From Pelagibacteraceae bacterium AG-313-A04 (GTDB lineage Bacteria; Pseudomonadota; Alphaproteobacteria; Pelagibacterales; Pelagibacteraceae): a stretch of 64,000 nucleotides of DNA. The DNA lies in assembly GCA_003284275.1 (NCBI GenBank), contig QBVU01000001.1, positions 62,001 through 126,000 of the forward strand, read 5' to 3'. The notes beneath the pieces were generated by a model. It saw only the letters and a list, made by a program, of their open reading frames with translations, had not been told where the DNA came from and made no database searches. Below, piece after piece: positions 1 through 64,000 of this stretch. How positions within the stretch are numbered: position 1 is the stretch's first letter; each line of letters starts with the position of its first letter. A program made the position numbers and the translations under genes.

Positions 1-1293
1 TAATAAATTGTTATCGGTTATTATTCTATTTAAAGCTGTTTCTTGATATTGAGTAGGAAGATTCTCCACACCAATTCCCTCGATAATATCGCTTAAAAAT
101 TTTGAGTATACATTACTTAAATTGGATTTTTTAAATAAATCTTCTAAAAGAAATAAATACTCTATTTTGTTTTCATTAGTTTCAGATAATAAATATTTTT
201 GATAAATTAATGCCCTAGCATCAATTTCATCAAAAGTTTGATAATTATTTTTTGCATTAATTAAATTATTTAAATTAAAAGGGATTTGCCTATAAATTTC
301 AAAAATTGTCTTTTTATCTAATTTATCATTATTCGCTGCAATTTCTAATTCTTTAAGTTTCTTTTTATCCGTGACATCTTCGAGCTTAATTAAATTTGCA
401 GCATTTAAATATCTCCAAATCTCTGGTTTAGTTTTTGTAGTTGGTTCATATTTAAAATTAGATGTTGTAATACTTGAGAGATAAAAATTTAAAAGATTTT
501 TTTCATTTATTTTATTTTCAGTTTTTTCTGTCACTCCTAAAAGAAAATTGATTTTATCATCATAAAATTTGCTAGAAAGTTTTTGCTCTCGTAAAAGATC
601 AAGTAACAGTTGGGCCTCGGAGTTTTTTTTCTTAAAGACTAAACAATATATTTTAAATTTTTCTAGATATGGGTCTTTAATTTTAGCGTCAATAAACTCT
701 ATCTTATCACAACCCTCTTTAATATTTGCTCTAGAAATATTTTTATCAACTAAATATTGAACAGCTTTACTTTTACTATCAAACTCTTGATTTTGTTTTA
801 AAAAGCTTTCTATAAGATCGTCTCTGTTATTTTTAATAAGCCAATCTATTTTTAAATTAACGAATTCTTTTTCTGACATTTCTTTTGGTGGATAGGAAAA
901 TGAAAGCAGTACAATTTCAAGAATCTCTTGTGAAGATTTTGAAAGTTTTAATTTATCTAATCTTTTTAAACTTGATCGTAAATCTTCAGCTTTAGTGTTC
1001 GACCACATATTTAAATTAAAGTTGTAGTTTGCTGGTTCATAAATTCCATAAACATTTTTTTCTTCTTGTAAAATTTCATTTCCTTCTTGTATTTCAATTT
1101 TTTCTAAACTTTTTATTACATTAGATGCTTTTGTATTATTGTTCTGTTGAACGTCTTGTGGTGAGGGATTTGTAGAGTTATTAGACTTATTTGAATTATT
1201 TTTCCAAATATCTATTTTTTCTTCACTCCATAGTGAAGAAAATAAACAAAAAACTAATAAGCCTATAAAAAAACTAAAGCTTTTTAATCTCAT
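1..1293 (-). CDS. Exported protein of unknown function, C-terminus cut by window edge
   Basis: This frame is open from an ATG at 1293 to the first base of the window without a stop, so it is missing from the ORF track but gives at least 431 codons. The N-terminus (MRLKSFSFFIGLLVFCLFSS) is a textbook signal peptide: basic start, hydrophobic core, small residues. The next stretch is Asn/Ser/Gln-rich and looks like a linker; the rest is Lys/Glu/Leu-rich and probably helical, with no motif I recognise. It should act in the periplasm or at the outer membrane. Its start lies 20 bases inside the upstream 59-aa membrane protein gene, so the two are probably translationally coupled. The aroKB operon is divergent from this pair. 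I do not recognise the family. The reading frame is sure; the function is unknown. Confidence 0.8.
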   Translation of the reverse strand, partial: MRLKSFSFFIGLLVFCLFSSLWSEEKIDIWKNNSNKSNNSTNPSPQDVQQNNNTKASNVIKSLEKIEIQEGNEILQEEKNVYGIYEPANYNFNLNMWSNTKAEDLRSSLKRLDKLKLSKSSQEILEIVLLSFSYPPKEMSEKEFVNLKIDWLIKNNRDDLIESFLKQNQEFDSKSKAVQYLVDKNISRANIKEGCDKIEFIDAKIKDPYLEKFKIYCLVFKKKNSEAQLLLDLLREQKLSSKFYDDKINFLLGVTEKTENKINEKNLLNFYLSSITTSNFKYEPTTKTKPEIWRYLNAANLIKLEDVTDKKKLKELEIAANNDKLDKKTIFEIYRQIPFNLNNLINAKNNYQTFDEIDARALIYQKYLLSETNENKIEYLFLLEDLFKKSNLSNVYSKFLSDIIEGIGVENLPTQYQETALNRIITDNNLL

Positions 1294-1453
1294 TCGTTAC
1301 ATCAATTTTAAATTTTTTTTCAGGACTAGGAAATTTTATTTTTTCGATTAGGAAAATTGCAATAATAATTAAAACAATTGTAAAAATTACTTTTATCAAA
1401 AGTTTGAATATTGTATTTCCAATTTTTGGTTGTCTGTTGTATTTAAGTTGCAT
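1274..1453 (-). CDS. Small single-pass membrane protein, 59 aa, unknown function
   Basis: This 59-residue ORF falls just below the length cut of the ORF track. It starts at ATG 1453 (MQLKYNRQPKIGN) and ends with TAG at 1274. A basic N-terminus is followed by one long hydrophobic segment at about residues 17-37 (LLIKVIFTIVLIIIAIFLIE) and a charged tail, the pattern of a single-pass inner-membrane protein with a positive-inside N-terminus. It overlaps the start of the exported protein downstream by 20 bases, which supports a two-gene operon reading away from aroK. Other start codons in this frame are not obvious. Its role is unknown; it might anchor or assist the exported partner, but that is inference from the overlap only. 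Confidence 0.65.
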   Translation of the reverse strand: MQLKYNRQPKIGNTIFKLLIKVIFTIVLIIIAIFLIEKIKFPSPEKKFKIDVTNEIKKL

Positions 1454-1525
1454 ACTTTACGTTTTTCTTTAAACTCAATAAATAAGACATAATTATGAAA
1501 AATCAAAACGTAAAAATACTATAAA

Positions 1526-2029
1526 GTGGAAAAAAACGTTGCTTTGACCGGAATGATGGGTGTAGGTAAAACTACAATAGGCAAAAGATTGGCAAAAAAG
1601 CTAAATTATAATTTTGTAGACATTGACAAGATTATAGAAAAAAAAGAAGGTCAATCCATCAGTTCAATTTTTAAGAGTAAAGGAGAGAATTATTTTAGAA
1701 AATTAGAGAGGGATTTAACTATAATTGAGCTAAAAAAAATAAATACCGTAATTTCTTTAGGTGGTGGAGCTTTTCTAAATGGTTCAATAAGAAAATATGT
1801 TAAAAAACACTCTGTTAGTTTTTGGATAGATGTCCCTATTGGAACAATTCTCAAAAGGTTAAAAAAAAGTAAAAATAGGCCACTTTTGAACAAAGATAAT
1901 TCAGATGGTGTGATAAAAAAAATTTATTTTGCTAGAAAAAAATTTTATAATCAAGCAACTTACAGAATTAGATGTAAAGCACTTACATTAAAACAAATTA
2001 TTGAAAAAATTTTAAGTCAATATGAGTAA
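1526..2029 (+). CDS. aroK: Shikimate kinase
   Basis: The enzyme phosphorylates shikimate at the 3-hydroxyl with ATP in the chorismate pathway, in the cytoplasm. The P-loop GMMGVGKT lies at residues 9-16, the substrate-binding GGG motif (SLGGGAF) is near residue 78, and an arginine-rich lid region (SKNRPLL) follows; 167 aa is the usual length. The start is GTG at 1526: an ATG slightly upstream runs into a stop after nine codons, and the GTG places the P-loop at the normal distance. It overlaps aroB by 8 bases, so the two are co-transcribed, the order found in many proteobacteria. Confidence 0.95.
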   Translation: MEKNVALTGMMGVGKTTIGKRLAKKLNYNFVDIDKIIEKKEGQSISSIFKSKGENYFRKLERDLTIIELKKINTVISLGGGAFLNGSIRKYVKKHSVSFWIDVPIGTILKRLKKSKNRPLLNKDNSDGVIKKIYFARKKFYNQATYRIRCKALTLKQIIEKILSQYE

Positions 2030-3134
2030 TAAAGAAATAAAGTTTAGAAACAAGTCTGAAAATTATTCAATTTTTATAGGGCAAAATACTCTTAATCTGC
2101 TTCCAAAAAAAATTAAATCTCTATGTCCTTTGACAAAGAAAATTGGGGTAATAATAGATAAAAATCTACCAACAGAGTTTAAACAAAAGTTAAGAATTAA
2201 ATTGAGAGGTTACGAGGTTTCATTTCTTTCTTTTACTGCCAATGAAAAAAATAAGTCGCTAAATCAAGTGAACTCGATTTTAAATGCTCTTTTATCTAAA
2301 AATCTTAATCGCTCTGATTTGATAATCGGTGTTGGTGGGGGCATCACTGGAGATGTTGTTTCGTTCGTTGCTAGTATTTTCAAAAGAGGTATAAATTTTA
2401 TTAATATTCCAACAACGCTTCTTGCTCAGGTTGACTCCTCAATCGGAGGAAAAACTGGCGTTAACTCTAGTCACGGTAAAAATTTAATTGGTTCATTTTA
2501 CCAACCAAGATTGGTCATAGTCGACACAACGTTTTTAAAATCATTACCGAAAAAAGAAATGGTATGTGGCTATGCAGAAATTTTAAAACATTCGATTATT
2601 AAAGATAAAATATTTTTTCAATGGTTAAAAAAAAACACAAAATTAATATTGGCAAAGAAAAAGAAAGAGTTGATTTATGCAATAAAAAAAAGTTGTGAAA
2701 TCAAAATGTTTTTTGTCAAACGCGATACTAATGAAAAAGGACTAAGAATGACCTTAAATTTTGGTCACACATTTGCACATGCAATAGAAGTAAAAAATAA
2801 ATTCTCAAAAAAAATAACTCACGGCGAAGCAGTATTATCTGGAATGATCTTGGCTTGTAAAATTTCAATGTACAAAAAATTATGCACAAATAATACTTTT
2901 GACGAAATTAAAAAAATTTATATACAAAATAATTTAGATTATACTTTTAAAAAATATTCTAAAAAAAAAGAAATAGTTAAACTTCTTCCTTACTTAAAGA
3001 ACGACAAGAAAAATAATGATGGAAATATAAATTTTATTTTATTAAAGAATATTGGAAAAACCACCTTGCCTAATCAAAATAAGTTATCCATAAAAAAAAT
3101 AAAAAGTATTTCTCAAACTATTGCTCAATACTAA
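2022..3134 (+). CDS. aroB: 3-dehydroquinate synthase
   Basis: This NAD- and metal-dependent enzyme cyclises DAHP to 3-dehydroquinate, the second step of the shikimate pathway. The nucleotide-binding GVGGGITGDVVSF, the IPTTLLAQVDSSIGGKTGVN segment and the metal-ligand region NFGHTFAHAIE followed by HGEAVLSGM are all present in order. At 370 aa it is of normal length. It overlaps the aroK stop by 8 bases and runs 17 bases into the convergent BolA-family gene, so no terminator fits between them. Confidence 0.96.
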   Translation: MSNKEIKFRNKSENYSIFIGQNTLNLLPKKIKSLCPLTKKIGVIIDKNLPTEFKQKLRIKLRGYEVSFLSFTANEKNKSLNQVNSILNALLSKNLNRSDLIIGVGGGITGDVVSFVASIFKRGINFINIPTTLLAQVDSSIGGKTGVNSSHGKNLIGSFYQPRLVIVDTTFLKSLPKKEMVCGYAEILKHSIIKDKIFFQWLKKNTKLILAKKKKELIYAIKKSCEIKMFFVKRDTNEKGLRMTLNFGHTFAHAIEVKNKFSKKITHGEAVLSGMILACKISMYKKLCTNNTFDEIKKIYIQNNLDYTFKKYSKKKEIVKLLPYLKNDKKNNDGNINFILLKNIGKTTLPNQNKLSIKKIKSISQTIAQY

Positions 3135-3375
3135 TTTCTAAAGCATGAATTTTATTTGATAGCTCCTCTTTAAGAACTTTCATAATTTCTTTTTGTGCTT
3201 TGACTCTTGAAATAGAACTTAAATACAAAGATTTAATCTTGAGGTGCAAATGAAATTTATCTGGCGAAAATGATTTATGTTTTTTATGTTTGAGCGAATT
3301 ATCAACAATTTCTATATGTTCAATTTCTATTTCTTTTTTTAGTTTTTCAATAATATTATCAAAAAAAATATTCAT
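3118..3375 (-). CDS. BolA family protein
   Basis: An 85-residue protein with the C-terminal half of the BolA fold: the KFHLHLKIKS strand, then SRVKAQKEIMKVLKEEL and the closing IHALEI signature. BolA proteins pair with monothiol glutaredoxins in iron-sulfur and iron homeostasis, or act as DNA-binding stress regulators; which applies cannot be told from sequence. The gene is divergent from the DnaJ-cobS-cobT cluster with about 30 bases between starts and overlaps the aroB tail by 17 bases. A bolA/DnaJ/cobS/cobT neighbourhood is common in alphaproteobacteria. Confidence 0.85.
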   Translation of the reverse strand: MNIFFDNIIEKLKKEIEIEHIEIVDNSLKHKKHKSFSPDKFHLHLKIKSLYLSSISRVKAQKEIMKVLKEELSNKIHALEISIEQ

Positions 3376-3405
3376 TAATAAGATTTTACTATATAGATAA
3401 ATTTA

Positions 3406-3921
3406 ATGAAAATTATTTGTGATTGGGAAAATTGTAAAGAAATTGGGTCTTACAAAGCGCCTATAGAAAAAGATAATAGTAAAAAGTATAGATTATTATG
3501 TCTAAATCATATTAAGATATTTAACAAAAATTGGAATTATTTTGAAAATATGAATAATCAAGAAATAGAGTTTTTTATTAAATCAGATTTAACTTGGCAT
3601 AAATCTACAAAAACATTTGGATCATCAGATAATTTTTTCAATATTTTGTGGAATAATGCTCTTGATGACAAATTAAATATTTTTAAAAGCTCCAATTTTA
3701 GAGATTTTAAAAAAACAAAAATTTCACAACAAGACAAAGATGCATTAGAAGTTATGGAATTAAAGGATGATGTAAAATGGGAACAAATTCAATCCAAATT
3801 TAAAGAACTTGTAAAAAAATATCATCCTGATAAAAACCATGGAAATAAAAAATTTGAAGATAAATTAAAAAAAATTACTTTGGCTTATAGTCAATTGAAA
3901 AAAACTTTAGGAAAAAAATGA
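3406..3921 (+). CDS. DnaJ (J) domain protein
   Basis: A 171-residue protein with a C-terminal J domain at about residues 105-171. The HPD tripeptide that stimulates Hsp70 ATPase is present in [10 protein letters not shown] near residue 140, and helix IV ends the protein at [11 protein letters not shown]. The N-terminal 100 residues include Cys and His residues ([16 protein letters not shown]) that could bind metal, but this is not certain. There is no Gly/Phe region or zinc-finger domain, so this is not the housekeeping DnaJ. The stop overlaps the cobS start by 4 bases (ATGA), so the protein is likely a dedicated partner of the AAA+/VWA pair that follows. Confidence 0.9.
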
Positions 3922-4895
3922 GCTCAGAACAATTTTTACATAAAACAGATATCAAATTATCGGTGAAACAAACCTTTGGTTTTGAAAGTGAAATGAAAGT
4001 GGGAGCTTTTTCAAAAAAAAATGAGTATGTTCCTAAGATTGATCCAGATTATAAATTCGATAAAGATACTACTCTAGCAATCCTTGCTGGCTTTTCTTTT
4101 AATAAAAGAGTTTTGATACAAGGTTACCATGGAACGGGAAAATCTACTCACATTGAGCAAGTGGCAGCAAGATTAAATTGGCCATGTGTCAGAGTAAATT
4201 TAGATAGTCATATAAGCAGGATAGACCTAATAGGAAAAGATGCAATTATACTGAAAGATGGAAAACAAATTACTGAATTTAAAGAGGGTATTTTACCTTG
4301 GTCAATTCAAAACCCAGTAGCATTAGTCTTTGACGAATACGATGCTGGAAGACCTGATGTGATGTTTGTTATACAAAGAGTTTTGGAAAGTGAAGGAAAT
4401 TTCACATTATTAGACAAAAATAAAGTTTTACAACAACACGATTTATTTAGAATATTTGCAACCACAAATACTGTTGGCTTAGGTGATACAACTGGTTTAT
4501 ATCATGGAACTCAACAAATTAACCAAGGTCAGATGGATAGGTGGAATATAGTTTCTACACTAAATTATCTACCATTTGAAAAAGAATTAGAAATTATTTT
4601 AGCTAAGAATAAAAGTTTTAACAATAAAGAGGGAAAAGAACTTTTATCTAATATGATAAAAGTTGCTGATCTTACAAGAAAAGGTTTTATTAACGGCGAT
4701 ATCTCCACTGTAATGAGTCCGCGTACAGTTTTACACTGGGCAGAGAATACAAGTATATTTAAAGATCAAGGTTATGCTTTTAGAATCACATTTTTAAATA
4801 AATGTGATGATTTAGAAAAAAAAATAATATCTGAATATTACCAAAGATGCTTCGGTGAAGATTTGCCAGAGTCATCTATCAATATCACTTTATAA
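3918..4895 (+). CDS. cobS: CobS-type AAA+ ATPase (cobaltochelatase subunit-like)
   Basis: A MoxR-clade AAA+ ATPase of 325 aa. Walker A is GYHGTGKST at about residues 69-77, Walker B is LVFDEYDAG near residue 136, and a sensor-like IFATTNTVG follows. The family is named for the aerobic cobaltochelatase, where CobS works with CobT to drive CobN. Many alphaproteobacteria carry cobS and cobT beside a DnaJ gene and bolA with no cobN nearby, as here. The gene overlaps the DnaJ gene by 4 bases, and cobT follows directly. The biochemical target is therefore open: cobalt insertion is only one possibility. Confidence 0.92.
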
Positions 4896-4896
4896 A

Positions 4897-6696
4897 GTGG
4901 AAAATAAAAAAGAGAAAATAGCTGATTTTAAAACTGCAATAAGTTCGACGGCAAGATCATTGGCTAATTCTGAAAAAATTGAAGTAACATTTGGTAACGA
5001 AAGTTCCAAATCAGAAAAAAATTCAATTAGGCTTCCAGATCTTGACCTGATTAGCAACAAGTTAAATTTTAATCAGATAAGAGCAATTGCAGACTCGAAA
5101 TCTTTAAGGCACAGATTTTCTGATCCTAAAACTTTTAGAGAATATGAGCCCGAGGGAAATATTTCTAAACAACTATACAAGATTTCGGAAAAAATTAGAT
5201 GTGAAAAAATTGGAACCAACTATTTTAAAGGAGTTAAAAATAACATTGAAGCATTTTACCAAGAGAGATTAGCAGGGTTAGATTTAAAAAGTAGTGAAGA
5301 TAAAATTATTGAGTCGTTTGAAAATTATTTAAGAATAAAATTTCTTAATTTTGAAAATAATGATGAAATTGATAAAAAACTAAAATCATATAAGAAAGAT
5401 CTTAATGAACAATTCAAAGATAAGATAGGTCAGTTAAATGATTTTACTTTGGATCAGGAAAAATTTAACTCGTTAATTTCTAAACTAATTGCAAACATGA
5501 ATCTTGATGAAAATCTAGATGAAGAGGAGAAAAAAGATGACGACCAAAATAATGAGGACAATCAAAATAAACCAGATAATCAAGAAAAACAGGCAAAAGA
5601 GAAAGAAGATAAACAAGAGGAGATGTCCATAGACTCTGGTATGCCTGATCTTGAAAATGAGGCGAAAGAGTCTGATCAATCTGAAGAAGATATAGAAATA
5701 GAAGACAGTTCTCAGCCAGATTTAAGAAAAAAAGGAAAGAGTTCCCTAGGCGATATAAATTACAAAACTTATACAGAAGAATTTGATGAAATCATAAAGG
5801 CAGAGGAATTAGAAAATACTGAGGAACTAACAAGACTTAGAAAAAATTTGGACCAACAATTATTGCAGCTTAAAAATTTTATCTCTAAACTAGCTAATAA
5901 ACTACAAAGGAAACTTTTAGCTAAGCAAAATAGGTCTTGGAATTTCGACCTTGAAGAAGGATTATTAGATACATCAAAATTACCACGAATAATTATGGAT
6001 CCATTCAATTCTTTGTCTTTTAAAAAAGAAAAAGATATTGAGTTTAAAGATACATTAGTGACTATTTTAATAGATAACTCAGGGTCTATGAGAGGTAAAC
6101 CTATTTCAGTAGCAGCGATTTGTGCCGACATACTTTCAAGAACATTAGAAAGATGTGCGGTTAAAGTAGAAATATTAGGTTTTACTACAAAACATTGGAA
6201 GGGAGGCTCATCCAGAGAAAAATGGATGAAAAATGATAAACCAACTTTACCAGGAAGATTAAATGATCTCAGACACATTATTTATAAATCAGCGGACACG
6301 CCTTGGAGACAGGCTAAAAATAATATGGGCCTAATGCTTAAAGAGGGATTATTAAAAGAAAATATTGATGGTGAAGCACTTAAATGGGCTTACAACAAAA
6401 TGAACAGAAGAAAAGAAGAAAGAAAAATCCTTATGGTGATCTCAGATGGAGCTCCAGTGGACGACTCGACCTTATCAACAAATACAAGTGACTATCTAGA
6501 GTCTAATCTTAAAAAAACGGTCAAATGGATTGAGAATAAAACAAACATTGAATTATTAGCTATTGGTATTGGTCATGATGTTACAAGATACTATAATCAA
6601 GCTGTAAAAATTACAGATGTTCAGGATTTAGGCGATGTAATGATTAATCAACTAACTGACCTATTTGTCGAAAAAAATAAAAAAACAATTCACTAA
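4897..6696 (+). CDS. cobT: CobT-type VWA protein (cobaltochelatase subunit-like)
   Basis: CobS partner with a von Willebrand A domain. The ORF track begins at GTG 4855, inside cobS, but GTG 4897, just after the cobS stop, gives [20 protein letters not shown], which matches where CobT proteins normally begin; that start yields 600 aa. A very acidic low-complexity linker ([19 protein letters not shown]) lies near residues 208-250. The C-terminal VWA domain holds the metal-ion-dependent adhesion motif DNSGS ([12 protein letters not shown]) near residue 390. The stop overlaps the convergent VUT gene by 4 bases. The chelatase role depends on a CobN-like subunit not seen in this window. Confidence 0.9.
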
Positions 6697-7268
6697 TTCT
6701 TTATTTCTGAAACCGAACTTTCTGAAAAGTCTTTTATTTTGTTAATTAGTAATCTAAACGGAATTAACATTGCCAATGCTATAAATAGCTTAACAGCTAA
6801 ATCGCCAAAAGCTAGAGTTATCCAAGGTATTCCTGTTGCATAAAAAGCGATAGAAAAAAATAGAAATGTATCAGTTATAGATCCAATTATTGATGATGTA
6901 AGAGGAGCCGCATACCATATTTTTTTTCTTAAAGAGTGAAAGATTTGAACGTCTAAGTTTTGGGCTATAAAAAATGCAACTCCAGATCCAACTGCGATCC
7001 TTATAGAAATAATATCTGAAAAATTAGTCGATACAAATAATGTTAAAAGCACTCCAATAGTAAATCCTACATACACAACTTTTCTTGCTACTAATTTGCC
7101 GTAAGCGCGGTTTGCTATATCTGTTATTAAAAAAGTAACTGGGTAACTAAAAGCACCGTAAGTTAAGATTTCATTTAATCCAAAATATTGGATCGGAAAT
7201 TGAACTAAGTAGTTTGAAAGGACTACAACCAAACCCATTAGTAAAGAGAGTTTGTAAAATAAATTCAT
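6693..7268 (-). CDS. VUT/YhhQ family transporter (queuosine precursor transporter-like)
   Basis: A 191-residue, highly hydrophobic protein with about six membrane segments. The early [21 protein letters not shown] block is characteristic of the VUT/YhhQ family, whose studied members import 7-cyano-7-deazaguanine or 7-aminomethyl-7-deazaguanine for queuosine in tRNA. The function here is inferred from the family. It lies 7 bases after rpmB in the same direction and ends 4 bases inside cobT on the other strand. The start ATG at 7268 gives a short, plausible cytoplasmic tip before the first helix. Confidence 0.85.
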
Positions 7269-7275
7269 TGTAGAA

Positions 7276-7554
7276 TTATGATTTTGCTGAAATTGAAGCT
7301 TTAATTTTTTTAACTTTTTTTGATAGTTTAGCTTTTTTTGCTGATATTAAAAACTTATCTAAACCACCTTTGAAATCTACAGTTCTTAAAGCAGCGTTAG
7401 CTACATTCAATTTTATATCTTTTTTTAATATATCGCTCCTAAAAGTGACTTTCTTTAAATTGGGTAAAAATCTTCTTTTAGTTTTATTTTTAGCGTGGCT
7501 GACGTTATGACCCTTTAAAGGTGATATTCCTGTTAATTCGCATCTTTTAGACAT
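7276..7554 (-). CDS. rpmB: 50S ribosomal protein L28
   Basis: A small basic ribosomal protein (92 aa) of the large subunit. MSKRCELTGISPLKGHNVSHAKNKTKRRF is the conserved L28 N-terminus, and the LKVANAALRTVD-type motif appears as LNVANAALRTVDFKGG. The C-terminal tail is lysine-rich. It is longer than the 78-aa E. coli protein, as is usual in alphaproteobacteria. It lies 41 bases downstream of pyrD and 7 bases upstream of the VUT gene, in one minus-strand run. Confidence 0.96.
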   Translation of the reverse strand: MSKRCELTGISPLKGHNVSHAKNKTKRRFLPNLKKVTFRSDILKKDIKLNVANAALRTVDFKGGLDKFLISAKKAKLSKKVKKIKASISAKS

Positions 7555-7595
7555 AATTTTATCCTGGTGTTATATAATTCTTGTATGCAGTTGGG

Positions 7596-8642
7596 TCAAG
7601 CGTTAATTCCAACTGCTTCACTCACATTTTTAATATTTTCTTTTTTTAAAATTGATATTAAGTCTTTTTTAATCTCTTTAACAATACCTGGTCCTTTGTA
7701 AACCATGCCTGTATATAGTTGCACTGCATCTGCACCCGCTGTTATTTTTTCAAAAGCACTCTCACCAGAGTCCACTCCCCCGACTCCTATTATCTTTATC
7801 TTGCCTTTAGTTTCTTTATAAAATTTTTTAATTAAATTTGTTGAAATGTCTTTAAGCGGTTGGCCCGATAATCCACCAACTTCATGCTTTTTAATATCAG
7901 AGAGATTTTCACGGTTACTATCTGTTGTATTAGAAACTATTATACCTTGAATTTTGTGGCTACTCACTAGTTCAACTATTTTACTAATTTCATCATCATT
8001 AATATCCGGTGATATTTTTATCGCTATTGGACAGATAATTTTTTTTTCTTCAATAATTTTATTTATTCCAGTTAAAAGTTTTTTCATCTCACCTTGATCA
8101 TGGAAATCTCTTAAACCTTCGGTGTTCGGTGAGGAGATGTTAATTGTTATATATCCAGCATACATTCCAAGTCTTGAAAGACAAATATAGTAATCATCCT
8201 CTTTATTTTTTGTTTCTTTATTTGGTCCAATGTTAATTCCTAAAAACCCATCAGGGTTATTATTTGATATTCTCTTTGATACAGTTTCTGATCCATGATT
8301 ATTAAATCCAAGACGATTGATAAGCGCCTGGTCTTTCTCTAATCTAAATATTCTTGGTTTTGGATTTCCCAATTGTTGTCTTGGAGTGACGGTACCTACC
8401 TCGATAAAACCAAAGCCAAATTTAAAAAGAGAATTATAAACCTCAGCACTTTTATCAAAACCTGCAGCTAGACCTATTGGATTTGAAATCGTTTTGCCTA
8501 AAAAATTTGTCTCAAGCATTTCCTCACTTTCAACATTAAAAAAACTTTTTGGAAGAATATTTGCTTTCAGTGATTTTATAGCTAAATCATGAGCCACTTC
8601 AGGATCTAACGAAAATATATAAGGTCTTAATATTGAAAACAT
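7596..8642 (-). CDS. pyrD: Dihydroorotate dehydrogenase (quinone), class 2
   Basis: A membrane-associated FMN enzyme that oxidises dihydroorotate to orotate in pyrimidine synthesis, passing electrons to quinone. At 348 aa it has the class 2 layout: an N-terminal helical extension, then NPIGLAAGFDKSAE, the GFGFIEVGTVTPRQQLGNPKPR block, NRLGFNNHG, and the substrate-binding NISSPNTEGLRDF. The GVGGVDSGESAFEKITAGADAVQLYTG phosphate-binding region closes the barrel. The start shares a single base with the lysS stop, so the two genes are probably co-translated. Confidence 0.95.
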   Translation of the reverse strand: MFSILRPYIFSLDPEVAHDLAIKSLKANILPKSFFNVESEEMLETNFLGKTISNPIGLAAGFDKSAEVYNSLFKFGFGFIEVGTVTPRQQLGNPKPRIFRLEKDQALINRLGFNNHGSETVSKRISNNNPDGFLGINIGPNKETKNKEDDYYICLSRLGMYAGYITINISSPNTEGLRDFHDQGEMKKLLTGINKIIEEKKIICPIAIKISPDINDDEISKIVELVSSHKIQGIIVSNTTDSNRENLSDIKKHEVGGLSGQPLKDISTNLIKKFYKETKGKIKIIGVGGVDSGESAFEKITAGADAVQLYTGMVYKGPGIVKEIKKDLISILKKENIKNVSEAVGINA

Positions 8643-10210
8643 CAGTTATTACTTATTTTATCTTTCATTAACTCAATTGTCTCTTTCAATCCAAAAAAGC
8701 TGACAAAATAACCCATCCTTGGACCATTTTCTTCTCCAAATACTACTTCATAAATTAATTTAAACCAATCTCGTAGATTTTGCTCATAACCATTTTCTTT
8801 ACCCGTTGTATAGACGATTGTTTGAATTTCTTCTGGTTTTAAATTTTGTTTGATTTCAGATAATTTTGAAACAAGGTTTTCTAACGCTTTCTTTTCATCT
8901 GATGAAGGCTTTTTAAATTTTTTATTTGGTTCAACTTTATCTTTAAAATAGTTTATGGCAAACTTGGTCAATCCATCTAGGATTGGATAATCTTTTTGTT
9001 TAATATCTTGATGAAATCTATTTATAAACTTCCATAAAATTTCTTTACTATCTGCATTGCTAGACCCAACTAAATTCAATAACATTGAAAAAGGCATTAC
9101 TATTTTCTCTGTTGGTGGCTTTCCATTATGTACATGCCAAACAGGATTTAAAATTTTATCCTTTTCTTTTTGACTTGGGAATTTTTCAATACTTGTTAAA
9201 TACTCATCGACTGTTTTAGGCACTACTTCTGCGTAAAGTTTTTTTGCTCTTTTCGGATTAGGGTACATATAAAGAGACAGACTCTCTGGTGATGCATATC
9301 TAAGCCACTGATCTATAGAAATTCCATTTCCTTTTGATTTAGAAATTTTCTCTCCTTTTTCGTCTAAAAAAAGTTCATAGGCGAAACCATTAGGAGGATT
9401 TTTTCCAAGAGTTTTGCAAATCTTGTTAGATAAAATCGCACTCTCGGTTAAATCTTTGCCGTACATTTCAAAATCAACATCAAAAGTAAACCATCTCATC
9501 GCCCAGTCTACTTTCCACTGTAATTTACAGTTGCCATCTAAAATGCTTGTCTCTATTTTTTCTCCCTTATTATCAAAAATTGCCTTTCCAGTTTTATTGT
9601 CTATTTCTAGCAATGGTATCTCTAATACCATTCCTGTTTTTGGGCAAATCGGTAAAAATGGACAATATGTTTTTCTTCTTTCCTCTCTCAGAGTTGGAAG
9701 AACTATATTCATTACATCTTCATATTTTTCTGCGACTCTTATTAAAGATTTATTAAAGACACCTTTTTTATAATTCTCTGTTGAGCTTTTGAAAGTGAAT
9801 TTAAACTTAAATTTGTTTAAAAACTCTTTAAGCATCTCATTATTATGCTCACCAAAGCTATTAAACTTTTTAAATGGATCTGGAATATTAGTTAAAGGTT
9901 TACCTAGATTGTTTTTTAAAACTTGATCGTTAGGAATATTATCAGGGACTTTTCTAAGACCATCCATGTCATCAGAAAAAGTAATAAGCTCATGATTTAT
10001 TTTCTCTATATGATTAAGAGCATTAATCATCATAGTGGTTCTAGCCACTTCGCCAAAAGTTCCTATATGTGGTAATCCACTTGGCCCATAACCTGTTTGA
10101 AAGGTTATTTTGTTATTTTTTTTGATAATTTCTTTTCTATCTTTTAATAGCTTTCTAATTTCAACAAATGGCCAGGATGATGTAGATTGAATTAAGTTAT
10201 TATCCATCAT
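8642..10210 (-). CDS. lysS: Lysyl-tRNA synthetase, class I
   Basis: Charges tRNA-Lys, using the class I (archaeal-type, LysK) enzyme rather than the class II enzyme of most bacteria. The HIGH-type motif is HIGT at residues 48-51 (GYGPSGLPHIGTFGE) and the KMSKS-type motif is KISKSKGN near residue 290; 522 aa fits the class. Two ATG codons are adjacent at 10210 and 10207. Class I LysRS is established in alphaproteobacteria and spirochaetes. It is divergent from trkH and overlaps pyrD by one base. Confidence 0.95.
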   Translation of the reverse strand: MMDNNLIQSTSSWPFVEIRKLLKDRKEIIKKNNKITFQTGYGPSGLPHIGTFGEVARTTMMINALNHIEKINHELITFSDDMDGLRKVPDNIPNDQVLKNNLGKPLTNIPDPFKKFNSFGEHNNEMLKEFLNKFKFKFTFKSSTENYKKGVFNKSLIRVAEKYEDVMNIVLPTLREERRKTYCPFLPICPKTGMVLEIPLLEIDNKTGKAIFDNKGEKIETSILDGNCKLQWKVDWAMRWFTFDVDFEMYGKDLTESAILSNKICKTLGKNPPNGFAYELFLDEKGEKISKSKGNGISIDQWLRYASPESLSLYMYPNPKRAKKLYAEVVPKTVDEYLTSIEKFPSQKEKDKILNPVWHVHNGKPPTEKIVMPFSMLLNLVGSSNADSKEILWKFINRFHQDIKQKDYPILDGLTKFAINYFKDKVEPNKKFKKPSSDEKKALENLVSKLSEIKQNLKPEEIQTIVYTTGKENGYEQNLRDWFKLIYEVVFGEENGPRMGYFVSFFGLKETIELMKDKISNN

Positions 10211-10302
10211 AGTAATGGTTTATTAAATTTTATATGCAAAATACAGATATAATTACGTCATATTAAGTTGAATTTTGAAACTATTTAAATAATCTCATTT
10301 TA

Positions 10303-11751
10303 ATGGCTAACAACAAAACAGTTTTTTTCTTGATCGGTATATTGCTCATAGTGTTGGGATTATCAATGCTAGCGCCTTACTCGATGCAAGTTATATTTAA
10401 AGAAAATAGTCATAGCTTTATATCGTCCTCTTTTGTGACGATATTTATTGGAGTCTTATGCATATTAGCAAATTTAGAAAAAAATTTGAAATTAAATCTT
10501 AGGCAAACTTTTCTATTCTCAACTCTTGCTTGGGTTACGGTTGCAATTTTTGGAAGTTTACCATTTATTTTATCTAACCAAACTTTTTCATTAAGTGATG
10601 CTTTTTTTGAAAGTATGTCAGGTATAACAACTACAGGAGCAACAATTATTTCGGATTTAGATAATAGTCCAAAAAGTATTCTATTATGGAGAGCTATCAT
10701 GCAATGGTTAGGTGGGATAGGTATTGTTGTAATGGCAATTACAATTTTACCATTATTAAAAGTAGGTGGAATGCAGCTTTTTAAAATGGAAGGCCCAGAT
10801 AGCACTGAAAAAATTTTACCTAGAACTATTGAGGTAGCGGCTATTATAATTTCAACTTATATAATTCTTACTCTGCTTTGTGGGTTTTTTTACTGGATAT
10901 TTGGAATGACAATTTTCGATAGCGTTTGCCACGCAATGACAACTATAGCAACTGGTGGATTTTCAACTCACAATGACTCAATAGGTTTTTTCAAAAATTC
11001 AAATATAGAAATAGTTGCAAGTATATTCATTATTTTGGGCAGCATACCTTTTATCTCTTATTTAAAATTTTCTCAGGGAAATAAAAAAATTTTTTTTCAA
11101 GATGTACAAATTAAAGGCCTAATATATCTTTTAATTTTTTCAACATTGATTATGTTTCTTTACCTATTATTTATAAATTATGAGAGCAATTTATTTGAAA
11201 AAATTAGAATTTCTTCATTCAATGTTATTTCTATTTTATCAGGCACAGGATATGTAACAGATGATTTTGGTCTATGGGGAAAATTTTCTTTAATTTTTTT
11301 CTTATTCTTGATGTTTATTGGTGGATGTGCTGGCTCTACTGCATGTGGTATAAAAATTTTTAGGTTACAAATGCTTTTAATTTTTCTTAAAAACCAAGTA
11401 AAAAAATTAATTTATCCTAACAGTGTAATCATAACCAAGTATAATAATCATAAAATTTCAGATGATTTTATAAGATCTGTAATTATCTTTATTTTTTCAT
11501 TTTTGTTCATTTTTTTAATTATTGCCATGCTTCTTTCAATCAGTGGATTGGACTTTGTGACTTCAATTTCTGGAGCTGCCAGTTCTATTTCTAATGTAGG
11601 ACCTGGATTAGGTGAAGTAATTGGACCAGATGGAAATTATAAAAGTTTACCTGATTTATCAAAATGGATTTTGGCGACTGGCATGTTGCTTGGCAGATTG
11701 GAATTATTTGCTGTCCTAGTGCTTTTCTTTCCGTCTTTTTGGAGAAACTAA
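10303..11751 (+). CDS. trkH: TrkH family potassium uptake protein
   Basis: The membrane pore subunit of a Trk/Ktr-type K+ importer, 482 aa with four membrane-pore-membrane repeats. Selectivity-filter-like glycine segments are seen in SMSGITTTGATI, TTIATGGFSTHN, ILSGTGYVTDD and SSISNVGPGLGEV, one per repeat. Family members need a cytoplasmic NAD-binding partner (TrkA), not encoded next door. It begins about 90 bases from lysS on the opposite strand and is followed after 3 bases by the AmpG-like permease. Confidence 0.93.
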   Translation: MANNKTVFFLIGILLIVLGLSMLAPYSMQVIFKENSHSFISSSFVTIFIGVLCILANLEKNLKLNLRQTFLFSTLAWVTVAIFGSLPFILSNQTFSLSDAFFESMSGITTTGATIISDLDNSPKSILLWRAIMQWLGGIGIVVMAITILPLLKVGGMQLFKMEGPDSTEKILPRTIEVAAIIISTYIILTLLCGFFYWIFGMTIFDSVCHAMTTIATGGFSTHNDSIGFFKNSNIEIVASIFIILGSIPFISYLKFSQGNKKIFFQDVQIKGLIYLLIFSTLIMFLYLLFINYESNLFEKIRISSFNVISILSGTGYVTDDFGLWGKFSLIFFLFLMFIGGCAGSTACGIKIFRLQMLLIFLKNQVKKLIYPNSVIITKYNNHKISDDFIRSVIIFIFSFLFIFLIIAMLLSISGLDFVTSISGAASSISNVGPGLGEVIGPDGNYKSLPDLSKWILATGMLLGRLELFAVLVLFFPSFWRN

Positions 11752-11754
11752 GTT

Positions 11755-13128
11755 ATGGATATATATAAAAAACAAACGTTCGCTGAAACTTTCTCAGTTT
11801 ATTTTGATCGCAGAATGATAAAGATTTTATTACTTGGGGCAATCAGTGGTTTTCCTTGGGTCATTATTGGAAGTAGTCTAAGTCTATGGTTGAAAGAGGA
11901 TGGTTTAAGTAGAAGCACTATAGGATGGGCTGGATTAATTTTTGCAGTTTATGCTTTCAATTATTTATGGGCCCCAATTATAGATAGAATTAGAATTCCT
12001 TGGTTAACAAATAAAATTGGTCACAGACGAGGATGGATTGTTTTAATGCAATCTATCATCCTTATAAGTTTAATATTATGGAGTGTAATTAATCCCACTA
12101 CAAATTTAGCGTTAGTGGTAAGTGTTGGTCTGATAATTGCAATTGCTTCAGCCACACAAGATATAACTATTGATGCATTAAGAATTGAACAAATTGGAGA
12201 GAATGAAGGAAAATCTATGCAAGCTGGTGCTGCTATGGCAGTTGTTGGTTGGTGGACTGGATATAAGTTAGGTGGTGTAGTTGCTCTTACTTCAGCAGAA
12301 TTCTTTCAAAATCTTGGGTTTGAAAATTATTGGCAAATAACTTTTTTAGTTCTAGGAGCTGTAATTATAGCCTGTAACATTGGTTTAATGTTTGTAAACG
12401 AAGCTTTACAAACGGATAGAAGCGAGTCTCAAAAAAAAACAGATAAAATGATTGAAGATAAATTAGGTACTTCTAACCTTTTAACAAAAACTATCGCATG
12501 GCTTACTGGAACGGTTGCAGGTCCTATTATAAGCTTCTTTAAAAAAAATGGTTTAAATATTGCTTTAGCAATATTAGCTTTTATTTTTCTTTTTAAAATC
12601 GGGGAGGCTTTTCTTGGTAGAATGTCTGTAATTTTTTATAAGGAAATAGGTTTTACAAAGACAGATATAGCATTGTATTCAAAAGGCCTTGGGTGGTTAA
12701 CGACAGTAATTTTTACACTGCTAGGTGGTTTGTTCGCTATTAGATCTGGTGTGATAAAAGCTATGTTTGTTTCAGGAATACTAATGGCCTTTACTAATTT
12801 GCTTTTTTCTTTGTTAGCATGGTCAGGAAAATCGGAATTATTATTTGCTATTGCAGTTATATTTGATGATATGGCAGCAGCATTTGCAACAGTGGCTTTT
12901 GTTGCTTTCATTTCGATGTTAGTTGATAGAACTTATACAGCAACTCAATATGCTTTGTTAGCTTCAATTGGTACAGCGGGACGAACAACTTTAGCGGCAT
13001 CATCAGGGGCTTTGGTAGATTGGTTAAATGGAGACTGGGGTATTTTTTTTATAATTACAGCTTTAATGGTGATACCGTCTCTTATATTTCTTTACATGAT
13101 AAGACATAAACTTAATTTAAATGACTAA
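11755..13128 (+). CDS. AmpG-like MFS permease
   Basis: A 12-helix major facilitator protein of 457 aa. The LWAPIIDRIR and ASATQDITIDALRIE motifs are the hallmarks of the AmpG family, which imports muropeptides (anhydro-muropeptides) for cell-wall recycling in the inner membrane. It follows trkH by 3 bases and overlaps the NlpC/P60 hydrolase gene by 8 bases. An importer of wall fragments next to a wall peptidase makes murein recycling a reasonable reading, though AmpG relatives with other substrates exist. Confidence 0.85.
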   Translation: MDIYKKQTFAETFSVYFDRRMIKILLLGAISGFPWVIIGSSLSLWLKEDGLSRSTIGWAGLIFAVYAFNYLWAPIIDRIRIPWLTNKIGHRRGWIVLMQSIILISLILWSVINPTTNLALVVSVGLIIAIASATQDITIDALRIEQIGENEGKSMQAGAAMAVVGWWTGYKLGGVVALTSAEFFQNLGFENYWQITFLVLGAVIIACNIGLMFVNEALQTDRSESQKKTDKMIEDKLGTSNLLTKTIAWLTGTVAGPIISFFKKNGLNIALAILAFIFLFKIGEAFLGRMSVIFYKEIGFTKTDIALYSKGLGWLTTVIFTLLGGLFAIRSGVIKAMFVSGILMAFTNLLFSLLAWSGKSELLFAIAVIFDDMAAAFATVAFVAFISMLVDRTYTATQYALLASIGTAGRTTLAASSGALVDWLNGDWGIFFIITALMVIPSLIFLYMIRHKLNLND

Positions 13129-13858
13129 ATATTTTACAAATAATTTCTCAGTAATAAATCTTTATAAAAAACCTTCAATTAAATCTGAAATTGTTACACA
13201 GATGATTTATGGAGATAGCTTTTCTATATCTAAAAAATCAAAAAAATGGCTCAAAATAAAAATTAAAGAAGATAATTATAAAGGTTATATAATTAATAAA
13301 AAATATTCTAATTTTTTTAAGCCTACTCATAAAGTTAATACTTTAAAAGCAAAAATTTTTAAATTTCCCAATAAAATTAAAAAAAATGAAATTTCTTTTG
13401 CTTCTAAAATTAAAGTGATTGAAAAAAATTCGAAATATTTAAAGTTTCAAAATGGTTGGATTAAAAAGACTGATGTGAAACCTATTTCATATAAAGAAAA
13501 AAATCCTTTTAAAAAAATAACCTCTTTTAAAAATATTAAATATAAATGGGGTGGCAAATCTTTCAAAGGAATTGATTGCTCAGCACTTATTCAAATTTTT
13601 TTAAATTTCAATAATAAATTTTGTCCAAGAGATGCTAAAGATCAAGTAAAGTACTTCAAAAAAAACATAAAATTAAAAAATATAAAAAAAAATGATATTA
13701 TCTATTGGAAGGGTCACGTTGCTGTAGCCTTGTCTAATAAAAAATTGATTCATGCTTACGGACCTATGAGAAAGACTGTGATCATGGATATTAATCAAAC
13801 GATTAAAAGAATTGAGCGTACTGCTAAATTAAAAGTAATTGGAATTAAAAGGCTATAA
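13121..13858 (+). CDS. NlpC/P60 family peptidase with SH3-like N-terminus
   Basis: A 245-residue cysteine peptidase of the NlpC/P60 family, which cuts peptide bonds in peptidoglycan stems. Two SH3-like strands-rich modules occupy about residues 5-115 (YGDSFSISKKSKKWLKIK is typical bacterial SH3). The catalytic domain begins near 130: nucleophile Cys153 in GIDCSALIQ, the His in WKGHVAVAL and a third polar residue in LIHAYG. No signal peptide is visible, so it may act on imported fragments in the cytoplasm, as dipeptidyl-peptidase VI-type enzymes do, which fits its 8-base overlap with the AmpG-like importer. Confidence 0.88.
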   Translation: MTKYFTNNFSVINLYKKPSIKSEIVTQMIYGDSFSISKKSKKWLKIKIKEDNYKGYIINKKYSNFFKPTHKVNTLKAKIFKFPNKIKKNEISFASKIKVIEKNSKYLKFQNGWIKKTDVKPISYKEKNPFKKITSFKNIKYKWGGKSFKGIDCSALIQIFLNFNNKFCPRDAKDQVKYFKKNIKLKNIKKNDIIYWKGHVAVALSNKKLIHAYGPMRKTVIMDINQTIKRIERTAKLKVIGIKRL

Positions 13859-13861
13859 ATA

Positions 13862-13897
13862 GCAAAGGCAGCTTCAGTCTCCCTCCACTGCCCTTAA
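13862..13897. other. GC-rich patch with possible RNA stem in a convergent spacer
   Basis: Between the NlpC gene and the convergent 78-aa gene is a short stretch (GGCAG...CTGCC with a 16-base loop) that is clearly richer in G+C than the surrounding AT-rich spacer. It can fold on either strand, but no T-run follows, so it is a poor intrinsic terminator. It may be part of a small RNA or an mRNA 3' end. Little more can be said from sequence. Confidence 0.3.
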
Positions 13898-13961
13898 AGA
13901 GAATTTATCTGATTCGTAAAATTTATTTAAGACTCTTTTAGGTTGTATGTGGATATTAAAA

Positions 13962-14198
13962 TTACTTTAATATTTTTCTATAAGCAAAAATTACAGCAAA
14001 AACTATTATTAAAGCTGCAATGCCTTGCTCGCCTAAAGCATTAAGTAAATTAATTAAATTTTTTGTTACCTGAGAACCAAAAAAAGCTACATTCGGTCCA
14101 AATACAATCTCTGCTATTACTGAAACGGCTAATAATAATATCCCTAATTCTAAAAATTTATTTAAATATTTTGTTAATGTTGAGACCCAATTAAGCAT
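13962..14198 (-). CDS. Two-helix small membrane protein, 78 aa (paralogue B)
   Basis: An acceptable start ATG at 14198 is preceded by an AAGGAAAAAAATT ribosome site. The 78 residues hold two hydrophobic helices (about 16-34 and 55-73) joined by a loop FGPNVAFFGSQVTKNLINLL. The loop and second helix match the 71-aa neighbour: G-x-NV-x-F-x-G, then N-x-I/I-N-L and LG-x-x-GI-x-x-LI. The two genes are thus paralogues. No known family comes to mind; the shape recalls holin-like or small pore-forming proteins, but that is only shape. Two RNA hairpins separate it from its upstream paralogue, implying different expression levels. Confidence 0.75.
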   Translation of the reverse strand: MLNWVSTLTKYLNKFLELGILLLAVSVIAEIVFGPNVAFFGSQVTKNLINLLNALGEQGIAALIIVFAVIFAYRKILK

Positions 14199-14219
14199 AA
14201 TTTTTTTCCTTTTTTTTAA

Positions 14220-14245
14220 CCGCCCTAATTATAAACTTAGGGCGG
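14220..14245 (-). promoter_or_regulatory. GC-rich hairpin in the leader of the 78-aa gene
   Basis: A perfect 9-bp inverted repeat, CCGCCCTAA / TTAGGGCGG, with an 8-base loop. On the minus-strand RNA it sits about 22 bases upstream of the start codon of the 78-aa gene and is followed by A-rich sequence, not T-rich, so it is unlikely to terminate transcription by itself. It could stabilise the 3' end of the upstream message or shape the leader of the next. Confidence 0.6.
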
Positions 14246-14252
14246 CTATATA

Positions 14253-14280
14253 AAAAGCTAATTCGAGGGAAGTAGCTTTT
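14253..14280 (-). terminator. Intrinsic terminator or attenuator after the 71-aa gene
   Basis: A perfect 8-bp inverted repeat AAAAGCTA / TAGCTTTT with a 12-base loop lies 8 bases after the stop of the 71-aa gene. On the minus strand it is followed by T then ATATAG, so the U-run is short (TTTTT). It probably gives partial termination, leaving a reduced message for the 78-aa gene. A second hairpin follows at 14220-14245. Confidence 0.5.
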
Positions 14281-14288
14281 GTTGTTTA

Positions 14289-14504
14289 TTACTTAAACAA
14301 GTTTAGGATGATAATAGCTGCGATTAATCCAACTATACCTGCATCACCTAAAGATTGTACTAAACTAATAATGTTACCAGCTATTTCACCTACAAATGGA
14401 ACGTTTCCACCTAATAGACTTACAGCGATACCTAACGCAAGTAATGAAACCACTACTTTTGTTAAGCTGTCAAACATTGAAGTTAATCCTGAGATTGCTT
14501 TCAT
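14289..14504 (-). CDS. Two-helix small membrane protein, 71 aa (paralogue A)
   Basis: The ORF track starts at 14546, but ATG 14504 (MKAISGLTSMFDSL) is preceded by a very strong ribosome binding site, AAGGGGGATAAC, so I take that start; it gives 71 aa. Two hydrophobic segments (about 14-31 and 50-69) flank the loop LGGNVPFVGEIAGNIISLVQSLG. The pattern is shared with the 78-aa product next door. Gly/Ala/Ile-rich helices and the strong ribosome site suggest an abundant membrane peptide. I do not recognise the family. It is the first gene of the pair; tRNA-Ser lies upstream on the same strand about 175 bases away. Confidence 0.78.
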   Translation of the reverse strand: MKAISGLTSMFDSLTKVVVSLLALGIAVSLLGGNVPFVGEIAGNIISLVQSLGDAGIVGLIAAIIILNLFK

Positions 14505-14679
14505 GTTATCCCCCTTTTTTATTAATAAAAAATCAAAACGAATCATATTCGCTTTGAATTACGAACTTTTATCATTTCGTGAGTCTACCTACACTAGAAA
14601 AGGAACCTAACGACTCATAATGAACTCGTTTTATAAGCAAATGAATCTTTAAATGTGTGCAATTTGAGTCTTATTTAAA

Positions 14680-14769
14680 TGGCGGAGAGAGAGGGATTCG
14701 AACCCTCGAAACGGTTTCCCGTTTACACGCTTTCCAAGCGTGCGCCTTCAACCACTCGGCCACCTCTCC
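14680..14769 (-). tRNA. tRNA-Ser (GGA)
   Basis: Read on the minus strand, the acceptor GGAGAGG (5') pairs with TCTCTCC (3'), with one G-T pair; the D arm is TGGCCGAGTGGTTGAAGGC; the anticodon loop CTTGGAAAG gives anticodon GGA (Ser, UCC/UCU). A long variable arm (GTAAACGGGAAACCGTTTC) typical of tRNA-Ser is present, and the T arm is GAGGGTTCGAATCCCTC. The 3' CCA is encoded (14680-14682). It begins 13 bases after the stop of the glycosyltransferase gene, so it may be transcribed from that operon. Confidence 0.96.
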
Positions 14770-14782
14770 TATTTAAAAAAAA

Positions 14783-15811
14783 TTAATTAATTTTTTTTAA
14801 AAATTTTGTTATCGCATTTTGCTCTTCTTTGGGGGAGAACATATTTGATAATTTTTTTCTTTGCCTAGATGATTTTTTCAAAAAGTCTTTTACATTTAGA
14901 TTAGATAAAATTGCTTTACAAAAATTTTTAATTTCTGATGATTTTACCTCAGTAAAAATTGGTTTTTTCCAATATTCTTTTCCTCCCTCACCTGTATAAC
15001 CAATCACCTTATTTCCCGATATTGCGGCCTCGACTGGAGGAAGAGGTAAACCTTCTAGTTCAGAAAAAGCTAAAAAAATTTTTGACGCTGCAAGATCTTT
15101 GTATACATCTTTTTCAGTAAGATTTATTAATGGTTTAATTTTCCATTTTTTTGGAAGATAATTTTTTAAAAATGATATTACCAACTCACTATGTCGTTTC
15201 AATTTTCTCGGCATAAAGGTAATTATATTTTTCTTTTTTGTTTTTTTAAATTTTTTAAAATCAATAGAGTATTTTACATCAATAATTTTCTTTTTTTCCT
15301 TTGGAAAAGCCAATGAAATACACTCTTTAATATCCTTAGAATAACTCAAAATAAATTTACATTTTTTATATGATAAATTTAATTTAGCAGTATTATTGGT
15401 TGGAAATATTGAATAACCATTTTGAACAAATATTGCGTATGATATTTTTTCTTTTATAAAAAATTCTGCTGCAAAATGTGCAAACATCTCAGGTAAAATA
15501 ACAAAATCTTTTCGTTTATCGAAGACTAAGTCATTTTTTATTTTTACCTTGATATTAAACCACGAAAAAAAATAATTTTTTTTTACCGTCAATTCTTTAA
15601 AATTCCATCCAGAGTATTTTGTTTTTTTAAAACTTCCGCTAAATTTTTTATTTAAGGAATTAAAAAATTTTCCAATCTTTTTTTTCTTAACGTGAGCTAT
15701 TGAGGAAGAATAATTCTTTAGGGAATTTATATAATTAGAATATTGGTAAATTATCTTTCCTCCACCTGAAGCGCCTTTTTGTGCATCAATCAAAAATATG
15801 ATATTTTTCAT
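14783..15811 (-). CDS. Glycosyltransferase, GT-B fold (GT4-like)
   Basis: A 342-residue protein whose C-terminal half holds the donor-sugar signature FSELEGLPLPPVEAAISGNK followed by VIGYTGEGGKEYW, as in GT-B glycosyltransferases. The N-terminus (NIIFLIDAQKGASGGGKIIYQYSNYI) resembles the acceptor-side start of this fold. It is likely to act in the cytoplasm on a lipid-linked glycan; donor and acceptor are unknown. Its start overlaps the methyltransferase gene by 4 bases. The protein is extremely lysine-rich and the DNA very AT-rich compared with lepA, which suggests a faster-evolving variable locus. Confidence 0.8.
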   Translation of the reverse strand: MKNIIFLIDAQKGASGGGKIIYQYSNYINSLKNYSSSIAHVKKKKIGKFFNSLNKKFSGSFKKTKYSGWNFKELTVKKNYFFSWFNIKVKIKNDLVFDKRKDFVILPEMFAHFAAEFFIKEKISYAIFVQNGYSIFPTNNTAKLNLSYKKCKFILSYSKDIKECISLAFPKEKKKIIDVKYSIDFKKFKKTKKKNIITFMPRKLKRHSELVISFLKNYLPKKWKIKPLINLTEKDVYKDLAASKIFLAFSELEGLPLPPVEAAISGNKVIGYTGEGGKEYWKKPIFTEVKSSEIKNFCKAILSNLNVKDFLKKSSRQRKKLSNMFSPKEEQNAITKFLKKIN

Positions 15812-16629
15812 TTTTTAATTAGTAATAATATTTTTTCATTTTTCCAACTAGCTGTAAAATTATTTATATTAGGAGTATCTATGAATGTGACATAAGAAAA
15901 AAATTTTAAAATGTACCTTATCTTTTCATAATATTTATTTTCTTCATACCCTTTTCTAAATTTATAAATATCCTCTATCACTAAAATTCCACCTGATTTT
16001 AAAAATTTATAAGTGCTTAAGATTATATTAATTTGATGGTCAAATAAATGTGTGCTGTCATCAATTATTATATCATACTTTATTCTTGTCTTTTTAAATT
16101 GTGAATAGATAATTTTTTTGTCATTCACGTCAATATAATGGTATCGAACATTTTTGAGTTTATCTTTACGTGCTAAATTTATTTTACGTTTATCAATCTC
16201 AAAACAGTCAATTCTTGCTTTTTTAAAATACTCTCTCCACATTTTAGTTGAAGCATTTTTTTCAATACCAATTTCTGCAACAGAACAATTTTTATTTTCT
16301 AAGTGATAAAAAAGTAAATTATATAAACTTGTATATCCGCTTCTATGCCCATCCAAATTAATTCCAGATTTATTTGTATTAAATTTTCTACCTAATTTGC
16401 AAAGATTTGTTTCATCTAAAGAACTATCAAATATTATTTTTCCAAGCTTTGCTGAATTTTTTCTAAATACAAATCTTCTAGTTTTTTTTGAAAATTCAAA
16501 ATTAAATTTCTCATTTATTTCAATTGCTGGTAAAATTTTTAAACTTGATTTCTTAAAAATTAAGTTAAGAAATTTTATTAATGTAAATGATAAAAATTTT
16601 GAAATAAATCTTATTTTTTTTTTAATCAT
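15808..16629 (-). CDS. Class I SAM-dependent methyltransferase-like protein
   Basis: A 273-residue protein. The central part has a Rossmann methyltransferase pattern: motif I VAEIGIEKNAST, an acidic strand end CFEIDKRKINLAR, then KYDIIIDDSTH and GGILVIEDIY. The layout (NTNKSG...GYTSLYNLLF... before motif I) is like the methyltransferases found in surface-sugar and cephalosporin-hydroxylase-type clusters. The N-terminal hydrophobic, basic stretch may hold it near the membrane. It sits between two glycosyltransferases, overlapping one by 4 bases, so a glycan or glycolipid substrate is likely; the exact substrate is unknown. Confidence 0.75.
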   Translation of the reverse strand: MIKKKIRFISKFLSFTLIKFLNLIFKKSSLKILPAIEINEKFNFEFSKKTRRFVFRKNSAKLGKIIFDSSLDETNLCKLGRKFNTNKSGINLDGHRSGYTSLYNLLFYHLENKNCSVAEIGIEKNASTKMWREYFKKARIDCFEIDKRKINLARKDKLKNVRYHYIDVNDKKIIYSQFKKTRIKYDIIIDDSTHLFDHQINIILSTYKFLKSGGILVIEDIYKFRKGYEENKYYEKIRYILKFFSYVTFIDTPNINNFTASWKNEKILLLIKK

Positions 16630-16650
16630 ATTTTTCGACTAAAGTTTGTA

Positions 16651-17673
16651 TTAATCAAAACTTAAAATATTTCTACCTAAATTTTCAATAAATTCTTTAT
16701 AAATCGGCAATTTATTCTTTCTTAAATCTTTTTGAATTTTTTTATAATTCTTTTTAATTCCATTTAGTGTTGCAAAAAAATTTATGAAATTTCTTTTTGA
16801 GACAAATATTCCTTTCTTATCACCTATGACATGTTTTATATCTTCAAAAATAATTACAGGACGTCTTCTTGCTAAAGCTTCTAGAATAACCTGTGGATGT
16901 CCTTCAGTATATGATGGTAAAACGAAAATATTATGATCATCGTAAAACTTCATAAGTTTAAGTTTACTAGTCTGAGTTTTATAAATCTTTACATTGCTTT
17001 GGTTAAGGTGACTCTCTGTTCCTTCTTCTGCTCCGACCACCGTAAGAGATATATTCTTCTTATTCTTGATCAAGTTTAACAAGGAGAAAATCCCTTTTTC
17101 AACTTTAAATCTTCCCACATATAATAATTTAAAATTTTTTACTTCTAAATTTTTAGGCTGTCTTAACCAAGAGGAGTCTAATTGTGAGGGGCTAACAATT
17201 TTTCCTTTTTTTCCTCTTAAAATATATTCCCTGCAGCTAATTAAATTAGAAATCGAACAAGCAATATTAAACATGAAGTGATAAATCAAAGGTCCAATTT
17301 TTCCAAGTATAGCTTTATACTCTCCATAACCGTCACTTCTAAGATACAAGATTGGTTTTTTCCCTAATAATCTTAAAAATACGGAACAGATAAAAGTATA
17401 AGGTGTAATAGAAATAATTAAATATTTTGCATTTTCAGTCTTTGTAGACTCGACAACTGAAAGCAAATAAGAAAAAATATTATTGTATATTTTAATCTTT
17501 TTAATTTTTATTTCGTGGAATCTCTTTTTCCTGGATTTTCTGCCAAATAAATTGACATCAAATACTTTGTTTAATCCTTCAGGAGTTGTTTTAAGATCAA
17601 CATTATCACAATATAGCTTCCCATCCTGAAATGAAATACTTTCGTTGGTAAAAATAAATAACTTTTTTTTCAT
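16651..17673 (-). CDS. Glycosyltransferase family 4-like
   Basis: A 340-residue GT-B enzyme. Key parts: LLYVGRFKVEKGIFSLLNLI (start of the nucleotide-sugar domain), FVLPSYTEGHPQVILEALAR (the E-x7-E-type motif), and RRPVIIFEDI. The N-terminal half has a hydrophobic stretch around LLRLLGKKPILYLRSDG typical of membrane-facing acceptor domains. The ATG shares one base with the lepA stop, so the gene is tacked onto the lepA operon; the methyltransferase follows 21 bases later. Its product is probably a surface polysaccharide or glycolipid. Confidence 0.85.
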   Translation of the reverse strand: MKKKLFIFTNESISFQDGKLYCDNVDLKTTPEGLNKVFDVNLFGRKSRKKRFHEIKIKKIKIYNNIFSYLLSVVESTKTENAKYLIISITPYTFICSVFLRLLGKKPILYLRSDGYGEYKAILGKIGPLIYHFMFNIACSISNLISCREYILRGKKGKIVSPSQLDSSWLRQPKNLEVKNFKLLYVGRFKVEKGIFSLLNLIKNKKNISLTVVGAEEGTESHLNQSNVKIYKTQTSKLKLMKFYDDHNIFVLPSYTEGHPQVILEALARRRPVIIFEDIKHVIGDKKGIFVSKRNFINFFATLNGIKKNYKKIQKDLRKNKLPIYKEFIENLGRNILSFD

Positions 17674-19481
17674 TATGTTTCTTTATTTATTTTTAATACA
17701 CCAATAAATGCTTCTTGAGGTATTTCAACTCTTCCAAATTGTTTTGATCTCGCTTTTCCTTTTTTTTGTTTCTCTAAGAGCTTTCTTTTTCTGTCTGTAG
17801 CACCTCCACCATGAATTTTTGTCAAAACATCTTTTTTAAAACCTTTTATTGATTCACGAGCAACTATTTTTCCACCAATAGCAGCTTGAACAGGAATCAT
17901 AAAATTGTGTCTTGGAATTAAATCTTTTAATTTTTCACAAACTTGCCTTCCAGTGGATTGAGCAAAATCTTTGTGAATAATCATTGCTAAAGCGTCAACC
18001 GGTTCTGAATTTACTAAGATACCTAGTTTTACTAAATCTCCTTCCCTATAACCAGAAATTTCATAATCAAAACTTGCATAACCACTAGAGATAGATTTAA
18101 GTTTGTCATTAAAATCAAATACTACTTCGTTAAGAGGCAAATCATATGATAAAACTGCTCTTTTACCTGAGTAACTTAAATTAGTTTGTATTCCTCTTTT
18201 TTCCTGACAAATTTTGATAATTGAACCTAAATATTCGTCTGGTGTTATAATAGTAGATTTAATCCATGGTTCCTCTATTTTTTCAATTAGAGATGGATCA
18301 GGCATATTTGACGGATTTTGCAAATCTAAAACCTCTCCCTTATTTTTATGAACTTTGTAAATTACTCCTGGAGTTGTTGTGATAAGATTAACATCAAATT
18401 CTCTTTCAAGTCTTTCGGTGATAATTTCTAAATGAAGTAAGCCTAAAAAACCACATCTAAAACCCAACCCTAACGCACTTGAAGACTCTGGTTCATATGA
18501 AAAACTTGCATCATTTAATTTTAATTTTGCTAAACCATCTTTTAATTTTTGATATTCGGAGCTATCGACAGGAAATAGACCACAAAATACTACAGGTTTA
18601 CTTGGTTTAAAACCTGGTAGAGGTTTATCAATAGGCGCACTAGCATCACAAATAGTATCTCCAACTTTTGTTTCTGATAGAGATTTAATACCTGTAATAA
18701 TAAATCCAATCTCTCCTGAGCTTAATTCTCCAATATCATTTGGTTTGGGTGTGAATATTCCTACTTTTTCAACAGTATACTCTTGATCATTAGACATTAA
18801 TCTTACTCTCATATTTTTTTTTAATTTACCATTGATAACTCTAACTAAAATAACCACGCCGAGATAACTGTCATACCAACTGTCCACTAGTAAACATTTT
18901 AATTTTTCATCAATAACCCCATTTGGAGCAGGTAGTTTGTTAATAATTGCCTCTAAAATCTCATCAATACCTTCTCCAGTTTTTCCAGAGCAAGAAATTG
19001 CATTGGTTGTCTCAATTCCAACAACATCCTCTATTTCTTTTTTTGTTTTTTCAATGTCTGAGGCGGGTAAATCAATTTTGTTTAAAATTGGTATAACTTC
19101 ATGATTAATCTCTAAAGCTTGGTAAACGTTTGCTAAAGTTTGAGCTTCCACCCCTTGAGTACTATCTACAATCAATAATGATCCCTCACATGCAGAAAGG
19201 GACCGGCTTACTTCATACCCAAAATCTACGTGGCCAGGGGTATCTATAATATTAAATATATAATCTTTACCATCTTTAGCTTTATAATTAAGTTTCACAG
19301 TTTGTGCTTTAATTGTAATTCCTCTTTCTCTCTCAATATCCATTGAGTCTAAAACTTGTTGTTTCATCTCCCTATCAGTGAGCCCACCACATTTATGGAT
19401 AATACGATCTGCTATAGTTGATTTACCGTGATCTATATGCGCAATTATAGAAAAATTACGTATTCTTTTTATATCTGACAT
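17673..19481 (-). CDS. lepA: Elongation factor 4 (LepA GTPase)
   Basis: A ribosome-associated translational GTPase of 602 aa that acts on stalled or early-assembly ribosomes. G1 is AHIDHGKST near residue 15, G3 is [17 protein letters not shown]4 is NKIDLP; domain IV typical of EF-G is absent and the LepA-specific C-terminal domain is present ([21 protein letters not shown]). Start and stop each share one base with a neighbour (pheT upstream, glycosyltransferase downstream). Confidence 0.97.
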
Positions 19482-21883
19482 TAGGACCTGATTGTAGCAC
19501 CAGTTTTTTTACTGACTATTTCAATAATTTTTTTACTGATTTCCTCTAAATCTTTTTCGGAAAGAGTCTTATCAATAGCTTGTAGTGTAACACTTATTGC
19601 AACTGACTTTTTATCTTTAGGAATATTTTCTCCCTCGTAAACATCAAAAGTTGATACATTTTGAATTAAATTCTCATTTACTTCTCTTATAATTTTTTCT
19701 AGAGTTCCAATTTTGAAAATTTTATCTATAACAAAAGCAAAATCTCTCTCTGATTTTTGATAATCCGAAGCTTGAAAGCTTTTTTTTCTTTGTCTCAATT
19801 TTTTGTTTGGTTCGGGGATATTTTTTAAGAATATTTCAAATCCAAAAATGTTTTTGTCTTTACAATCTAAGTTCTTAATAATTGCAGGGTGAATTTCACC
19901 GAAATAAGCTAAGCAAGGTCCTTTTTCTGATTTTAATGCTATCGATCCTGACCTACCTGGATGATAACTGTGCTTAGTATTGTTACTTACATAAAGATTT
20001 TTTTCTTCTATTCCAAGTTCGACTAAAGTTTTAATAGCATCACTTTTAATGTCAAAAACATCTACATTTCTTTCCTTATCTAACCAGCTCTTTCTATTTA
20101 TTTTTCCAGATTTTAAACCACCGATAACAATTTGTTGTTCGCCTGGATTTTTTCCAAAAAATGTTGGGCCAATTTCAAATAAAGATAAATCTTCATAACC
20201 TCTATCTTGATTCTTTTTTAAATATATCGCTAAATTAGAGAAAACTGATCGTCTTAAAACATCTAGATCAGAGGAAATAGGATTGTATATTGGAATTTCT
20301 TTTTCACCTTTAGAAAATTGTTTATCAATCTTTGAATCAGTAAAAGACCAAGTAACTATTTCCATATAGCCTTTGGAAGCTAAAGATCTCTGTGATAAAT
20401 GGAATAGTTTTTGCTTGAAGTTTAAAGTATCTTGGACTCTATTTTTGCTTGGTTTAATTAGTTTTATATTATTGAATCCTTTGATCCGAATTAGCTCCTC
20501 AATCAAATCTTCGTCCAAACTCACATCTGGCCTCCAGCTTGGCACCTCTACTTTAAGAACTTTTTGTTTTTTTTTACATTTAAAACCTAGAGAGGATAAA
20601 ATTTTATCAATTTCATTTATGTTTATTGATATACCAATTAGTTTTTCAAATTTTTCTACATGAAAATTAATTACCTTATTTTTGTGGTTTACTTTTCCAG
20701 TAATTTGAAACTTGCTAGCTTCTCCTCCGCAGATTTTTAAAATTAGTTCAGTCGCAAGCTCTAAACCGTCTTTTATTGAATTAGGATCAATTCCTCTTTC
20801 AAAACGATATTTCGCATCTGTGCTAATATTAAGTGCCCTAGCTGTTTTTCTTATCGAAGAAGGTCTAAAATAAGCAGCTTCTAAAAGTATATTTTTTGTA
20901 TCTAACTCGGTAGATGTAGTTACTCCACCAATAATTCCACCTAGACCTAGAATGCCAGATTTGTCTGAAATAACGCACATGTCTTTTTTTAATTTATATT
21001 TTTTATTATCTAGCGCCTCGAACATCTCACCCTCTTTAGCGTTCCTAACGATTATTTCTTTGTTTATTTTATCTGCATCATAAGCATGTAAAGGTCTGTT
21101 TAGATCAAACATTACATAATTAGTAATATCCACTACAGCAGAAATGGGTTTTAAACCTAATGCGATTAATTTGTTTTTAAGCCATTCAGGGCTTTCTTTA
21201 TTAGTAATATTTTTAATGTAACAACTCCCAAAGATATCACACCCTTGATTCTTTTCTTTTGTAATTAAAGTTTTAATTTGATGTTTTGTTTTTTGTTTAA
21301 TTTTTTTTCTCTTTATTTGTATTAATTTTCCAACTCCCGCTGATGAGAGATCTCTTGCAATTCCTCTGATGCCTAAACAATCAGCACGGTTGGGAGTTAT
21401 TGAAATATCGATAGCTTTTTGTGAACTGCTTTTGAAATAACTTTTTCCTATTTCCCTCTCTCTATTTTCAAGTTCTATTATACCTTCACTTTCATTTGAT
21501 AAATTAAGTTCACTTTCTGAGCAAAGCATTCCTTTTGACTCTACTCCTCTTATTTTTGCTACCTTTAATTCAAAATTAGTTTTAGGTATTAAAGCTCCTG
21601 GAGGTGCATAGATTGTAATCAAGCCTTCTCTAGCATTTGGAGCCCCACAAACAACTTTTAAAATCTCTTTGCCTCCAATGGTAACATCACAAACTTTTAA
21701 TTTATCAGCATTAGGGTGTTTTTCTGCTTTTAAAACTTTTGCAATTTTAAACTTACCCATCTCCCCAGAGTTTTCTTTTACACCTTCAACTTCAAGCCCG
21801 ATGTTTGTTAGCTGGCTAATAATTTCACTTTCTTTAGCTGTTGTTTTGAGGTGTTCTTTTAACCAAGGAATTGTGATGATCAT
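19481..21883 (-). CDS. pheT: Phenylalanyl-tRNA synthetase beta subunit
   Basis: The large subunit of the heterotetrameric PheRS, 800 aa. From the N-terminus: tRNA-binding OB domain (about 40-150; [17 protein letters not shown]), B3/B4 editing region, the B5 domain, the catalytic-like core, and a C-terminal ferredoxin-fold anticodon-binding domain ([18 protein letters not shown]...). The start overlaps the pheS stop by 4 bases. It is part of the thrS-infC-rpmI-rplT-pheS-pheT series. Confidence 0.97.
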
Positions 21884-22947
21884 TTGCTTAAACCTCTATA
21901 ATTTGTAGGGACATCTGATGGATCAAATCCAAAATGGCTTAACCATCTATAATCTGCCTCGAAGAAAGCTCTTAAATCATTAATTCCATATTTTAACATA
22001 GCTAAACGATCAATGCCTATTCCAAAAGCAAATCCTTGATATTTTTTTGTATCTATTTTTACATTTTTTAAAACATAAGGATGGACCATACCGCATCCTA
22101 AAACTTCTAACCATTTGTCTCCTTCTCCAATAACAATTTTTCCTTTTTCAATTTTGTATCCTATGTCAACTTCTGCTGATGGTTCCGTAAAAGGGAAATG
22201 ACTTGGTCTAAACCTCATTTTTACATTTTTGACCTCAAAAAATTCTTTTATAAAATAATCAAGACAACCTTTAAGGTGTCCCATAGTAATCCCTTTATCT
22301 ATATGAAGGCCTTCAAGCTGATGAAACATTGGGGCATGCGTCTGATCGCTATCGCACCTATAAGTTCTACCTGGAGCAATTATTTTGAAAGGTGGCTTGC
22401 TTGATAACATCGTTCTAATTTGAACTGGTGACGTATGTGTTCTTAACAATAATTTTTTGTTTTCCTCTAAATAAAAAGTATCATGCATATCTCTAGCAGG
22501 ATGCTCCTCAGGAGTGTTTAATGCAGTAAAGTTATTATATTCTGACTCAACGTCGGGTCCTTCTGCAACTACAAAGCCTATTTCCGAGAAGATAGAAGAT
22601 ATTTCATCTATAACTTGTGAAACTGGATGAATTTTTCCCTGTCGATCAGGTCTAATTGGTAGCGTAATATCAACTTTTTCATTTTTAAGTTTTTCATTGA
22701 TTTCAGCTGTTTCAATTTCAATATTTTTTTTTTCTAATTGATTGGTTAAATCATCTTTAATTTTGTTTAAATTAGAAGCAAACTCTTTTCTTTTTTCAGG
22801 ATCAAGAGAACCTAAGGTTTTGAATTGTTGTGTGATTTGACCATTTTTTCCAAAAAATTCGGTCTTTATGTTTTGAAGATCATCTTTTGACTTTACAGAG
22901 TCAATCTTAGCATTAAAGAAAGAACTTATTTTATCTAATTCACTCAT
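21880..22947 (-). CDS. pheS: Phenylalanyl-tRNA synthetase alpha subunit
   Basis: The catalytic subunit of PheRS, 355 aa, class II. A coiled-coil N-terminal region (about 1-90) is followed by the core with [19 protein letters not shown], motif 2 ([22 protein letters not shown]) and motif 3 ([18 protein letters not shown]). It follows rplT by 48 bases and overlaps pheT by 4 bases. Confidence 0.97.
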
Positions 22948-22995
22948 TAAGTAATTGATTTTTTATATTAAGTTGGGATTAAATCAAAGACCCTT

Positions 22996-23352
22996 TTAAG
23001 CTAGGGAGGATTGAACCTTTTTTACCACTGATTTAAAGGCTTCAGGATTGCTATAAGCAAGCTCAGCTAGAACTTTTCTATCTAATTTGATTTTTGATTT
23101 AGCGAGGCCATTGATAAATTTCGCATACGTAAGTCCTTCGGCTCTAACACCTGCGTTAATTCTTTGAATCCAAAGTGATCTGAATTCTCTCTTTTTTGCT
23201 TTTCTGTCTCTATAAGCATATTGCATTGCTTTTTCCATCGCCTGTCGAGCAATTCGAATAGTGTTTTTTCTTCTACCTCTTTGACCTTTTACTGATTTTA
23301 AAACTTTATTATGTTTTGCTCTACTGACTACACCTCTTTTTGTTCTAGCCAT
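22996..23352 (-). CDS. rplT: 50S ribosomal protein L20
   Basis: A basic protein (118 aa) needed early in large-subunit assembly, and a translational repressor of this operon in several bacteria. [30 protein letters not shown] is the expected rRNA-binding N-terminal arm, and the globular part ([22 protein letters not shown]) is intact. It begins 1 base after the rpmI stop. Confidence 0.98.
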
Positions 23353-23353
23353 A

Positions 23354-23560
23354 TTATCCTCTTAAGTTATATGGCATATACGACCTGACAATTTTTGAAT
23401 CTTGCTTCGTCATAATTGTAGTGCCTCTTTGTTTTCTAATTTGTGAATTTGTTCGTTTAATCATGCCATGTCTTTTACCAGCTTGAGGCATTTTTATTTT
23501 TCCTGAAGCAGTAAATCTAAATCTTTTTTTTGCAGAGCTTTTAGTTTTTAGTTTTGGCAT
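23354..23560 (-). CDS. rpmI: 50S ribosomal protein L35
   Basis: A 68-residue basic protein of the large subunit. [23 protein letters not shown] and the [18 protein letters not shown] block are diagnostic. It lies between infC (61-base spacer) and rplT (1-base gap), the standard order. The spacer upstream shows no obvious pseudoknot of the E. coli L20-operator type, but I could not fold it. Confidence 0.98.
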
Positions 23561-23621
23561 AAAATATTTCGGACTTATATAGGCATTAATAATTCTTTAC
23601 AAGATACTTTTTATTAGCGAT

Positions 23622-24167
23622 TTACAGAGGTTGAATTATCATCACCATCTGTCTGCCTTCAAATTTTGGCTTGCTTTCAACTTTAGCAACATCTTTAGTT
23701 TCGTCTATAATCTTGTTCATCAAGTCTTTACCCAAATCGGTATGTTGCATTTCTCTACCTTTAAATTTGACTGTGAACTTTACCTTATTTCCTTTTGAAA
23801 TGAATTTTTTGGCATTTTTGATTTTAAAGTTATAATCGTGTGTTTCAGTTCCTGGTCTTAATTTAATTTCCTTAAGAGACACCGTTTTTTGTTTTTTCTT
23901 TGCTTGATTAGCTTTCTTTTGTAAATCGTATTTATATTTTCCCATATCCATAATTTTGCATACGGGTGGATTTGCATTTGGAGAAATTTCAATTAGGTCT
24001 AATCCTTCTTGTTTAGCTAGTTCAATTGCTTTATTTAGTGGCATTGCTCCTAGATTTCCTCCATCACTGCCAATGACCTGAACATCTAAAGCTCTAATTC
24101 TCTCATTTGCTTTAGGACCTTGAGGTTTGCTTCTTCTTTGAAAATAATTGGGTTTAAAATTTGACAC
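23622..24167 (-). CDS. infC: Translation initiation factor IF-3
   Basis: IF-3 (181 aa) prevents premature subunit joining and checks the start codon and initiator tRNA. The N-domain begins ANERIRALDVQVIGSDGGNLG and the C-domain shows ISPNANPPVCKIMDMGKYKYD and LRPGTETHDYNFKIKNAKKF. The predicted start is GTG at 24167, directly abutting the thrS stop (TAA then GTG with no gap). IF-3 genes often use a non-AUG start so that IF-3 limits its own synthesis; the E. coli gene uses AUU. Here the rarer GTG could give weaker control of the same kind. Confidence 0.95.
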   Translation of the reverse strand: MSNFKPNYFQRRSKPQGPKANERIRALDVQVIGSDGGNLGAMPLNKAIELAKQEGLDLIEISPNANPPVCKIMDMGKYKYDLQKKANQAKKKQKTVSLKEIKLRPGTETHDYNFKIKNAKKFISKGNKVKFTVKFKGREMQHTDLGKDLMNKIIDETKDVAKVESKPKFEGRQMVMIIQPL

Positions 24168-26087
24168 TTAGTTTAATGGCAACTTATTTGAGGAAAGCAT
24201 ATTTTTAATAAGATCTTCTCTTTTCATTATTTCTTGTTTATCAGAACCTAACTTTCTAACTGTAACCGTGTTTTCTGCAACTTCTTTTTTTCCACAAACG
24301 ATAATTAATGGAACTTTTGCTAGAGAATGTTCTCTAACTTTATAATTTATCTTCTCATTTCTTAAATCCATTTCACATTTTATACCTTCTTTAAATAAAT
24401 CTTCAAATAACTTTTTTACATACTCATTGTTCTCTTCGGCTATAGGGCATACAACAGCTTGTGCTGGTGAGAGCCAAAATGGTAACTTGCCAGCATAATT
24501 TTCAATTAAAATTCCAATAAATCTCTCCAAAGAACCGAACAATGCTCGATGTAACATAACTGGAACTTTTTTATTTCCATCTTTAGCAACATAAGTTGCG
24601 CCCAATCTATTTGGTAAGTTTAAATCAACTTGTAAAGTTCCACATTGCCAGTCTCTTCCTATTGCATCTCTTAAAACAAATTCAATTTTGGGTCCGTAAA
24701 AAGCACCTTCTCCTTTATTAATTGTATATTCAAGTTTTGATTGTTTTATTGCTGCAAGTAATGCCGCTTCAGATTTGTCCCATACGCTGTCATCTCCTAC
24801 TCTTTTTTCAGGTCTATCAGAATATTTTAAAATTACATTTTCAAATCCTAAATCTTTGTAAATTTGTAAAATCAAATTCGTTACCGACAATGACTCTTCT
24901 GTTATCTGGTCTTCGGTGCAAAATATATGTGCATCATCTTGAGTAAATGCTCTAACTCTTAGCAAGCCATGTAATGCACCAGAGGGTTCATATCTATGCA
25001 CTTTACCAAACTCGGATAGTTTAAGTGGTAAATCTCTATAGCTTTTTAAACCCTGGTTAAATACTTGAACACAACCTGGGCAATTCATTGGTTTTACGGC
25101 AAAAGTTTTTTCATCTGGTGTTTCAGATGTGAACATGTGTTCACCAAATTTATCCCAATGGCCAGATTTTTCCCAAAGCGTTTTATCTAAGAGCTCAGGT
25201 GTATTGATTTCTTTATATCCAGCAAGTCGTTGTTTTGCTCGCATATACTCGACTAATCTTTGAAATAACAACCATCCTTTCTCATGCCAAAAAACAGCGC
25301 CAGGACTTTCTTCTCTAAAATGAAAAAGATCCATTTCTTTTCCCAGTTTCCTGTGATCTCTTTTTTCAGCTTCTTCCAATCGATGTAAATAATCATCAAG
25401 TTCTTTTTTTGAACTCCAACATGTTCCATAAATTCTTTGAAGCATTTCATTATTGGAGTCTCCTCTCCAATAAGCTCCAGAGACTTTCGTTAACTTGAAT
25501 GCTTTTCCAATTTTTCCCGATGAGGCTAAATGTGGACCTCTACACAAGTCATGCCAAGTGTCTCCATGATGGTAGATTGATAACTCCTCATTTTTAGGTA
25601 TGCTTTCAATAATTTCTGCTTTGTAACTTTCCCCAATTTTTTTAAAATGTTTTATAGCCTCATTTCTTTTCCAAACTTCCCTTCTTGTTTTTACATCCCT
25701 GTCAATAATTTCAGACATTTTTTTTTCAATTTTTTTAAGATCTTCTTCGGTGAAGGGTTCTTTTCTTGCAAAATCATAATAAAAACCATTTTCGATAACT
25801 GGTCCTATGGTAACTTGTGTGCCTGGAAATAATTCTTGGACTGACATTGCCATTATATGAGCAGCGTCATGTCTTATGACTTCTAATCCTTCTTTGTCTT
25901 TTGATGTAATAATTCTTACCTTGGCATCTTGATTTATTTGGTGACTTAAATCTTTTAAATCTCCATCAACCTCCATTATAAGGGCGACTTTTTCCAATGA
26001 TTTGCTAATTTTTTTTGCTAAATCAAAACCAGTAATTGATTTTTCAAAATCTATCTTTTTTCCATCTAATAATTGAATTTGTGGCAT
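24168..26087 (-). CDS. thrS: Threonyl-tRNA synthetase
   Basis: A class II synthetase of 639 aa. Domains in order: TGS (about 1-60), second additional domain for editing with the HxxxH metal motif HDAAHIMAM, catalytic core (motif 2 near KVHRYEPSGALHGLLRVRAFTQDD, motif 3 HRALFGSLERFIGILIENYAG), anticodon-binding domain. The stop abuts infC. The ATG shares one base with the stop of the glycosyltransferase gene at 26087. Confidence 0.97.
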   Translation of the reverse strand: MPQIQLLDGKKIDFEKSITGFDLAKKISKSLEKVALIMEVDGDLKDLSHQINQDAKVRIITSKDKEGLEVIRHDAAHIMAMSVQELFPGTQVTIGPVIENGFYYDFARKEPFTEEDLKKIEKKMSEIIDRDVKTRREVWKRNEAIKHFKKIGESYKAEIIESIPKNEELSIYHHGDTWHDLCRGPHLASSGKIGKAFKLTKVSGAYWRGDSNNEMLQRIYGTCWSSKKELDDYLHRLEEAEKRDHRKLGKEMDLFHFREESPGAVFWHEKGWLLFQRLVEYMRAKQRLAGYKEINTPELLDKTLWEKSGHWDKFGEHMFTSETPDEKTFAVKPMNCPGCVQVFNQGLKSYRDLPLKLSEFGKVHRYEPSGALHGLLRVRAFTQDDAHIFCTEDQITEESLSVTNLILQIYKDLGFENVILKYSDRPEKRVGDDSVWDKSEAALLAAIKQSKLEYTINKGEGAFYGPKIEFVLRDAIGRDWQCGTLQVDLNLPNRLGATYVAKDGNKKVPVMLHRALFGSLERFIGILIENYAGKLPFWLSPAQAVVCPIAEENNEYVKKLFEDLFKEGIKCEMDLRNEKINYKVREHSLAKVPLIIVCGKKEVAENTVTVRKLGSDKQEIMKREDLIKNMLSSNKLPLN

Positions 26088-27244
26088 TAATTTTTAATTA
26101 ATCTTTTATATTCTTTTAAATTAGTTTGGCACATTGTTTCAACATCAAATTTTTTGGTTATATTTTTTCTACCCTCATTTCCAATAGATCTTAATTCATC
26201 TGATGATAATTGAATAACAGTATTTAAACTTTTAGCAAGTTCTCTTGGATCGTCGTGCTTATAAAGAAATCCAGTTTTTTTATTAACTACTGTTTCTTTA
26301 GACCCTCCAATATTACTTGCGATGATAGGTTTTCCCATAGATTGGGCCTCAACTGAAACTCTACCAAATGCCTCCGGTTCTATTGACGCCGAAACAACAA
26401 CATCGGCTAATGAGTATGCCAACGGCATTTCTTTACAATGAGGGATAAATTTAACTTTTTTATTTAAACTGTATCTCTGAACAAGATTAATTAATTTTTT
26501 ATAATAAACCTTTCTGCCTTGATCTGAGCCAAGTATTATTGCTTGGAAATTTGTAATATTATAATCTTCAATCAGTATATTTAGAGACTCTATAAATTTT
26601 TCTTGTCCCTTCCAGTAAGTTAACCTTCCTGGTAAAAGTATGGTAAATTTGTTTGAAGCTAGACCCCATTCTTGTTTAAGTTTTTCTTGTTTAAGAATTG
26701 ATATATTTTTTGAGTTATAATAATCGATATTTATACCTCTAAAAATTACTCTGAGTTTTTTTTCTTTGCTTAAATATTCACTATAGTTTTCGTTTATGTG
26801 CTCAAAGATAAAATTTGATCCGGCAATAGTCAATTTTGCTCTTAGCATTATACTATTATAAAATTTTTTAATATTGCTTTTAAAGTTATATGTACCATGA
26901 AATGTTGTAACAAAAACTCTTCTTGTTAGAAGAGATGCAAAATAGCACGACCAAGCTGGTGCCCTACTTCTTGCGTGCACAATATTTATTTTAAAAAAAA
27001 TTATATATAAAATTAGTGCTAAGGTATTAAAAATAATTAAAAGTGGATTTTTAGAATGAACGGGCAATCTAAATATTTTCACCTTATCTTTTTTTACAAA
27101 TTTTAATAATTCCCCACCTGAGGTAGCTACAAAAGATCCACATTCATTTTCTGGAAGAAAATGAGCAATATCGTAACAACCAGTTTCTGCTCCACCGTAA
27201 CCAAGTTTAGGAATAACTTGAAGAACATTTAATTTAGTAGTCAT
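26087..27244 (-). CDS. Glycosyltransferase family 4
   Basis: A 385-residue GT-B enzyme. The N-terminus has the loop KLGYGGAETGCYDIA typical of GT4 acceptor binding; the C-terminal half contains LLPGRLTYWKGQEKFIESL and EPEAFGRVSVEAQSMGKPIIAS, the E-x7-E region that binds the nucleotide sugar. It is a candidate for lipopolysaccharide or other glycolipid synthesis. It lies first in the minus-strand run and shares a base with thrS, so a sugar transferase leads a translation operon. An alpha/beta hydrolase is divergent from it with a 36-base spacer. Confidence 0.88.
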   Translation of the reverse strand: MTTKLNVLQVIPKLGYGGAETGCYDIAHFLPENECGSFVATSGGELLKFVKKDKVKIFRLPVHSKNPLLIIFNTLALILYIIFFKINIVHARSRAPAWSCYFASLLTRRVFVTTFHGTYNFKSNIKKFYNSIMLRAKLTIAGSNFIFEHINENYSEYLSKEKKLRVIFRGINIDYYNSKNISILKQEKLKQEWGLASNKFTILLPGRLTYWKGQEKFIESLNILIEDYNITNFQAIILGSDQGRKVYYKKLINLVQRYSLNKKVKFIPHCKEMPLAYSLADVVVSASIEPEAFGRVSVEAQSMGKPIIASNIGGSKETVVNKKTGFLYKHDDPRELAKSLNTVIQLSSDELRSIGNEGRKNITKKFDVETMCQTNLKEYKRLIKN

Positions 27245-27280
27245 CTTATTTGTTATATAATAGCACTTAAATATTCTTAT

Positions 27281-28036
27281 ATGAAAAAATTCAAATATTT
27301 AAAATTATCAAAGACAAAAAAACTTAGATTTATAGACAATTATTATAAAAAAAATCTTTATATCGTTTTTCTTCCAGGTTTTATGTCTGATATTGATGGA
27401 AAAAAACCTCAAGCCTTTAAAAAATATGCTGTAAAAAATAAATTAGGTTTTTTAGCTATTGAGTATTCAGGACACGGTAAATCATCAGGAAAATTTACAA
27501 AAGGAAATATAACCAAATGGTCTAATGATGCTAGGAATTCAATTAAAAAAATTGTTAAAAAAAATAAATTTATACTTGTTGGTTCTAGCATGGGAGCATG
27601 GATCTCTTTAAATCAATTTAAATATTTTGAAAATGAAATTGTAGGTTTTATTGGTATAGGATCAGCTCCCGAATTTCTTGAAAGATTAATGTGGAAAAAA
27701 TTTCCAAAAAAAATTAAAGATGAAATTATTACTAAAGGATTAAGTGTTATTAAGAATGGGCAGTATGAATATCCTATTACATTTCAGCTAATTAAAGATG
27801 GAAGAAAAAATAAAATCCTATCAAAAAAAATAAGATCTAGAATTAAAGTAACAATGGTTCATGGCAGAAAAGATGAAGTTGTGCCAGTATCCTTTTCAAG
27901 AAAAGTCCTTTCGGTATTTCCAAATGCACAAAAGAAGTTAGTAGTAATTAAAAACGGTGACCATAGTTTATCAAGTCAAGTGCCCTTAAAAAAAATAATT
28001 AAAGAACTAAAAAGTGTTGTTAAAGATATAATTTAG
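27281..28036 (+). CDS. Alpha/beta hydrolase
   Basis: A 251-residue hydrolase of the alpha/beta fold. The nucleophile elbow is GSSMGAW (about residues 106-112), the acid is likely the Asp in HGRKDEVVP, and the His in NGDHSLSS completes the triad. The oxyanion-side FLPGFMSDIDGKK segment is near residue 32. The substrate is unknown; related proteins include serine aminopeptidase-S33-like esterases. A TATAAT sequence at 27256-27261 is a possible -10 box. Its last 30 bases overlap the convergent SDR-family gene. Confidence 0.88.
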   Translation: MKKFKYLKLSKTKKLRFIDNYYKKNLYIVFLPGFMSDIDGKKPQAFKKYAVKNKLGFLAIEYSGHGKSSGKFTKGNITKWSNDARNSIKKIVKKNKFILVGSSMGAWISLNQFKYFENEIVGFIGIGSAPEFLERLMWKKFPKKIKDEIITKGLSVIKNGQYEYPITFQLIKDGRKNKILSKKIRSRIKVTMVHGRKDEVVPVSFSRKVLSVFPNAQKKLVVIKNGDHSLSSQVPLKKIIKELKSVVKDII

Positions 28037-28885
28037 TCCTTGAATATAAGTTGGGTGCTTTAATTTGTGATTAAAAAATTCTTTCATTTTTTTATTGTCT
28101 ACTTTTTTTGAGTCTTTATAAAAATTTCTTAACATTTCGCTTTCAACTTCTTCAAGTTTTACTGAATTAGGTTTCTCTAGTTTTAGTAATTTTGCACCGT
28201 AGGCTGCTACTTCAATTTGTGAGGCAGGTTTATCATCACAAATATTATAAATTTCATTATTTTTAAAATTATCAAGGGATTTAAATAAAATATTAGCTAT
28301 GTCCTCAACATGAATTCTTGAAAAAAAGTGATTTTTTTTATCAACAATTTGTACTTTGCCGGTTTTTAATCTTTTCAAAATATTAAACTCATTTGAATAT
28401 ATGCCGGCTAATCTAAAAATTTGAAGCGGATAATTTTTTTTATTCGATAAAATTTTCCAGTTTTTTTCTGCTTCTAATCTACTTATCCCATTATCTGACG
28501 TAGGTTGAGTGGCGCTATCTTCGTTGACCCAATCACCTTTGTGATCCCCGTATACACTAGTTGCTGATAAATATGTAATCCATTTACAATTAATTATTTT
28601 TTTTATATTTGCATCAAGGTAATTTGCTACAATATCTTTACCATCAATAGGTGGAATAGAAACTAAAATGTAATCTGCTTCCTCTATTTTTTTTTTAATA
28701 GACTCATCACACTTGTCTTCAGTAAATTGGTATGAATTTATTTTAATATTATTAAACTCTATCTGATGAGTTTCCTGTCTAGAAGTAACACTTAAATCAA
28801 AGTCTTTTTTTTCGTTAATTAACTTATTAATGAAACTTTCTGCAACTTGGCCAAAGCCAAAGCAAAAAACTTTAGTTTTACTCAT
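28007..28885 (-). CDS. NAD-dependent epimerase/SDR family protein (YeeZ-like)
   Basis: A 292-residue Rossmann protein. The dinucleotide-binding start is FCFGFGQVAESFINKL; an active-site-like TYLSATSVYGDHKGDWVNED (Ser, Tyr) follows near residue 105; RIHVEDIANILFKSL is typical of extended SDRs. Proteins of this type are annotated as epimerase-family or YeeZ-like; the substrate is unknown. The start overlaps the gltB stop by 1 base, so it is co-transcribed with glutamate synthase; its end overlaps the hydrolase by 30 bases tail to tail. Confidence 0.82.
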   Translation of the reverse strand: MSKTKVFCFGFGQVAESFINKLINEKKDFDLSVTSRQETHQIEFNNIKINSYQFTEDKCDESIKKKIEEADYILVSIPPIDGKDIVANYLDANIKKIINCKWITYLSATSVYGDHKGDWVNEDSATQPTSDNGISRLEAEKNWKILSNKKNYPLQIFRLAGIYSNEFNILKRLKTGKVQIVDKKNHFFSRIHVEDIANILFKSLDNFKNNEIYNICDDKPASQIEVAAYGAKLLKLEKPNSVKLEEVESEMLRNFYKDSKKVDNKKMKEFFNHKLKHPTYIQGLNYIFNNTF

Positions 28886-31800
28886 TAACCTGCTTTCTTA
28901 GTATTAGATCTTAAACTGATAGGATTGTCTAATTTATCAAGCATTTCTATCGGACAAATTTGTTTAAATTTTTTAAGTTCATTATCAAAGTCATTTAATA
29001 TTTTCTGAGCAATTTTTGAATTAGTTTCTTTGACAAAAGTATTTAAATTTTCTTTCAAAAACTTCTTCCAATAATCTGTTTCAACTTCTTGCCAAACTAT
29101 TGAAGTCGGATTAACAAAATTTTCAAATGTATTATTATTATCATAAACAAATGCCATTCCACCCGTCATTCCTGCTCCAAAATTGTCACCTACCTCTCCT
29201 AGTATTATAGCTGTTCCGCCTGTCATGTACTCACAGCCATGAGCTCCACATCCTTCTACGACTGAAAAACTTCCAGAGTTTCTAACTGCAAATCTTTCTC
29301 CCGCTTGCCCAGATGCAAATAGTTTTCCTGAAGTTGCTCCATAGAGAACGGTGTTTCCTATTATTGTATTTTCATTTGAAACTAATGAACTTTTTGTAGA
29401 TGGATAAACAACGATAGTCCCTCCAGATAATCCTTTGCCAACATAATCATTGCAGTCACCTTCGACAATAAGTTTAATTCCTTTAGTTAAGAAAGCGCCA
29501 AGAGATTGTCCCGCTGAACCCTCTAGTTTAATATTAACTGTATTTTCCTTTAAATTATTATTACCAAATTTTTTATAAATGTGATGAGATAATCTTGTTC
29601 CTACTGATCTTGAAGTGTTTTCTATCTCATAGTTAAATTTATTTTCTGAATCCGTTTTAATCTTATCTTTTATCTCAGACCAAATCTTTTCATCGAGAGT
29701 ATCTGGTACTTCATTTATATGTTTGTCTTTACAGTATCTTAGATTTTCACCTGGATCAGCTTGAACTAATAGTGGATTTAAATCTAAATCATCTAAGTTA
29801 GATGCTCCTTTATTCACTTGAGTTAATAAGTCTGTTCTTCCAATAATTTCATTAATTGATTTAAATCCAAGAGAAGCGAGTATTTCTCTTACTTCTGTTG
29901 CTGCAAACTTAAATAAATTTACAACTTTTTCTGGGGTGCCAGTAAATTTTTCTCGTAAAGCTTCATCTTGACTGCAAACTCCAACTGGACACGTATTTGA
30001 GTGGCACTGTCTTACCATTATGCATCCCATTGCAACTAAAGAAGACGTACCCATTCCATATTCCTCTGCTCCCATCATTGCGGCCATCACAATATCACGG
30101 CCGGTTTTTAATCCTCCATCCGTTCTTAAAGTAACGTTATGTCTTAAATTATTTAAAGTAAGAATTTGGTTTGCCTCTGTTAAGCCCATCTCCCAGGGAA
30201 TACCCGCATACTTAATACTTGTTTGAGGACTAGCACCAGTTCCTCCGGAGTGGCCTGAAATTAAAATGATGTCTGCTTTTGCTTTAGCTACACCTGCTGC
30301 AATTGTTCCAATACCAGTTGATGCAACTAATTTGACTCCAACTCTCGCACCTGGATTAATTTGTTTTAAATCATAAATTAGTTGAGCTAAGTCTTCGATA
30401 GAATAAATATCGTGATGTGGTGGTGGTGATATCAAAGTTACACCTGGTGTCGAATGTCTTAATCGCGCTATTTCTTTTGTAACCTTAAAACCTGGTAGCT
30501 GTCCTCCCTCACCTGGTTTAGCTCCTTGAGCAATTTTAATTTCTATTTCGTTAGCGTTGTTTAAATAATCAACAGTTACTCCAAATCTAGCAGATGCAAT
30601 TTGTTTAACTCTAGAGTTTGCGCTATCTCCGTTAGGTAGTATCTTAAATCTTTTTGCATCCTCGCCCCCTTCTCCACTACAAGAGGCGCCTTTAATTCTA
30701 TTCATTCCCATTGCTAAAGTTTCGTGAGCTTCAGCTGATAGTGCTCCATGAGACATACTTCCGCTTCCAAATCTTTTTAAAATTTCTTCAATCGGCTCTA
30801 CTTCTTTGACATCGATAGGTTTTCTTTGTTTTTTAAATTCTAGTAAGTCTCTTATATTAATTGGAGGTAAATTATGAATTCCAGCTGAATACTTTTTATA
30901 TAGTTCATAAGAACCGCTACCTACTGCGCTTTGTAATAAATGAATTAATTTCCCTTGGTATTGGTGATCTTCTCCGCTTTTTCTATATCTGTATAACCCT
31001 CCGATAGGTAAAGTGAATACGTTTTTTGCGTTAAATTTTTCATGAAGTTCCTTAATCTTTTTTTCGATACCGATTATGCCTATTCCTGAAATTCTTGAAG
31101 ACATGCCTGGAAAATAATCTGAAACAATAGCTCTACTTAAACCTACCGCTTCAAAGTTGCATCCGCCTCTATAAGAGCTTATTACTGATATTCCCATCTT
31201 TGACATAATTTTTAGAAGACCAGCATCAATTGATTTTTTAAATTTGTTTACACATGTTTCAAAATCTGATTTGCCGAATAATTTTTTTTCAAATCTTTGA
31301 TGAATACTATCAATTGCAAGATATGGGTTCACTGTAGTAGCCCCGACACCAATTAAAATAGCAAAAGAGTGGGTATCCATTGCATCAGAGCACTCAACAT
31401 TTAGAGAACAATAGCCTCTCAATCCATGTTTTACTAAGTGAGAGTGCACTGCTCCTACAGTTAATATACTTGGAATGCTTGCTTTTTGATTTGTAATGTT
31501 TTTATCAGATAATATTAAACAAGTACTTCCTTCTCTAACAGCTGTTTCTGCCTCTTCTCTAATTAGTTCAATTCTTTCCTTGAGAGATTCTTCAATATTA
31601 AAAGTACAGTCAATTACTTTAATTTTTTTTGAAAAAAATTTTTTAAATTTTTTAAATTGTGAGTTGGTAAGTATAGGGCTGTCTAAAACATAAATATTTT
31701 CCTCTGTTAGATTATCAAAATCTAAAATGTTACCTAGATTCCCAAATCTTGTCTTTAAACTCATTACTTTATTTTCTCTTAAAGAGTCTATTGGTGGATT

Positions 31801-33381
31801 GGTTACTTGGCTAAAGTTTTGTCTAAAATAATGTGATACAGGTCTAAAATGACTTGATAGTACGGCGACTGGAGTATCATCACCCATCGAGCCTGAAGCT
31901 TCTTTTCCTTCTTCTGCCATTGGGTGAAGAATTAACTCTAAGTCTTCTATACTTAATCCTGATAAAAATTGTCTCCTCCTTAAATCCTCGCCTAAGTAAT
32001 TTGGCTTTTCTCCTCCAAATGAAATCTTTTTTTCTAAATCAATAATTTGTTTATTATATTTTTTATAATCTTTTGCTAAAAGGTCCTTAATTTCTTTATC
32101 TTTGAATAATTTTCCTTTTTTTAAATCGATTGCAATGATTTGACCTGGACCAAGTTTTCCTTTTTCGATTATTTTTTCCTCTGGAATTTTAATCATTCCA
32201 GTTTCTGAACCTGCAAAAAATAGATCGTCTGAGGTGATTGAATATCTTAAAGGCCTTAGTCCGTTTCTATCGGAGGAAGCCAAAACCCATTTCGCATCAG
32301 TTGCGCAAATGGCTGCGGGCCCATCCCAAGGTTCGATTGAGCTGTTTAGGAAATTAAATAAGTCTTGGTGGTTTTTTGGAACTGTTTTGCTTCTCTTTGA
32401 CCATGAGTCTGGTATCATCATCAATTTTATTAACGGCGCTAATTTTCCTGAATGTGTTAAAAGTTCGAAAACATTATCAAGCGCACCCGAGTCGGATGAA
32501 CTTCTAATCACAGGTTTCAGATTTTTTACATCTTTAAAAAGCGGACTAGACATATCTTGCTCGTGAATTTTCATCCAGTTTATATTTCCTTTTACTGTAT
32601 TAATCTCACCATTGTGTGCCAGAGTTCTAAAAGGTTGAGCTAGATCCCAGCTAGGAAAGGTATTAGTTGAATATCTTTGGTGAAAAATTGCAAATCTTGA
32701 TGTTAACTTTTTATCGTTTAGATCTGGATAAAACTCCGATAACATTTCAGCAAGAAACATACCTTTATAAACAATAGATCTTGAACTGAAAGAACAGATG
32801 TAAAAATCTTTAATTTGTTTATCTCTCGCAACTTTTTCAATCTTTTTTCGGGTTTCGAATAAATCTCTTTCAAGATCATTGGTTTGCAGAGTCTCATTTT
32901 TTTTAAACATTACTTGAGCAATTTCTGGACGGTTTTGATCAGCAGTTTTACCTAAAACGCTAGGATTAATTGGAACTTGTCTCCAGCCATATATATAATA
33001 GTTTTCAGCTAATAAAGCTGACTCGATTATCTCCCTGCATTTTTCTTGTTCTGAATAATCCGTCCTTGGAAGAAAAACCATGCCAACGCAAATTCTTTTA
33101 TTTTCATCAAGAGTATGACCTGTCGATGAAATTTTTTCTTTAAAAAAGTCTGGTGCTATTTCGATTTGAATTCCTGCTCCATCTCCTGACTTACCGTCTG
33201 CATCCACAGCCCCTCTGTGCCAAATAGCTTTTAGTGCCTCGATACCATACTCAACGATTTTTCTAGTTTTTTTTCCATTTGTAGATGCAATTAATCCAAC
33301 GCCACAAGCATCATGTTCCATATCTGAAGTGTAATTAAAACTTTTCTCTAATATTTTTTTATTTTTTTTGTAATTTTTCAT
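28885..33381 (-). CDS. gltB: Glutamate synthase (NADPH) large subunit
   Basis: The alpha subunit of GOGAT (1498 aa), which makes two glutamates from glutamine and 2-oxoglutarate. After a short propeptide the N-terminal nucleophile is Cys26 in MEHDACGVGLIAS (class II amidotransferase). The FMN/synthase domain includes GEGGEDAKRF and SGHSGGTGASPQ; the 3Fe-4S cysteines are in GCIMVRQCHSNTCPVGVC. The C-terminal beta-helix (GXXGXXXG repeats) ends the protein. It follows gltD by 5 bases. Confidence 0.98.
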   Translation of the reverse strand: MKNYKKNKKILEKSFNYTSDMEHDACGVGLIASTNGKKTRKIVEYGIEALKAIWHRGAVDADGKSGDGAGIQIEIAPDFFKEKISSTGHTLDENKRICVGMVFLPRTDYSEQEKCREIIESALLAENYYIYGWRQVPINPSVLGKTADQNRPEIAQVMFKKNETLQTNDLERDLFETRKKIEKVARDKQIKDFYICSFSSRSIVYKGMFLAEMLSEFYPDLNDKKLTSRFAIFHQRYSTNTFPSWDLAQPFRTLAHNGEINTVKGNINWMKIHEQDMSSPLFKDVKNLKPVIRSSSDSGALDNVFELLTHSGKLAPLIKLMMIPDSWSKRSKTVPKNHQDLFNFLNSSIEPWDGPAAICATDAKWVLASSDRNGLRPLRYSITSDDLFFAGSETGMIKIPEEKIIEKGKLGPGQIIAIDLKKGKLFKDKEIKDLLAKDYKKYNKQIIDLEKKISFGGEKPNYLGEDLRRRQFLSGLSIEDLELILHPMAEEGKEASGSMGDDTPVAVLSSHFRPVSHYFRQNFSQVTNPPIDSLRENKVMSLKTRFGNLGNILDFDNLTEENIYVLDSPILTNSQFKKFKKFFSKKIKVIDCTFNIEESLKERIELIREEAETAVREGSTCLILSDKNITNQKASIPSILTVGAVHSHLVKHGLRGYCSLNVECSDAMDTHSFAILIGVGATTVNPYLAIDSIHQRFEKKLFGKSDFETCVNKFKKSIDAGLLKIMSKMGISVISSYRGGCNFEAVGLSRAIVSDYFPGMSSRISGIGIIGIEKKIKELHEKFNAKNVFTLPIGGLYRYRKSGEDHQYQGKLIHLLQSAVGSGSYELYKKYSAGIHNLPPINIRDLLEFKKQRKPIDVKEVEPIEEILKRFGSGSMSHGALSAEAHETLAMGMNRIKGASCSGEGGEDAKRFKILPNGDSANSRVKQIASARFGVTVDYLNNANEIEIKIAQGAKPGEGGQLPGFKVTKEIARLRHSTPGVTLISPPPHHDIYSIEDLAQLIYDLKQINPGARVGVKLVASTGIGTIAAGVAKAKADIILISGHSGGTGASPQTSIKYAGIPWEMGLTEANQILTLNNLRHNVTLRTDGGLKTGRDIVMAAMMGAEEYGMGTSSLVAMGCIMVRQCHSNTCPVGVCSQDEALREKFTGTPEKVVNLFKFAATEVREILASLGFKSINEIIGRTDLLTQVNKGASNLDDLDLNPLLVQADPGENLRYCKDKHINEVPDTLDEKIWSEIKDKIKTDSENKFNYEIENTSRSVGTRLSHHIYKKFGNNNLKENTVNIKLEGSAGQSLGAFLTKGIKLIVEGDCNDYVGKGLSGGTIVVYPSTKSSLVSNENTIIGNTVLYGATSGKLFASGQAGERFAVRNSGSFSVVEGCGAHGCEYMTGGTAIILGEVGDNFGAGMTGGMAFVYDNNNTFENFVNPTSIVWQEVETDYWKKFLKENLNTFVKETNSKIAQKILNDFDNELKKFKQICPIEMLDKLDNPISLRSNTKKAG

Positions 33382-33386
33382 AAGAT

Positions 33387-34832
33387 TTATGCTGCCACTT
33401 CTGATTTATTTTTTTTGGCTTTTAATTGCAGATATTTTTCGATTTGAAAAGCAGCGTCACGTCCATCTCGAATTGCCCATACTACAAGTGAAGCTCCTCT
33501 AACTATATCTCCAGCTGCAAATATTCCGTCTAAATTAGTTTGCATTGACTTTAAATCAATTTTTAAAGTCCCCCATTGTGAAACTACTAATTCTTTAGCG
33601 TTAAACAACTTAGGTAGATTTTCAGGATCAAAACCTAAAGATTTAATTACAAGATCTGCTGGGATATTATATTCGGATCCCTTATTTATTTCAGGCCTTC
33701 TCCTGCCTGATGAGTCAGGTTCGCCTAATTTCATTTTATGAACTTCCACTGACTCAACTTTATCTGCTCCAACGAATCTTTTTGGGCTTGTTAACCAAAC
33801 AAATTCGACTCCTTCTTCAATTGCATTTCCTACTTCTCTTGCTGATCCCGGCATATTTTCTCGATCACGTCTATATAAACATTTTACTGATTTAGCTTTC
33901 TGTCTTACTGAAGTCCTAACGCAGTCCATAGCTGTATCTCCTCCTCCGATTACAACAACATTTTTTCCTTCAGCATTCAAAGTGCCATCATCAAATAGTT
34001 TAACATTATCACCCAAACCTTTTCTGTTAGATGCAGTTAAAAAATCCATTGCAGGAAAAATATTTTGAAGATTGTGACCAGGTATTTCTATTTCTCTTGC
34101 TTTATAAACTCCAGTTGCAATCAGTATTGCATCATGAATTTCTTTAAGTTCGTATAAGGTTTTATCTTTTCCAACCTCAAAATTTTGAATAAATTTTATG
34201 CCAGAGTCTTTTAATAAATTTGTTCTTCTTTCTACAACAAATTTTTCTAATTTGAAGTTTGGAATACCATAAATTAGAAGACCACCTGGTCTATCATATC
34301 TGTCATAGATTGTTACCTGATAACCTGATTTTCGAAGTTCTTCAGCACAAGCCATTCCTGCTGGACCAGCGCCTATTATTCCAACTGATTGTTTTAACTC
34401 TCTTTTAATTTTTACAGGTTTTACCCAACCTTTGTCCCATGCCGTGTCTGTTATATATTTTTCTATAGAACCTATTGTTACGGTTCCATGACCTGATTGC
34501 TCTATTACGCAATTCCCCTCGCAAAGCCTATCTTGAGGACAAATTCTACCACATACTTCTGGCATGTTATTCGTACTTTGTGATAATTCATAAGCCTCTT
34601 TAAGACGACCTTCTGCAGTTAACTTAAGCCAATCAGGGATATTATTACTTAATGGACAATGTATTTGACAAAAAGGAACTCCGCACTGAGAACACCTGCT
34701 TGATTGTTCTGTAGCTTTATTGGTAATAAATTCGTTGTAAATTTCGTTAAAATCGTCTTTTCTTTTCTTAGTATTTCTTTTTTCAGGTGTTTCCTGTTTA
34801 ACGTCTACAAACTGGAGCATTTTTTTTGTCAT
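33387..34832 (-). CDS. gltD: Glutamate synthase small subunit
   Basis: The beta subunit (481 aa) passes electrons from NADPH to GltB. N-terminal Cys clusters (SSRCSQCGVPFCQIHCPL and CGRICPQDRLCEGNC) bind 4Fe-4S centres. An FAD-binding GAGPAGMACAEELRKSG near residue 150 and an NADPH-binding VVIGGGDTAMDCVRTS follow. It is the first gene of gltD-gltB-SDR; two inverted repeats upstream (34891-34905 and 34933-34949) are possible operators. Confidence 0.97.
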   Translation of the reverse strand: MTKKMLQFVDVKQETPEKRNTKKRKDDFNEIYNEFITNKATEQSSRCSQCGVPFCQIHCPLSNNIPDWLKLTAEGRLKEAYELSQSTNNMPEVCGRICPQDRLCEGNCVIEQSGHGTVTIGSIEKYITDTAWDKGWVKPVKIKRELKQSVGIIGAGPAGMACAEELRKSGYQVTIYDRYDRPGGLLIYGIPNFKLEKFVVERRTNLLKDSGIKFIQNFEVGKDKTLYELKEIHDAILIATGVYKAREIEIPGHNLQNIFPAMDFLTASNRKGLGDNVKLFDDGTLNAEGKNVVVIGGGDTAMDCVRTSVRQKAKSVKCLYRRDRENMPGSAREVGNAIEEGVEFVWLTSPKRFVGADKVESVEVHKMKLGEPDSSGRRRPEINKGSEYNIPADLVIKSLGFDPENLPKLFNAKELVVSQWGTLKIDLKSMQTNLDGIFAAGDIVRGASLVVWAIRDGRDAAFQIEKYLQLKAKKNKSEVAA

Positions 34833-34890
34833 AAATGAGTTAAATAAGTTATGAATGAAGGGATTAACAGCTTTTAAAGGTCAGTAATAG

Positions 34891-34905
34891 TTACCTAAAT
34901 GGTAA
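34891..34905. promoter_or_regulatory. Inverted repeat upstream of gltD (TTACC-N5-GGTAA)
   Basis: A perfect 5-bp dyad with a 5-base spacer, TTACCTAAATGGTAA, about 60 bases from the gltD start. It is the right size for a dimeric regulator site. The regulator cannot be named from sequence. Confidence 0.35.
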
Positions 34906-34932
34906 AAACACCAAATAAATGATGTCATTTCT

Positions 34933-34949
34933 TGCATACCTGATATGCA
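34933..34949. promoter_or_regulatory. Inverted repeat between gltD and uppP (TGCATA-N5-TATGCA)
   Basis: A perfect 6-bp dyad with 5-base spacer, TGCATACCTGATATGCA, about 100 bases from gltD and 48 bases from uppP. Its symmetry and position in a divergent promoter region suggest an operator. A chance 12-base match is possible in AT-rich DNA, but it contains four G/C pairs. Confidence 0.4.
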
Positions 34950-34996
34950 TTCAAAATTGCCAATAATATAACAATCTTTTAATCTAGTTTCTAACA

Positions 34997-35752
34997 GTGA
35001 TTGAAATATTAATTTTATCTTTTATTCAAGGTGTGACTGAGTTTCTGCCGGTAAGCTCTTCCTCACATTTAATTTTAGTATCAGAGTACATTAACTTTGA
35101 AGAGCATAACCTCTCTATAGATGTGAGTTTGCATATAGGCTCATTTTTAGCAGTTATATTGTACTTTCACAGAGACATATTAGATTTTTTAAAAAATAAA
35201 TTTTTATTTCTAAAAATTTTTATTTCATCTGCGCCAGTGATGATAATTGGTTTTTTTTTAGTAAAATTTGGTTTAGTAGAAAAATTTAGGAACTTAGAGA
35301 TAATTGCGTGGATGACGATTATATTTGGAGTTTTACTTTATATAAGTGATCGATTTTCTCTCGATAAAAACTTAGACAAAAATTTTTCATTAAAATCAGC
35401 AATCATAGTAGGTTTGTTTCAAATCTTGTCTTTAATACCAGGTGTAAGTAGATCGGGAATAGCCATAACAGCAGCCAGATTATTAAATTTTAAAAGAGTC
35501 GACTCAGCAAAAATCTCATTTTTACTTTCAATTCCAATTTTGGGTGGAGTTTCATTTTTTGGATTAAAAAATTTAGTTACGTTAAACGATAGTTTTCTTA
35601 TAAAATTGAATTTATTATCTATTTTATTTTCTTTTATATTTTCACTTTTAACTATTAAGTATTTTTTAAAATATATTAACAAATTTAATTTAAATTTATT
35701 TGTTTATTACAGAATATTATTAGGTTTGATTCTTCTGTACTTAACATTATAA
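34997..35752 (+). CDS. uppP: Undecaprenyl-diphosphatase (BacA type)
   Basis: An integral membrane phosphatase (251 aa) that turns undecaprenyl diphosphate into the carrier lipid used for peptidoglycan and O-antigen. Both family motifs are present: SFIQGVTEFLPVSSSSHL near residue 8 and SLIPGVSRSGIAITAARLL near residue 148. The start is GTG at 34997, which gives the expected N-terminus. It is divergent from gltD. Confidence 0.96.
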   Translation: MIEILILSFIQGVTEFLPVSSSSHLILVSEYINFEEHNLSIDVSLHIGSFLAVILYFHRDILDFLKNKFLFLKIFISSAPVMIIGFFLVKFGLVEKFRNLEIIAWMTIIFGVLLYISDRFSLDKNLDKNFSLKSAIIVGLFQILSLIPGVSRSGIAITAARLLNFKRVDSAKISFLLSIPILGGVSFFGLKNLVTLNDSFLIKLNLLSILFSFIFSLLTIKYFLKYINKFNLNLFVYYRILLGLILLYLTL

Positions 35753-35883
35753 AATTATTGCTAGAAATAATAATAATAATAAAACTATAAGGAAAAAAAG
35801 TATGACAGATTTTTGTAAAGATAAATTTAATAAAAATTTCATATTCTATATATTTAATATTTTAAAAAAAAAATCAAATAAAA

Positions 35884-35960
35884 TGGTGCGCCTGCTAGGA
35901 TTTGAACCCAGAACCTCCTGGTCCGTAGCCAAGCGCTCTATCCAGTTGAGCTACAGGCGC
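35884..35960 (-). tRNA. tRNA-Arg (ACG)
   Basis: On the minus strand the acceptor GCGCCTG pairs with CAGGCGC; the D arm is TAGCTCAACTGGATAGAG; the anticodon stem-loop CTTGG-CTACGGA-CCAGG gives anticodon ACG (read as ICG after editing); the T arm is TCTGGGTTCAAATCCTAGC. CCA is encoded at 35884-35886. The ORF at 35802-35987 that crosses it is not a gene. It sits between uppP and the O-antigen-ligase-like gene, which are both on the plus strand. Confidence 0.97.
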
Positions 35961-36014
35961 TTTTGTTGTATTAAAAATTTTACTTAATATTATAAATAAC
36001 ATATTTTGATCTCA

Positions 36015-37313
36015 ATGTACTTATCAAAAAATAACTTTCTTAGTGTGCTGCTAGCGTTGTTTCCAATCAGTTTTATAGCAGGAAACTTAATAATAAATTT
36101 AATTTCAATTTTATTAATAATTTCGACATTTATCTTTTTTAAGAAAGAGCCATTTAAGATAAAATTTTATATTTTGGACAAAATAATTTTAGTTTTTTTC
36201 CTAATAGTTTTGTTAAGCGGGGTCGTAAGTGCTATTGGTTGGTATCTTGAAGACTCTTGGAAAAGTCCTTTTAAAACTATATTAAGATCAACGCTATTTT
36301 TTAGATATTTTCTTCTTTATATTGTTTTGAGATTTTTAATTGAAAATAAAATTATAAATTTAAAATTTTTTTTCATTACATGTGCTCTTTCATCTTTGTT
36401 TGTAAGTTTAGATATTTTTTATCAATATAAATTTGGGCAAGATATTTTTGGATTTGAAACTGTTTGGGAAAGAAAACTGAGTGGTCCATTTGGAGACGAA
36501 TTAATAGCAGGAGGATTTATCCAAAGATTTTCATTATTTTCATTTTTTGTTTTACCATTATTTTTTACAGAAAAATCGAAAATACTTTCCAAATATTTAA
36601 TACCGATTTTATTCATAATTTTTTTTACTGCAATCATTTTATCAGGAAACAGAATGCCATTATTATTATTTGTCTTTTCTATATTTTTGATTTTGATATT
36701 TAATAAACAGACCATAAAATATTTTCTTCCATTTGTAATTATCTTTTCAGTAATCTTTGCTATTATTTTTAATTTTAATTCTGAAGTAAGGATTAACTTC
36801 TCAAATTTACATAAGCAGATTTCTAAAACAACTTTAATTCTTCTTAACAAAGATTTAGGGAATGAGAGTGTCCCTTCTTATTTTCTGGAATTTAGTAGTT
36901 TTTATGAGACTTGGAAGCTCAATAAATATATTGGCGGTGGAATAAAAACTTTTAGATACTATTGTCACCTAAGAGATAAGATTGATAAAAATTCTAAATT
37001 TATTTGTAATATGCATCCTCATAATTATTATCTAGAAATTCTAACAGAAACTGGTTTAATCGGATTTATAGTCTGCATGAGTATATTTTCAATAATTTTA
37101 TACATTTCCCTCTTTAAAAAGTATTTTTCAACATCATCGCTTCAAAAAAATATAATTGTTGTTCCATTTATTTTCCTTTTTTTAATGGAAATTTTCCCTT
37201 TAAGAAGTAGTGGTAGTTTTTTTACGACATTGAATACAACTTATATTTTTCTAATTATAGGAATTTTGACTGGTTTAATTAGAAAAGAGAATTCAATTGA
37301 AAAGAAATATTAA
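36015..37313 (+). CDS. O-antigen ligase-like membrane protein (WaaL/Wzy superfamily)
   Basis: A polytopic membrane protein with about ten to twelve hydrophobic segments. The large periplasmic loop ends in MHPHNYYLEILTETGLIGF, the hallmark of O-antigen ligase/polymerase (PF04932-type) proteins, with a His and acidic region thought to act in glycan transfer. The ORF track starts at TTG 36006; ATG 36015 (MYLSKNNFLSVL) is three codons later and I prefer it, giving 432 aa. It probably joins a glycan to lipid A or polymerises it, in line with the glycosyltransferases elsewhere in this window. Confidence 0.82.
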   Translation: MYLSKNNFLSVLLALFPISFIAGNLIINLISILLIISTFIFFKKEPFKIKFYILDKIILVFFLIVLLSGVVSAIGWYLEDSWKSPFKTILRSTLFFRYFLLYIVLRFLIENKIINLKFFFITCALSSLFVSLDIFYQYKFGQDIFGFETVWERKLSGPFGDELIAGGFIQRFSLFSFFVLPLFFTEKSKILSKYLIPILFIIFFTAIILSGNRMPLLLFVFSIFLILIFNKQTIKYFLPFVIIFSVIFAIIFNFNSEVRINFSNLHKQISKTTLILLNKDLGNESVPSYFLEFSSFYETWKLNKYIGGGIKTFRYYCHLRDKIDKNSKFICNMHPHNYYLEILTETGLIGFIVCMSIFSIILYISLFKKYFSTSSLQKNIIVVPFIFLFLMEIFPLRSSGSFFTTLNTTYIFLIIGILTGLIRKENSIEKKY

Positions 37314-37332
37314 TATATATAGATTAAATTAG

Positions 37333-38505
37333 ATGAGCGAAGTCTATATCACTTCTGCAGTAAGAACAGCGGTAGGAACACTAGGTAAATCATTGAAAAA
37401 TGTAAAAGCTGAGGAATTAGGTTCTTCAGTGATCTCGGAGTCTGTCAAAAAATCTAAAATTAATCCGGCCGAACTAGATGAGTTGATATTTGGTCAAGTT
37501 TTAACTGGAGGCTCAGGCCAAAACCCTGCTAGGCAAGCCGCTATGAAAGCTGGAATTCCAAAAGAAGTTCCCTCATATATTGTAAACCAAGTCTGCGGTT
37601 CTGGAATAAGATCTGTGGCTTCAGGTTTCCAAAGTATAAAAGGTGGAGACTCAAAAATACTTATAGCAGGAGGACAAGAAAGCATGTCACAAGCTCCACA
37701 TGCTATTCATCTAAGAGATGGGAAAAAATTAGGTGATACTGAGATGGTAGATACTATGATCAAAGACGGCTTATGGGATGCATTTCATGGATATCATATG
37801 GGCATAACTGCAGAAAATGTTGCAGAAAAATTTCAAGTTACGAGAGATGAACAAGATAAATTTGCTTTAAAATCCCAGGAAAAGGCGCTTAAAGCCCAAA
37901 CAGAAAATAAATTTAAGGAGGAAATAATTGATTTCAAAATCAAATCAAAGAAAGCAGAGATTAATTTCAATAAAGATGAACACCCAAGAGAAGGGATAAA
38001 TTTAGAAGCGCTCTCAAGATTAAAACCAGCATTTAAAAAAGATGGCACTGTGACCGCTGGAAATGCATCAGGTATCAATGATGGTGCTGCAGCTGTTACT
38101 TTAATGAACAGCAAAGAGGCAGAAAAAAGAGGCTTGAGAAAGTTAGTTAATGTAAAATCTTGGGCAAGTTGTGGTGTGGATCCAGCGTTAATGGGCACTG
38201 GCCCAATTCCATCTGCAAAGAAAGCATTGGATTTAGCTGGCTGGAAAATAAATGAGGTGGATTTATTTGAAATTAATGAAGCATTTGCAGCACAAAGTAT
38301 AGCTGTAATTAAAACCCTTTCAATTCCCGAAGAAAAGGTAAATGTTAATGGCGGCGCTATTGCTTTAGGTCATCCAATTGGTGCCTCGGGAACAAGAATT
38401 CTTGTCACTCTCATACATGAAATGATTAAACGAGATGTCAAAAAAGGTTTAGCAACTCTTTGTATCGGTGGGGGTATGGGTATTGCAATGTGTGTTGAAA
38501 GATAA
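37333..38505 (+). CDS. Acetyl-CoA C-acetyltransferase (thiolase)
   Basis: A 390-residue type II thiolase that interconverts two acetyl-CoA and acetoacetyl-CoA. The acyl-accepting Cys is Cys88 in NQVCGSGIRSV; NEAFAAQS, the GGAIALGHPIGASGTRI His motif and the second active-site Cys in ATLCIGGGMG are intact. The gene may be phaA/atoB type. It lies 11 bases before an HDAC-family gene, and the acetoacetyl-CoA synthetase gene is convergent nearby. Together synthetase and thiolase would turn acetoacetate into two acetyl-CoA. Confidence 0.95.
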   Translation: MSEVYITSAVRTAVGTLGKSLKNVKAEELGSSVISESVKKSKINPAELDELIFGQVLTGGSGQNPARQAAMKAGIPKEVPSYIVNQVCGSGIRSVASGFQSIKGGDSKILIAGGQESMSQAPHAIHLRDGKKLGDTEMVDTMIKDGLWDAFHGYHMGITAENVAEKFQVTRDEQDKFALKSQEKALKAQTENKFKEEIIDFKIKSKKAEINFNKDEHPREGINLEALSRLKPAFKKDGTVTAGNASGINDGAAAVTLMNSKEAEKRGLRKLVNVKSWASCGVDPALMGTGPIPSAKKALDLAGWKINEVDLFEINEAFAAQSIAVIKTLSIPEEKVNVNGGAIALGHPIGASGTRILVTLIHEMIKRDVKKGLATLCIGGGMGIAMCVER

Positions 38506-38516
38506 ATTTTTTTTCA

Positions 38517-39410
38517 ATGGAACTTCCTGTTGTAAATCACCCTGATTACGTAGCTAAAATTAACGACGACAACAAATTTCCTATTCAAAAGTTTGGTGCT
38601 TTAGCAGAACATCTATTAAATGCTGGTGTAGTTAAAAAGTTTTATATTCCTCAAGAATGCTCTACTGAAACTATGAAAACTTCACATTCATTAGAATATA
38701 TAAATCATATTAGAAACAAGACTTTAGATATAAAACTTCAGAAAAAAATTGGCTTTCCTATCAATGATAGTGTTGTGAGAAGATCATTTGTTGCAACTGG
38801 TGGAACTGTTCTCGCTAGTAAACTTGCATTAAACTCAAAACTAGCATGTAATACTGCAGGTGGTAGTCATCATGCTACATTTGATTGTGGTGCTGGTTAT
38901 TGTGTTTTTAATGATGTCGCTGTAGCAGCAAATTATTTGAAAAATAAAAGCTACGCAAAAAAAATACTTATAATCGATTTAGATGTACACCAAGGAAATG
39001 GTAATTCAGAAATATTTAAAAATGATACAAATATTCTAACATTTAGTATGCACTGTGCGTCCAATTACCCAGCAAAAAAATCGAAGAGTGATATTGATAT
39101 TGAACTCAAAGAAAAAATGGAAGACGAGGAATATTTAAATATTCTTCATAAAAATTTAAAAGAACTCAATAAAAATAAGTATGATTTTGTATTTTATGTA
39201 GCTGGAGTTGACATTCATTTTGAGGATAGATTGGGCAAACTAAAAATTACTGACGATGGAATTAATAAAAGAGATCAAATAGTAATTGAGAATTTCTATT
39301 CAAAAAATACTCCTTTGTGTGGTGTTTTAGGTGGAGGTTACAATAAGAGTTTTGAAAAACTTATTGAGCTTCATTCAATGTTACACAAAAATTGTGCTAA
39401 AATTATTTAA
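38517..39410 (+). CDS. Histone deacetylase family protein
   Basis: A zinc-dependent deacylase of the arginase/deacetylase fold, 297 aa. The paired His motif GGSHHATFDCGAGYCVFND, the metal-binding LIIDLDVHQGNG, and the late GGGYNKS loop are all present. Bacterial members act on acetylated small molecules, acetoin-linked targets, polyamines or protein lysines; the substrate is unknown. It follows the thiolase gene by 11 bases. Confidence 0.92.
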   Translation: MELPVVNHPDYVAKINDDNKFPIQKFGALAEHLLNAGVVKKFYIPQECSTETMKTSHSLEYINHIRNKTLDIKLQKKIGFPINDSVVRRSFVATGGTVLASKLALNSKLACNTAGGSHHATFDCGAGYCVFNDVAVAANYLKNKSYAKKILIIDLDVHQGNGNSEIFKNDTNILTFSMHCASNYPAKKSKSDIDIELKEKMEDEEYLNILHKNLKELNKNKYDFVFYVAGVDIHFEDRLGKLKITDDGINKRDQIVIENFYSKNTPLCGVLGGGYNKSFEKLIELHSMLHKNCAKII

Positions 39411-39411
39411 A

Positions 39412-39458
39412 CTCAGTCCCAACTACCTTTAATAGGAGTTCCAGGGTTTGGGACCGAG
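39412..39458. repeat. Long-loop hairpin in the spacer between convergent genes
   Basis: CTCaGTCCCAA and TTGGGACcGAG pair over ten of eleven positions around a 25-base loop. The element is G/C-rich compared with its surroundings and lies between the convergent HDAC-family and acetoacetyl-CoA synthetase genes. No T-run follows closely on either side, so it is not a standard intrinsic terminator. It could be a 3' mRNA structure or a small structured RNA. Confidence 0.5.
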
Positions 39459-39512
39459 CATAATTAAAAATATCTTAAATATTAAAAGAAAATAATATTA
39501 GAAAATGACGCG

Positions 39513-41444
39513 CTACGATTTTAGCTGTGACAAGTTTTCAAAAAATTTTAAACTCTCTGGGTTAGCTATTGCCTCTTTATTGTTGATAGTTTCCCCATTA
39601 ATTACTTTTCTAACCGCTAGCTCAACTATTTTACCACTTTTAGTCCTTGGAATTTCTGGAACTTTAATAATTATTGAAGGAACATGTTTCGGAGAACAGT
39701 TTTTTCTTATTCTTGATTTGATCAATTTTATTTTTTCATCATCTAACTCTTCATTGTTTTTAGTTGTAATAAACAAGACAATCCTTACATCATCATTAAA
39801 ATCTTGCCCTACAACTAGCCCTTCGGTAATGAAATCGATGTCTTCAACTTGTTGATAAATTTCTGATGTTCCTATTCTTACACCTCCGGGGTTTAACGTA
39901 GCATCAGATCGTCCTCTCATGATAAAACCATTATTTATAGTTCGCTCAATGAAATCACCATGATGCCAAATATTTTCAAATTTATTGAAATAAGCCTTAT
40001 GATATTTTTGTCCGTCATCATCACCCCAAAACTTTACGGGCATGGATGGAAAAGGTTTTTTAACCACAAGCTCCCCTTTCTCTCCTTCTTTTATACTTTT
40101 TCCCTCATCTGTAAAAACATCCACATCAATACCTAAGCTTTGACCCTGAATTTCTCCCATGTATACATTTGAGTAAAGATTTCCTAAAACTAAACAGCCA
40201 ACTAAATCTGTTCCTCCTGCAATAGAGGCAAGATGAACATCTTTCTTTAAATTATCATATACATACTTAAAGCTTTCCTCAGCTAAGGGAGAGCCTGTTG
40301 AAGTTATTATTTTTATTGAACTTAGATCTAGATTTTTACTATTGTATTTTTCATTCTTTAAATGATCGATGTATTTAGCGCTAACTCCAAACAGATTTAT
40401 TTTCTTGTTTTGACAATACTCTAAGAGAACATCTATTTTTGGATATACAGGTGCTCCATCGAATAAAAATATAGAAGAACCTGTTGCTAATCCTCCAACC
40501 AACCAATTCCACATCATCCAGCCCGTAGTAGTATAATAAAATAATTTTTCATTATCCTTGATATCACAATGAAGCATAAATTCTTTATTATGTTCAATTA
40601 AAACGTTTCCAGCTCCATGTGTTATGCATTTTGGTTTTCCAGTGGTACCACTTGAAAAGAGAATATAAATGGGATGATTAAATTCAAATCGTTCAAAAGC
40701 TTCATCCATTTTTTCTTTTTCTAAAACCTGATCAAAGTTTATATAATTTTGCAGATTAATCTTTTCTTTCTTATTATATGCAAACACTAAAGTTTTTTTA
40801 ATTGAAGGAATTTGTTTTAAAATATTTTCAATTTTTTCAAGAATGTTAATTTTTTTACCATTATAAAAATAGTGATCACTAGTAATTAAAATACTAGGTT
40901 CAATTTGTTTAAATCTATCTACAACTCCTTGGATTCCAAAGTCTGGGGAACATGACGACCAGATAATTCCATTTTTTGCACAAGATAAGAAACCTATTAT
41001 AGACTCAATTTTATTTGGGACATAAGCAGCAACACGATCTCCTTTTTTTAAACCTATAGATTTTAAGTAGTTAGAAAATTTACAAACTTTACTATAAAGT
41101 TGTTTCCAAGAAATCTCTTCTTCAAACCCTTTCTCGGATAAAAAACTTATTGCTATCTCTGATGACTTTTTCTTAAGAATATTTTCAGAATAATTTAATT
41201 TAGAATCTGGAAAGAAATTAGTTTTATAAAATATCTTATTATATTTAATTATTTCTTTTCCTTTATCTCCAATAATCTTTGAATAGTCCCAAAACTTTGA
41301 CCAAAATTCCTCTGGATGATCTACTGACCATTTCCATAAATTTTTGAAATTATAGTTCGATTTTATATTTATATATTTTGAAAAATCCTCAAGAAGAGAC
41401 TCTTTTTTTCTTTTACCAGAGGGTTCCCACAGAAATTTTTCCAT
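39513..41444 (-). CDS. Acetoacetyl-CoA synthetase
   Basis: An ANL-family ligase (643 aa) that activates acetoacetate with ATP and CoA. The AMP-binding P-loop is LFSSGTTGKPKCITHG; TTTGWMMWNWLVGGLATG, the GGTDLVGC motif and the core motif GRSDATLNPGGVRIG identify the acetoacetyl-CoA branch, as does the 643-aa length and N-terminal ACAS_N region (NLWKWSVDHPEEFWSKFWDY). The C-terminal catalytic Lys is in PRTKSGKIVELAVRK. The start codon lies inside a hairpin at 41443-41465 and has no clear ribosome binding site. The next plus-strand gene (aceE) begins 269 bases away. Confidence 0.93.
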   Translation of the reverse strand: MEKFLWEPSGKRKKESLLEDFSKYINIKSNYNFKNLWKWSVDHPEEFWSKFWDYSKIIGDKGKEIIKYNKIFYKTNFFPDSKLNYSENILKKKSSEIAISFLSEKGFEEEISWKQLYSKVCKFSNYLKSIGLKKGDRVAAYVPNKIESIIGFLSCAKNGIIWSSCSPDFGIQGVVDRFKQIEPSILITSDHYFYNGKKINILEKIENILKQIPSIKKTLVFAYNKKEKINLQNYINFDQVLEKEKMDEAFERFEFNHPIYILFSSGTTGKPKCITHGAGNVLIEHNKEFMLHCDIKDNEKLFYYTTTGWMMWNWLVGGLATGSSIFLFDGAPVYPKIDVLLEYCQNKKINLFGVSAKYIDHLKNEKYNSKNLDLSSIKIITSTGSPLAEESFKYVYDNLKKDVHLASIAGGTDLVGCLVLGNLYSNVYMGEIQGQSLGIDVDVFTDEGKSIKEGEKGELVVKKPFPSMPVKFWGDDDGQKYHKAYFNKFENIWHHGDFIERTINNGFIMRGRSDATLNPGGVRIGTSEIYQQVEDIDFITEGLVVGQDFNDDVRIVLFITTKNNEELDDEKIKLIKSRIRKNCSPKHVPSIIIKVPEIPRTKSGKIVELAVRKVINGETINNKEAIANPESLKFFENLSQLKS

Positions 41445-41465
41445 AAAAGCTAGCTTAGCTTTTAT
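41443..41465 (-). promoter_or_regulatory. Hairpin that includes the start codon of acetoacetyl-CoA synthetase
   Basis: A perfect 10-bp inverted repeat, ATAAAAGCTA / TAGCTTTTAT, with a 3-base loop. In the minus-strand message its 3' arm contains the first two bases of the ATG, so it could hide the start region. On the plus strand it is followed by a T-run (TTTTTTT), so it could also stop antisense transcription. The nearest bases upstream of the ATG show no ribosome binding site. Confidence 0.55.
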
Positions 41466-41713
41466 TTTTTTATCTTAATAGATATTTTTTAAGAATAATT
41501 TTCTGAACTAAAACTGCTCTATTTGTTTTAATATCTCTTTTTTTAAATAAAAAATTTATTAACCAACGCATGTCACATATGAATAAAATTAATTGACGAA
41601 AAAAAGCAGAAAATATGACCAAAATTGATCTTATCCGACTATTTGCCCTATTCTTTAATGTTTATTAATTATTTATTTTTTAATATGTTGCACCCAGTTT
41701 ATAATAGCTAATT
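41466..41713. other. Divergent control region of aceE and acetoacetyl-CoA synthetase
   Basis: About 250 bases of AT-rich DNA without a gene. A near-palindrome GACCAAAATTGATC (41617-41630) and a TATAAT at 41700-41705, eight bases upstream of the aceE ATG, are visible. If that TATAAT is a working -10 box, the aceE message would start within a few bases of its ATG. I see no clear -35 for it and no riboswitch. Confidence 0.3.
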
Positions 41714-44700
41714 ATGGCTCAGAATATTTCAGTCCCAGATATAGGTGATTTTAAAGACGTTGAGGTCATAGAAGTTTTAGTTAAACCTGGAGACCAAATA
41801 AACAAGAATGATCCTATTGTTACAATCGAGAGTGATAAGTCAAGCGTGGAAATACCCTCTCCTGCTGCTGGAGAAATTAAAGATTTAAAAGTTAAAATTG
41901 GAGATAAAGTTTCTGAGGGAAGCGTATTAGCAACAATAGAAAATGGTCAAGCTGCATCAGCTCCAAAAGAAAAAAAAATTGAAAAAGAAGTTCAAACTCA
42001 AGAAAAACCAAAAACTAATGGCGAGGTAAATCAGGTAAGACAAGTTAAGAAAGTCTTTGCTGAACCAGCCTCAAAAGATGATATCGATCCTATTGAAACA
42101 AATGAATGGATAGACTCGCTAAATTCAGTCATTGAAAATGACGGTTCTTCACGAGCAAGTTACTTATTGAACAAAGTTGTCGATCAAGCTTATAAATCTG
42201 GTCTTGTTCTTCCGGATACTAGGACAACGCCTTACATTAATACTATTCCGCCAGAGGCTGAGATTAAGTCGCCCGGTGATCAAAATATTGAAAAAAAAAT
42301 ACGAGCATATGTAAGGTGGAACGCAGCAGCTATGGTTGTAAAGGCTAATAAAAAAAGTCCTGAACTGGGAGGTCACATCGGTACTTTTGCTTCTGCTGCA
42401 ACACTTTACGATGTGGGAATGAATCATTTTTGGAGAGCAAAGAATAACAAATTTGGTGGAGATTTGATTTATTTTCAAGGGCACTCGGCGCCAGGAATGT
42501 ACGCCAGAGCTTTCTTAGAAGGAAGACTTACTTCAAAACAACTAGACGGTTTTAGACAAGAAGTGAATAAAGGAGGTTTGTCCTCATATCCACACCCTTG
42601 GTTGATGCCAAAATTCTGGCAGTTTCCAACTGTATCTATGGGTCTTGGACCTATCATGGCTATCTATCAAGCCAGATTTTTAAAATATCTTATCAATAGA
42701 GGATTAATTAAAGATGAGGGAAGAAAAATTTGGGTATTTCTTGGTGATGGTGAAATGGATGAGCCGGAGTCACTTGGTGCAATTGGTTTAGCTGCTCGTG
42801 AAAAATTAGATAATTTGATTTTTGTTGTAAATTGTAATTTGCAAAGACTGGATGGACCTGTTCGAGGAAATGGTAAAATTATTCAGGAACTAGAGGGTAG
42901 CTTTAGAGGTTCGGGTTGGAATGTAATAAAAGTTATTTGGGGATCATACTGGGATCAATTATTAGCTAAAGATAAAACGGGTCTTCTTATAAAGAGGATG
43001 AATGAATGCGTAGATGGAGAATATCAAGCGTTTAAGGCTAAGGGTGGTTCGTATGTTAGAGAAAAGTTTTTTGGAAAATATCCTGAGCTTACTGAGCTTG
43101 TTTCTTCATTAACAGATAAAGATATTTGGAGATTAAATAGAGGTGGCCATGATCCTCACAAAGTTTATGCAGCTTACTCAGCTGCGATGCAGAATACTGG
43201 GTCACCTACAGTTGTCCTAGCAAAAACTATCAAAGGATATGGAATGGGTAAAACAGGTGAGAGTGTAAATACAACTCACCAGCAAAAAAAATTAGATGAA
43301 GAAGATCTATTGTATTATAGAGATAGGTTTAAAGTTCCGCTTACGGATAAACAAGTCAAGAATATAGAATATTATAAACCAGACGAAAATTCTGAAGAGA
43401 TAAAATATTTAAAAGAAAAGAGAATGAAACTTGGAGGGTTTATTCCTGAGAGATCTTCTTTTGCTAAACAAATTAAAGCTCCACCAAAAGATATTTTTGA
43501 TGCTTTTATGAAATCAACTAACAAAAAAGAAATGTCTACGACAATGGCTTTAGTTAGAATGATGACTGCACTGCTTAGAGATAAAAATGTTGCTCCAAGA
43601 TTAGTACCAATCATCCCTGACGAAGCGAGGACTTTTGGAATGGAGGGTTTCTTTCAGAAAATTGGAATTTATGCACATGAAGGACAGAAATATGAACCAG
43701 TGGACTCTGAACAATTAAGTTCATATCGAGAAGATAAAAGTGGTCAAGTTTTAGAAGAAGGTATTAATGAATCTGGGGCAATGTCATCTTGGATTGCAGC
43801 TGGAACCGCTTACACTAATCACGATATTGAAATGATACCTGTATATATTTTCTATTCAATGTTTGGATTCCAAAGAGTTGGGGATTTAGCATGGGCAGCT
43901 GGTGACTCTCAAGCTAGAGGGTTCTTAATTGGAGCAACAGCTGGAAGAACCACATTAGCTGGAGAAGGATTACAACACCAGGACGGACACAGCCAATTAT
44001 TGGCATCAAATATTCCAAACTGCATTAGTTATGATCCAACATTTGCTTATGAGATGGCAACAATATTTAGAGAAGGCTTAAGAAGAATGCATGAAAAGAA
44101 AGAGAATGTCTTCTACTACATCACTGCAATGAATGAAAACTACTCTCATCCAGAAAAACCTAAAGGTTGTGATGATGGAATCCTAAAAGGTATGTACTTA
44201 TTCAAAGAAGGAAAAAATAAAGGAAAAACTAAAGTTCAATTATTAGGTTCAGGAACAATTTTAAGAGAAATCATAGCTGCTTCTGAAATCTTATCAAAAG
44301 AATATAATATAGATGCAGACATTTGGAGCGTAACGAGTTTTAATGAATTAAGAAGAGATGGAATGGAAACTGAAAGATTGAATCTTTTAAATCCAAATAA
44401 AAAGCCAAAAAAATCTTACGTTCAAGAATGTTTGTCTAAAAGAGATGGACCAATCATAGCAGCTTCTGATTATACTAGAGCATTCACAGATCAGATAAGA
44501 CCCTACACTGACAAGAAGTTTTACTCATTTGGAACAGATGGATATGGAAGAAGCGATACTAGAAAAAATTTAAGAAAATTTTTTGAGGTAGATAAAGAGC
44601 ATATAGTAGCCTTTACCTTAAGCGCATTAGCAAAAGAGCAGCTTGTTGGCTCTGAGGAAGCAGAAAAAGCAATAAAAAAATATAAGATAGACAAAGAGAA

Positions 44701-44722
44701 AGATTTTCCAGCGAATTTATAA
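41714..44722 (+). CDS. aceE: Pyruvate dehydrogenase E1 (homodimeric type) with N-terminal lipoyl domain
   Basis: Thiamine-diphosphate-dependent E1 of the pyruvate dehydrogenase complex, 1002 aa. The TPP motif is GDGEMDEPESLGAIGL...NCNLQRLDG; the homodimeric (AceE) type is clear from NLIFVVNCNLQRLDGPVRGN and GEGLQHQDGHS. Residues 1-77 form a lipoyl/biotinyl domain with the lipoylation motif ESDKSSVEIPSP, followed by a linker (about 78-115). The E. coli AceE has about 887 aa and no such domain. The lipoyl domain closely resembles that of AceF next door, including VPDIGDFKDVEVIEVLV. aceF follows after one base. Confidence 0.95.
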   Translation: MAQNISVPDIGDFKDVEVIEVLVKPGDQINKNDPIVTIESDKSSVEIPSPAAGEIKDLKVKIGDKVSEGSVLATIENGQAASAPKEKKIEKEVQTQEKPKTNGEVNQVRQVKKVFAEPASKDDIDPIETNEWIDSLNSVIENDGSSRASYLLNKVVDQAYKSGLVLPDTRTTPYINTIPPEAEIKSPGDQNIEKKIRAYVRWNAAAMVVKANKKSPELGGHIGTFASAATLYDVGMNHFWRAKNNKFGGDLIYFQGHSAPGMYARAFLEGRLTSKQLDGFRQEVNKGGLSSYPHPWLMPKFWQFPTVSMGLGPIMAIYQARFLKYLINRGLIKDEGRKIWVFLGDGEMDEPESLGAIGLAAREKLDNLIFVVNCNLQRLDGPVRGNGKIIQELEGSFRGSGWNVIKVIWGSYWDQLLAKDKTGLLIKRMNECVDGEYQAFKAKGGSYVREKFFGKYPELTELVSSLTDKDIWRLNRGGHDPHKVYAAYSAAMQNTGSPTVVLAKTIKGYGMGKTGESVNTTHQQKKLDEEDLLYYRDRFKVPLTDKQVKNIEYYKPDENSEEIKYLKEKRMKLGGFIPERSSFAKQIKAPPKDIFDAFMKSTNKKEMSTTMALVRMMTALLRDKNVAPRLVPIIPDEARTFGMEGFFQKIGIYAHEGQKYEPVDSEQLSSYREDKSGQVLEEGINESGAMSSWIAAGTAYTNHDIEMIPVYIFYSMFGFQRVGDLAWAAGDSQARGFLIGATAGRTTLAGEGLQHQDGHSQLLASNIPNCISYDPTFAYEMATIFREGLRRMHEKKENVFYYITAMNENYSHPEKPKGCDDGILKGMYLFKEGKNKGKTKVQLLGSGTILREIIAASEILSKEYNIDADIWSVTSFNELRRDGMETERLNLLNPNKKPKKSYVQECLSKRDGPIIAASDYTRAFTDQIRPYTDKKFYSFGTDGYGRSDTRKNLRKFFEVDKEHIVAFTLSALAKEQLVGSEEAEKAIKKYKIDKEKDFPANL

Positions 44723-44723
44723 A

Positions 44724-45986
44724 ATGACAATTCAAAAAATTTTAGTTCCAGATATGGGTGACTTTAAAGATGTAGAAGTCATTGAGGTTCTTGTTAAAAA
44801 AGGTCAAGTTATTAAAAAAAATGATTCTTTAATAACTTTAGAAAGTGACAAATCAAGTGTTGAGGTGCCGTCTACTTACGAAGGTAAGATAGAAAAAATT
44901 AATGTTTCTGTAGGTGATAAAATTAACAAAGGGGATTTAATTCTTACTTTAGAGTCAAAGCAGGAAACAAATGAGCCTGTAAAAGAAAAATCTAAAAAAG
45001 AACCTGTAAATGAAAAAAAACAAAACGAAGTAGTTCAGGTACAACAGCAACAGCCTGCACCTAGTGTTCCTGCTTCAGGGAAAAGTTCTGCAAGTCCAAA
45101 AATAAGAAAGTTTGCAAGAGAGCTAGGAACAGATATTTCTAAAATTTCTGGCACACAACGTGCTGGGAGAGTTTCGGCCGAAGATGTTAAAAATTTTGTA
45201 AGATCTCAAGTTACAGTTTCTCAAGGTGAGGTACAAAAAAAAGAAGTTGCCAAATATGTAGAAGAATATTCTCACGAGGAATTTGGCGAAATAACAACGC
45301 AAGATCTACCACGTGTTAAGAAGCTTTCAGGTCCCCATTTAGTCAGATCATGGACAGAAATTCCTCACGTCACACAACATGATGAAATAGATGTTACTGA
45401 CATGGAGCAGTTTAGGAATTCTTTATATGATTATTATACCGGTGAAAAAATTAAAGTAACTCCTCTCGCATTTATTGCAAAAGCCTTAGTGAGTGCTCTA
45501 AAAGAATTTCCAAACTTTAACGCATCATTAAATCCTGAGAGTAATAAAATCATTTATAAAAAATATTTTCATATTGGTTTTGCTGTTGACACTCCCCACG
45601 GTCTAATGGTTCCTAAATTAAGAAACGTTGATCAAATGAGTATTCAAAAAATTGGGGAAGAGCTTAGAAATACAAGTCAACTTTGTAGGGAACTTAAAAT
45701 CGATAAAAAAGAATTTTTTGGAGGATCGATGACTATCTCGAGTTTAGGAGGAATTGGTGGAACGCATTTTACGCCCATCATCAATCCTCCAGAAGTAGCA
45801 ATTTTAGGTGTTGGAAAAACTTTCGATCGCCTTGTAAAAGAAAAAAATCAAATAGTTTCTAAAAAGATACTTCCAATATCTCTATCTTATGATCACAGAT
45901 TAATAGATGGAGCAGAAGGAGCTAGATTTTGTGTCTACCTTGGAAAATGTCTTGGAAAAGATTTTGCCTTTAAGCTTGCTGTTTAG
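44724..45986 (+). CDS. aceF: Dihydrolipoyl acetyltransferase (pyruvate dehydrogenase E2)
   Basis: The E2 core of pyruvate dehydrogenase, 420 aa, moves the acetyl group from lipoamide to CoA. Lipoyl domain at 1-77 (lipoyl Lys in LESDKSSVEVPS), Pro/Gln linker, peripheral-subunit-binding domain near 125-165 (SPKIRKFARELGTDISKISGT...GRVSAEDV), then the catalytic domain ending in SYDHRLIDGAEGARF with the His and Asp. Only one lipoyl domain is present, fewer than in E. coli, which could be offset by the one in AceE. E3 is not in the window. Confidence 0.96.
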   Translation: MTIQKILVPDMGDFKDVEVIEVLVKKGQVIKKNDSLITLESDKSSVEVPSTYEGKIEKINVSVGDKINKGDLILTLESKQETNEPVKEKSKKEPVNEKKQNEVVQVQQQQPAPSVPASGKSSASPKIRKFARELGTDISKISGTQRAGRVSAEDVKNFVRSQVTVSQGEVQKKEVAKYVEEYSHEEFGEITTQDLPRVKKLSGPHLVRSWTEIPHVTQHDEIDVTDMEQFRNSLYDYYTGEKIKVTPLAFIAKALVSALKEFPNFNASLNPESNKIIYKKYFHIGFAVDTPHGLMVPKLRNVDQMSIQKIGEELRNTSQLCRELKIDKKEFFGGSMTISSLGGIGGTHFTPIINPPEVAILGVGKTFDRLVKEKNQIVSKKILPISLSYDHRLIDGAEGARFCVYLGKCLGKDFAFKLAV

Positions 45987-46010
45987 ATCTTCTTAAACTA
46001 TTAACCCCTG

Positions 46011-46913
46011 ATGGATAAAAAATCGTTCTCACTTATCTGTGCTATTGTTACGTCCGTTCTTTGGGGGTCAGCTTTTGTGGCGCAAGACATGGGCATGGAT
46101 TTTATAGGACCTCATACTTTTAATGTAGGAAGATTTTTAATAGGATTTTTAACTTTACTTCCTTTCTTTTTCATTTTTGAATTTAAAAATATAAATTTCA
46201 AACGACTTGATAAAAGAAAAATAGCTTATTTTTTATTTTACTTAGGATTTGTTTTAGCCATAGGCCAAGAACTGCAACAGATTTCTTTAATCTATACTGA
46301 TGTAGCTAATACTGGAGTTTTCACCGTTTTTTATGTTTTGGTTGTTCCGGTAATTTCTTATTTTATCTTTTCAAAAAAAATGCATTGGTCTATTTGGCCT
46401 TCGGTTTTTATCTGTATACTTGGAGGCTTACTTCTAAGCGAACTAAATAATTATTCAGTAAGGTTGGGTGATACTCTAGGAGTCTTAAGCGCCTTTTGTT
46501 GGGGAGTTCATATTTTGTTAATAAGGAAAACAATTGAAATGTTTAACTTTCCTATAACTATAGCAATGTCTCAATGTTTTGTTGCATGCCTAGTTTTAAT
46601 TGGCCCAATGTTTTACTTCGAAGATCCAACGTTTAACAATTTTTTAAAAGACTCATACGAAGTTTTATATGTCGGTATTTTATCAAGTGGACTCGCCTTT
46701 TTATTACAAACATATAGTTTGCAAAATATATCTCCAGCACCTGCTGCGATAGTCTTCTCGTTGGAAGGTGTGTTCGCAGCGATTTTGGCATGGCTAATAT
46801 TAGACCAATTCTTAAATGAAATTAAAATTTTAGGAATATTTTTAATACTGGCTGCTGTAATTTTCTCACAACTAATGCCAATATATGATAAGAAAAATTA
46901 TGGACGAAACTAA
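46011..46913 (+). CDS. EamA/DMT family transporter
   Basis: A 300-residue membrane protein with ten predicted helices in two EamA repeats. The starts are SVLWGSAFVAQDMGMDFIGP and LGVLSAFCWGVHILLIRKTIE; the second repeat ends SLEGVFAAILAWLILDQ. DMT proteins export amino acids, nucleosides or other metabolites; the substrate is not predictable. It follows aceF by 24 bases and overlaps the thioesterase gene by 14 bases. Confidence 0.9.
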   Translation: MDKKSFSLICAIVTSVLWGSAFVAQDMGMDFIGPHTFNVGRFLIGFLTLLPFFFIFEFKNINFKRLDKRKIAYFLFYLGFVLAIGQELQQISLIYTDVANTGVFTVFYVLVVPVISYFIFSKKMHWSIWPSVFICILGGLLLSELNNYSVRLGDTLGVLSAFCWGVHILLIRKTIEMFNFPITIAMSQCFVACLVLIGPMFYFEDPTFNNFLKDSYEVLYVGILSSGLAFLLQTYSLQNISPAPAAIVFSLEGVFAAILAWLILDQFLNEIKILGIFLILAAVIFSQLMPIYDKKNYGRN

Positions 46914-47277
46914 TAAAGGTTTTATGAAACATTTGGGTGGTCTGGAATTAAAACAGATCAGCGATACTCAATACGAATTTATAGTTGAAGTGAAAGAAAT
47001 GCATTTAAACACTGGAAAAATTGCTCATGGTGGTTTTCTTGCAACCATTGCTGACACAGGAATGGGAACCGCTGCTCATAGAGTAGCGGGAGATAAAAGG
47101 TGCGTAACAATAAATTTAGATATGAAATTTATTTCTGCAGGTAAGTTAGGTGACAAGCTTAAAGGAGATGTAAAAATTTTAAAGAAAACAAATACTCTTG
47201 TCTTTATCTCTTGTGAAATTTCAAATTCTAGCGACATAGTTACCTCTGCAAGTGGTACTTGGAAAATACTAAAATAG
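46900..47277 (+). CDS. PaaI-type hotdog thioesterase
   Basis: A small hotdog-fold acyl-CoA thioesterase. The motif GKIAHGGFLATIADTGMGTAA supplies the conserved His-Gly-Gly and Asp; INLDMKFISAG and a final core strand follow. The ORF track starts at 46885, but ATG 46900 (MDETNKGFMKHLGG) agrees better with the family start; that gives 125 aa and an overlap of 14 bases with the EamA gene. The natural acyl-CoA is unknown. Confidence 0.85.
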   Translation: MDETNKGFMKHLGGLELKQISDTQYEFIVEVKEMHLNTGKIAHGGFLATIADTGMGTAAHRVAGDKRCVTINLDMKFISAGKLGDKLKGDVKILKKTNTLVFISCEISNSSDIVTSASGTWKILK

Positions 47278-47283
47278 TAACTA

Positions 47284-48735
47284 ATGCACACAAAAACTGT
47301 TTTAGTTTCTGCTCTACTCTCTTTTTTTATATTTAATAAAGCATCAGCAAATTTTTTTAAGAATATAACAAACTTAATTGAGGGAAATTATGAAAGCCTT
47401 AGGTACGGAATATCAGTTGCTGATGTAGATAACAATGGAACCTATGAGTTTATAGTAGCGGGTTTTGGAAGTGAGAATTTAGCCCTCTCCTATAAAAATA
47501 ATAAGTTGATAAATATTATAGAGGATGAAAAATTTACTGATAAAAAAAGTTTTACTATCGGAGTTGCTGCGTGTGATATTGACTCCGATGGATATGAAGA
47601 AATTTATTTTCTTAATACAGACACATACAGTGGTGAAAAAAAATATTCTGATAGACTAATAGATCTAAAAAATAAAAAATTTTTTGATATTTTCGAACAG
47701 AAAAGAAATCAATTAGATTTAAATTTTACAGCCGGTCGTTCGGTAGTTTGTGTAGATAGAAAAGGAAATGGAAAATTTGGAATTTACGTTGCTAATTATG
47801 GTGGCCCTACAAGATTCTATGAAAAATTTAAAGGGAGAATTGCTGATAGAGCAACAGAGTTTGGATTAGATAAAATAACTGGCGGAAGAGCAGTTATTGC
47901 AGGCCATATTCTATCAGACAATATTGATATTTTTGCTGCGAATGAAAGGGGAGTTAATTTTTTGTATAAAAATGTTGATGGTACTTTCTATGATGTTGCC
48001 TCAAGCTACGACGTTTTAGACCCCTATGAAAATGGAAGAGGAACAGCTCTAAGTGATGTTTTATACAGAGGACAGTTAGATATAGTGAGTGGTAATTGGG
48101 ACGGAGAGCATAGAATTTTTGTAAAAAAAGAAAATACTTATAAGGACATTGCTAAAGGAAATTTTAAAACACCCTCCAAAATAAGAACAGTAATATCTGC
48201 AGATTTTGATAATGACGGTTACGATGAAATCTTTTTAAATAACATCGGAAAACCAAATAAATTATTTAAAATTAAAGAAAACGGGGAGTTAAAAGAAATT
48301 GATTTAGCAATTAATTCTGAACCTAATGGACTTGGTACTGGTGCAGCTGTAGCAGATATCGATAAAGATGGTATTTTAGAATTATTAATCTCACATGGAG
48401 AAACTGGGAACCAAATACTTACTCTTTATAAAGCTGATATAAAAAAAAGTAATAACTTTTTAAGAATAAAACCATTAAATAAAAATGGTGCACCGGCAAG
48501 AGGTGCTACGGTAACGCTTACTTCTAATTTAAGAGAGCACTCAAAAACAATTGATGCAGGATCAGGATATTTATGTCAAATGGAGCCTGTTGCTCATTAT
48601 GGACTTCGGGAAGGTGAAAACGATTTTAAAGTTTCAATTAAGTGGACAAACGGAAAGACTAATATTTATAAAATTACAAAAACCGGTAAGACTTATATTT
48701 TCAAACAAAGTAAGATGACTATCTCGCCATCTTAA
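47284..48735 (+). CDS. Exported FG-GAP/VCBS repeat protein with ASPIC/UnbV domain
   Basis: A 483-residue protein with a signal peptide (MHTKTVLVSALLSFFIFNKASA). It carries several FG-GAP-like repeats with calcium-binding-like DVDNNGTYEF, DIDSDGYEEI, DFDNDGYDEI and DIDKDGILEL, the shape of a beta-propeller. The C-terminal part (SNNFLRIKPLNKNGAPARGATVTLT... to TNGKTNIYKI) matches the ASPIC/UnbV domain. It probably acts in the periplasm or on the surface as a binding propeller. Its end overlaps the convergent Cys-rich gene by 17 bases. Confidence 0.85.
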   Translation: MHTKTVLVSALLSFFIFNKASANFFKNITNLIEGNYESLRYGISVADVDNNGTYEFIVAGFGSENLALSYKNNKLINIIEDEKFTDKKSFTIGVAACDIDSDGYEEIYFLNTDTYSGEKKYSDRLIDLKNKKFFDIFEQKRNQLDLNFTAGRSVVCVDRKGNGKFGIYVANYGGPTRFYEKFKGRIADRATEFGLDKITGGRAVIAGHILSDNIDIFAANERGVNFLYKNVDGTFYDVASSYDVLDPYENGRGTALSDVLYRGQLDIVSGNWDGEHRIFVKKENTYKDIAKGNFKTPSKIRTVISADFDNDGYDEIFLNNIGKPNKLFKIKENGELKEIDLAINSEPNGLGTGAAVADIDKDGILELLISHGETGNQILTLYKADIKKSNNFLRIKPLNKNGAPARGATVTLTSNLREHSKTIDAGSGYLCQMEPVAHYGLREGENDFKVSIKWTNGKTNIYKITKTGKTYIFKQSKMTISPS

Positions 48736-49417
48736 TAAATATATCACCCATTCCAATATTCATTTCCTCTAAAGGAATATCATTTTTGAAAGCACAGAAT
48801 TTTCCGGTGATTTCATTAGACTCTATTTTTTTAATATCTGCTTTTTGACATTTTCTTGCTTCGTATAAAATTCCTATTACTAACTTATTATCAACCACAT
48901 GAACTTCTTCTTTATTTAACTTTTGACCATTACAGAAATAATTTCTGTTTACTTCTTTTGGAAAATCTTTTTTTGTGCATGGATTATCTATTAAGAGGAC
49001 ATCAATCGTTTTTGGGCCATCCTTAAATTTATGTTTGATTTTTTTAACCTTAGTGTAATTCATGAGGTCACAAGAACATGGCCAACAACATCTGTAAAGT
49101 TCACCACAAATATTTTTTTGAGTCCTTAATTCTTTGACAAAAATAAAATCTGGTTTTTCTCCCGGATTAATTAATGAACCTGATACGGGACAATATAATT
49201 TATTATACTCAATAAATTCTTCATATGTTAAATCTTGGTCAATTAAATATTTAAAAAATCTTGGTCCAGCTGCATTTCTATTACTGTCTGGAAAAATTTT
49301 GGTCCAATTTTTAACAAGATTTTCATAGTAAAATTTTTTTTGCTGAAAGTTAGTCTCAGAAAAACTTAATGATATTAATAAAAAATATATTAAATTTATC
49401 ATTAAAATGAATTTCAT
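48719..49417 (-). CDS. Cys-rich exported protein of unknown function
   Basis: A 232-residue protein with an N-terminal signal peptide (MKFILMINLIYFLLISLSFS). The middle has many cysteines: CPVSGSLINPGEK, then CGELYRCCWPCSCDLMNY, later NPCTKKD, YFCNG, CQK and FCAF. That many cysteines in an exported protein indicates disulfides or metal binding. I do not recognise the family. It is convergent with the UnbV-domain protein (17-base overlap) and followed by the TRAP transporter on the same strand. Confidence 0.72.
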   Translation of the reverse strand: MKFILMINLIYFLLISLSFSETNFQQKKFYYENLVKNWTKIFPDSNRNAAGPRFFKYLIDQDLTYEEFIEYNKLYCPVSGSLINPGEKPDFIFVKELRTQKNICGELYRCCWPCSCDLMNYTKVKKIKHKFKDGPKTIDVLLIDNPCTKKDFPKEVNRNYFCNGQKLNKEEVHVVDNKLVIGILYEARKCQKADIKKIESNEITGKFCAFKNDIPLEEMNIGMGDIFIKMAR

Positions 49418-49458
49418 TTATTTATTTAATTAAATTTTGAAAAAAAAGCACTGCGCTT

Positions 49459-51795
49459 TTATGATGCTCTTAAGGATTTATTCCTAGAGTTTATGAAACC
49501 AAATATAAGGAGGGAAATTAAAGCAAAAGGATAAACAATAGCTTTATTCGGTCTTTCTGGATTTTCAATTTTAAAATTACTTATAATGTCACCCATTTGA
49601 ATACCAGATTTTTTTGCCTCCCCTTTCCAATTTAATTTATCAACAGTAAGTTGGTCATTCTGATCTACTAATGTCACTCCGTATTCTTCAAGATTGTAAT
49701 CATTTTCAAACTTTCCTTTATCAATAACAAATAATTTATATCTTTCGCCGTATTCAGTAACTCGAGTTACTTTTATGTGAACTTCTTTTGAAGGATCAAA
49801 AGACAAATTTTGAATACTTTCTGCTGAAAGTTTTTGTTCGTTAAATTTTGGATAGAATTTACCTAGTACATAGTCTGGAGCTAAAAAAGATAAAGATATG
49901 ATTAAAAAAGCTATAGTTTCGTACCACCTTAATTTATTTATGAACCATTGTTGGGTTGCTGCAGTAAAAACTAAAATACCAATTAGAGAAGTTGTTATTA
50001 CTAGTAAAGCTTGCCAGATACTGTCTACCCCTATTAATAAAAGTTCATGGTTAAATAAGAAGACGATCGGTAAAATTCCTGTTCTTAAACTATACCAAAT
50101 AGCTTGAAGCCCTGTTCTTAAAGGATCTCCACCAGATATTGCGGCGGCTGCATAAGATGCTAAACCAACAGGAGGTGTAACATCGGCCATCAGTCCAAAA
50201 TAAAATACAAATAAGTGAACAGCTATTAACGGAAAAATAAACCCTGAAGCATTTCCAACGTCTACTAAAACTGTAGCCATTAGTGAAGCCACTACCACAT
50301 AGTTTGCGGTTGTGGGAAGACCCATTCCTAGAAGCAAACAAAGAATAATAGTTAATAAAATTAATATAATTACATTGTCCCTTGCTATTGTCTCAATGAC
50401 TATAATCAAATTTGTGCTTAATCCTGTAGAACCGACTGCTCCTACTATTATGCCTGCGGTCGCAATCGCAATTCCAACTCCAACCATATTGATTGCTCCT
50501 TTTTGAAGTCCTACAATTGTTTGATTCCACCACTCTATAAGGCCGGTTTTATAATCTGAGTTTTTGATAATACGATTTATCAAATTCACTATAATTAAAG
50601 AAATCGTAGCGTAAAAAATTGAAAAACCAGCAGTATATCGCATGTAAACAAGTAAAAAAATTAAAACAAAAATTGGAATCAGAAAGTGTAATCCAGACAA
50701 AAAGGTTCTTTTTAAATGAGGGACGTCAGCATCATCCATTCCTTTAAGGCCTAATTTAAGAGCCTCTAAATGAGATATATAAAATAGAGCGATATAAGAA
50801 ATTATAGCTGGTAAAAAAGCATGTTTGACAACTTCAAAATAAGTAACGCCTATAAAACTTGCCATAACGAAAGCCGCGGCTCCCATAACTGGTGGCATAA
50901 TTTGTCCGTTTACAGATGATGAAACTTCAATTGCTCCGGCTTTCTCTTGAGAGAAACCAGTTTTTTTCATTATAGGAATTGTAAAGGTTCCGGTAGTAAC
51001 GGTATTAGCGATTGAAGAGCCTGAAATCATCCCTGTCATTCCAGATCCTAAAATAGCTGCCTTAGCAGGTCCCCCTCTCATTTTTCCCACCATGGCGAAT
51101 GCTAAATCTAAAAAATATTTTCCTCCACCTGCTGTTTCAAGTAACGCTCCAAAGAGTACGAATAAAAATATGAAATCTACTGAAACACCTATAGGTATTC
51201 CAAAAATTGCCTCTTGATCAAACCATTGAAATCCAACTAATCTTTTTACAGATAGACCTCCATGAGAAATGATATCAGGTGCATATTTTCCAAAATAAGA
51301 GAATAAAAGAAAGCAGATAGCGATTATCACCAAAGGTAAACCTATTGCTCTCCTTGTTGCTTCTAAAAGTATTAAAATACCAATCGCACCAATTATAAGT
51401 TCTACTGGGACTTTATATCCAAAAATATCTTTGACTAAGAGAATACCTCCTCTATTAACAAGATCATCGTAGAAAAAGTAAATATAAAGACAGCAGAATG
51501 CAGCGACTATACTTATTAAGATATCAAAAGCTGATATTTTTTTTCCTCTTACCATAGGAAAAATTAAAAATGTTAATGTTAAAGCAAATCCTAAATGTAT
51601 TGCTCTAGCAGGTAAACCTTTGAACATACCGAAATTAAACCAGAAAGGAAAAGGGGAAGCATACCAAAGTTGAAATAAAGTCCAAAGAATAGCTATTCCA
51701 AAAACTATCTTTAAATGAATACCTGATAAATTTCTTGTTGGTGAAATATCTTCTTGAATTTTGTCTTTAATCTTACTTTGAATAGATTGATTCAT
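49459..51795 (-). CDS. TRAP transporter permease, fused 4TM/12TM (TAXI type)
   Basis: A single 778-residue protein joining the small (DctQ-like) and large (DctM-like) TRAP membrane subunits. GSGMTGMISGSSIANTVTTG and MGLPTTANYVVVASLMA with ADVTPPVGLASYAAAAISGGDP are typical of the DctM-like core of this type. The C-terminal cytoplasmic/periplasmic extension (after ~620) is the DUF3394-like tail. The transporter imports organic acids or related anions by Na+ gradient. It follows the binding-protein gene after a strong hairpin. Start ATG at 51795. Confidence 0.93.
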   Translation of the reverse strand: MNQSIQSKIKDKIQEDISPTRNLSGIHLKIVFGIAILWTLFQLWYASPFPFWFNFGMFKGLPARAIHLGFALTLTFLIFPMVRGKKISAFDILISIVAAFCCLYIYFFYDDLVNRGGILLVKDIFGYKVPVELIIGAIGILILLEATRRAIGLPLVIIAICFLLFSYFGKYAPDIISHGGLSVKRLVGFQWFDQEAIFGIPIGVSVDFIFLFVLFGALLETAGGGKYFLDLAFAMVGKMRGGPAKAAILGSGMTGMISGSSIANTVTTGTFTIPIMKKTGFSQEKAGAIEVSSSVNGQIMPPVMGAAAFVMASFIGVTYFEVVKHAFLPAIISYIALFYISHLEALKLGLKGMDDADVPHLKRTFLSGLHFLIPIFVLIFLLVYMRYTAGFSIFYATISLIIVNLINRIIKNSDYKTGLIEWWNQTIVGLQKGAINMVGVGIAIATAGIIVGAVGSTGLSTNLIIVIETIARDNVIILILLTIILCLLLGMGLPTTANYVVVASLMATVLVDVGNASGFIFPLIAVHLFVFYFGLMADVTPPVGLASYAAAAISGGDPLRTGLQAIWYSLRTGILPIVFLFNHELLLIGVDSIWQALLVITTSLIGILVFTAATQQWFINKLRWYETIAFLIISLSFLAPDYVLGKFYPKFNEQKLSAESIQNLSFDPSKEVHIKVTRVTEYGERYKLFVIDKGKFENDYNLEEYGVTLVDQNDQLTVDKLNWKGEAKKSGIQMGDIISNFKIENPERPNKAIVYPFALISLLIFGFINSRNKSLRAS

Positions 51796-51820
51796 TTCAC
51801 TTAAGATACATTATTCTAAA

Positions 51821-51852
51821 AAAAAAGGCCCAAAAAATATTGGGCCTTTTTT
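51821..51852 (-). terminator. Strong hairpin between TRAP binding protein and permease
   Basis: AAAAAAGGCCCA and TGGGCCTTTTTT pair perfectly over 12 bp with an 8-base loop. On the minus strand the 3' arm is followed by three more T residues, making a classical intrinsic terminator. It stands 20 bases after the binding-protein stop and 26 bases before the permease start. Part of the transcription likely stops here, so binding protein outnumbers permease. Confidence 0.88.
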
Positions 51853-51872
51853 AATTAAACTAAAAAGATGAA

Positions 51873-52877
51873 TTACATTAATCCAGCTTCTTTGTAGTAC
51901 TTAATTGCACCTGGGTGTAATGGAGCCGATAAACCATCAGCTATCATATTTTTCTTTTCCAGTGGTCCAAAAGCAGGGTGTTGAGCTCTGAAATCATCAA
52001 AGTTCTCCATTACCGCTTTTGTTACTAAGTATACAAGTTCCTCAGAAACATCTGCGCTTGTAACAACTGTAGCTTTTACACCAAATGTTGTAGCGTCTTT
52101 TTTCTGATTAGAATAAGTTCCTTTTGGAATTACAGCTTTTGCATAGTAGTCAGCTCCGTCAATTAAACCTTGAACTGGCGCACCAGTTAAATTGATTGGG
52201 CTAGCTTTTGCTTTACAAGTTGCTGCTTGTTCCATAGCTCCATTAGGAAATCCTACTGAATATCCGAATGCATCTATTTTACCATCACAAAGAGCTTTAA
52301 CTTGCTCTGAAGAAGTAAGTTCAGTAGTTGCTTTGAACATACTCATGTCTGCTCCCATAGCTTTCATAAGTTCTTCCATAGTTCCTCTTTGACCAGAACC
52401 AGGATTACCAATGTTTACTGTTTTTCCTTTTAGGCCTTTGAAATTTTTAATTCCAGATTTTTTACTTGCCCAAATTTGAAAAGGTTCATTATGAACAGAA
52501 AATACAGCTCTTAGATTACTAAACTGTTTTCCCTCCCATTTGCTTGAACCATTGTAAGCATGATACTGCCAGTCTGACTGAGCAACACCAAATTGAAACT
52601 CACCATCTTTGATTTGTCCAATATTGTAGTTGGAACCACCTGTTGAAGGTGCGGTACATCTATAAGCTTTAGCTGTACCTTTTTTTCTACCATGATCAGC
52701 ACTTATTGCTGATTTGTGTAACATTTTACATATAGCGTTACCTGTTTGGAAATATACTCCTGTAGGTCCACCTGTTCCTATTGTAAAGAACTCTGCTGAT
52801 TTTGCGATCGAAGTAATAGGGCTTGAAAAAGCAAACATTACTAGTACCGCTGAAATCAATGACGTCATTTTTTTCAT
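51873..52877 (-). CDS. TAXI family TRAP transporter solute-binding protein
   Basis: A 334-residue periplasmic binding protein. The signal peptide (MKKMTSLISAVLVMFAFSSP...AKS) is followed by FFTIGTGGPTGVYFQTGNAIC, the glycine-rich start diagnostic of TAXI proteins; LKGKTVNIGNPGSGQRGTMEEL follows. The ligand is unknown; TAXI proteins bind dicarboxylates or glutamate-like anions. A good ribosome site (AGAGGAGTACACATG) precedes the start. The aminotransferase gene lies 63 bases upstream on the same strand. Confidence 0.95.
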   Translation of the reverse strand: MKKMTSLISAVLVMFAFSSPITSIAKSAEFFTIGTGGPTGVYFQTGNAICKMLHKSAISADHGRKKGTAKAYRCTAPSTGGSNYNIGQIKDGEFQFGVAQSDWQYHAYNGSSKWEGKQFSNLRAVFSVHNEPFQIWASKKSGIKNFKGLKGKTVNIGNPGSGQRGTMEELMKAMGADMSMFKATTELTSSEQVKALCDGKIDAFGYSVGFPNGAMEQAATCKAKASPINLTGAPVQGLIDGADYYAKAVIPKGTYSNQKKDATTFGVKATVVTSADVSEELVYLVTKAVMENFDDFRAQHPAFGPLEKKNMIADGLSAPLHPGAIKYYKEAGLM

Positions 52878-52940
52878 GTGTACTCCTCTTGTTATAATAA
52901 TTAATTTAACTATGTTATTGAATGGAGGTCAAAGAGAATC

Positions 52941-54179
52941 TTATAAATTTTTGGCCCAATTTGATAATTTATTTACGCCTTCAACTACATTTGGGGCATA
53001 CTTTTTAATCATCTCATCATCTATCATCTTGCAATTAGTTACATTTTTAAAAAACTCTACTCCATCAAAATCGGTATAACTTAATCTCGTTAACATTTTT
53101 TTTGGTTTAAAACCAAAGTCCGAGCCTGGTAGCATCGCTACACCTGTTTCTTTTAAAATAGCTTCACATAGTTTTGATGATGTTTTGTATTTTTTATTTT
53201 TAAATTCTGGCATGAGATAAAACGCTCCTTGTGGTGGTGCTATTAATATCTTATTTGATTTCAGATTGTTATAAACATAATTTCCTACAGATCTTAAAAT
53301 CGCTCTGACTTTAAGTTTGTACATTTCGTGTTCATTAGCGTATGCTTCTACAGATGCGTATTGTGTGGGTGTATTAACAGTTGAATAAGACTCACTTGCG
53401 AGAGACTTTAAACTTTTCAAAAATTCAGATAATTTTTTTGGCACAGCTAAGAATCCTAATCTCCAACCACCAGCTCCACACCATTTACTTAATCCACCTG
53501 TTATAAAAGTTAGCTCAGGATAAAATTTTGAAATTGAATTATATATGCCAGTAAAAGTAAGGTCTGTGTAAATTTCATCTGACAAAACCATAATTTTATA
53601 TTTTTTTGCTATCTTAGCCAACTCTTCCATATTATTACAAACTGCTCCCGATGGATTATTTGGAGAATTAAGAATTAGAATTAAATTTTTATTTTTTCCT
53701 ACTGATTTAATTTTTTTTTCGAGCTCTTTTCCTGTAGGAAACCAGTTATTTTCTCTTTTAGTTTCTAACCAATGAACTTTGTTTGAACCTATTTCTGCTT
53801 GAGGTTCATATGATACCCAGCCAGGAGCTGGAATTATAATTTCCCCATTAAATGCGATATGTATAAGCAGCATCGCCTCCTTAGAGCCAGGAGTAATTAA
53901 TATATTTTCTTTTGGGTATTCATTACCTGTTCTTTTAGATAAATACTTTGAAATATTTTCTCTTAATTCAGGCAATCCTTGTATTGGTAAGTACTCTTTT
54001 CTATGTGCGTTTTTTTTTAATGCTTCTACAATTTTTTCTGGAACTGGGAATGGTGATTGCCCAAAACCAAATTGATATACTTTTTTTCCCTCAGAAATAA
54101 GTTCTTTAGACTTTTCGTTTATTACAAGTGTAGAAGACTCTTTTAGCTTAAGAATTTTTTTTTTTACTTTAGACGACAT
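52941..54179 (-). CDS. Class I/II pyridoxal-phosphate aminotransferase
   Basis: A fold-type I aminotransferase of 412 aa. NSPNNPSGAVCNNMEEL and SDEIYTDLTFTG are the cofactor-binding motifs; the catalytic Lys is in GGLSKWCGAGGWRLGF. It is closest in pattern to aspartate or aromatic aminotransferases; the substrate is not certain. It is upstream of the TAXI transporter, so its substrate might be linked with the imported compound. The short spacer before it contains a GC-rich leader (54193-54213). Confidence 0.88.
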   Translation of the reverse strand: MSSKVKKKILKLKESSTLVINEKSKELISEGKKVYQFGFGQSPFPVPEKIVEALKKNAHRKEYLPIQGLPELRENISKYLSKRTGNEYPKENILITPGSKEAMLLIHIAFNGEIIIPAPGWVSYEPQAEIGSNKVHWLETKRENNWFPTGKELEKKIKSVGKNKNLILILNSPNNPSGAVCNNMEELAKIAKKYKIMVLSDEIYTDLTFTGIYNSISKFYPELTFITGGLSKWCGAGGWRLGFLAVPKKLSEFLKSLKSLASESYSTVNTPTQYASVEAYANEHEMYKLKVRAILRSVGNYVYNNLKSNKILIAPPQGAFYLMPEFKNKKYKTSSKLCEAILKETGVAMLPGSDFGFKPKKMLTRLSYTDFDGVEFFKNVTNCKMIDDEMIKKYAPNVVEGVNKLSNWAKNL

Positions 54180-54192
54180 TTTAACTTAGCTT

Positions 54193-54225
54193 TACCCTAC
54201 GGGGACTGCCTATAAGAAGTCAAAT
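54193..54225 (-). other. GC-rich leader segment upstream of the aminotransferase
   Basis: On the minus-strand RNA this reads GACTTCTTATAGGCAGTCCCCGTAGGGTAAA, just upstream of the ATG. It can form GACT/AGTC and CCC/GGG short stems. It stands out from the AT-rich spacer. It does not match a riboswitch I know, and the stems are short. Confidence 0.25.
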
Positions 54226-54336
54226 CAATTGTTTAAAACAGGAACATTTGACAAAACGATTCGGTCATGTTTTAATCTTATTTTGTTCTCAACTTAGGTC
54301 TACATATAGTATAAACAAAATTTTTTAACACAAAAA

Positions 54337-56802
54337 ATGAATAATCAATCAAAAAAAATAGTTGCTTTATTAGGACCTACAAATACAGGGAAAACTCATA
54401 TTGCAATTGAAAAAATGCTAGAGTTCGACTCAGGGATATTTGGTCTGCCATTGAGATTACTAGCAAGAGAAGTTTACGACAAATGTGTGATTAAGGTTGG
54501 AGTCGAAAAAGTAGCTCTTATTACTGGAGAAGAAAAAATTATTCCTAATACTGCCAACTATTTCATTTGCACAGTCGAGTCGATGCCAAAAAATAAGATT
54601 GTTGATTTCATTGCAATTGACGAAATACAAATGTGTGCCGATAGAGAGAGAGGTCATATTTTTACTGAGAGGCTACTAGAATCAAGAGGAACAAAGTTGA
54701 CTATGTTTCTTGGCTCACAGGTTATGGGTAATATTATAAGTGAGTTAGTTGACAATGTAGAGTTTGAAAAAAAAGAGAGGTTTTCAAAATTAAGCTACTC
54801 AGGAATTAAAAAAATTTCACGCTTAGAGCGCAAAGTTGCAATAATTGCTTTCTCTATTGAAGAAGTTTACGCAATAGCTGAATTAGTTAGAAGACAAAAA
54901 GGTGGAGCTGCAGTGATAATGGGTTCTTTAAGTCCTAAAACTAGAAACTCGCAAGTAGGATTGTATCAATCTGGTGATGTAGATTATTTAATTGCGACTG
55001 ATGCGATTGGTATGGGCTTAAATATGGACATCAACGAAATATACTTCTCAAATTTAAAAAAATTTGACGGGAAGAAAACAAGACGACTTAATCTGATTGA
55101 AATGTCTCAGATCGCTGGTCGTGCTGGAAGATATAAGAATGACGGTGGTTTTGGGACAACGGGTGATTGCGAAACCTTAAATTCAGATGAAATAGAAAAG
55201 ATCGAAAGACATCAATTGCCGGATACAAAATCAATTTATTGGAGAAATTCAAATTTGGATTTTAATAAACCAGAAAAACTAATAGCTTCACTTGAGCTCA
55301 GACCTGATAATAAAAATCTACTAAGAACTAATGACTCCTTAGATGAGAGCGTATTAAGATTTTTTCTAAAAAAAGGTGCTAATAATATTATTTATCATAA
55401 AAACTTAGAATTACTTTGGGAATGTTGTCAGATACCTGATTTTGAAAAGAAAGCTTATGGCCAGCATATAAATATTATAGATAAAGTATTTCAATTTTTA
55501 TCAACTAGAAAAAAAAGGATTCCTAGCTCTTTTATGAAAGAACAACTAAAAGGTCTCGAAAAGGATCATGGAAACGTTGATCTGTTGTCACATCGATTAT
55601 CAAATGTGAGAACCTGGTCTTACGTAGCTAATAAAAAAAATTGGGTAGAAAATTCAGATTATTGGGTTCAACTCACAAAAAATATTGAAGACAAATTGTC
55701 AGATAAATTGCACGACGAATTAACTAAAAGTTTTATAGACAAAAAAATTAGTATTCTTTCGCGAAATTTAAAACAAGATTTAATTCTGAACACTGAAATC
55801 AATGAAGATAACAAGATCTATATAGACGAACAACTTATTGGGGAATTAAAAGGCTTAAAATTTTTAATAGAAATAACCTCTAAAACTTTAGACACAGATA
55901 TTAAATCAATAAAGAAAGCAGCTAGAAAAGGTGTAGAAAAAGAACTGGTGAAAAGAGTAGACAGTATCTTAAATAGTACAGATTTAACAATAAATAAAGA
56001 AAGTAAAATAATTTGGAAAAATAATCCTATTGCTAGATTGAAAAAAGGAAGTAGCTATTTAAGTCCAGAAATTGAAATTATTGCTGACGATTCTTTAAAT
56101 GAAGTATCCAGATTAAAACTGACTAACTTTTTAAACAAATGGTTAGAAAACTATGTTAATGAAGTTTTAGGAGATTTAATTAGGCTCACTAAACATAAAA
56201 TTAACAATCAATATCTTAGAGGTTTAGTATTTCAACTTTATGAAAAAAACGGAGTATTAAAACGAAAAGAAGTTGATAAAATTGTAAAATTAATTCCAGC
56301 TGAAGAACGAAAAAAATTATGGGGAATGGGGATTAAAATTGGTAGATACCATATATACCTACCTAAAATGTTAAAACCTAAGGCTGTAGAATTTCGAATA
56401 AATTTATGGAATTTATTTCATAACTTTTCTGGTAAAAACAAAATCCCTCAGTCGGGGTTAAACTTTTTATTTAATGAAAAACTTGATAAAAACTTTCTTT
56501 TATTATGTGGTTTTGAACAATTTGAAGAGTTCTTCGTAAGAATAGATATTTTAGAAAAATTATTCATTAAAATAATAGAAAATACGAAAGATAAAAAATT
56601 TAAGATAAACTCAAGTATGATGAATTTATTGGGATGTTCTAAGGAAAATTTCTTTAAATTAATGAGTTATATGAACTATAAGAAAGATAAAGAAGTAGAT
56701 ACCTACATTTTTAGAGGAGAAAGAAGGAAAAAGGCGAAATTATTACAATTTGACAACCAAGAAAATCCATTTAATAAACTTCGTGCTTTAAATTTAAAAT
56801 AA
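54337..56802 (+). CDS. Suv3-like superfamily 2 RNA helicase
   Basis: An 821-residue helicase. Motif I GPTNTGKTHIAIEKM (residue ~13), motif II with DEIQM in FIAIDEIQMCADRERGH, motif III LGSQVMG, and the C-terminal domain ATDAIGMGLNMDINEIYFSNLKKFDG and SQIAGRAGRYKNDGGFG. This is the mitochondrial SUV3 type, ancestral in alphaproteobacteria; SUV3 unwinds RNA for the degradosome. The region after about residue 330 is a long alpha-helical tail without a motif I can name. TerB-like, ferredoxin and CarD genes follow within a few bases, so all four are likely one operon. Confidence 0.92.
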   Translation: MNNQSKKIVALLGPTNTGKTHIAIEKMLEFDSGIFGLPLRLLAREVYDKCVIKVGVEKVALITGEEKIIPNTANYFICTVESMPKNKIVDFIAIDEIQMCADRERGHIFTERLLESRGTKLTMFLGSQVMGNIISELVDNVEFEKKERFSKLSYSGIKKISRLERKVAIIAFSIEEVYAIAELVRRQKGGAAVIMGSLSPKTRNSQVGLYQSGDVDYLIATDAIGMGLNMDINEIYFSNLKKFDGKKTRRLNLIEMSQIAGRAGRYKNDGGFGTTGDCETLNSDEIEKIERHQLPDTKSIYWRNSNLDFNKPEKLIASLELRPDNKNLLRTNDSLDESVLRFFLKKGANNIIYHKNLELLWECCQIPDFEKKAYGQHINIIDKVFQFLSTRKKRIPSSFMKEQLKGLEKDHGNVDLLSHRLSNVRTWSYVANKKNWVENSDYWVQLTKNIEDKLSDKLHDELTKSFIDKKISILSRNLKQDLILNTEINEDNKIYIDEQLIGELKGLKFLIEITSKTLDTDIKSIKKAARKGVEKELVKRVDSILNSTDLTINKESKIIWKNNPIARLKKGSSYLSPEIEIIADDSLNEVSRLKLTNFLNKWLENYVNEVLGDLIRLTKHKINNQYLRGLVFQLYEKNGVLKRKEVDKIVKLIPAEERKKLWGMGIKIGRYHIYLPKMLKPKAVEFRINLWNLFHNFSGKNKIPQSGLNFLFNEKLDKNFLLLCGFEQFEEFFVRIDILEKLFIKIIENTKDKKFKINSSMMNLLGCSKENFFKLMSYMNYKKDKEVDTYIFRGERRKKAKLLQFDNQENPFNKLRALNLK

Positions 56803-56805
56803 CAA

Positions 56806-57195
56806 ATGAACATACTTAATAAAGAGAGTGTAATTGGTATATCGGCATTGTTAGTTCATGCTGCAAATATTGATGAGAATTATTCTGAACATGAAAAAGA
56901 ATTAGTTAAAGAATTTATTAAATCTTATCTAGAAAAAGAAGACCCAAAAGAAATTTTAAAAAAAGCAGAGGAAATAGAAAAAAACTCTAATCAATTACTT
57001 GAATACACAAATATAATAAAACAAAATTCTATAGAAGTTAAAAAAGATATTATTGAACATCTGTGGAAAGTTTTAATATCTGACAATACAGTAGATCAAT
57101 ATGAGTCAAACCTGATGAGAAGAATCTGTGGGCTAATATATTTTTCAGATAAGGAATGCGCAGAGATTAAATTAAAATTATTAAATTCAAAATGA
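56806..57195 (+). CDS. TerB-like domain protein
   Basis: A 129-residue, all-helical acidic protein of the TerB (tellurite resistance B/DjlA N-terminal) fold. The initial helix [26 protein letters not shown] with its acidic metal-binding-like DENYSEHE and the final [21 protein letters not shown] match. Members of this family are membrane-stress or metal-linked proteins; the precise role is unknown. It begins 3 bases after the Suv3-like gene and overlaps the ferredoxin by 4 bases. Confidence 0.8.
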
Positions 57196-57533
57196 CATAT
57201 ATCGTTAAAGATGAATGTATAAAATGTAAACTCACTGATTGTGTTGATGTTTGTCCGGTAGACTGTTTTTACGAAGGTGAAAACATGTTGGTGATAAATC
57301 CAGACGAATGTATTGATTGCGGTGTTTGTGAACCTGAATGCCCGATAGATGCAATAAAAGCTGATACAGATGAAAGTGTTAGCGAAATGGAAAAATGGTT
57401 GTTGCTAAATAAAAAGTTTTCTGCAATATGGCCTAATATTTCAAAAAAAAAAGAGCCGATGGCAGAACATGAAAAATTCAAGGAAATTAAAAACAAGTAT
57501 AAAGAACATTTCTCTGAAAAACCTGGAAAATAA
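57192..57533 (+). CDS. fdxA: Ferredoxin, 7Fe-8S type (FdxA)
   Basis: A 113-residue ferredoxin. The N-terminal [27 protein letters not shown] and [17 protein letters not shown] hold the Cys for one 3Fe-4S and one 4Fe-4S cluster; the acidic C-terminal tail is typical of FdxA. It overlaps the TerB-like gene by 4 bases and precedes carD by 5 bases. Confidence 0.95.
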
Positions 57534-57538
57534 AAAAA

Positions 57539-58213
57539 ATGGCTAAAAAGAAAAAAGTTAAAAAAACGAAAAAAGTAAAAAAAGTAAAAAAATCAAATTT
57601 CAAAAATTCACCTAAGTCTTTAGCGAAGCGAATAGAGAAAAAAAATAATATTCCTGGACCAGATGAAAAACCAGAAATTAAAAAAATAAAGAAACAACCT
57701 ACTGAGAAACGTTTATACAATTTAAAAGATTTTGTGGTCTATCCAAAGCATGGGGTGGGAAAAATTACTGCGATCGAAAAAGCTAAAATTGGAGAAATAG
57801 ATATTCAGTTTTATAAAATATTAGTTGAAAAAGAAAAATTAACTTTAACCGTTCCAATAAATCAACAATCGAAACTAAGACCTATTTCATCAATTAACCA
57901 AATTAACAAGTGTATCTCTATTTTAAAAACAAAACCAAAAATTAAAAGAACCATGTGGAGCAGGAGAGCCCAGGAGTATGATCAGAAAATTAATTCTGGC
58001 AAAATTTATGAGTTAGCTGAGGTTGTTAAAGATCTAAATAAAAATACTGATATAATTGCTGACCAATCCTATTCAGAAAGACAACTGTTTGAAAAAGCAT
58101 ATGAAAGACTTAAGTCTGAATTTGAAGCAGTTCTTAAAACTAGTACTGAAGAGGTTCAAAAGAAAATGGATAAGGCACTGGGTAGAACTAATATTTCTGA
58201 AAACCCAGAATAA
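57539..58213 (+). CDS. CarD family transcriptional regulator with lysine-rich tail
   Basis: A 224-residue CarD/CdnL-type protein. Residues 1-55 are a low-complexity, lysine-rich tail (MAKKKKVKKTKKVKKVKKSN). The RNA polymerase beta-binding domain starts near 60 at NLKDFVVYPKHGVGKITAIE, and the helical DNA-binding part lies at 130-215 (RRAQEYDQKINSGKIYELAEVVKDL). CarD binds the sigma-associated RNA polymerase and stabilises open promoters. The actinobacterial CarD is about 160 aa, so the tail is the unusual part. It ends at the bidirectional terminator 58216-58251. Confidence 0.92.
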   Translation: MAKKKKVKKTKKVKKVKKSNFKNSPKSLAKRIEKKNNIPGPDEKPEIKKIKKQPTEKRLYNLKDFVVYPKHGVGKITAIEKAKIGEIDIQFYKILVEKEKLTLTVPINQQSKLRPISSINQINKCISILKTKPKIKRTMWSRRAQEYDQKINSGKIYELAEVVKDLNKNTDIIADQSYSERQLFEKAYERLKSEFEAVLKTSTEEVQKKMDKALGRTNISENPE

Positions 58214-58215
58214 AA

Positions 58216-58251
58216 AAACGCCCTCTTTAAAAAAAATTAAAAAGGGCGTTT
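58216..58251. terminator. Bidirectional terminator between carD and the microprotein gene
   Basis: AAACGCCC and GGGCGTTT pair over 8 bp, and three to four more A-T pairs can extend the stem after a one-base bulge. A 7-base T-run follows on the minus strand; on the plus strand only TTTAGTT follows. It serves the 24-aa gene best and probably carD too. Confidence 0.8.
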
Positions 58252-58265
58252 AGTTAAAGAGAAAA

Positions 58266-58340
58266 CTATCTTCTTTTTCTTCTTCTTTTTGCTTTTTTCT
58301 TTTTAGTTTTCTTTTTAGCTTTTTTTCTTCTTTTAGCCAT
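58266..58340 (-). CDS. Polycationic microprotein, 24 aa (K/R-rich)
   Basis: Not in the ORF track because of length. Translation is MAKRRKKAKKKTKKKKAKRRRKRR: 12 Lys and 7 Arg in 24 residues, no acidic residue. Start ATG 58340, stop TAG 58266. A strong ribosome site (AAGGGAGAAAAG) stands directly before the ATG; a TTGACA -35-like box (58413-58418) and a hairpin leader lie upstream, and a terminator follows the stop. So all parts of an independently expressed gene are present. The composition suits a nucleic-acid-binding peptide (histone H1-like or ribosome-associated). I do not know a name for it. Confidence 0.72.
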   Translation of the reverse strand: MAKRRKKAKKKTKKKKAKRRRKRR

Positions 58341-58358
58341 CTTTTCTCCCTTGTTATT

Positions 58359-58381
58359 AAACAAATCTTAATGATTCGTTT
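58359..58381 (-). promoter_or_regulatory. Hairpin leader of the microprotein gene
   Basis: AAACaAATC and GATTcGTTT pair over 8 of 9 positions with a 5-base loop; further A-T pairs can extend it. It lies about 18-40 bases upstream of the start codon on the minus strand, before the ribosome binding site. It could stabilise or regulate the mRNA. Confidence 0.4.
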
Positions 58382-58547
58382 GTTAATTAAACATTAGTTA
58401 TTAAAAGATTCATGTCAAACATAAATTATTTTACAAATTTGATTCAAAAATTAATTTTTTTAATTATTTTTTTATTTTTTTAGATTTTTAAAAAAGTTAA
58501 TAATATCAATGTTTTTTTAAGCAAATTATTTAACTTTTTTTGTTTAA
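58382..58547 (-). promoter_or_regulatory. AT-rich spacer with candidate promoter for the microprotein gene
   Basis: This spacer separates the fadD stop from the microprotein leader. It holds a consensus-like TTGACA (minus strand, 58413-58418) at a suitable distance from TAATGT (-10-like). The rest is nearly pure A/T with long T-runs, some of which could end fadD transcription. No other gene is seen. Confidence 0.4.
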
Positions 58548-60224
58548 TTAATAAAGATTTTCTAATTGTTGTTTATAATTTTTAATTATTTCTTTTCTTT
58601 TTAACTTTAAAGTTGGTGTTAACATTCCGTTTTCAATTGTAAATTCTTCATGTATTAAAACAAATTTTTTAATTTTTTCTATTAAAGTTAAACTTTTATT
58701 CGTATTTTCAATTATAAGTTTAATTTTATCTTTGTTAATTTCTTTTTCCGTAACAATTATGGCTACTAAAAAGTTTTTTTTATCTCCATAAACAAAAGAT
58801 TGTTTAATTGACTCATTCAAACTTAAAATATTTTCTATTTTACTTGGTGAAATGTTATCTCCACCTAAATTTACAATAATATCTTTTTTTCTATCTGTTA
58901 TTTTTAAGTAATTATTTTCATCAATCTCGCCTATATCACCTGTATGAAGCCATCCATCTTTTATTACTTTTTTAGTTTCATCATCTAAGTTCCAATAACC
59001 TAACATTACGTTTTCACCTTTAATTAAAATTTCACCATCTTCAGCTATTTTTACTTTATTTGTTCTAAATGGTGGGCCAACTGACTCGACCTTTACTAAA
59101 TCTGGTAAATTACAGCTTACGACTGGGGAAGCCTCTGTTAAGCCATAACCTTGTAAGGTTGGTAATCCTATAGAATTTAAAAATTCTCCAATTTTTTGAT
59201 CTAAGGCTCCGCCTCCAGAAACAAAGGCTTGAAGTTTTCCTCCAAATTGACCTCTGATTTTTTTTCTTACTAATTTTTCACATATAAAATTTATAATTTT
59301 TTCTCCTAAACTTAATTCCTCTTTTTTAAGTATTTTTTTTCCCAAATTTAAAGTTTTGTTTATTAACTTTTTTTTAAGACCTTTCTGCTTTTCAAAATTC
59401 ATATTTATTTTTGTAAAAAGATTTTGATAAAATCTTGGAACCGCTGTCATGATAGTGGGTTTAGCAACTCCCATGTTTGAAATTAATTTTTCTAAGCTTT
59501 CTGCATAGAAAACCTTGGCACCCACAATAATTTGTATAAATTGAACTGTATGTTCATATGAATGGGATAGTGGCAACCAAGTTAAAAAAACAGGACTCTT
59601 TTTTTTAGTTAAAGTTTCAAGTAACTCAACTGCACCTTCGCAGTTTGATAAAATACCTCCGTGACTTAAAATGACTCCTTTAGGATTTCCTGATGTGCCT
59701 GATGTATAAATAATGCATGCAGGCATATTTCTTTTTAGTTTGTTATTAATCTCTTTTTTATAATTATCTTCTTTTAAAATATTTTGAATTAATAAACTGT
59801 CAGAATCTATCTCCTCAAAAGAGATTATTTTTTGCTCATTTAAATTTAAGTAATTTTTAATTTTTTTAAATTGATCATTATTTGAAACTATTATTAAAGA
59901 TGGCTTACAATCATTTAAAATATATTCGTAGTCGTTAGAAGAATATGTTGTAAAAATCGGGACTGAAATTCCTCCTGCATTCATCACAGCAAGATCTGCC
60001 ATTAACCAATACGGTCTATTCTCAGATAATATTAAACAACGATCTCCCTCTTTTATTATTGATTGTATTTTTGATGAAAGTTTAAAAACTCTCTCTTTTA
60101 TATCACCCCAACTGTAAGTTGGTTTTCCTGGTTTTAACCATTTTAAAAAAGGTCTGTCGGGATCAACCTCTTCGCACTTCTTAAAGTATAATTCTACTAG
60201 ACTATTAAGTTTATCTATTTCCAT
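58548..60224 (-). CDS. Long-chain acyl-CoA synthetase (FadD-like)
   Basis: An ANL-family ligase (558 aa) activating fatty acids to acyl-CoA. The P-loop is ACIIYTSGTSGNPKGVILSHGG (near residue 170), with LQGYGLTEASPVVSCN and GWLHTGDIGEIDENNYLKITDRKKDIIVNLGGDNISPSKIE. The start (MEIDKLNSLVELYFKKCEEV) is only 4 bases after the encoded CCA of tRNA-Leu, and the N-terminus fits the family, so the mRNA would have almost no leader once the tRNA is processed. Which fatty acids are used is unknown. Confidence 0.93.
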   Translation of the reverse strand: MEIDKLNSLVELYFKKCEEVDPDRPFLKWLKPGKPTYSWGDIKERVFKLSSKIQSIIKEGDRCLILSENRPYWLMADLAVMNAGGISVPIFTTYSSNDYEYILNDCKPSLIIVSNNDQFKKIKNYLNLNEQKIISFEEIDSDSLLIQNILKEDNYKKEINNKLKRNMPACIIYTSGTSGNPKGVILSHGGILSNCEGAVELLETLTKKKSPVFLTWLPLSHSYEHTVQFIQIIVGAKVFYAESLEKLISNMGVAKPTIMTAVPRFYQNLFTKINMNFEKQKGLKKKLINKTLNLGKKILKKEELSLGEKIINFICEKLVRKKIRGQFGGKLQAFVSGGGALDQKIGEFLNSIGLPTLQGYGLTEASPVVSCNLPDLVKVESVGPPFRTNKVKIAEDGEILIKGENVMLGYWNLDDETKKVIKDGWLHTGDIGEIDENNYLKITDRKKDIIVNLGGDNISPSKIENILSLNESIKQSFVYGDKKNFLVAIIVTEKEINKDKIKLIIENTNKSLTLIEKIKKFVLIHEEFTIENGMLTPTLKLKRKEIIKNYKQQLENLY

Positions 60225-60228
60225 AACT

Positions 60229-60315
60229 TGGTGGGCGAAGAGAGACTCGAACTCTCAAGGTATTGCTACCACCGGATTTTGAGTCCGGCGCGTCTACCAG
60301 TTCCACCATTCGCCC
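60229..60315 (-). tRNA. tRNA-Leu (CAA)
   Basis: On the minus strand the acceptor GGGCGAA pairs with TTCGCCC; the D arm is TGGTGGAACTGGTAGACGCG; the anticodon stem-loop CCGGA-CTCAAAA-TCCGG gives anticodon CAA. A long variable arm (TGGTAGCAATACCT) and T arm GAGAGTTCGAGTCTCTC follow. CCA is encoded (60229-60231). It lies 15 bases after the bile-acid-symporter-family stop and 4 bases before fadD on the same strand, suggesting an embedded operonic tRNA. Confidence 0.97.
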
Positions 60316-60330
60316 ATTTTTTTAAATAAT

Positions 60331-61176
60331 CTAATTTATTTTTCTAACTATGAGAACAAAAATAATTGAAGTAACAAACATAATTAGTGCATATGCAGCT
60401 GTTGGCACCATAAATACAATATCGTCAAATAATTGCGTAGCTACAAACACAGCTAAAGTTCCATTTTGTAAGCCGCATTCAAGTGAAATACATTTTCTTT
60501 GTTCCAAACCAGAAGCTAAAAATTTTGCCATATAGTAACCTATAAAAATCATTGTGATGTTTAATATGAAAGCTACTAAACCTGCTCTTGTAATAAAGCT
60601 AATAATTCTATCCCACTCTTCTACCCAAATAGAGATAAAGACAACTAGAAATAATATTACTGATAATCTCTGAATTAATAAAGTTTTAGATACAATAAAA
60701 TCTGTCGTTAAGCTTCTTACAATCATGCCAAAAATAACAGGAACCGTTACTACAAAAAACATTTTAACAGCAATATTAATCATAGATATTTCTTTAGTTA
60801 TTTCAAAACCGAGAAAACTAGCTGAATTGTAGACAATTAAAGGAACTGAAATTACAGAAATTAAACTCACAACTGCGGTTAACGTTACTGATAATGCGAC
60901 GTCACCATTTGCAAATTTAGTTAAAATATTTGATGTAACTCCACCAGGAGCTGCTGCTATTACCATTACGCCAAGAGCTATTTCTGGCGGCATTGAAATA
61001 ATATGGATTAAGATAAAAGCGATAATTGGAAGTATTATAACTTGACCCAAAAAACCTATTATAAAATCTCTAGGAATTATAATTACTCTTCTAAAGTCTG
61101 CTACGGTAAGGCCAAGACCTAAACCGAACATTATTATGGCTAAACACACCGGAGCTATTGTTTTTGCTATTTCCAT
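60331..61176 (-). CDS. Bile acid:sodium symporter family transporter
   Basis: A 281-residue membrane protein with about nine to ten helices. GLGLGLTVADFRRVI, APGGVTSNILTKFANGDVALSVTLTA and the late SLECGLQNGTLAVFVATQLF match the BASS family (SBF/PanS type). Members import organic anions, pantothenate, pyruvate or bile-like steroids with Na+; the substrate here is unknown. It lies downstream of the double winged-helix protein (17 bases) and upstream of tRNA-Leu. Confidence 0.9.
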   Translation of the reverse strand: MEIAKTIAPVCLAIIMFGLGLGLTVADFRRVIIIPRDFIIGFLGQVIILPIIAFILIHIISMPPEIALGVMVIAAAPGGVTSNILTKFANGDVALSVTLTAVVSLISVISVPLIVYNSASFLGFEITKEISMINIAVKMFFVVTVPVIFGMIVRSLTTDFIVSKTLLIQRLSVILFLVVFISIWVEEWDRIISFITRAGLVAFILNITMIFIGYYMAKFLASGLEQRKCISLECGLQNGTLAVFVATQLFDDIVFMVPTAAYALIMFVTSIIFVLIVRKIN

Positions 61177-61193
61177 AATATTTTTGAATAAGT

Positions 61194-62216
61194 TTAGATA
61201 CTAAATTTTGAAAATTTCATCAAGTTAAACATTGTAGAAGCATAATCACTGAATGCTCTTTGACTAGTAAGATAATTTTTTTCTATCATTATTAGATCAT
61301 CTCGTTTTGTCCCCATAGAGTATTCTAGTTTTTTATTTCTATTAATAAGTTTCTTTTTTTCTAGTGTTTTAAGTTTTCGAATTACTGTTGCTCTTGGGAT
61401 AGATGATATGTCTGAAATAGAAGAAGCGTTTATTCCTCTTTTTGCTTTATGCTTTAAATTCATTATAAAGAAGTCTCCATAAGTCTGAGGCTTGGCTGAT
61501 ACATCATTATTAATTTCATCAATTAGACTTCTTATTTGAACTAAACCTATAGACCCCCATACATTCCAGGATTCTAGATCGCCAAAAAATGCTCTGTGTC
61601 TAGTTAAATAAGGAATTTGAAATCTGTACCAATATTCCCAGCTTACTGTGAAATGCTCTGTTATAAACTTTTTAATATCCTCTTTTTCTAGGGCTTTACC
61701 AAACCAATCTTCAGCTGATAAGTAGATTGAAACTTTTGATAACAAAGTTGCCATATTTTCTATCGTTGCTAAGGGTTTTTGAATTTCTAATCCTTTTGAA
61801 TTTAAAAAGATTGTTTTTCCAGTTCTAATAATAATATCGTGTTTTTGTAAATAATTTATCTTTCGTCTTATTGTTTCTTTAGGAATATTGAGCTCTTTTG
61901 AAATCTCAATTAAGTTTAATTTTTCAATACCTACTTTTTCCTGACTATAAAAAGCATCCATAGACATATAATGAAATCGGTCTGAATAGTTTATGTAAAC
62001 TTTATTCATAAGATACATTAAGATTAAATATGTATCGAAGTCGTTAAAATTTAAATAAGCACGGTTTACCCATTCTTGTTGTAGTCTGTAAAGACCTTTT
62101 AATACTTCGTTTATATTTTTTTGAAAGACTTCATATACTTTGTCTTTATCTAAGCTACCTTTACTTTGATCTTGAGTGTTTATGTGAGCAATTTTTATGT
62201 CTACAGGATTGCTCAT
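61194..62216 (-). CDS. Protein with two winged-helix-type DNA-binding segments
   Basis: A 340-residue soluble protein. Two helix-turn-helix segments are recognised: IEISKELNIPKETIRRKINYLQKHDIIIRTGK (about 103-134) and SSISDISSIPRATVIRKLKTLEKKKLINRNKK (about 265-296), each followed by a wing-like segment. Between them is a helical region (about 155-255) with several Trp/Tyr. A single chain with two wHTHs may bind two half-sites. I do not know the family. It begins 5 bases after a 61-aa membrane protein, and a BASS transporter follows. It probably regulates this locus or responds to a lipid-like ligand; both are guesses. Confidence 0.75.
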   Translation of the reverse strand: MSNPVDIKIAHINTQDQSKGSLDKDKVYEVFQKNINEVLKGLYRLQQEWVNRAYLNFNDFDTYLILMYLMNKVYINYSDRFHYMSMDAFYSQEKVGIEKLNLIEISKELNIPKETIRRKINYLQKHDIIIRTGKTIFLNSKGLEIQKPLATIENMATLLSKVSIYLSAEDWFGKALEKEDIKKFITEHFTVSWEYWYRFQIPYLTRHRAFFGDLESWNVWGSIGLVQIRSLIDEINNDVSAKPQTYGDFFIMNLKHKAKRGINASSISDISSIPRATVIRKLKTLEKKKLINRNKKLEYSMGTKRDDLIMIEKNYLTSQRAFSDYASTMFNLMKFSKFSI

Positions 62217-62221
62217 AAAGA

Positions 62222-62407
62222 TTATTTATTCCAAGTAACACTTTGATTAATAAGAATGGCCATTAAAATCCAAATGATAAACGTATCACCTGGAGAAAAA
62301 CCGTAGTCAGCACCAAACATTCCCGCAACTATTACGATAGCGTAAATAACAATTGTCGATAAGATTAAACTTGCGAGGTATCTAAGAATTGTGCATTTTA
62401 AATTCAT
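62222..62407 (-). CDS. Small membrane protein, 61 aa
   Basis: The ORF track gives a 108-aa frame from 62548, but that part overlaps the YqaA-like gene. ATG 62407 (MNLKCTILRYLASLILSTIV) gives 61 aa with two hydrophobic segments (about 9-29 and 42-53) and a glycine-rich loop (AGMFGADYGFSPGD). The stop lies 5 bases before the winged-helix gene. Its ATG and that of the divergent plus-strand gene share the CATG at 62405-62408, so any mRNA leader must lie within the other gene. I know no family name. Confidence 0.65.
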   Translation of the reverse strand: MNLKCTILRYLASLILSTIVIYAIVIVAGMFGADYGFSPGDTFIIWILMAILINQSVTWNK

Positions 62408-63005
62408 GTTGAAAAAATTATACGATAGATGTGTAGAACTTGCTAGGCATAAATTTTCTAATCCTTTACTTGCCTTTGTGGCATTTATTGAAAGTTTCTT
62501 TTTTCCTGTCCCGCCAGATTTAATGATTGTTCCTATGGTAGTAGCCAAAAGAGAAGATTATTTAAAAATATTTCTCATAGCTACAGTTGGTTCAGTATTA
62601 GGTGGATTGTTTGGTTACATGTTAGGAGTATTTTTCCTTGATGCTTCGATGGTTATTATCGAATTTTATGGATATGAAGAAAAAGTATTTCAAATACAAG
62701 ACAAGATGTCGACGAGAGGCGGTTTTTTAGCTTGGCTTGGTATAATGTTTTTAGCTGGTTTCACTCCTCTTCCATTTAAAGTGTTTACAATTACAAGCGG
62801 AGTTATTGGATTTAATCTTGCCGTTTTCTTTTTCATATGTCTTTTTACAAGAGGTTTGAGATTTTTATTAGTTTCTTACTTTACTTTTCTTTTTGGTAAA
62901 AAATTTGGTGAATTTATCGAAAAGAAAGGTGCGTTATGGTTTACTATAGCTGGAATTTTTATTGTAATTTTAGCAGCTGTCTTATACATAATTTTCGTTA
63001 AATGA
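62406..63005 (+). CDS. YqaA/DedA-like (SNARE-associated) membrane protein
   Basis: A polytopic membrane protein with the VTT/SNARE-associated-domain core: AFVAFIESFFFPVPPDLMIVPM, then GSVLGGLFGYMLGVFF and GIMFLAGFTPLPFKVFTITSGV (the conserved F/TP-FK segment). The ORF track starts at GTG 62391; ATG 62406 (MLKKLYDRCVELARHKFSNP) matches the usual start, giving 199 aa. The DedA superfamily includes lipid scramblases and undecaprenyl-phosphate carriers. dsbB overlaps its end by 4 bases. Confidence 0.9.
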   Translation: MLKKLYDRCVELARHKFSNPLLAFVAFIESFFFPVPPDLMIVPMVVAKREDYLKIFLIATVGSVLGGLFGYMLGVFFLDASMVIIEFYGYEEKVFQIQDKMSTRGGFLAWLGIMFLAGFTPLPFKVFTITSGVIGFNLAVFFFICLFTRGLRFLLVSYFTFLFGKKFGEFIEKKGALWFTIAGIFIVILAAVLYIIFVK

Positions 63006-63478
63006 ATTCAAATAAAGTATTATTAAATAGTATTTTAGCGTTTAGTATTCTCTCGCTTTCAATTGCTTACTTCATACAATATATGCTAGGTCATAAACCG
63101 TGTAATTTGTGTATAATTGAAAGAATTCCCTATATTTCAGCGATAATACTTATTTCACTAATCTTTATTTTGAATAAATATCAAAGAATAATTTCTAGCC
63201 TCATTTTAATATTTTTCTTTTTTGGTGCTCTGGTTTCTTTTTATCATTATGGAATAGAACAAGGTTTTTTAAACGAATCTTTCATTTGTGATTTAAGTAG
63301 TAGCCTACCCAAAAATAAAGAAGAACTTCTTAATCAGCTTAAAAAGACAGATATAGTAAGCTGTAAGGACGTAACATTTAGATTTTTTGGACTTTCACTT
63401 GCTACAATTAATACTATTATCTCATTAATTCTAAGTGGTATTATGATTAAAATTATTAAAAATTATGGAAAAAACTAA
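63002..63478 (+). CDS. dsbB: Disulfide bond formation protein DsbB
   Basis: A four-helix membrane protein (158 aa) that reoxidises DsbA with quinone. The first Cys pair is in MLGHKPCNLCIIERIPYIS (CxxC), and the second pair is in FICDLSSSLP and DIVSCKDV, separated by a short loop. It overlaps the YqaA-like gene by 4 bases and coq7 by 14 bases; the quinone link (Coq7) fits. Confidence 0.93.
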   Translation: MNSNKVLLNSILAFSILSLSIAYFIQYMLGHKPCNLCIIERIPYISAIILISLIFILNKYQRIISSLILIFFFFGALVSFYHYGIEQGFLNESFICDLSSSLPKNKEELLNQLKKTDIVSCKDVTFRFFGLSLATINTIISLILSGIMIKIIKNYGKN

Positions 63479-63998
63479 CAAAAAAACTTTAGAAGAAATT
63501 ATAAGAGTTGATCACGCTGGTGAGCGTGGTGCTATCAAGATTTATGAAGGTCAACTTCTAGCTTTAAAGACATTTAAACAAGACGAGTTTTTAAAAAAGA
63601 AAATAGAAGAGATGAAGGAACATGAAAAAGAGCATTATGAATACTTTGATAACGAAATAAAAAAAAGAAATATTAAACCTACAAAACTATTACCTCTCTG
63701 GGATCTAATGGGTGTAACACTTGGTTTTGGAACGGCAATGTTGGGAGAAAAAGCAGCTATGCTTTGCACTGCATCTGTGGAAGAGGTAATTGATGGTCAC
63801 TATAAAGATCAAACTTATAAACTTGGAAAAGATGAAGAAGAGTTAAAAAAGAAAATTATGAAATTTAGGCAGGACGAATTAGACCATAAAGACATAGCGT
63901 ATGATAACGGAGCAACGAAAAAAGGATTATATGGTGTCTTAGATAAGATTATTAAAACTTCATCAAGAATAGCTATTACGATTTCAGAAAAAGTTTAA
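63465..63998 (+). CDS. coq7: Demethoxyubiquinone hydroxylase (COQ7)
   Basis: A di-iron monooxygenase of 177 aa that hydroxylates C6 of 2-polyprenyl-3-methyl-6-methoxy-1,4-benzoquinone in ubiquinone synthesis. Iron ligands are found in EIIRVDHAGERGAIKIYEGQ, KEHEKEHYEYFD, ASVEEVIDGHYKDQ and FRQDELDHKDIA (carboxylates and two His). The start overlaps dsbB by 14 bases. The stop is at 63996-63998, close to the window end. Confidence 0.95.
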   Translation: MEKTNKKTLEEIIRVDHAGERGAIKIYEGQLLALKTFKQDEFLKKKIEEMKEHEKEHYEYFDNEIKKRNIKPTKLLPLWDLMGVTLGFGTAMLGEKAAMLCTASVEEVIDGHYKDQTYKLGKDEEELKKKIMKFRQDELDHKDIAYDNGATKKGLYGVLDKIIKTSSRIAITISEKV

Positions 63999-64000
63999 TT

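Follow-up and report, generated by a model that had tools for sequence, protein, structure and literature searches.

A family of small two-helix membrane proteins in uncultured bacteria and marine phages, occurring in SAR11 as a tandem pair with intercistronic stem-loops: a candidate two-subunit holin-type device

Two paralogous membrane proteins

In the window (the whole stretch of 64,000 nucleotides that was analysed), two small genes lie in tandem on the minus strand. Gene A (14289-14504), whose start region is AAGGGGGATAACATG, encodes a two-helix membrane protein of 71 amino acids (MKAISGLTSMFDSLTKVV...NLFK), and gene B (13962-14198, minus strand) encodes a diverged paralogue of 78 amino acids (MLNWVSTLTKYLNK...RKILK). 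Gene A is preceded by a strong Shine-Dalgarno region, AAGGGGGATAAC-ATG (14505-14514, minus strand), which was read directly and bears out the very strong ribosome site attributed to the first protein in a preliminary description of this DNA. Both open reading frames carry the shared motifs claimed for them, GGNVPFVG and LGDAGIVGLI in A having GPNVAFFG and LGEQGIAALI as counterparts in B, and the two proteins are 35% identical across 63 amino acids (BLASTP, E=1e-8), which supports their proposed origin by duplication.

Between relatives, both genes show a dN of 0.07-0.21 where dS is ∼0.8 or more; in the comparison with the relative L006, dN and dS were 0.085 and 1.02 for A and 0.073 and 1.15 for B. 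Because dN/dS is well below 1, A and B are judged from these substitution patterns to be coding genes that are both under purifying selection. The alignment of A relatives contains nine invariant or nearly invariant columns (L52, G53, G56, V58, G59, L60, G32, F37 and N44), and one glycine and one asparagine are kept in the alignment of B. AlphaFold2 models place helices at residues 2-30 and 41-70 of A (pLDDT 86.6) and at residues 2-33 and 39-77 of B (pLDDT 79.6), in agreement with the helix-loop-helix layout described earlier. On average, the N-terminus carries 2.1 positive charges, the turn 0.2 and the C-terminus 1.9; with the positive charge concentrated at the two ends, these values point to an N-in/C-in topology for the two-helix proteins. 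Being short and predicted to have two membrane helices with both ends cytoplasmic (AlphaFold2, hydropathy and charge pattern), the proteins resemble class II holins.

Searches for known families and structures

No Pfam, NCBIfam or PADLOC model and no PDB entry matched A or B, and neither gave a PHROG match above noise. There was no significant holin model in Pfam, NCBIfam or PHROGs, no Pfam or NCBIfam match to the CidA/LrgA family and no match to the anti-phage defence models of PADLOC, and Foldseek searches of the A and B models against PDB and BFVD returned no structure match. Judged from these searches, the family is an unnamed one, so far without a match in the libraries used, as had been stated at the outset. 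A probable reason why standard libraries miss it is that its proteins are short and hydrophobic and prone to low-complexity masking.

Models of T4SS pilin type gave sub-threshold values (TrbC, 0.0088; DUF2976, 0.0098; TIGR03745, 0.11), the top TrbC score being 16.7 bits against a curated cut-off of 27.9. Together with an excess of A, which would fit a major subunit, these scores speak for a static structure, such as a pilin-like, ring or membrane-organising assembly, with A as its major and B as its minor subunit. We consider this very unlikely, as all scores remain below the curated cut-offs, the DUF2976 and TrbC matches fall on different members of the family, and the proteins have no signal peptide; moreover, there are no conserved partner genes, and T4SS genes were not recognised in the open reading frame lists of 16 loci. 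With sub-threshold scores and no support from the neighbours, the T4SS pilin idea was rejected.

Three other candidates were also set aside. The tape-measure likeness of A (PHROG, 0.41) was regarded as noise because the family concerned does not belong to the 25 that most of the 78 members matched. ATP synthase subunit c was dismissed because no Asp/Glu is conserved in helix 2 of A, and the light-harvesting alpha/beta proteins because no His occurs among the invariant or near-invariant columns of A and B.

Hairpins between A and B

The preliminary description had placed two tandem hairpins between the genes, the first with a T-run. Both exist in the predicted fold of the minus strand: the first (14253-14280) pairs AAAAGCTA with TAGCTTTT and is kept in the near relatives L002, L003 and L005, and the second (14217-14248) has a 12-bp stem that includes CCGCCCTAA/TTAGGGCGG and an 8-nt loop. 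The RNA between A and B has a predicted folding energy of -29 kcal/mol (z = -5.9), and 0 of 200 shuffles were as good. However, the T-run after the first hairpin is weak, consisting only of TTTTTATA, A's stand directly 3' of the second, and the terminator scan of the window lists neither. The only terminator-like site at the locus is a hairpin in the 5' leader of A (14533-14557, minus strand; terminator scan), which is followed by a T-run just upstream of the ribosome site and shows paired changes in the near relatives L002, L007 and L008.

Two tandem hairpins were seen only in the window's SAR11 family, one strong hairpin being the rule elsewhere. A strong stem-loop was present in 30 of the 39 gaps between A and B, compared with 9 of 97 gaps between co-directional genes that were drawn from the same loci as controls (Fisher P ∼2e-14, a value that is indicative since the rows are related). 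The nine A-B gaps in which it is missing comprise six of the Reyranella/Acetobacteraceae type, two from Rhodospirillales and one from Paracoccaceae. Among A-B pairs, the position corresponding to the second hairpin is conserved and its sequence has turned over: the stems are CACTTCCCATG/CATGGGAAGTG in SAR11 family f2, CCGCCCTAA/TTAGGGCGG in the window and of GGTGGGG/CCCCACC types in Rhizobiales. The 8 nt on the 3' side of the stem contain 2.3 T in A-B pairs compared with 4.6 after lone A genes, whose stems are mostly terminator-like, whereas those of the pairs mostly have no U-tract. A stem-loop between genes that is not followed by a terminator tract is also a trait of puf-like operons.

Ordinary punctuation could account for such hairpins, which would then be weak terminators or chance structures of no dosage meaning, with A and B as redundant paralogues; the partial T-run at the first hairpin and the strong stems found in 9 of the 97 control gaps agree with this. 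Yet the position of the stem is kept across families and classes as its sequence turns over, and T-tracts are mostly missing in pairs and present after lone A genes, so that we hold this explanation to be quite improbable. The occurrence of a stem-loop at the same place in 30 of 39 gaps, with unrelated sequences and few U-tracts, and the terminator-like nature of the stems after lone A genes indicate that the hairpin belongs to the pair, and this supports the idea of unequal dosage. An intercistronic stem-loop in the Rhodobacter puf mRNA sets unequal mRNA stability (Chen 1988, cited in PMC5927463). By analogy with the puf and other operons (PMC5927463), A would be made in larger amounts than B. 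The high expression of A and the tuned expression of B suggested earlier thus gain a non-terminator stem-loop conserved in Alpha- and Betaproteobacteria, and the unequal expression itself is what we infer from it.

The pair in SAR11 and its insertion site

Searches recovered A and B as a tandem pair in nearly all loci found in the SAR11 order, and relatives in Alpha- and Betaproteobacteria, Planctomycetes and viral contigs. Two SAR11 genomes gave one match only, G129 with a completeness of 61% and G140 with one of 53%.

Within the window's genus, the pair occurs patchily and is absent from the nlpC/tRNA-Ser site in most relatives. Comparison with empty sites delimits an inserted cassette of ∼0.7 kb (approximately 13960-14676), located between conserved sequence and the tRNA end and containing only the leader, A, the hairpins and B. 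It is flanked by tRNA-Ser(GGA) (14680-14769, minus strand) and by nlpC (13121-13858, plus strand), whose product we take from its sequence motifs to have an NlpC/P60-like hydrolase fold. Of the 30 loci read, many had an empty gap, with ∼102-112 nt from the nlpC stop to tRNA-Ser in G130, G002, G006, G021 and others. Other cargo occupies this gap (13859-14679 in the window) in L236, L237 and L253, which identifies it as an insertion hotspot. A long open reading frame adjoins A in L213, and in L218 an extra one lies between the tRNA and A. The NlpC neighbour was rejected as a functional partner of A-B, because nlpC belongs to the core genes of the genus (53 of 61 genomes) and the pair is inserted beside it.

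In family f2, most genomes have A-B, located 84-85 nt upstream of genes for an ArgT/HisJ-type amino-acid binding protein and permeases. An amidinotransferase-like gene is found near A-B in L216, L217 and L208, that is, in f2 and in genome G074 of family f1, and possibly represents an old neighbourhood shared by the two SAR11 families. The position in f2 raises the alternative that A-B is a small-solute channel or transporter accessory instead of a lysis-type pore, which in f2 would serve the adjacent amino-acid ABC transporter. Retention of the pair in most of these streamlined genomes agrees with such a role, for which PftAB offers a precedent of a holin-like pair that can be a transporter (PMC5626966). 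However, the neighbours are unrelated in other lineages and the f1 pair stands alone at the tRNA site, and we regard the alternative as unlikely.

Relatives in other bacteria and origin of the pair

With a profile of A and B, relatives were detected in 35 of 336 other alphaproteobacterial genomes; among 398 further genomes taken from across the phylum, only one gave a match, and a weak one. Scanning of named genomes yielded 181 relatives in Alpha- and Betaproteobacteria and Planctomycetes, of which the best 80 were fetched. To judge from their titles, all 80 (L125-L204) are MAG, single-cell or uncultured entries, and none is apparently a cultured isolate; the family seems to be concentrated in uncultured lineages. 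In 39 of these best 80 of the 181 loci, nine of them found by a looser B search, A is followed on the same strand by B or by a diverged two-helix B. One MAG titled Gammaproteobacteria (L133:7430-8240) carries two near-identical A genes, which are separated by ∼330 nt that include a strong hairpin.

The A tree contains one supported clade (100/99) that includes SAR11, and B is present in 31 of its 32 rows, which fits one old origin of the A-B pair. SAR11 B sits on a long branch, and the Reyranella/Acetobacteraceae type, which has no hairpin, seems to have arisen by a duplication of its own. A occurs alone in Planctomycetes and some marine Alphaproteobacteria. Single-gene relatives with unrelated loops had been named as an argument against the pair; lone A genes do exist outside the pair-bearing clade, but the loops are related, with a glycine and an asparagine conserved in A and B. 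No conserved neighbour gene was found around the bacterial A-B pair, and lysis genes are not beside it.

Homologues of A in viral contigs

The first viral relatives of A were found in L122, L123 and L124; 60 loci of the L124 type were found afterwards, and a broad profile detected 325 contigs. The viral contigs are of metagenomic origin. None of those scanned yielded B, and most viral A sequences group together, apart from the bacterial ones (A tree, 92/97). The usual gene order of T4-like contigs runs from ThyX through a Hydrolase_2 cell-wall hydrolase, a small gene and A to a porin-like gene. Hydrolase_2 lies upstream of A on the same strand in 50 of the 54 T4-like loci that have it, a link that counts about once because these loci represent one lineage. 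The small porin-like outer-membrane gene is located 13-26 nt 3' of A and is of one type in 38 loci and of a second type in 12 (examples are L302, L304, L315 and similar contigs).

Lambda-type phages keep their lysis genes directly before the terminase. In another viral group, A has a functionally unassigned membrane protein on one side and the large terminase on the other, and it directly precedes the terminase in 27 viral loci. Moreover, in L123 and L285, genes in the vicinity of A are matched by models of Rz-like spanins (E=6e-7 and 0.003). Adjacency to endolysin or spanin genes is thus seen for some phage homologues of A and not for bacterial A-B. The two-component pore put forward in the preliminary description draws indirect support from these hydrolase, spanin and terminase neighbourhoods, from which we infer the function.

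In a myovirus-like contig (L122:3283-3510), A lies shortly downstream of a baseplate-hub gene and just before a 967-amino-acid open reading frame that could be a tape measure. The viral-collection contig L432 was rejected as a true viral A, as its first 170 bases match SAR11 gene A (80% identity) and are followed by phage-like genes, so that it looks like an assembly chimera. Searches of deposited phages by tblastn with six queries (five at E up to 1) returned nothing, probably owing to low-complexity masking and not to absence, and there is no A in the sequence of phage HTVC008M.

Carriage by phages, the patchy presence of the pair at a tRNA insertion hotspot in the window's genus and the porin-like gene 13-26 nt after A in T4-like contigs, which could mask receptors, would also be compatible with superinfection exclusion. 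A-B would then act at the inner membrane to keep phage DNA out, in the manner of T4 Imm or of P22 SieA, the latter being a small inner-membrane blocker (PMC10883804); phages would carry A against rivals and bacteria would keep A-B as a defence. We judge this to be rather improbable, given that no PADLOC model matches, that the pair is common in f2 and that single-gene A is conserved in Planctomycetes across long times; the placement of A near hydrolase and spanin genes is better explained by lysis.

A proposed two-subunit holin-type oligomer

The reading that we prefer, still tentatively and with less than even confidence, is that A and B together build a small inner-membrane oligomer of holin type, with A as the major and B as the tuning subunit. 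It builds on the family, its pairing, the purifying selection, the hairpin conservation, the topology signals and the phage homologues. Each protein would form a two-helix hairpin with both ends cytoplasmic and a short periplasmic turn, and the helices would pack through the conserved glycines G-x-x-G-x-x-G of the second helix. A would be the abundant subunit, owing to its strong ribosome site and to an mRNA bracketed by the 5' hairpin and the 3' stem-loop. B would be made from the same transcript in a smaller amount, because the stem-loop after A is proposed to protect the A part of the mRNA and/or to stop transcription partly. Copies of A would assemble to form a channel or a lesion in the membrane, and B would presumably join this assembly and set when or whether it opens, in an antiholin-like manner. 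The pore function, for which the phage neighbourhoods and the topology argue, is the weakest step.

Several observations speak against a holin-type oligomer: bacterial A-B is not beside lysis genes and has no conserved neighbour, B is absent from the scanned viral contigs, nine A-B loci have no hairpin, and no PDB or BFVD structure matches. Moreover, the pair is common in f2, where it precedes an amino-acid transporter, an odd position for a killing device. A broader scenario, which we find somewhat doubtful, is that of an unrecognised holin-type family common to uncultured bacteria and marine phages, in which one old bacterial lineage made a two-subunit, non-lytic device of cellular function whose A:B ratio is set by a stem-loop that keeps its place and changes its sequence completely.

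If this is true, very abundant ocean bacteria and their viruses have in common a small membrane-pore family that standard libraries have missed, and A-B offers a clean example from nature of an RNA hairpin between two genes that sets the dosage of their subunits. A would also be a candidate holin for marine T4-like phages, among which a CsgG pore has been proposed as the pinholin of phage Melnitz (PMC9004378).

Comparison with known systems

Several known systems resemble A-B in part, and each differs from it. TatA/TatB are tandem paralogous small membrane proteins of which one is in excess. However, they have one membrane helix and an amphipathic helix and work with a TatC partner, and no Tat model matched A or B. 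VirB2/TrbC pilins have two helices and a turn and gave the weak sub-threshold matches, whereas A and B have no signal peptide and no T4SS genes and score below the curated cut-offs. T4 Imm and P22 SieA are, like A, small inner-membrane proteins that are phage- or prophage-borne (SieA: PMC10883804), but no family match links them to A or B, for which exclusion is a candidate role.

Class II holins and antiholins have the two helices, the 70-80 amino acids, the basic C-terminus and the small turn of A and B, and the phage homologues of A are placed as their genes are, close to Rz-like spanins or a cell-wall hydrolase, or immediately in front of the terminase. This likeness is drawn from sequence features, and, unlike class II holins, A and B match no holin model and bacterial A-B has no endolysin beside it. 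CidA/LrgA-type proteins are larger than A and B. No family model links CidA/LrgA or PftAB to A or B; like these systems, A-B is a two-gene operon of holin-like membrane proteins, and it may, as PftAB does, act as one hetero-oligomeric complex of a holin/antiholin-like pair (PMC5626966). The pufBA-LMX operon of Rhodobacter differs in its pigment genes, none of which lie near A-B, and in the bacteriochlorophyll-binding His, which is not conserved in A and B; like A-B, it has small membrane proteins and an intercistronic stem-loop (Chen 1988, cited in PMC5927463).
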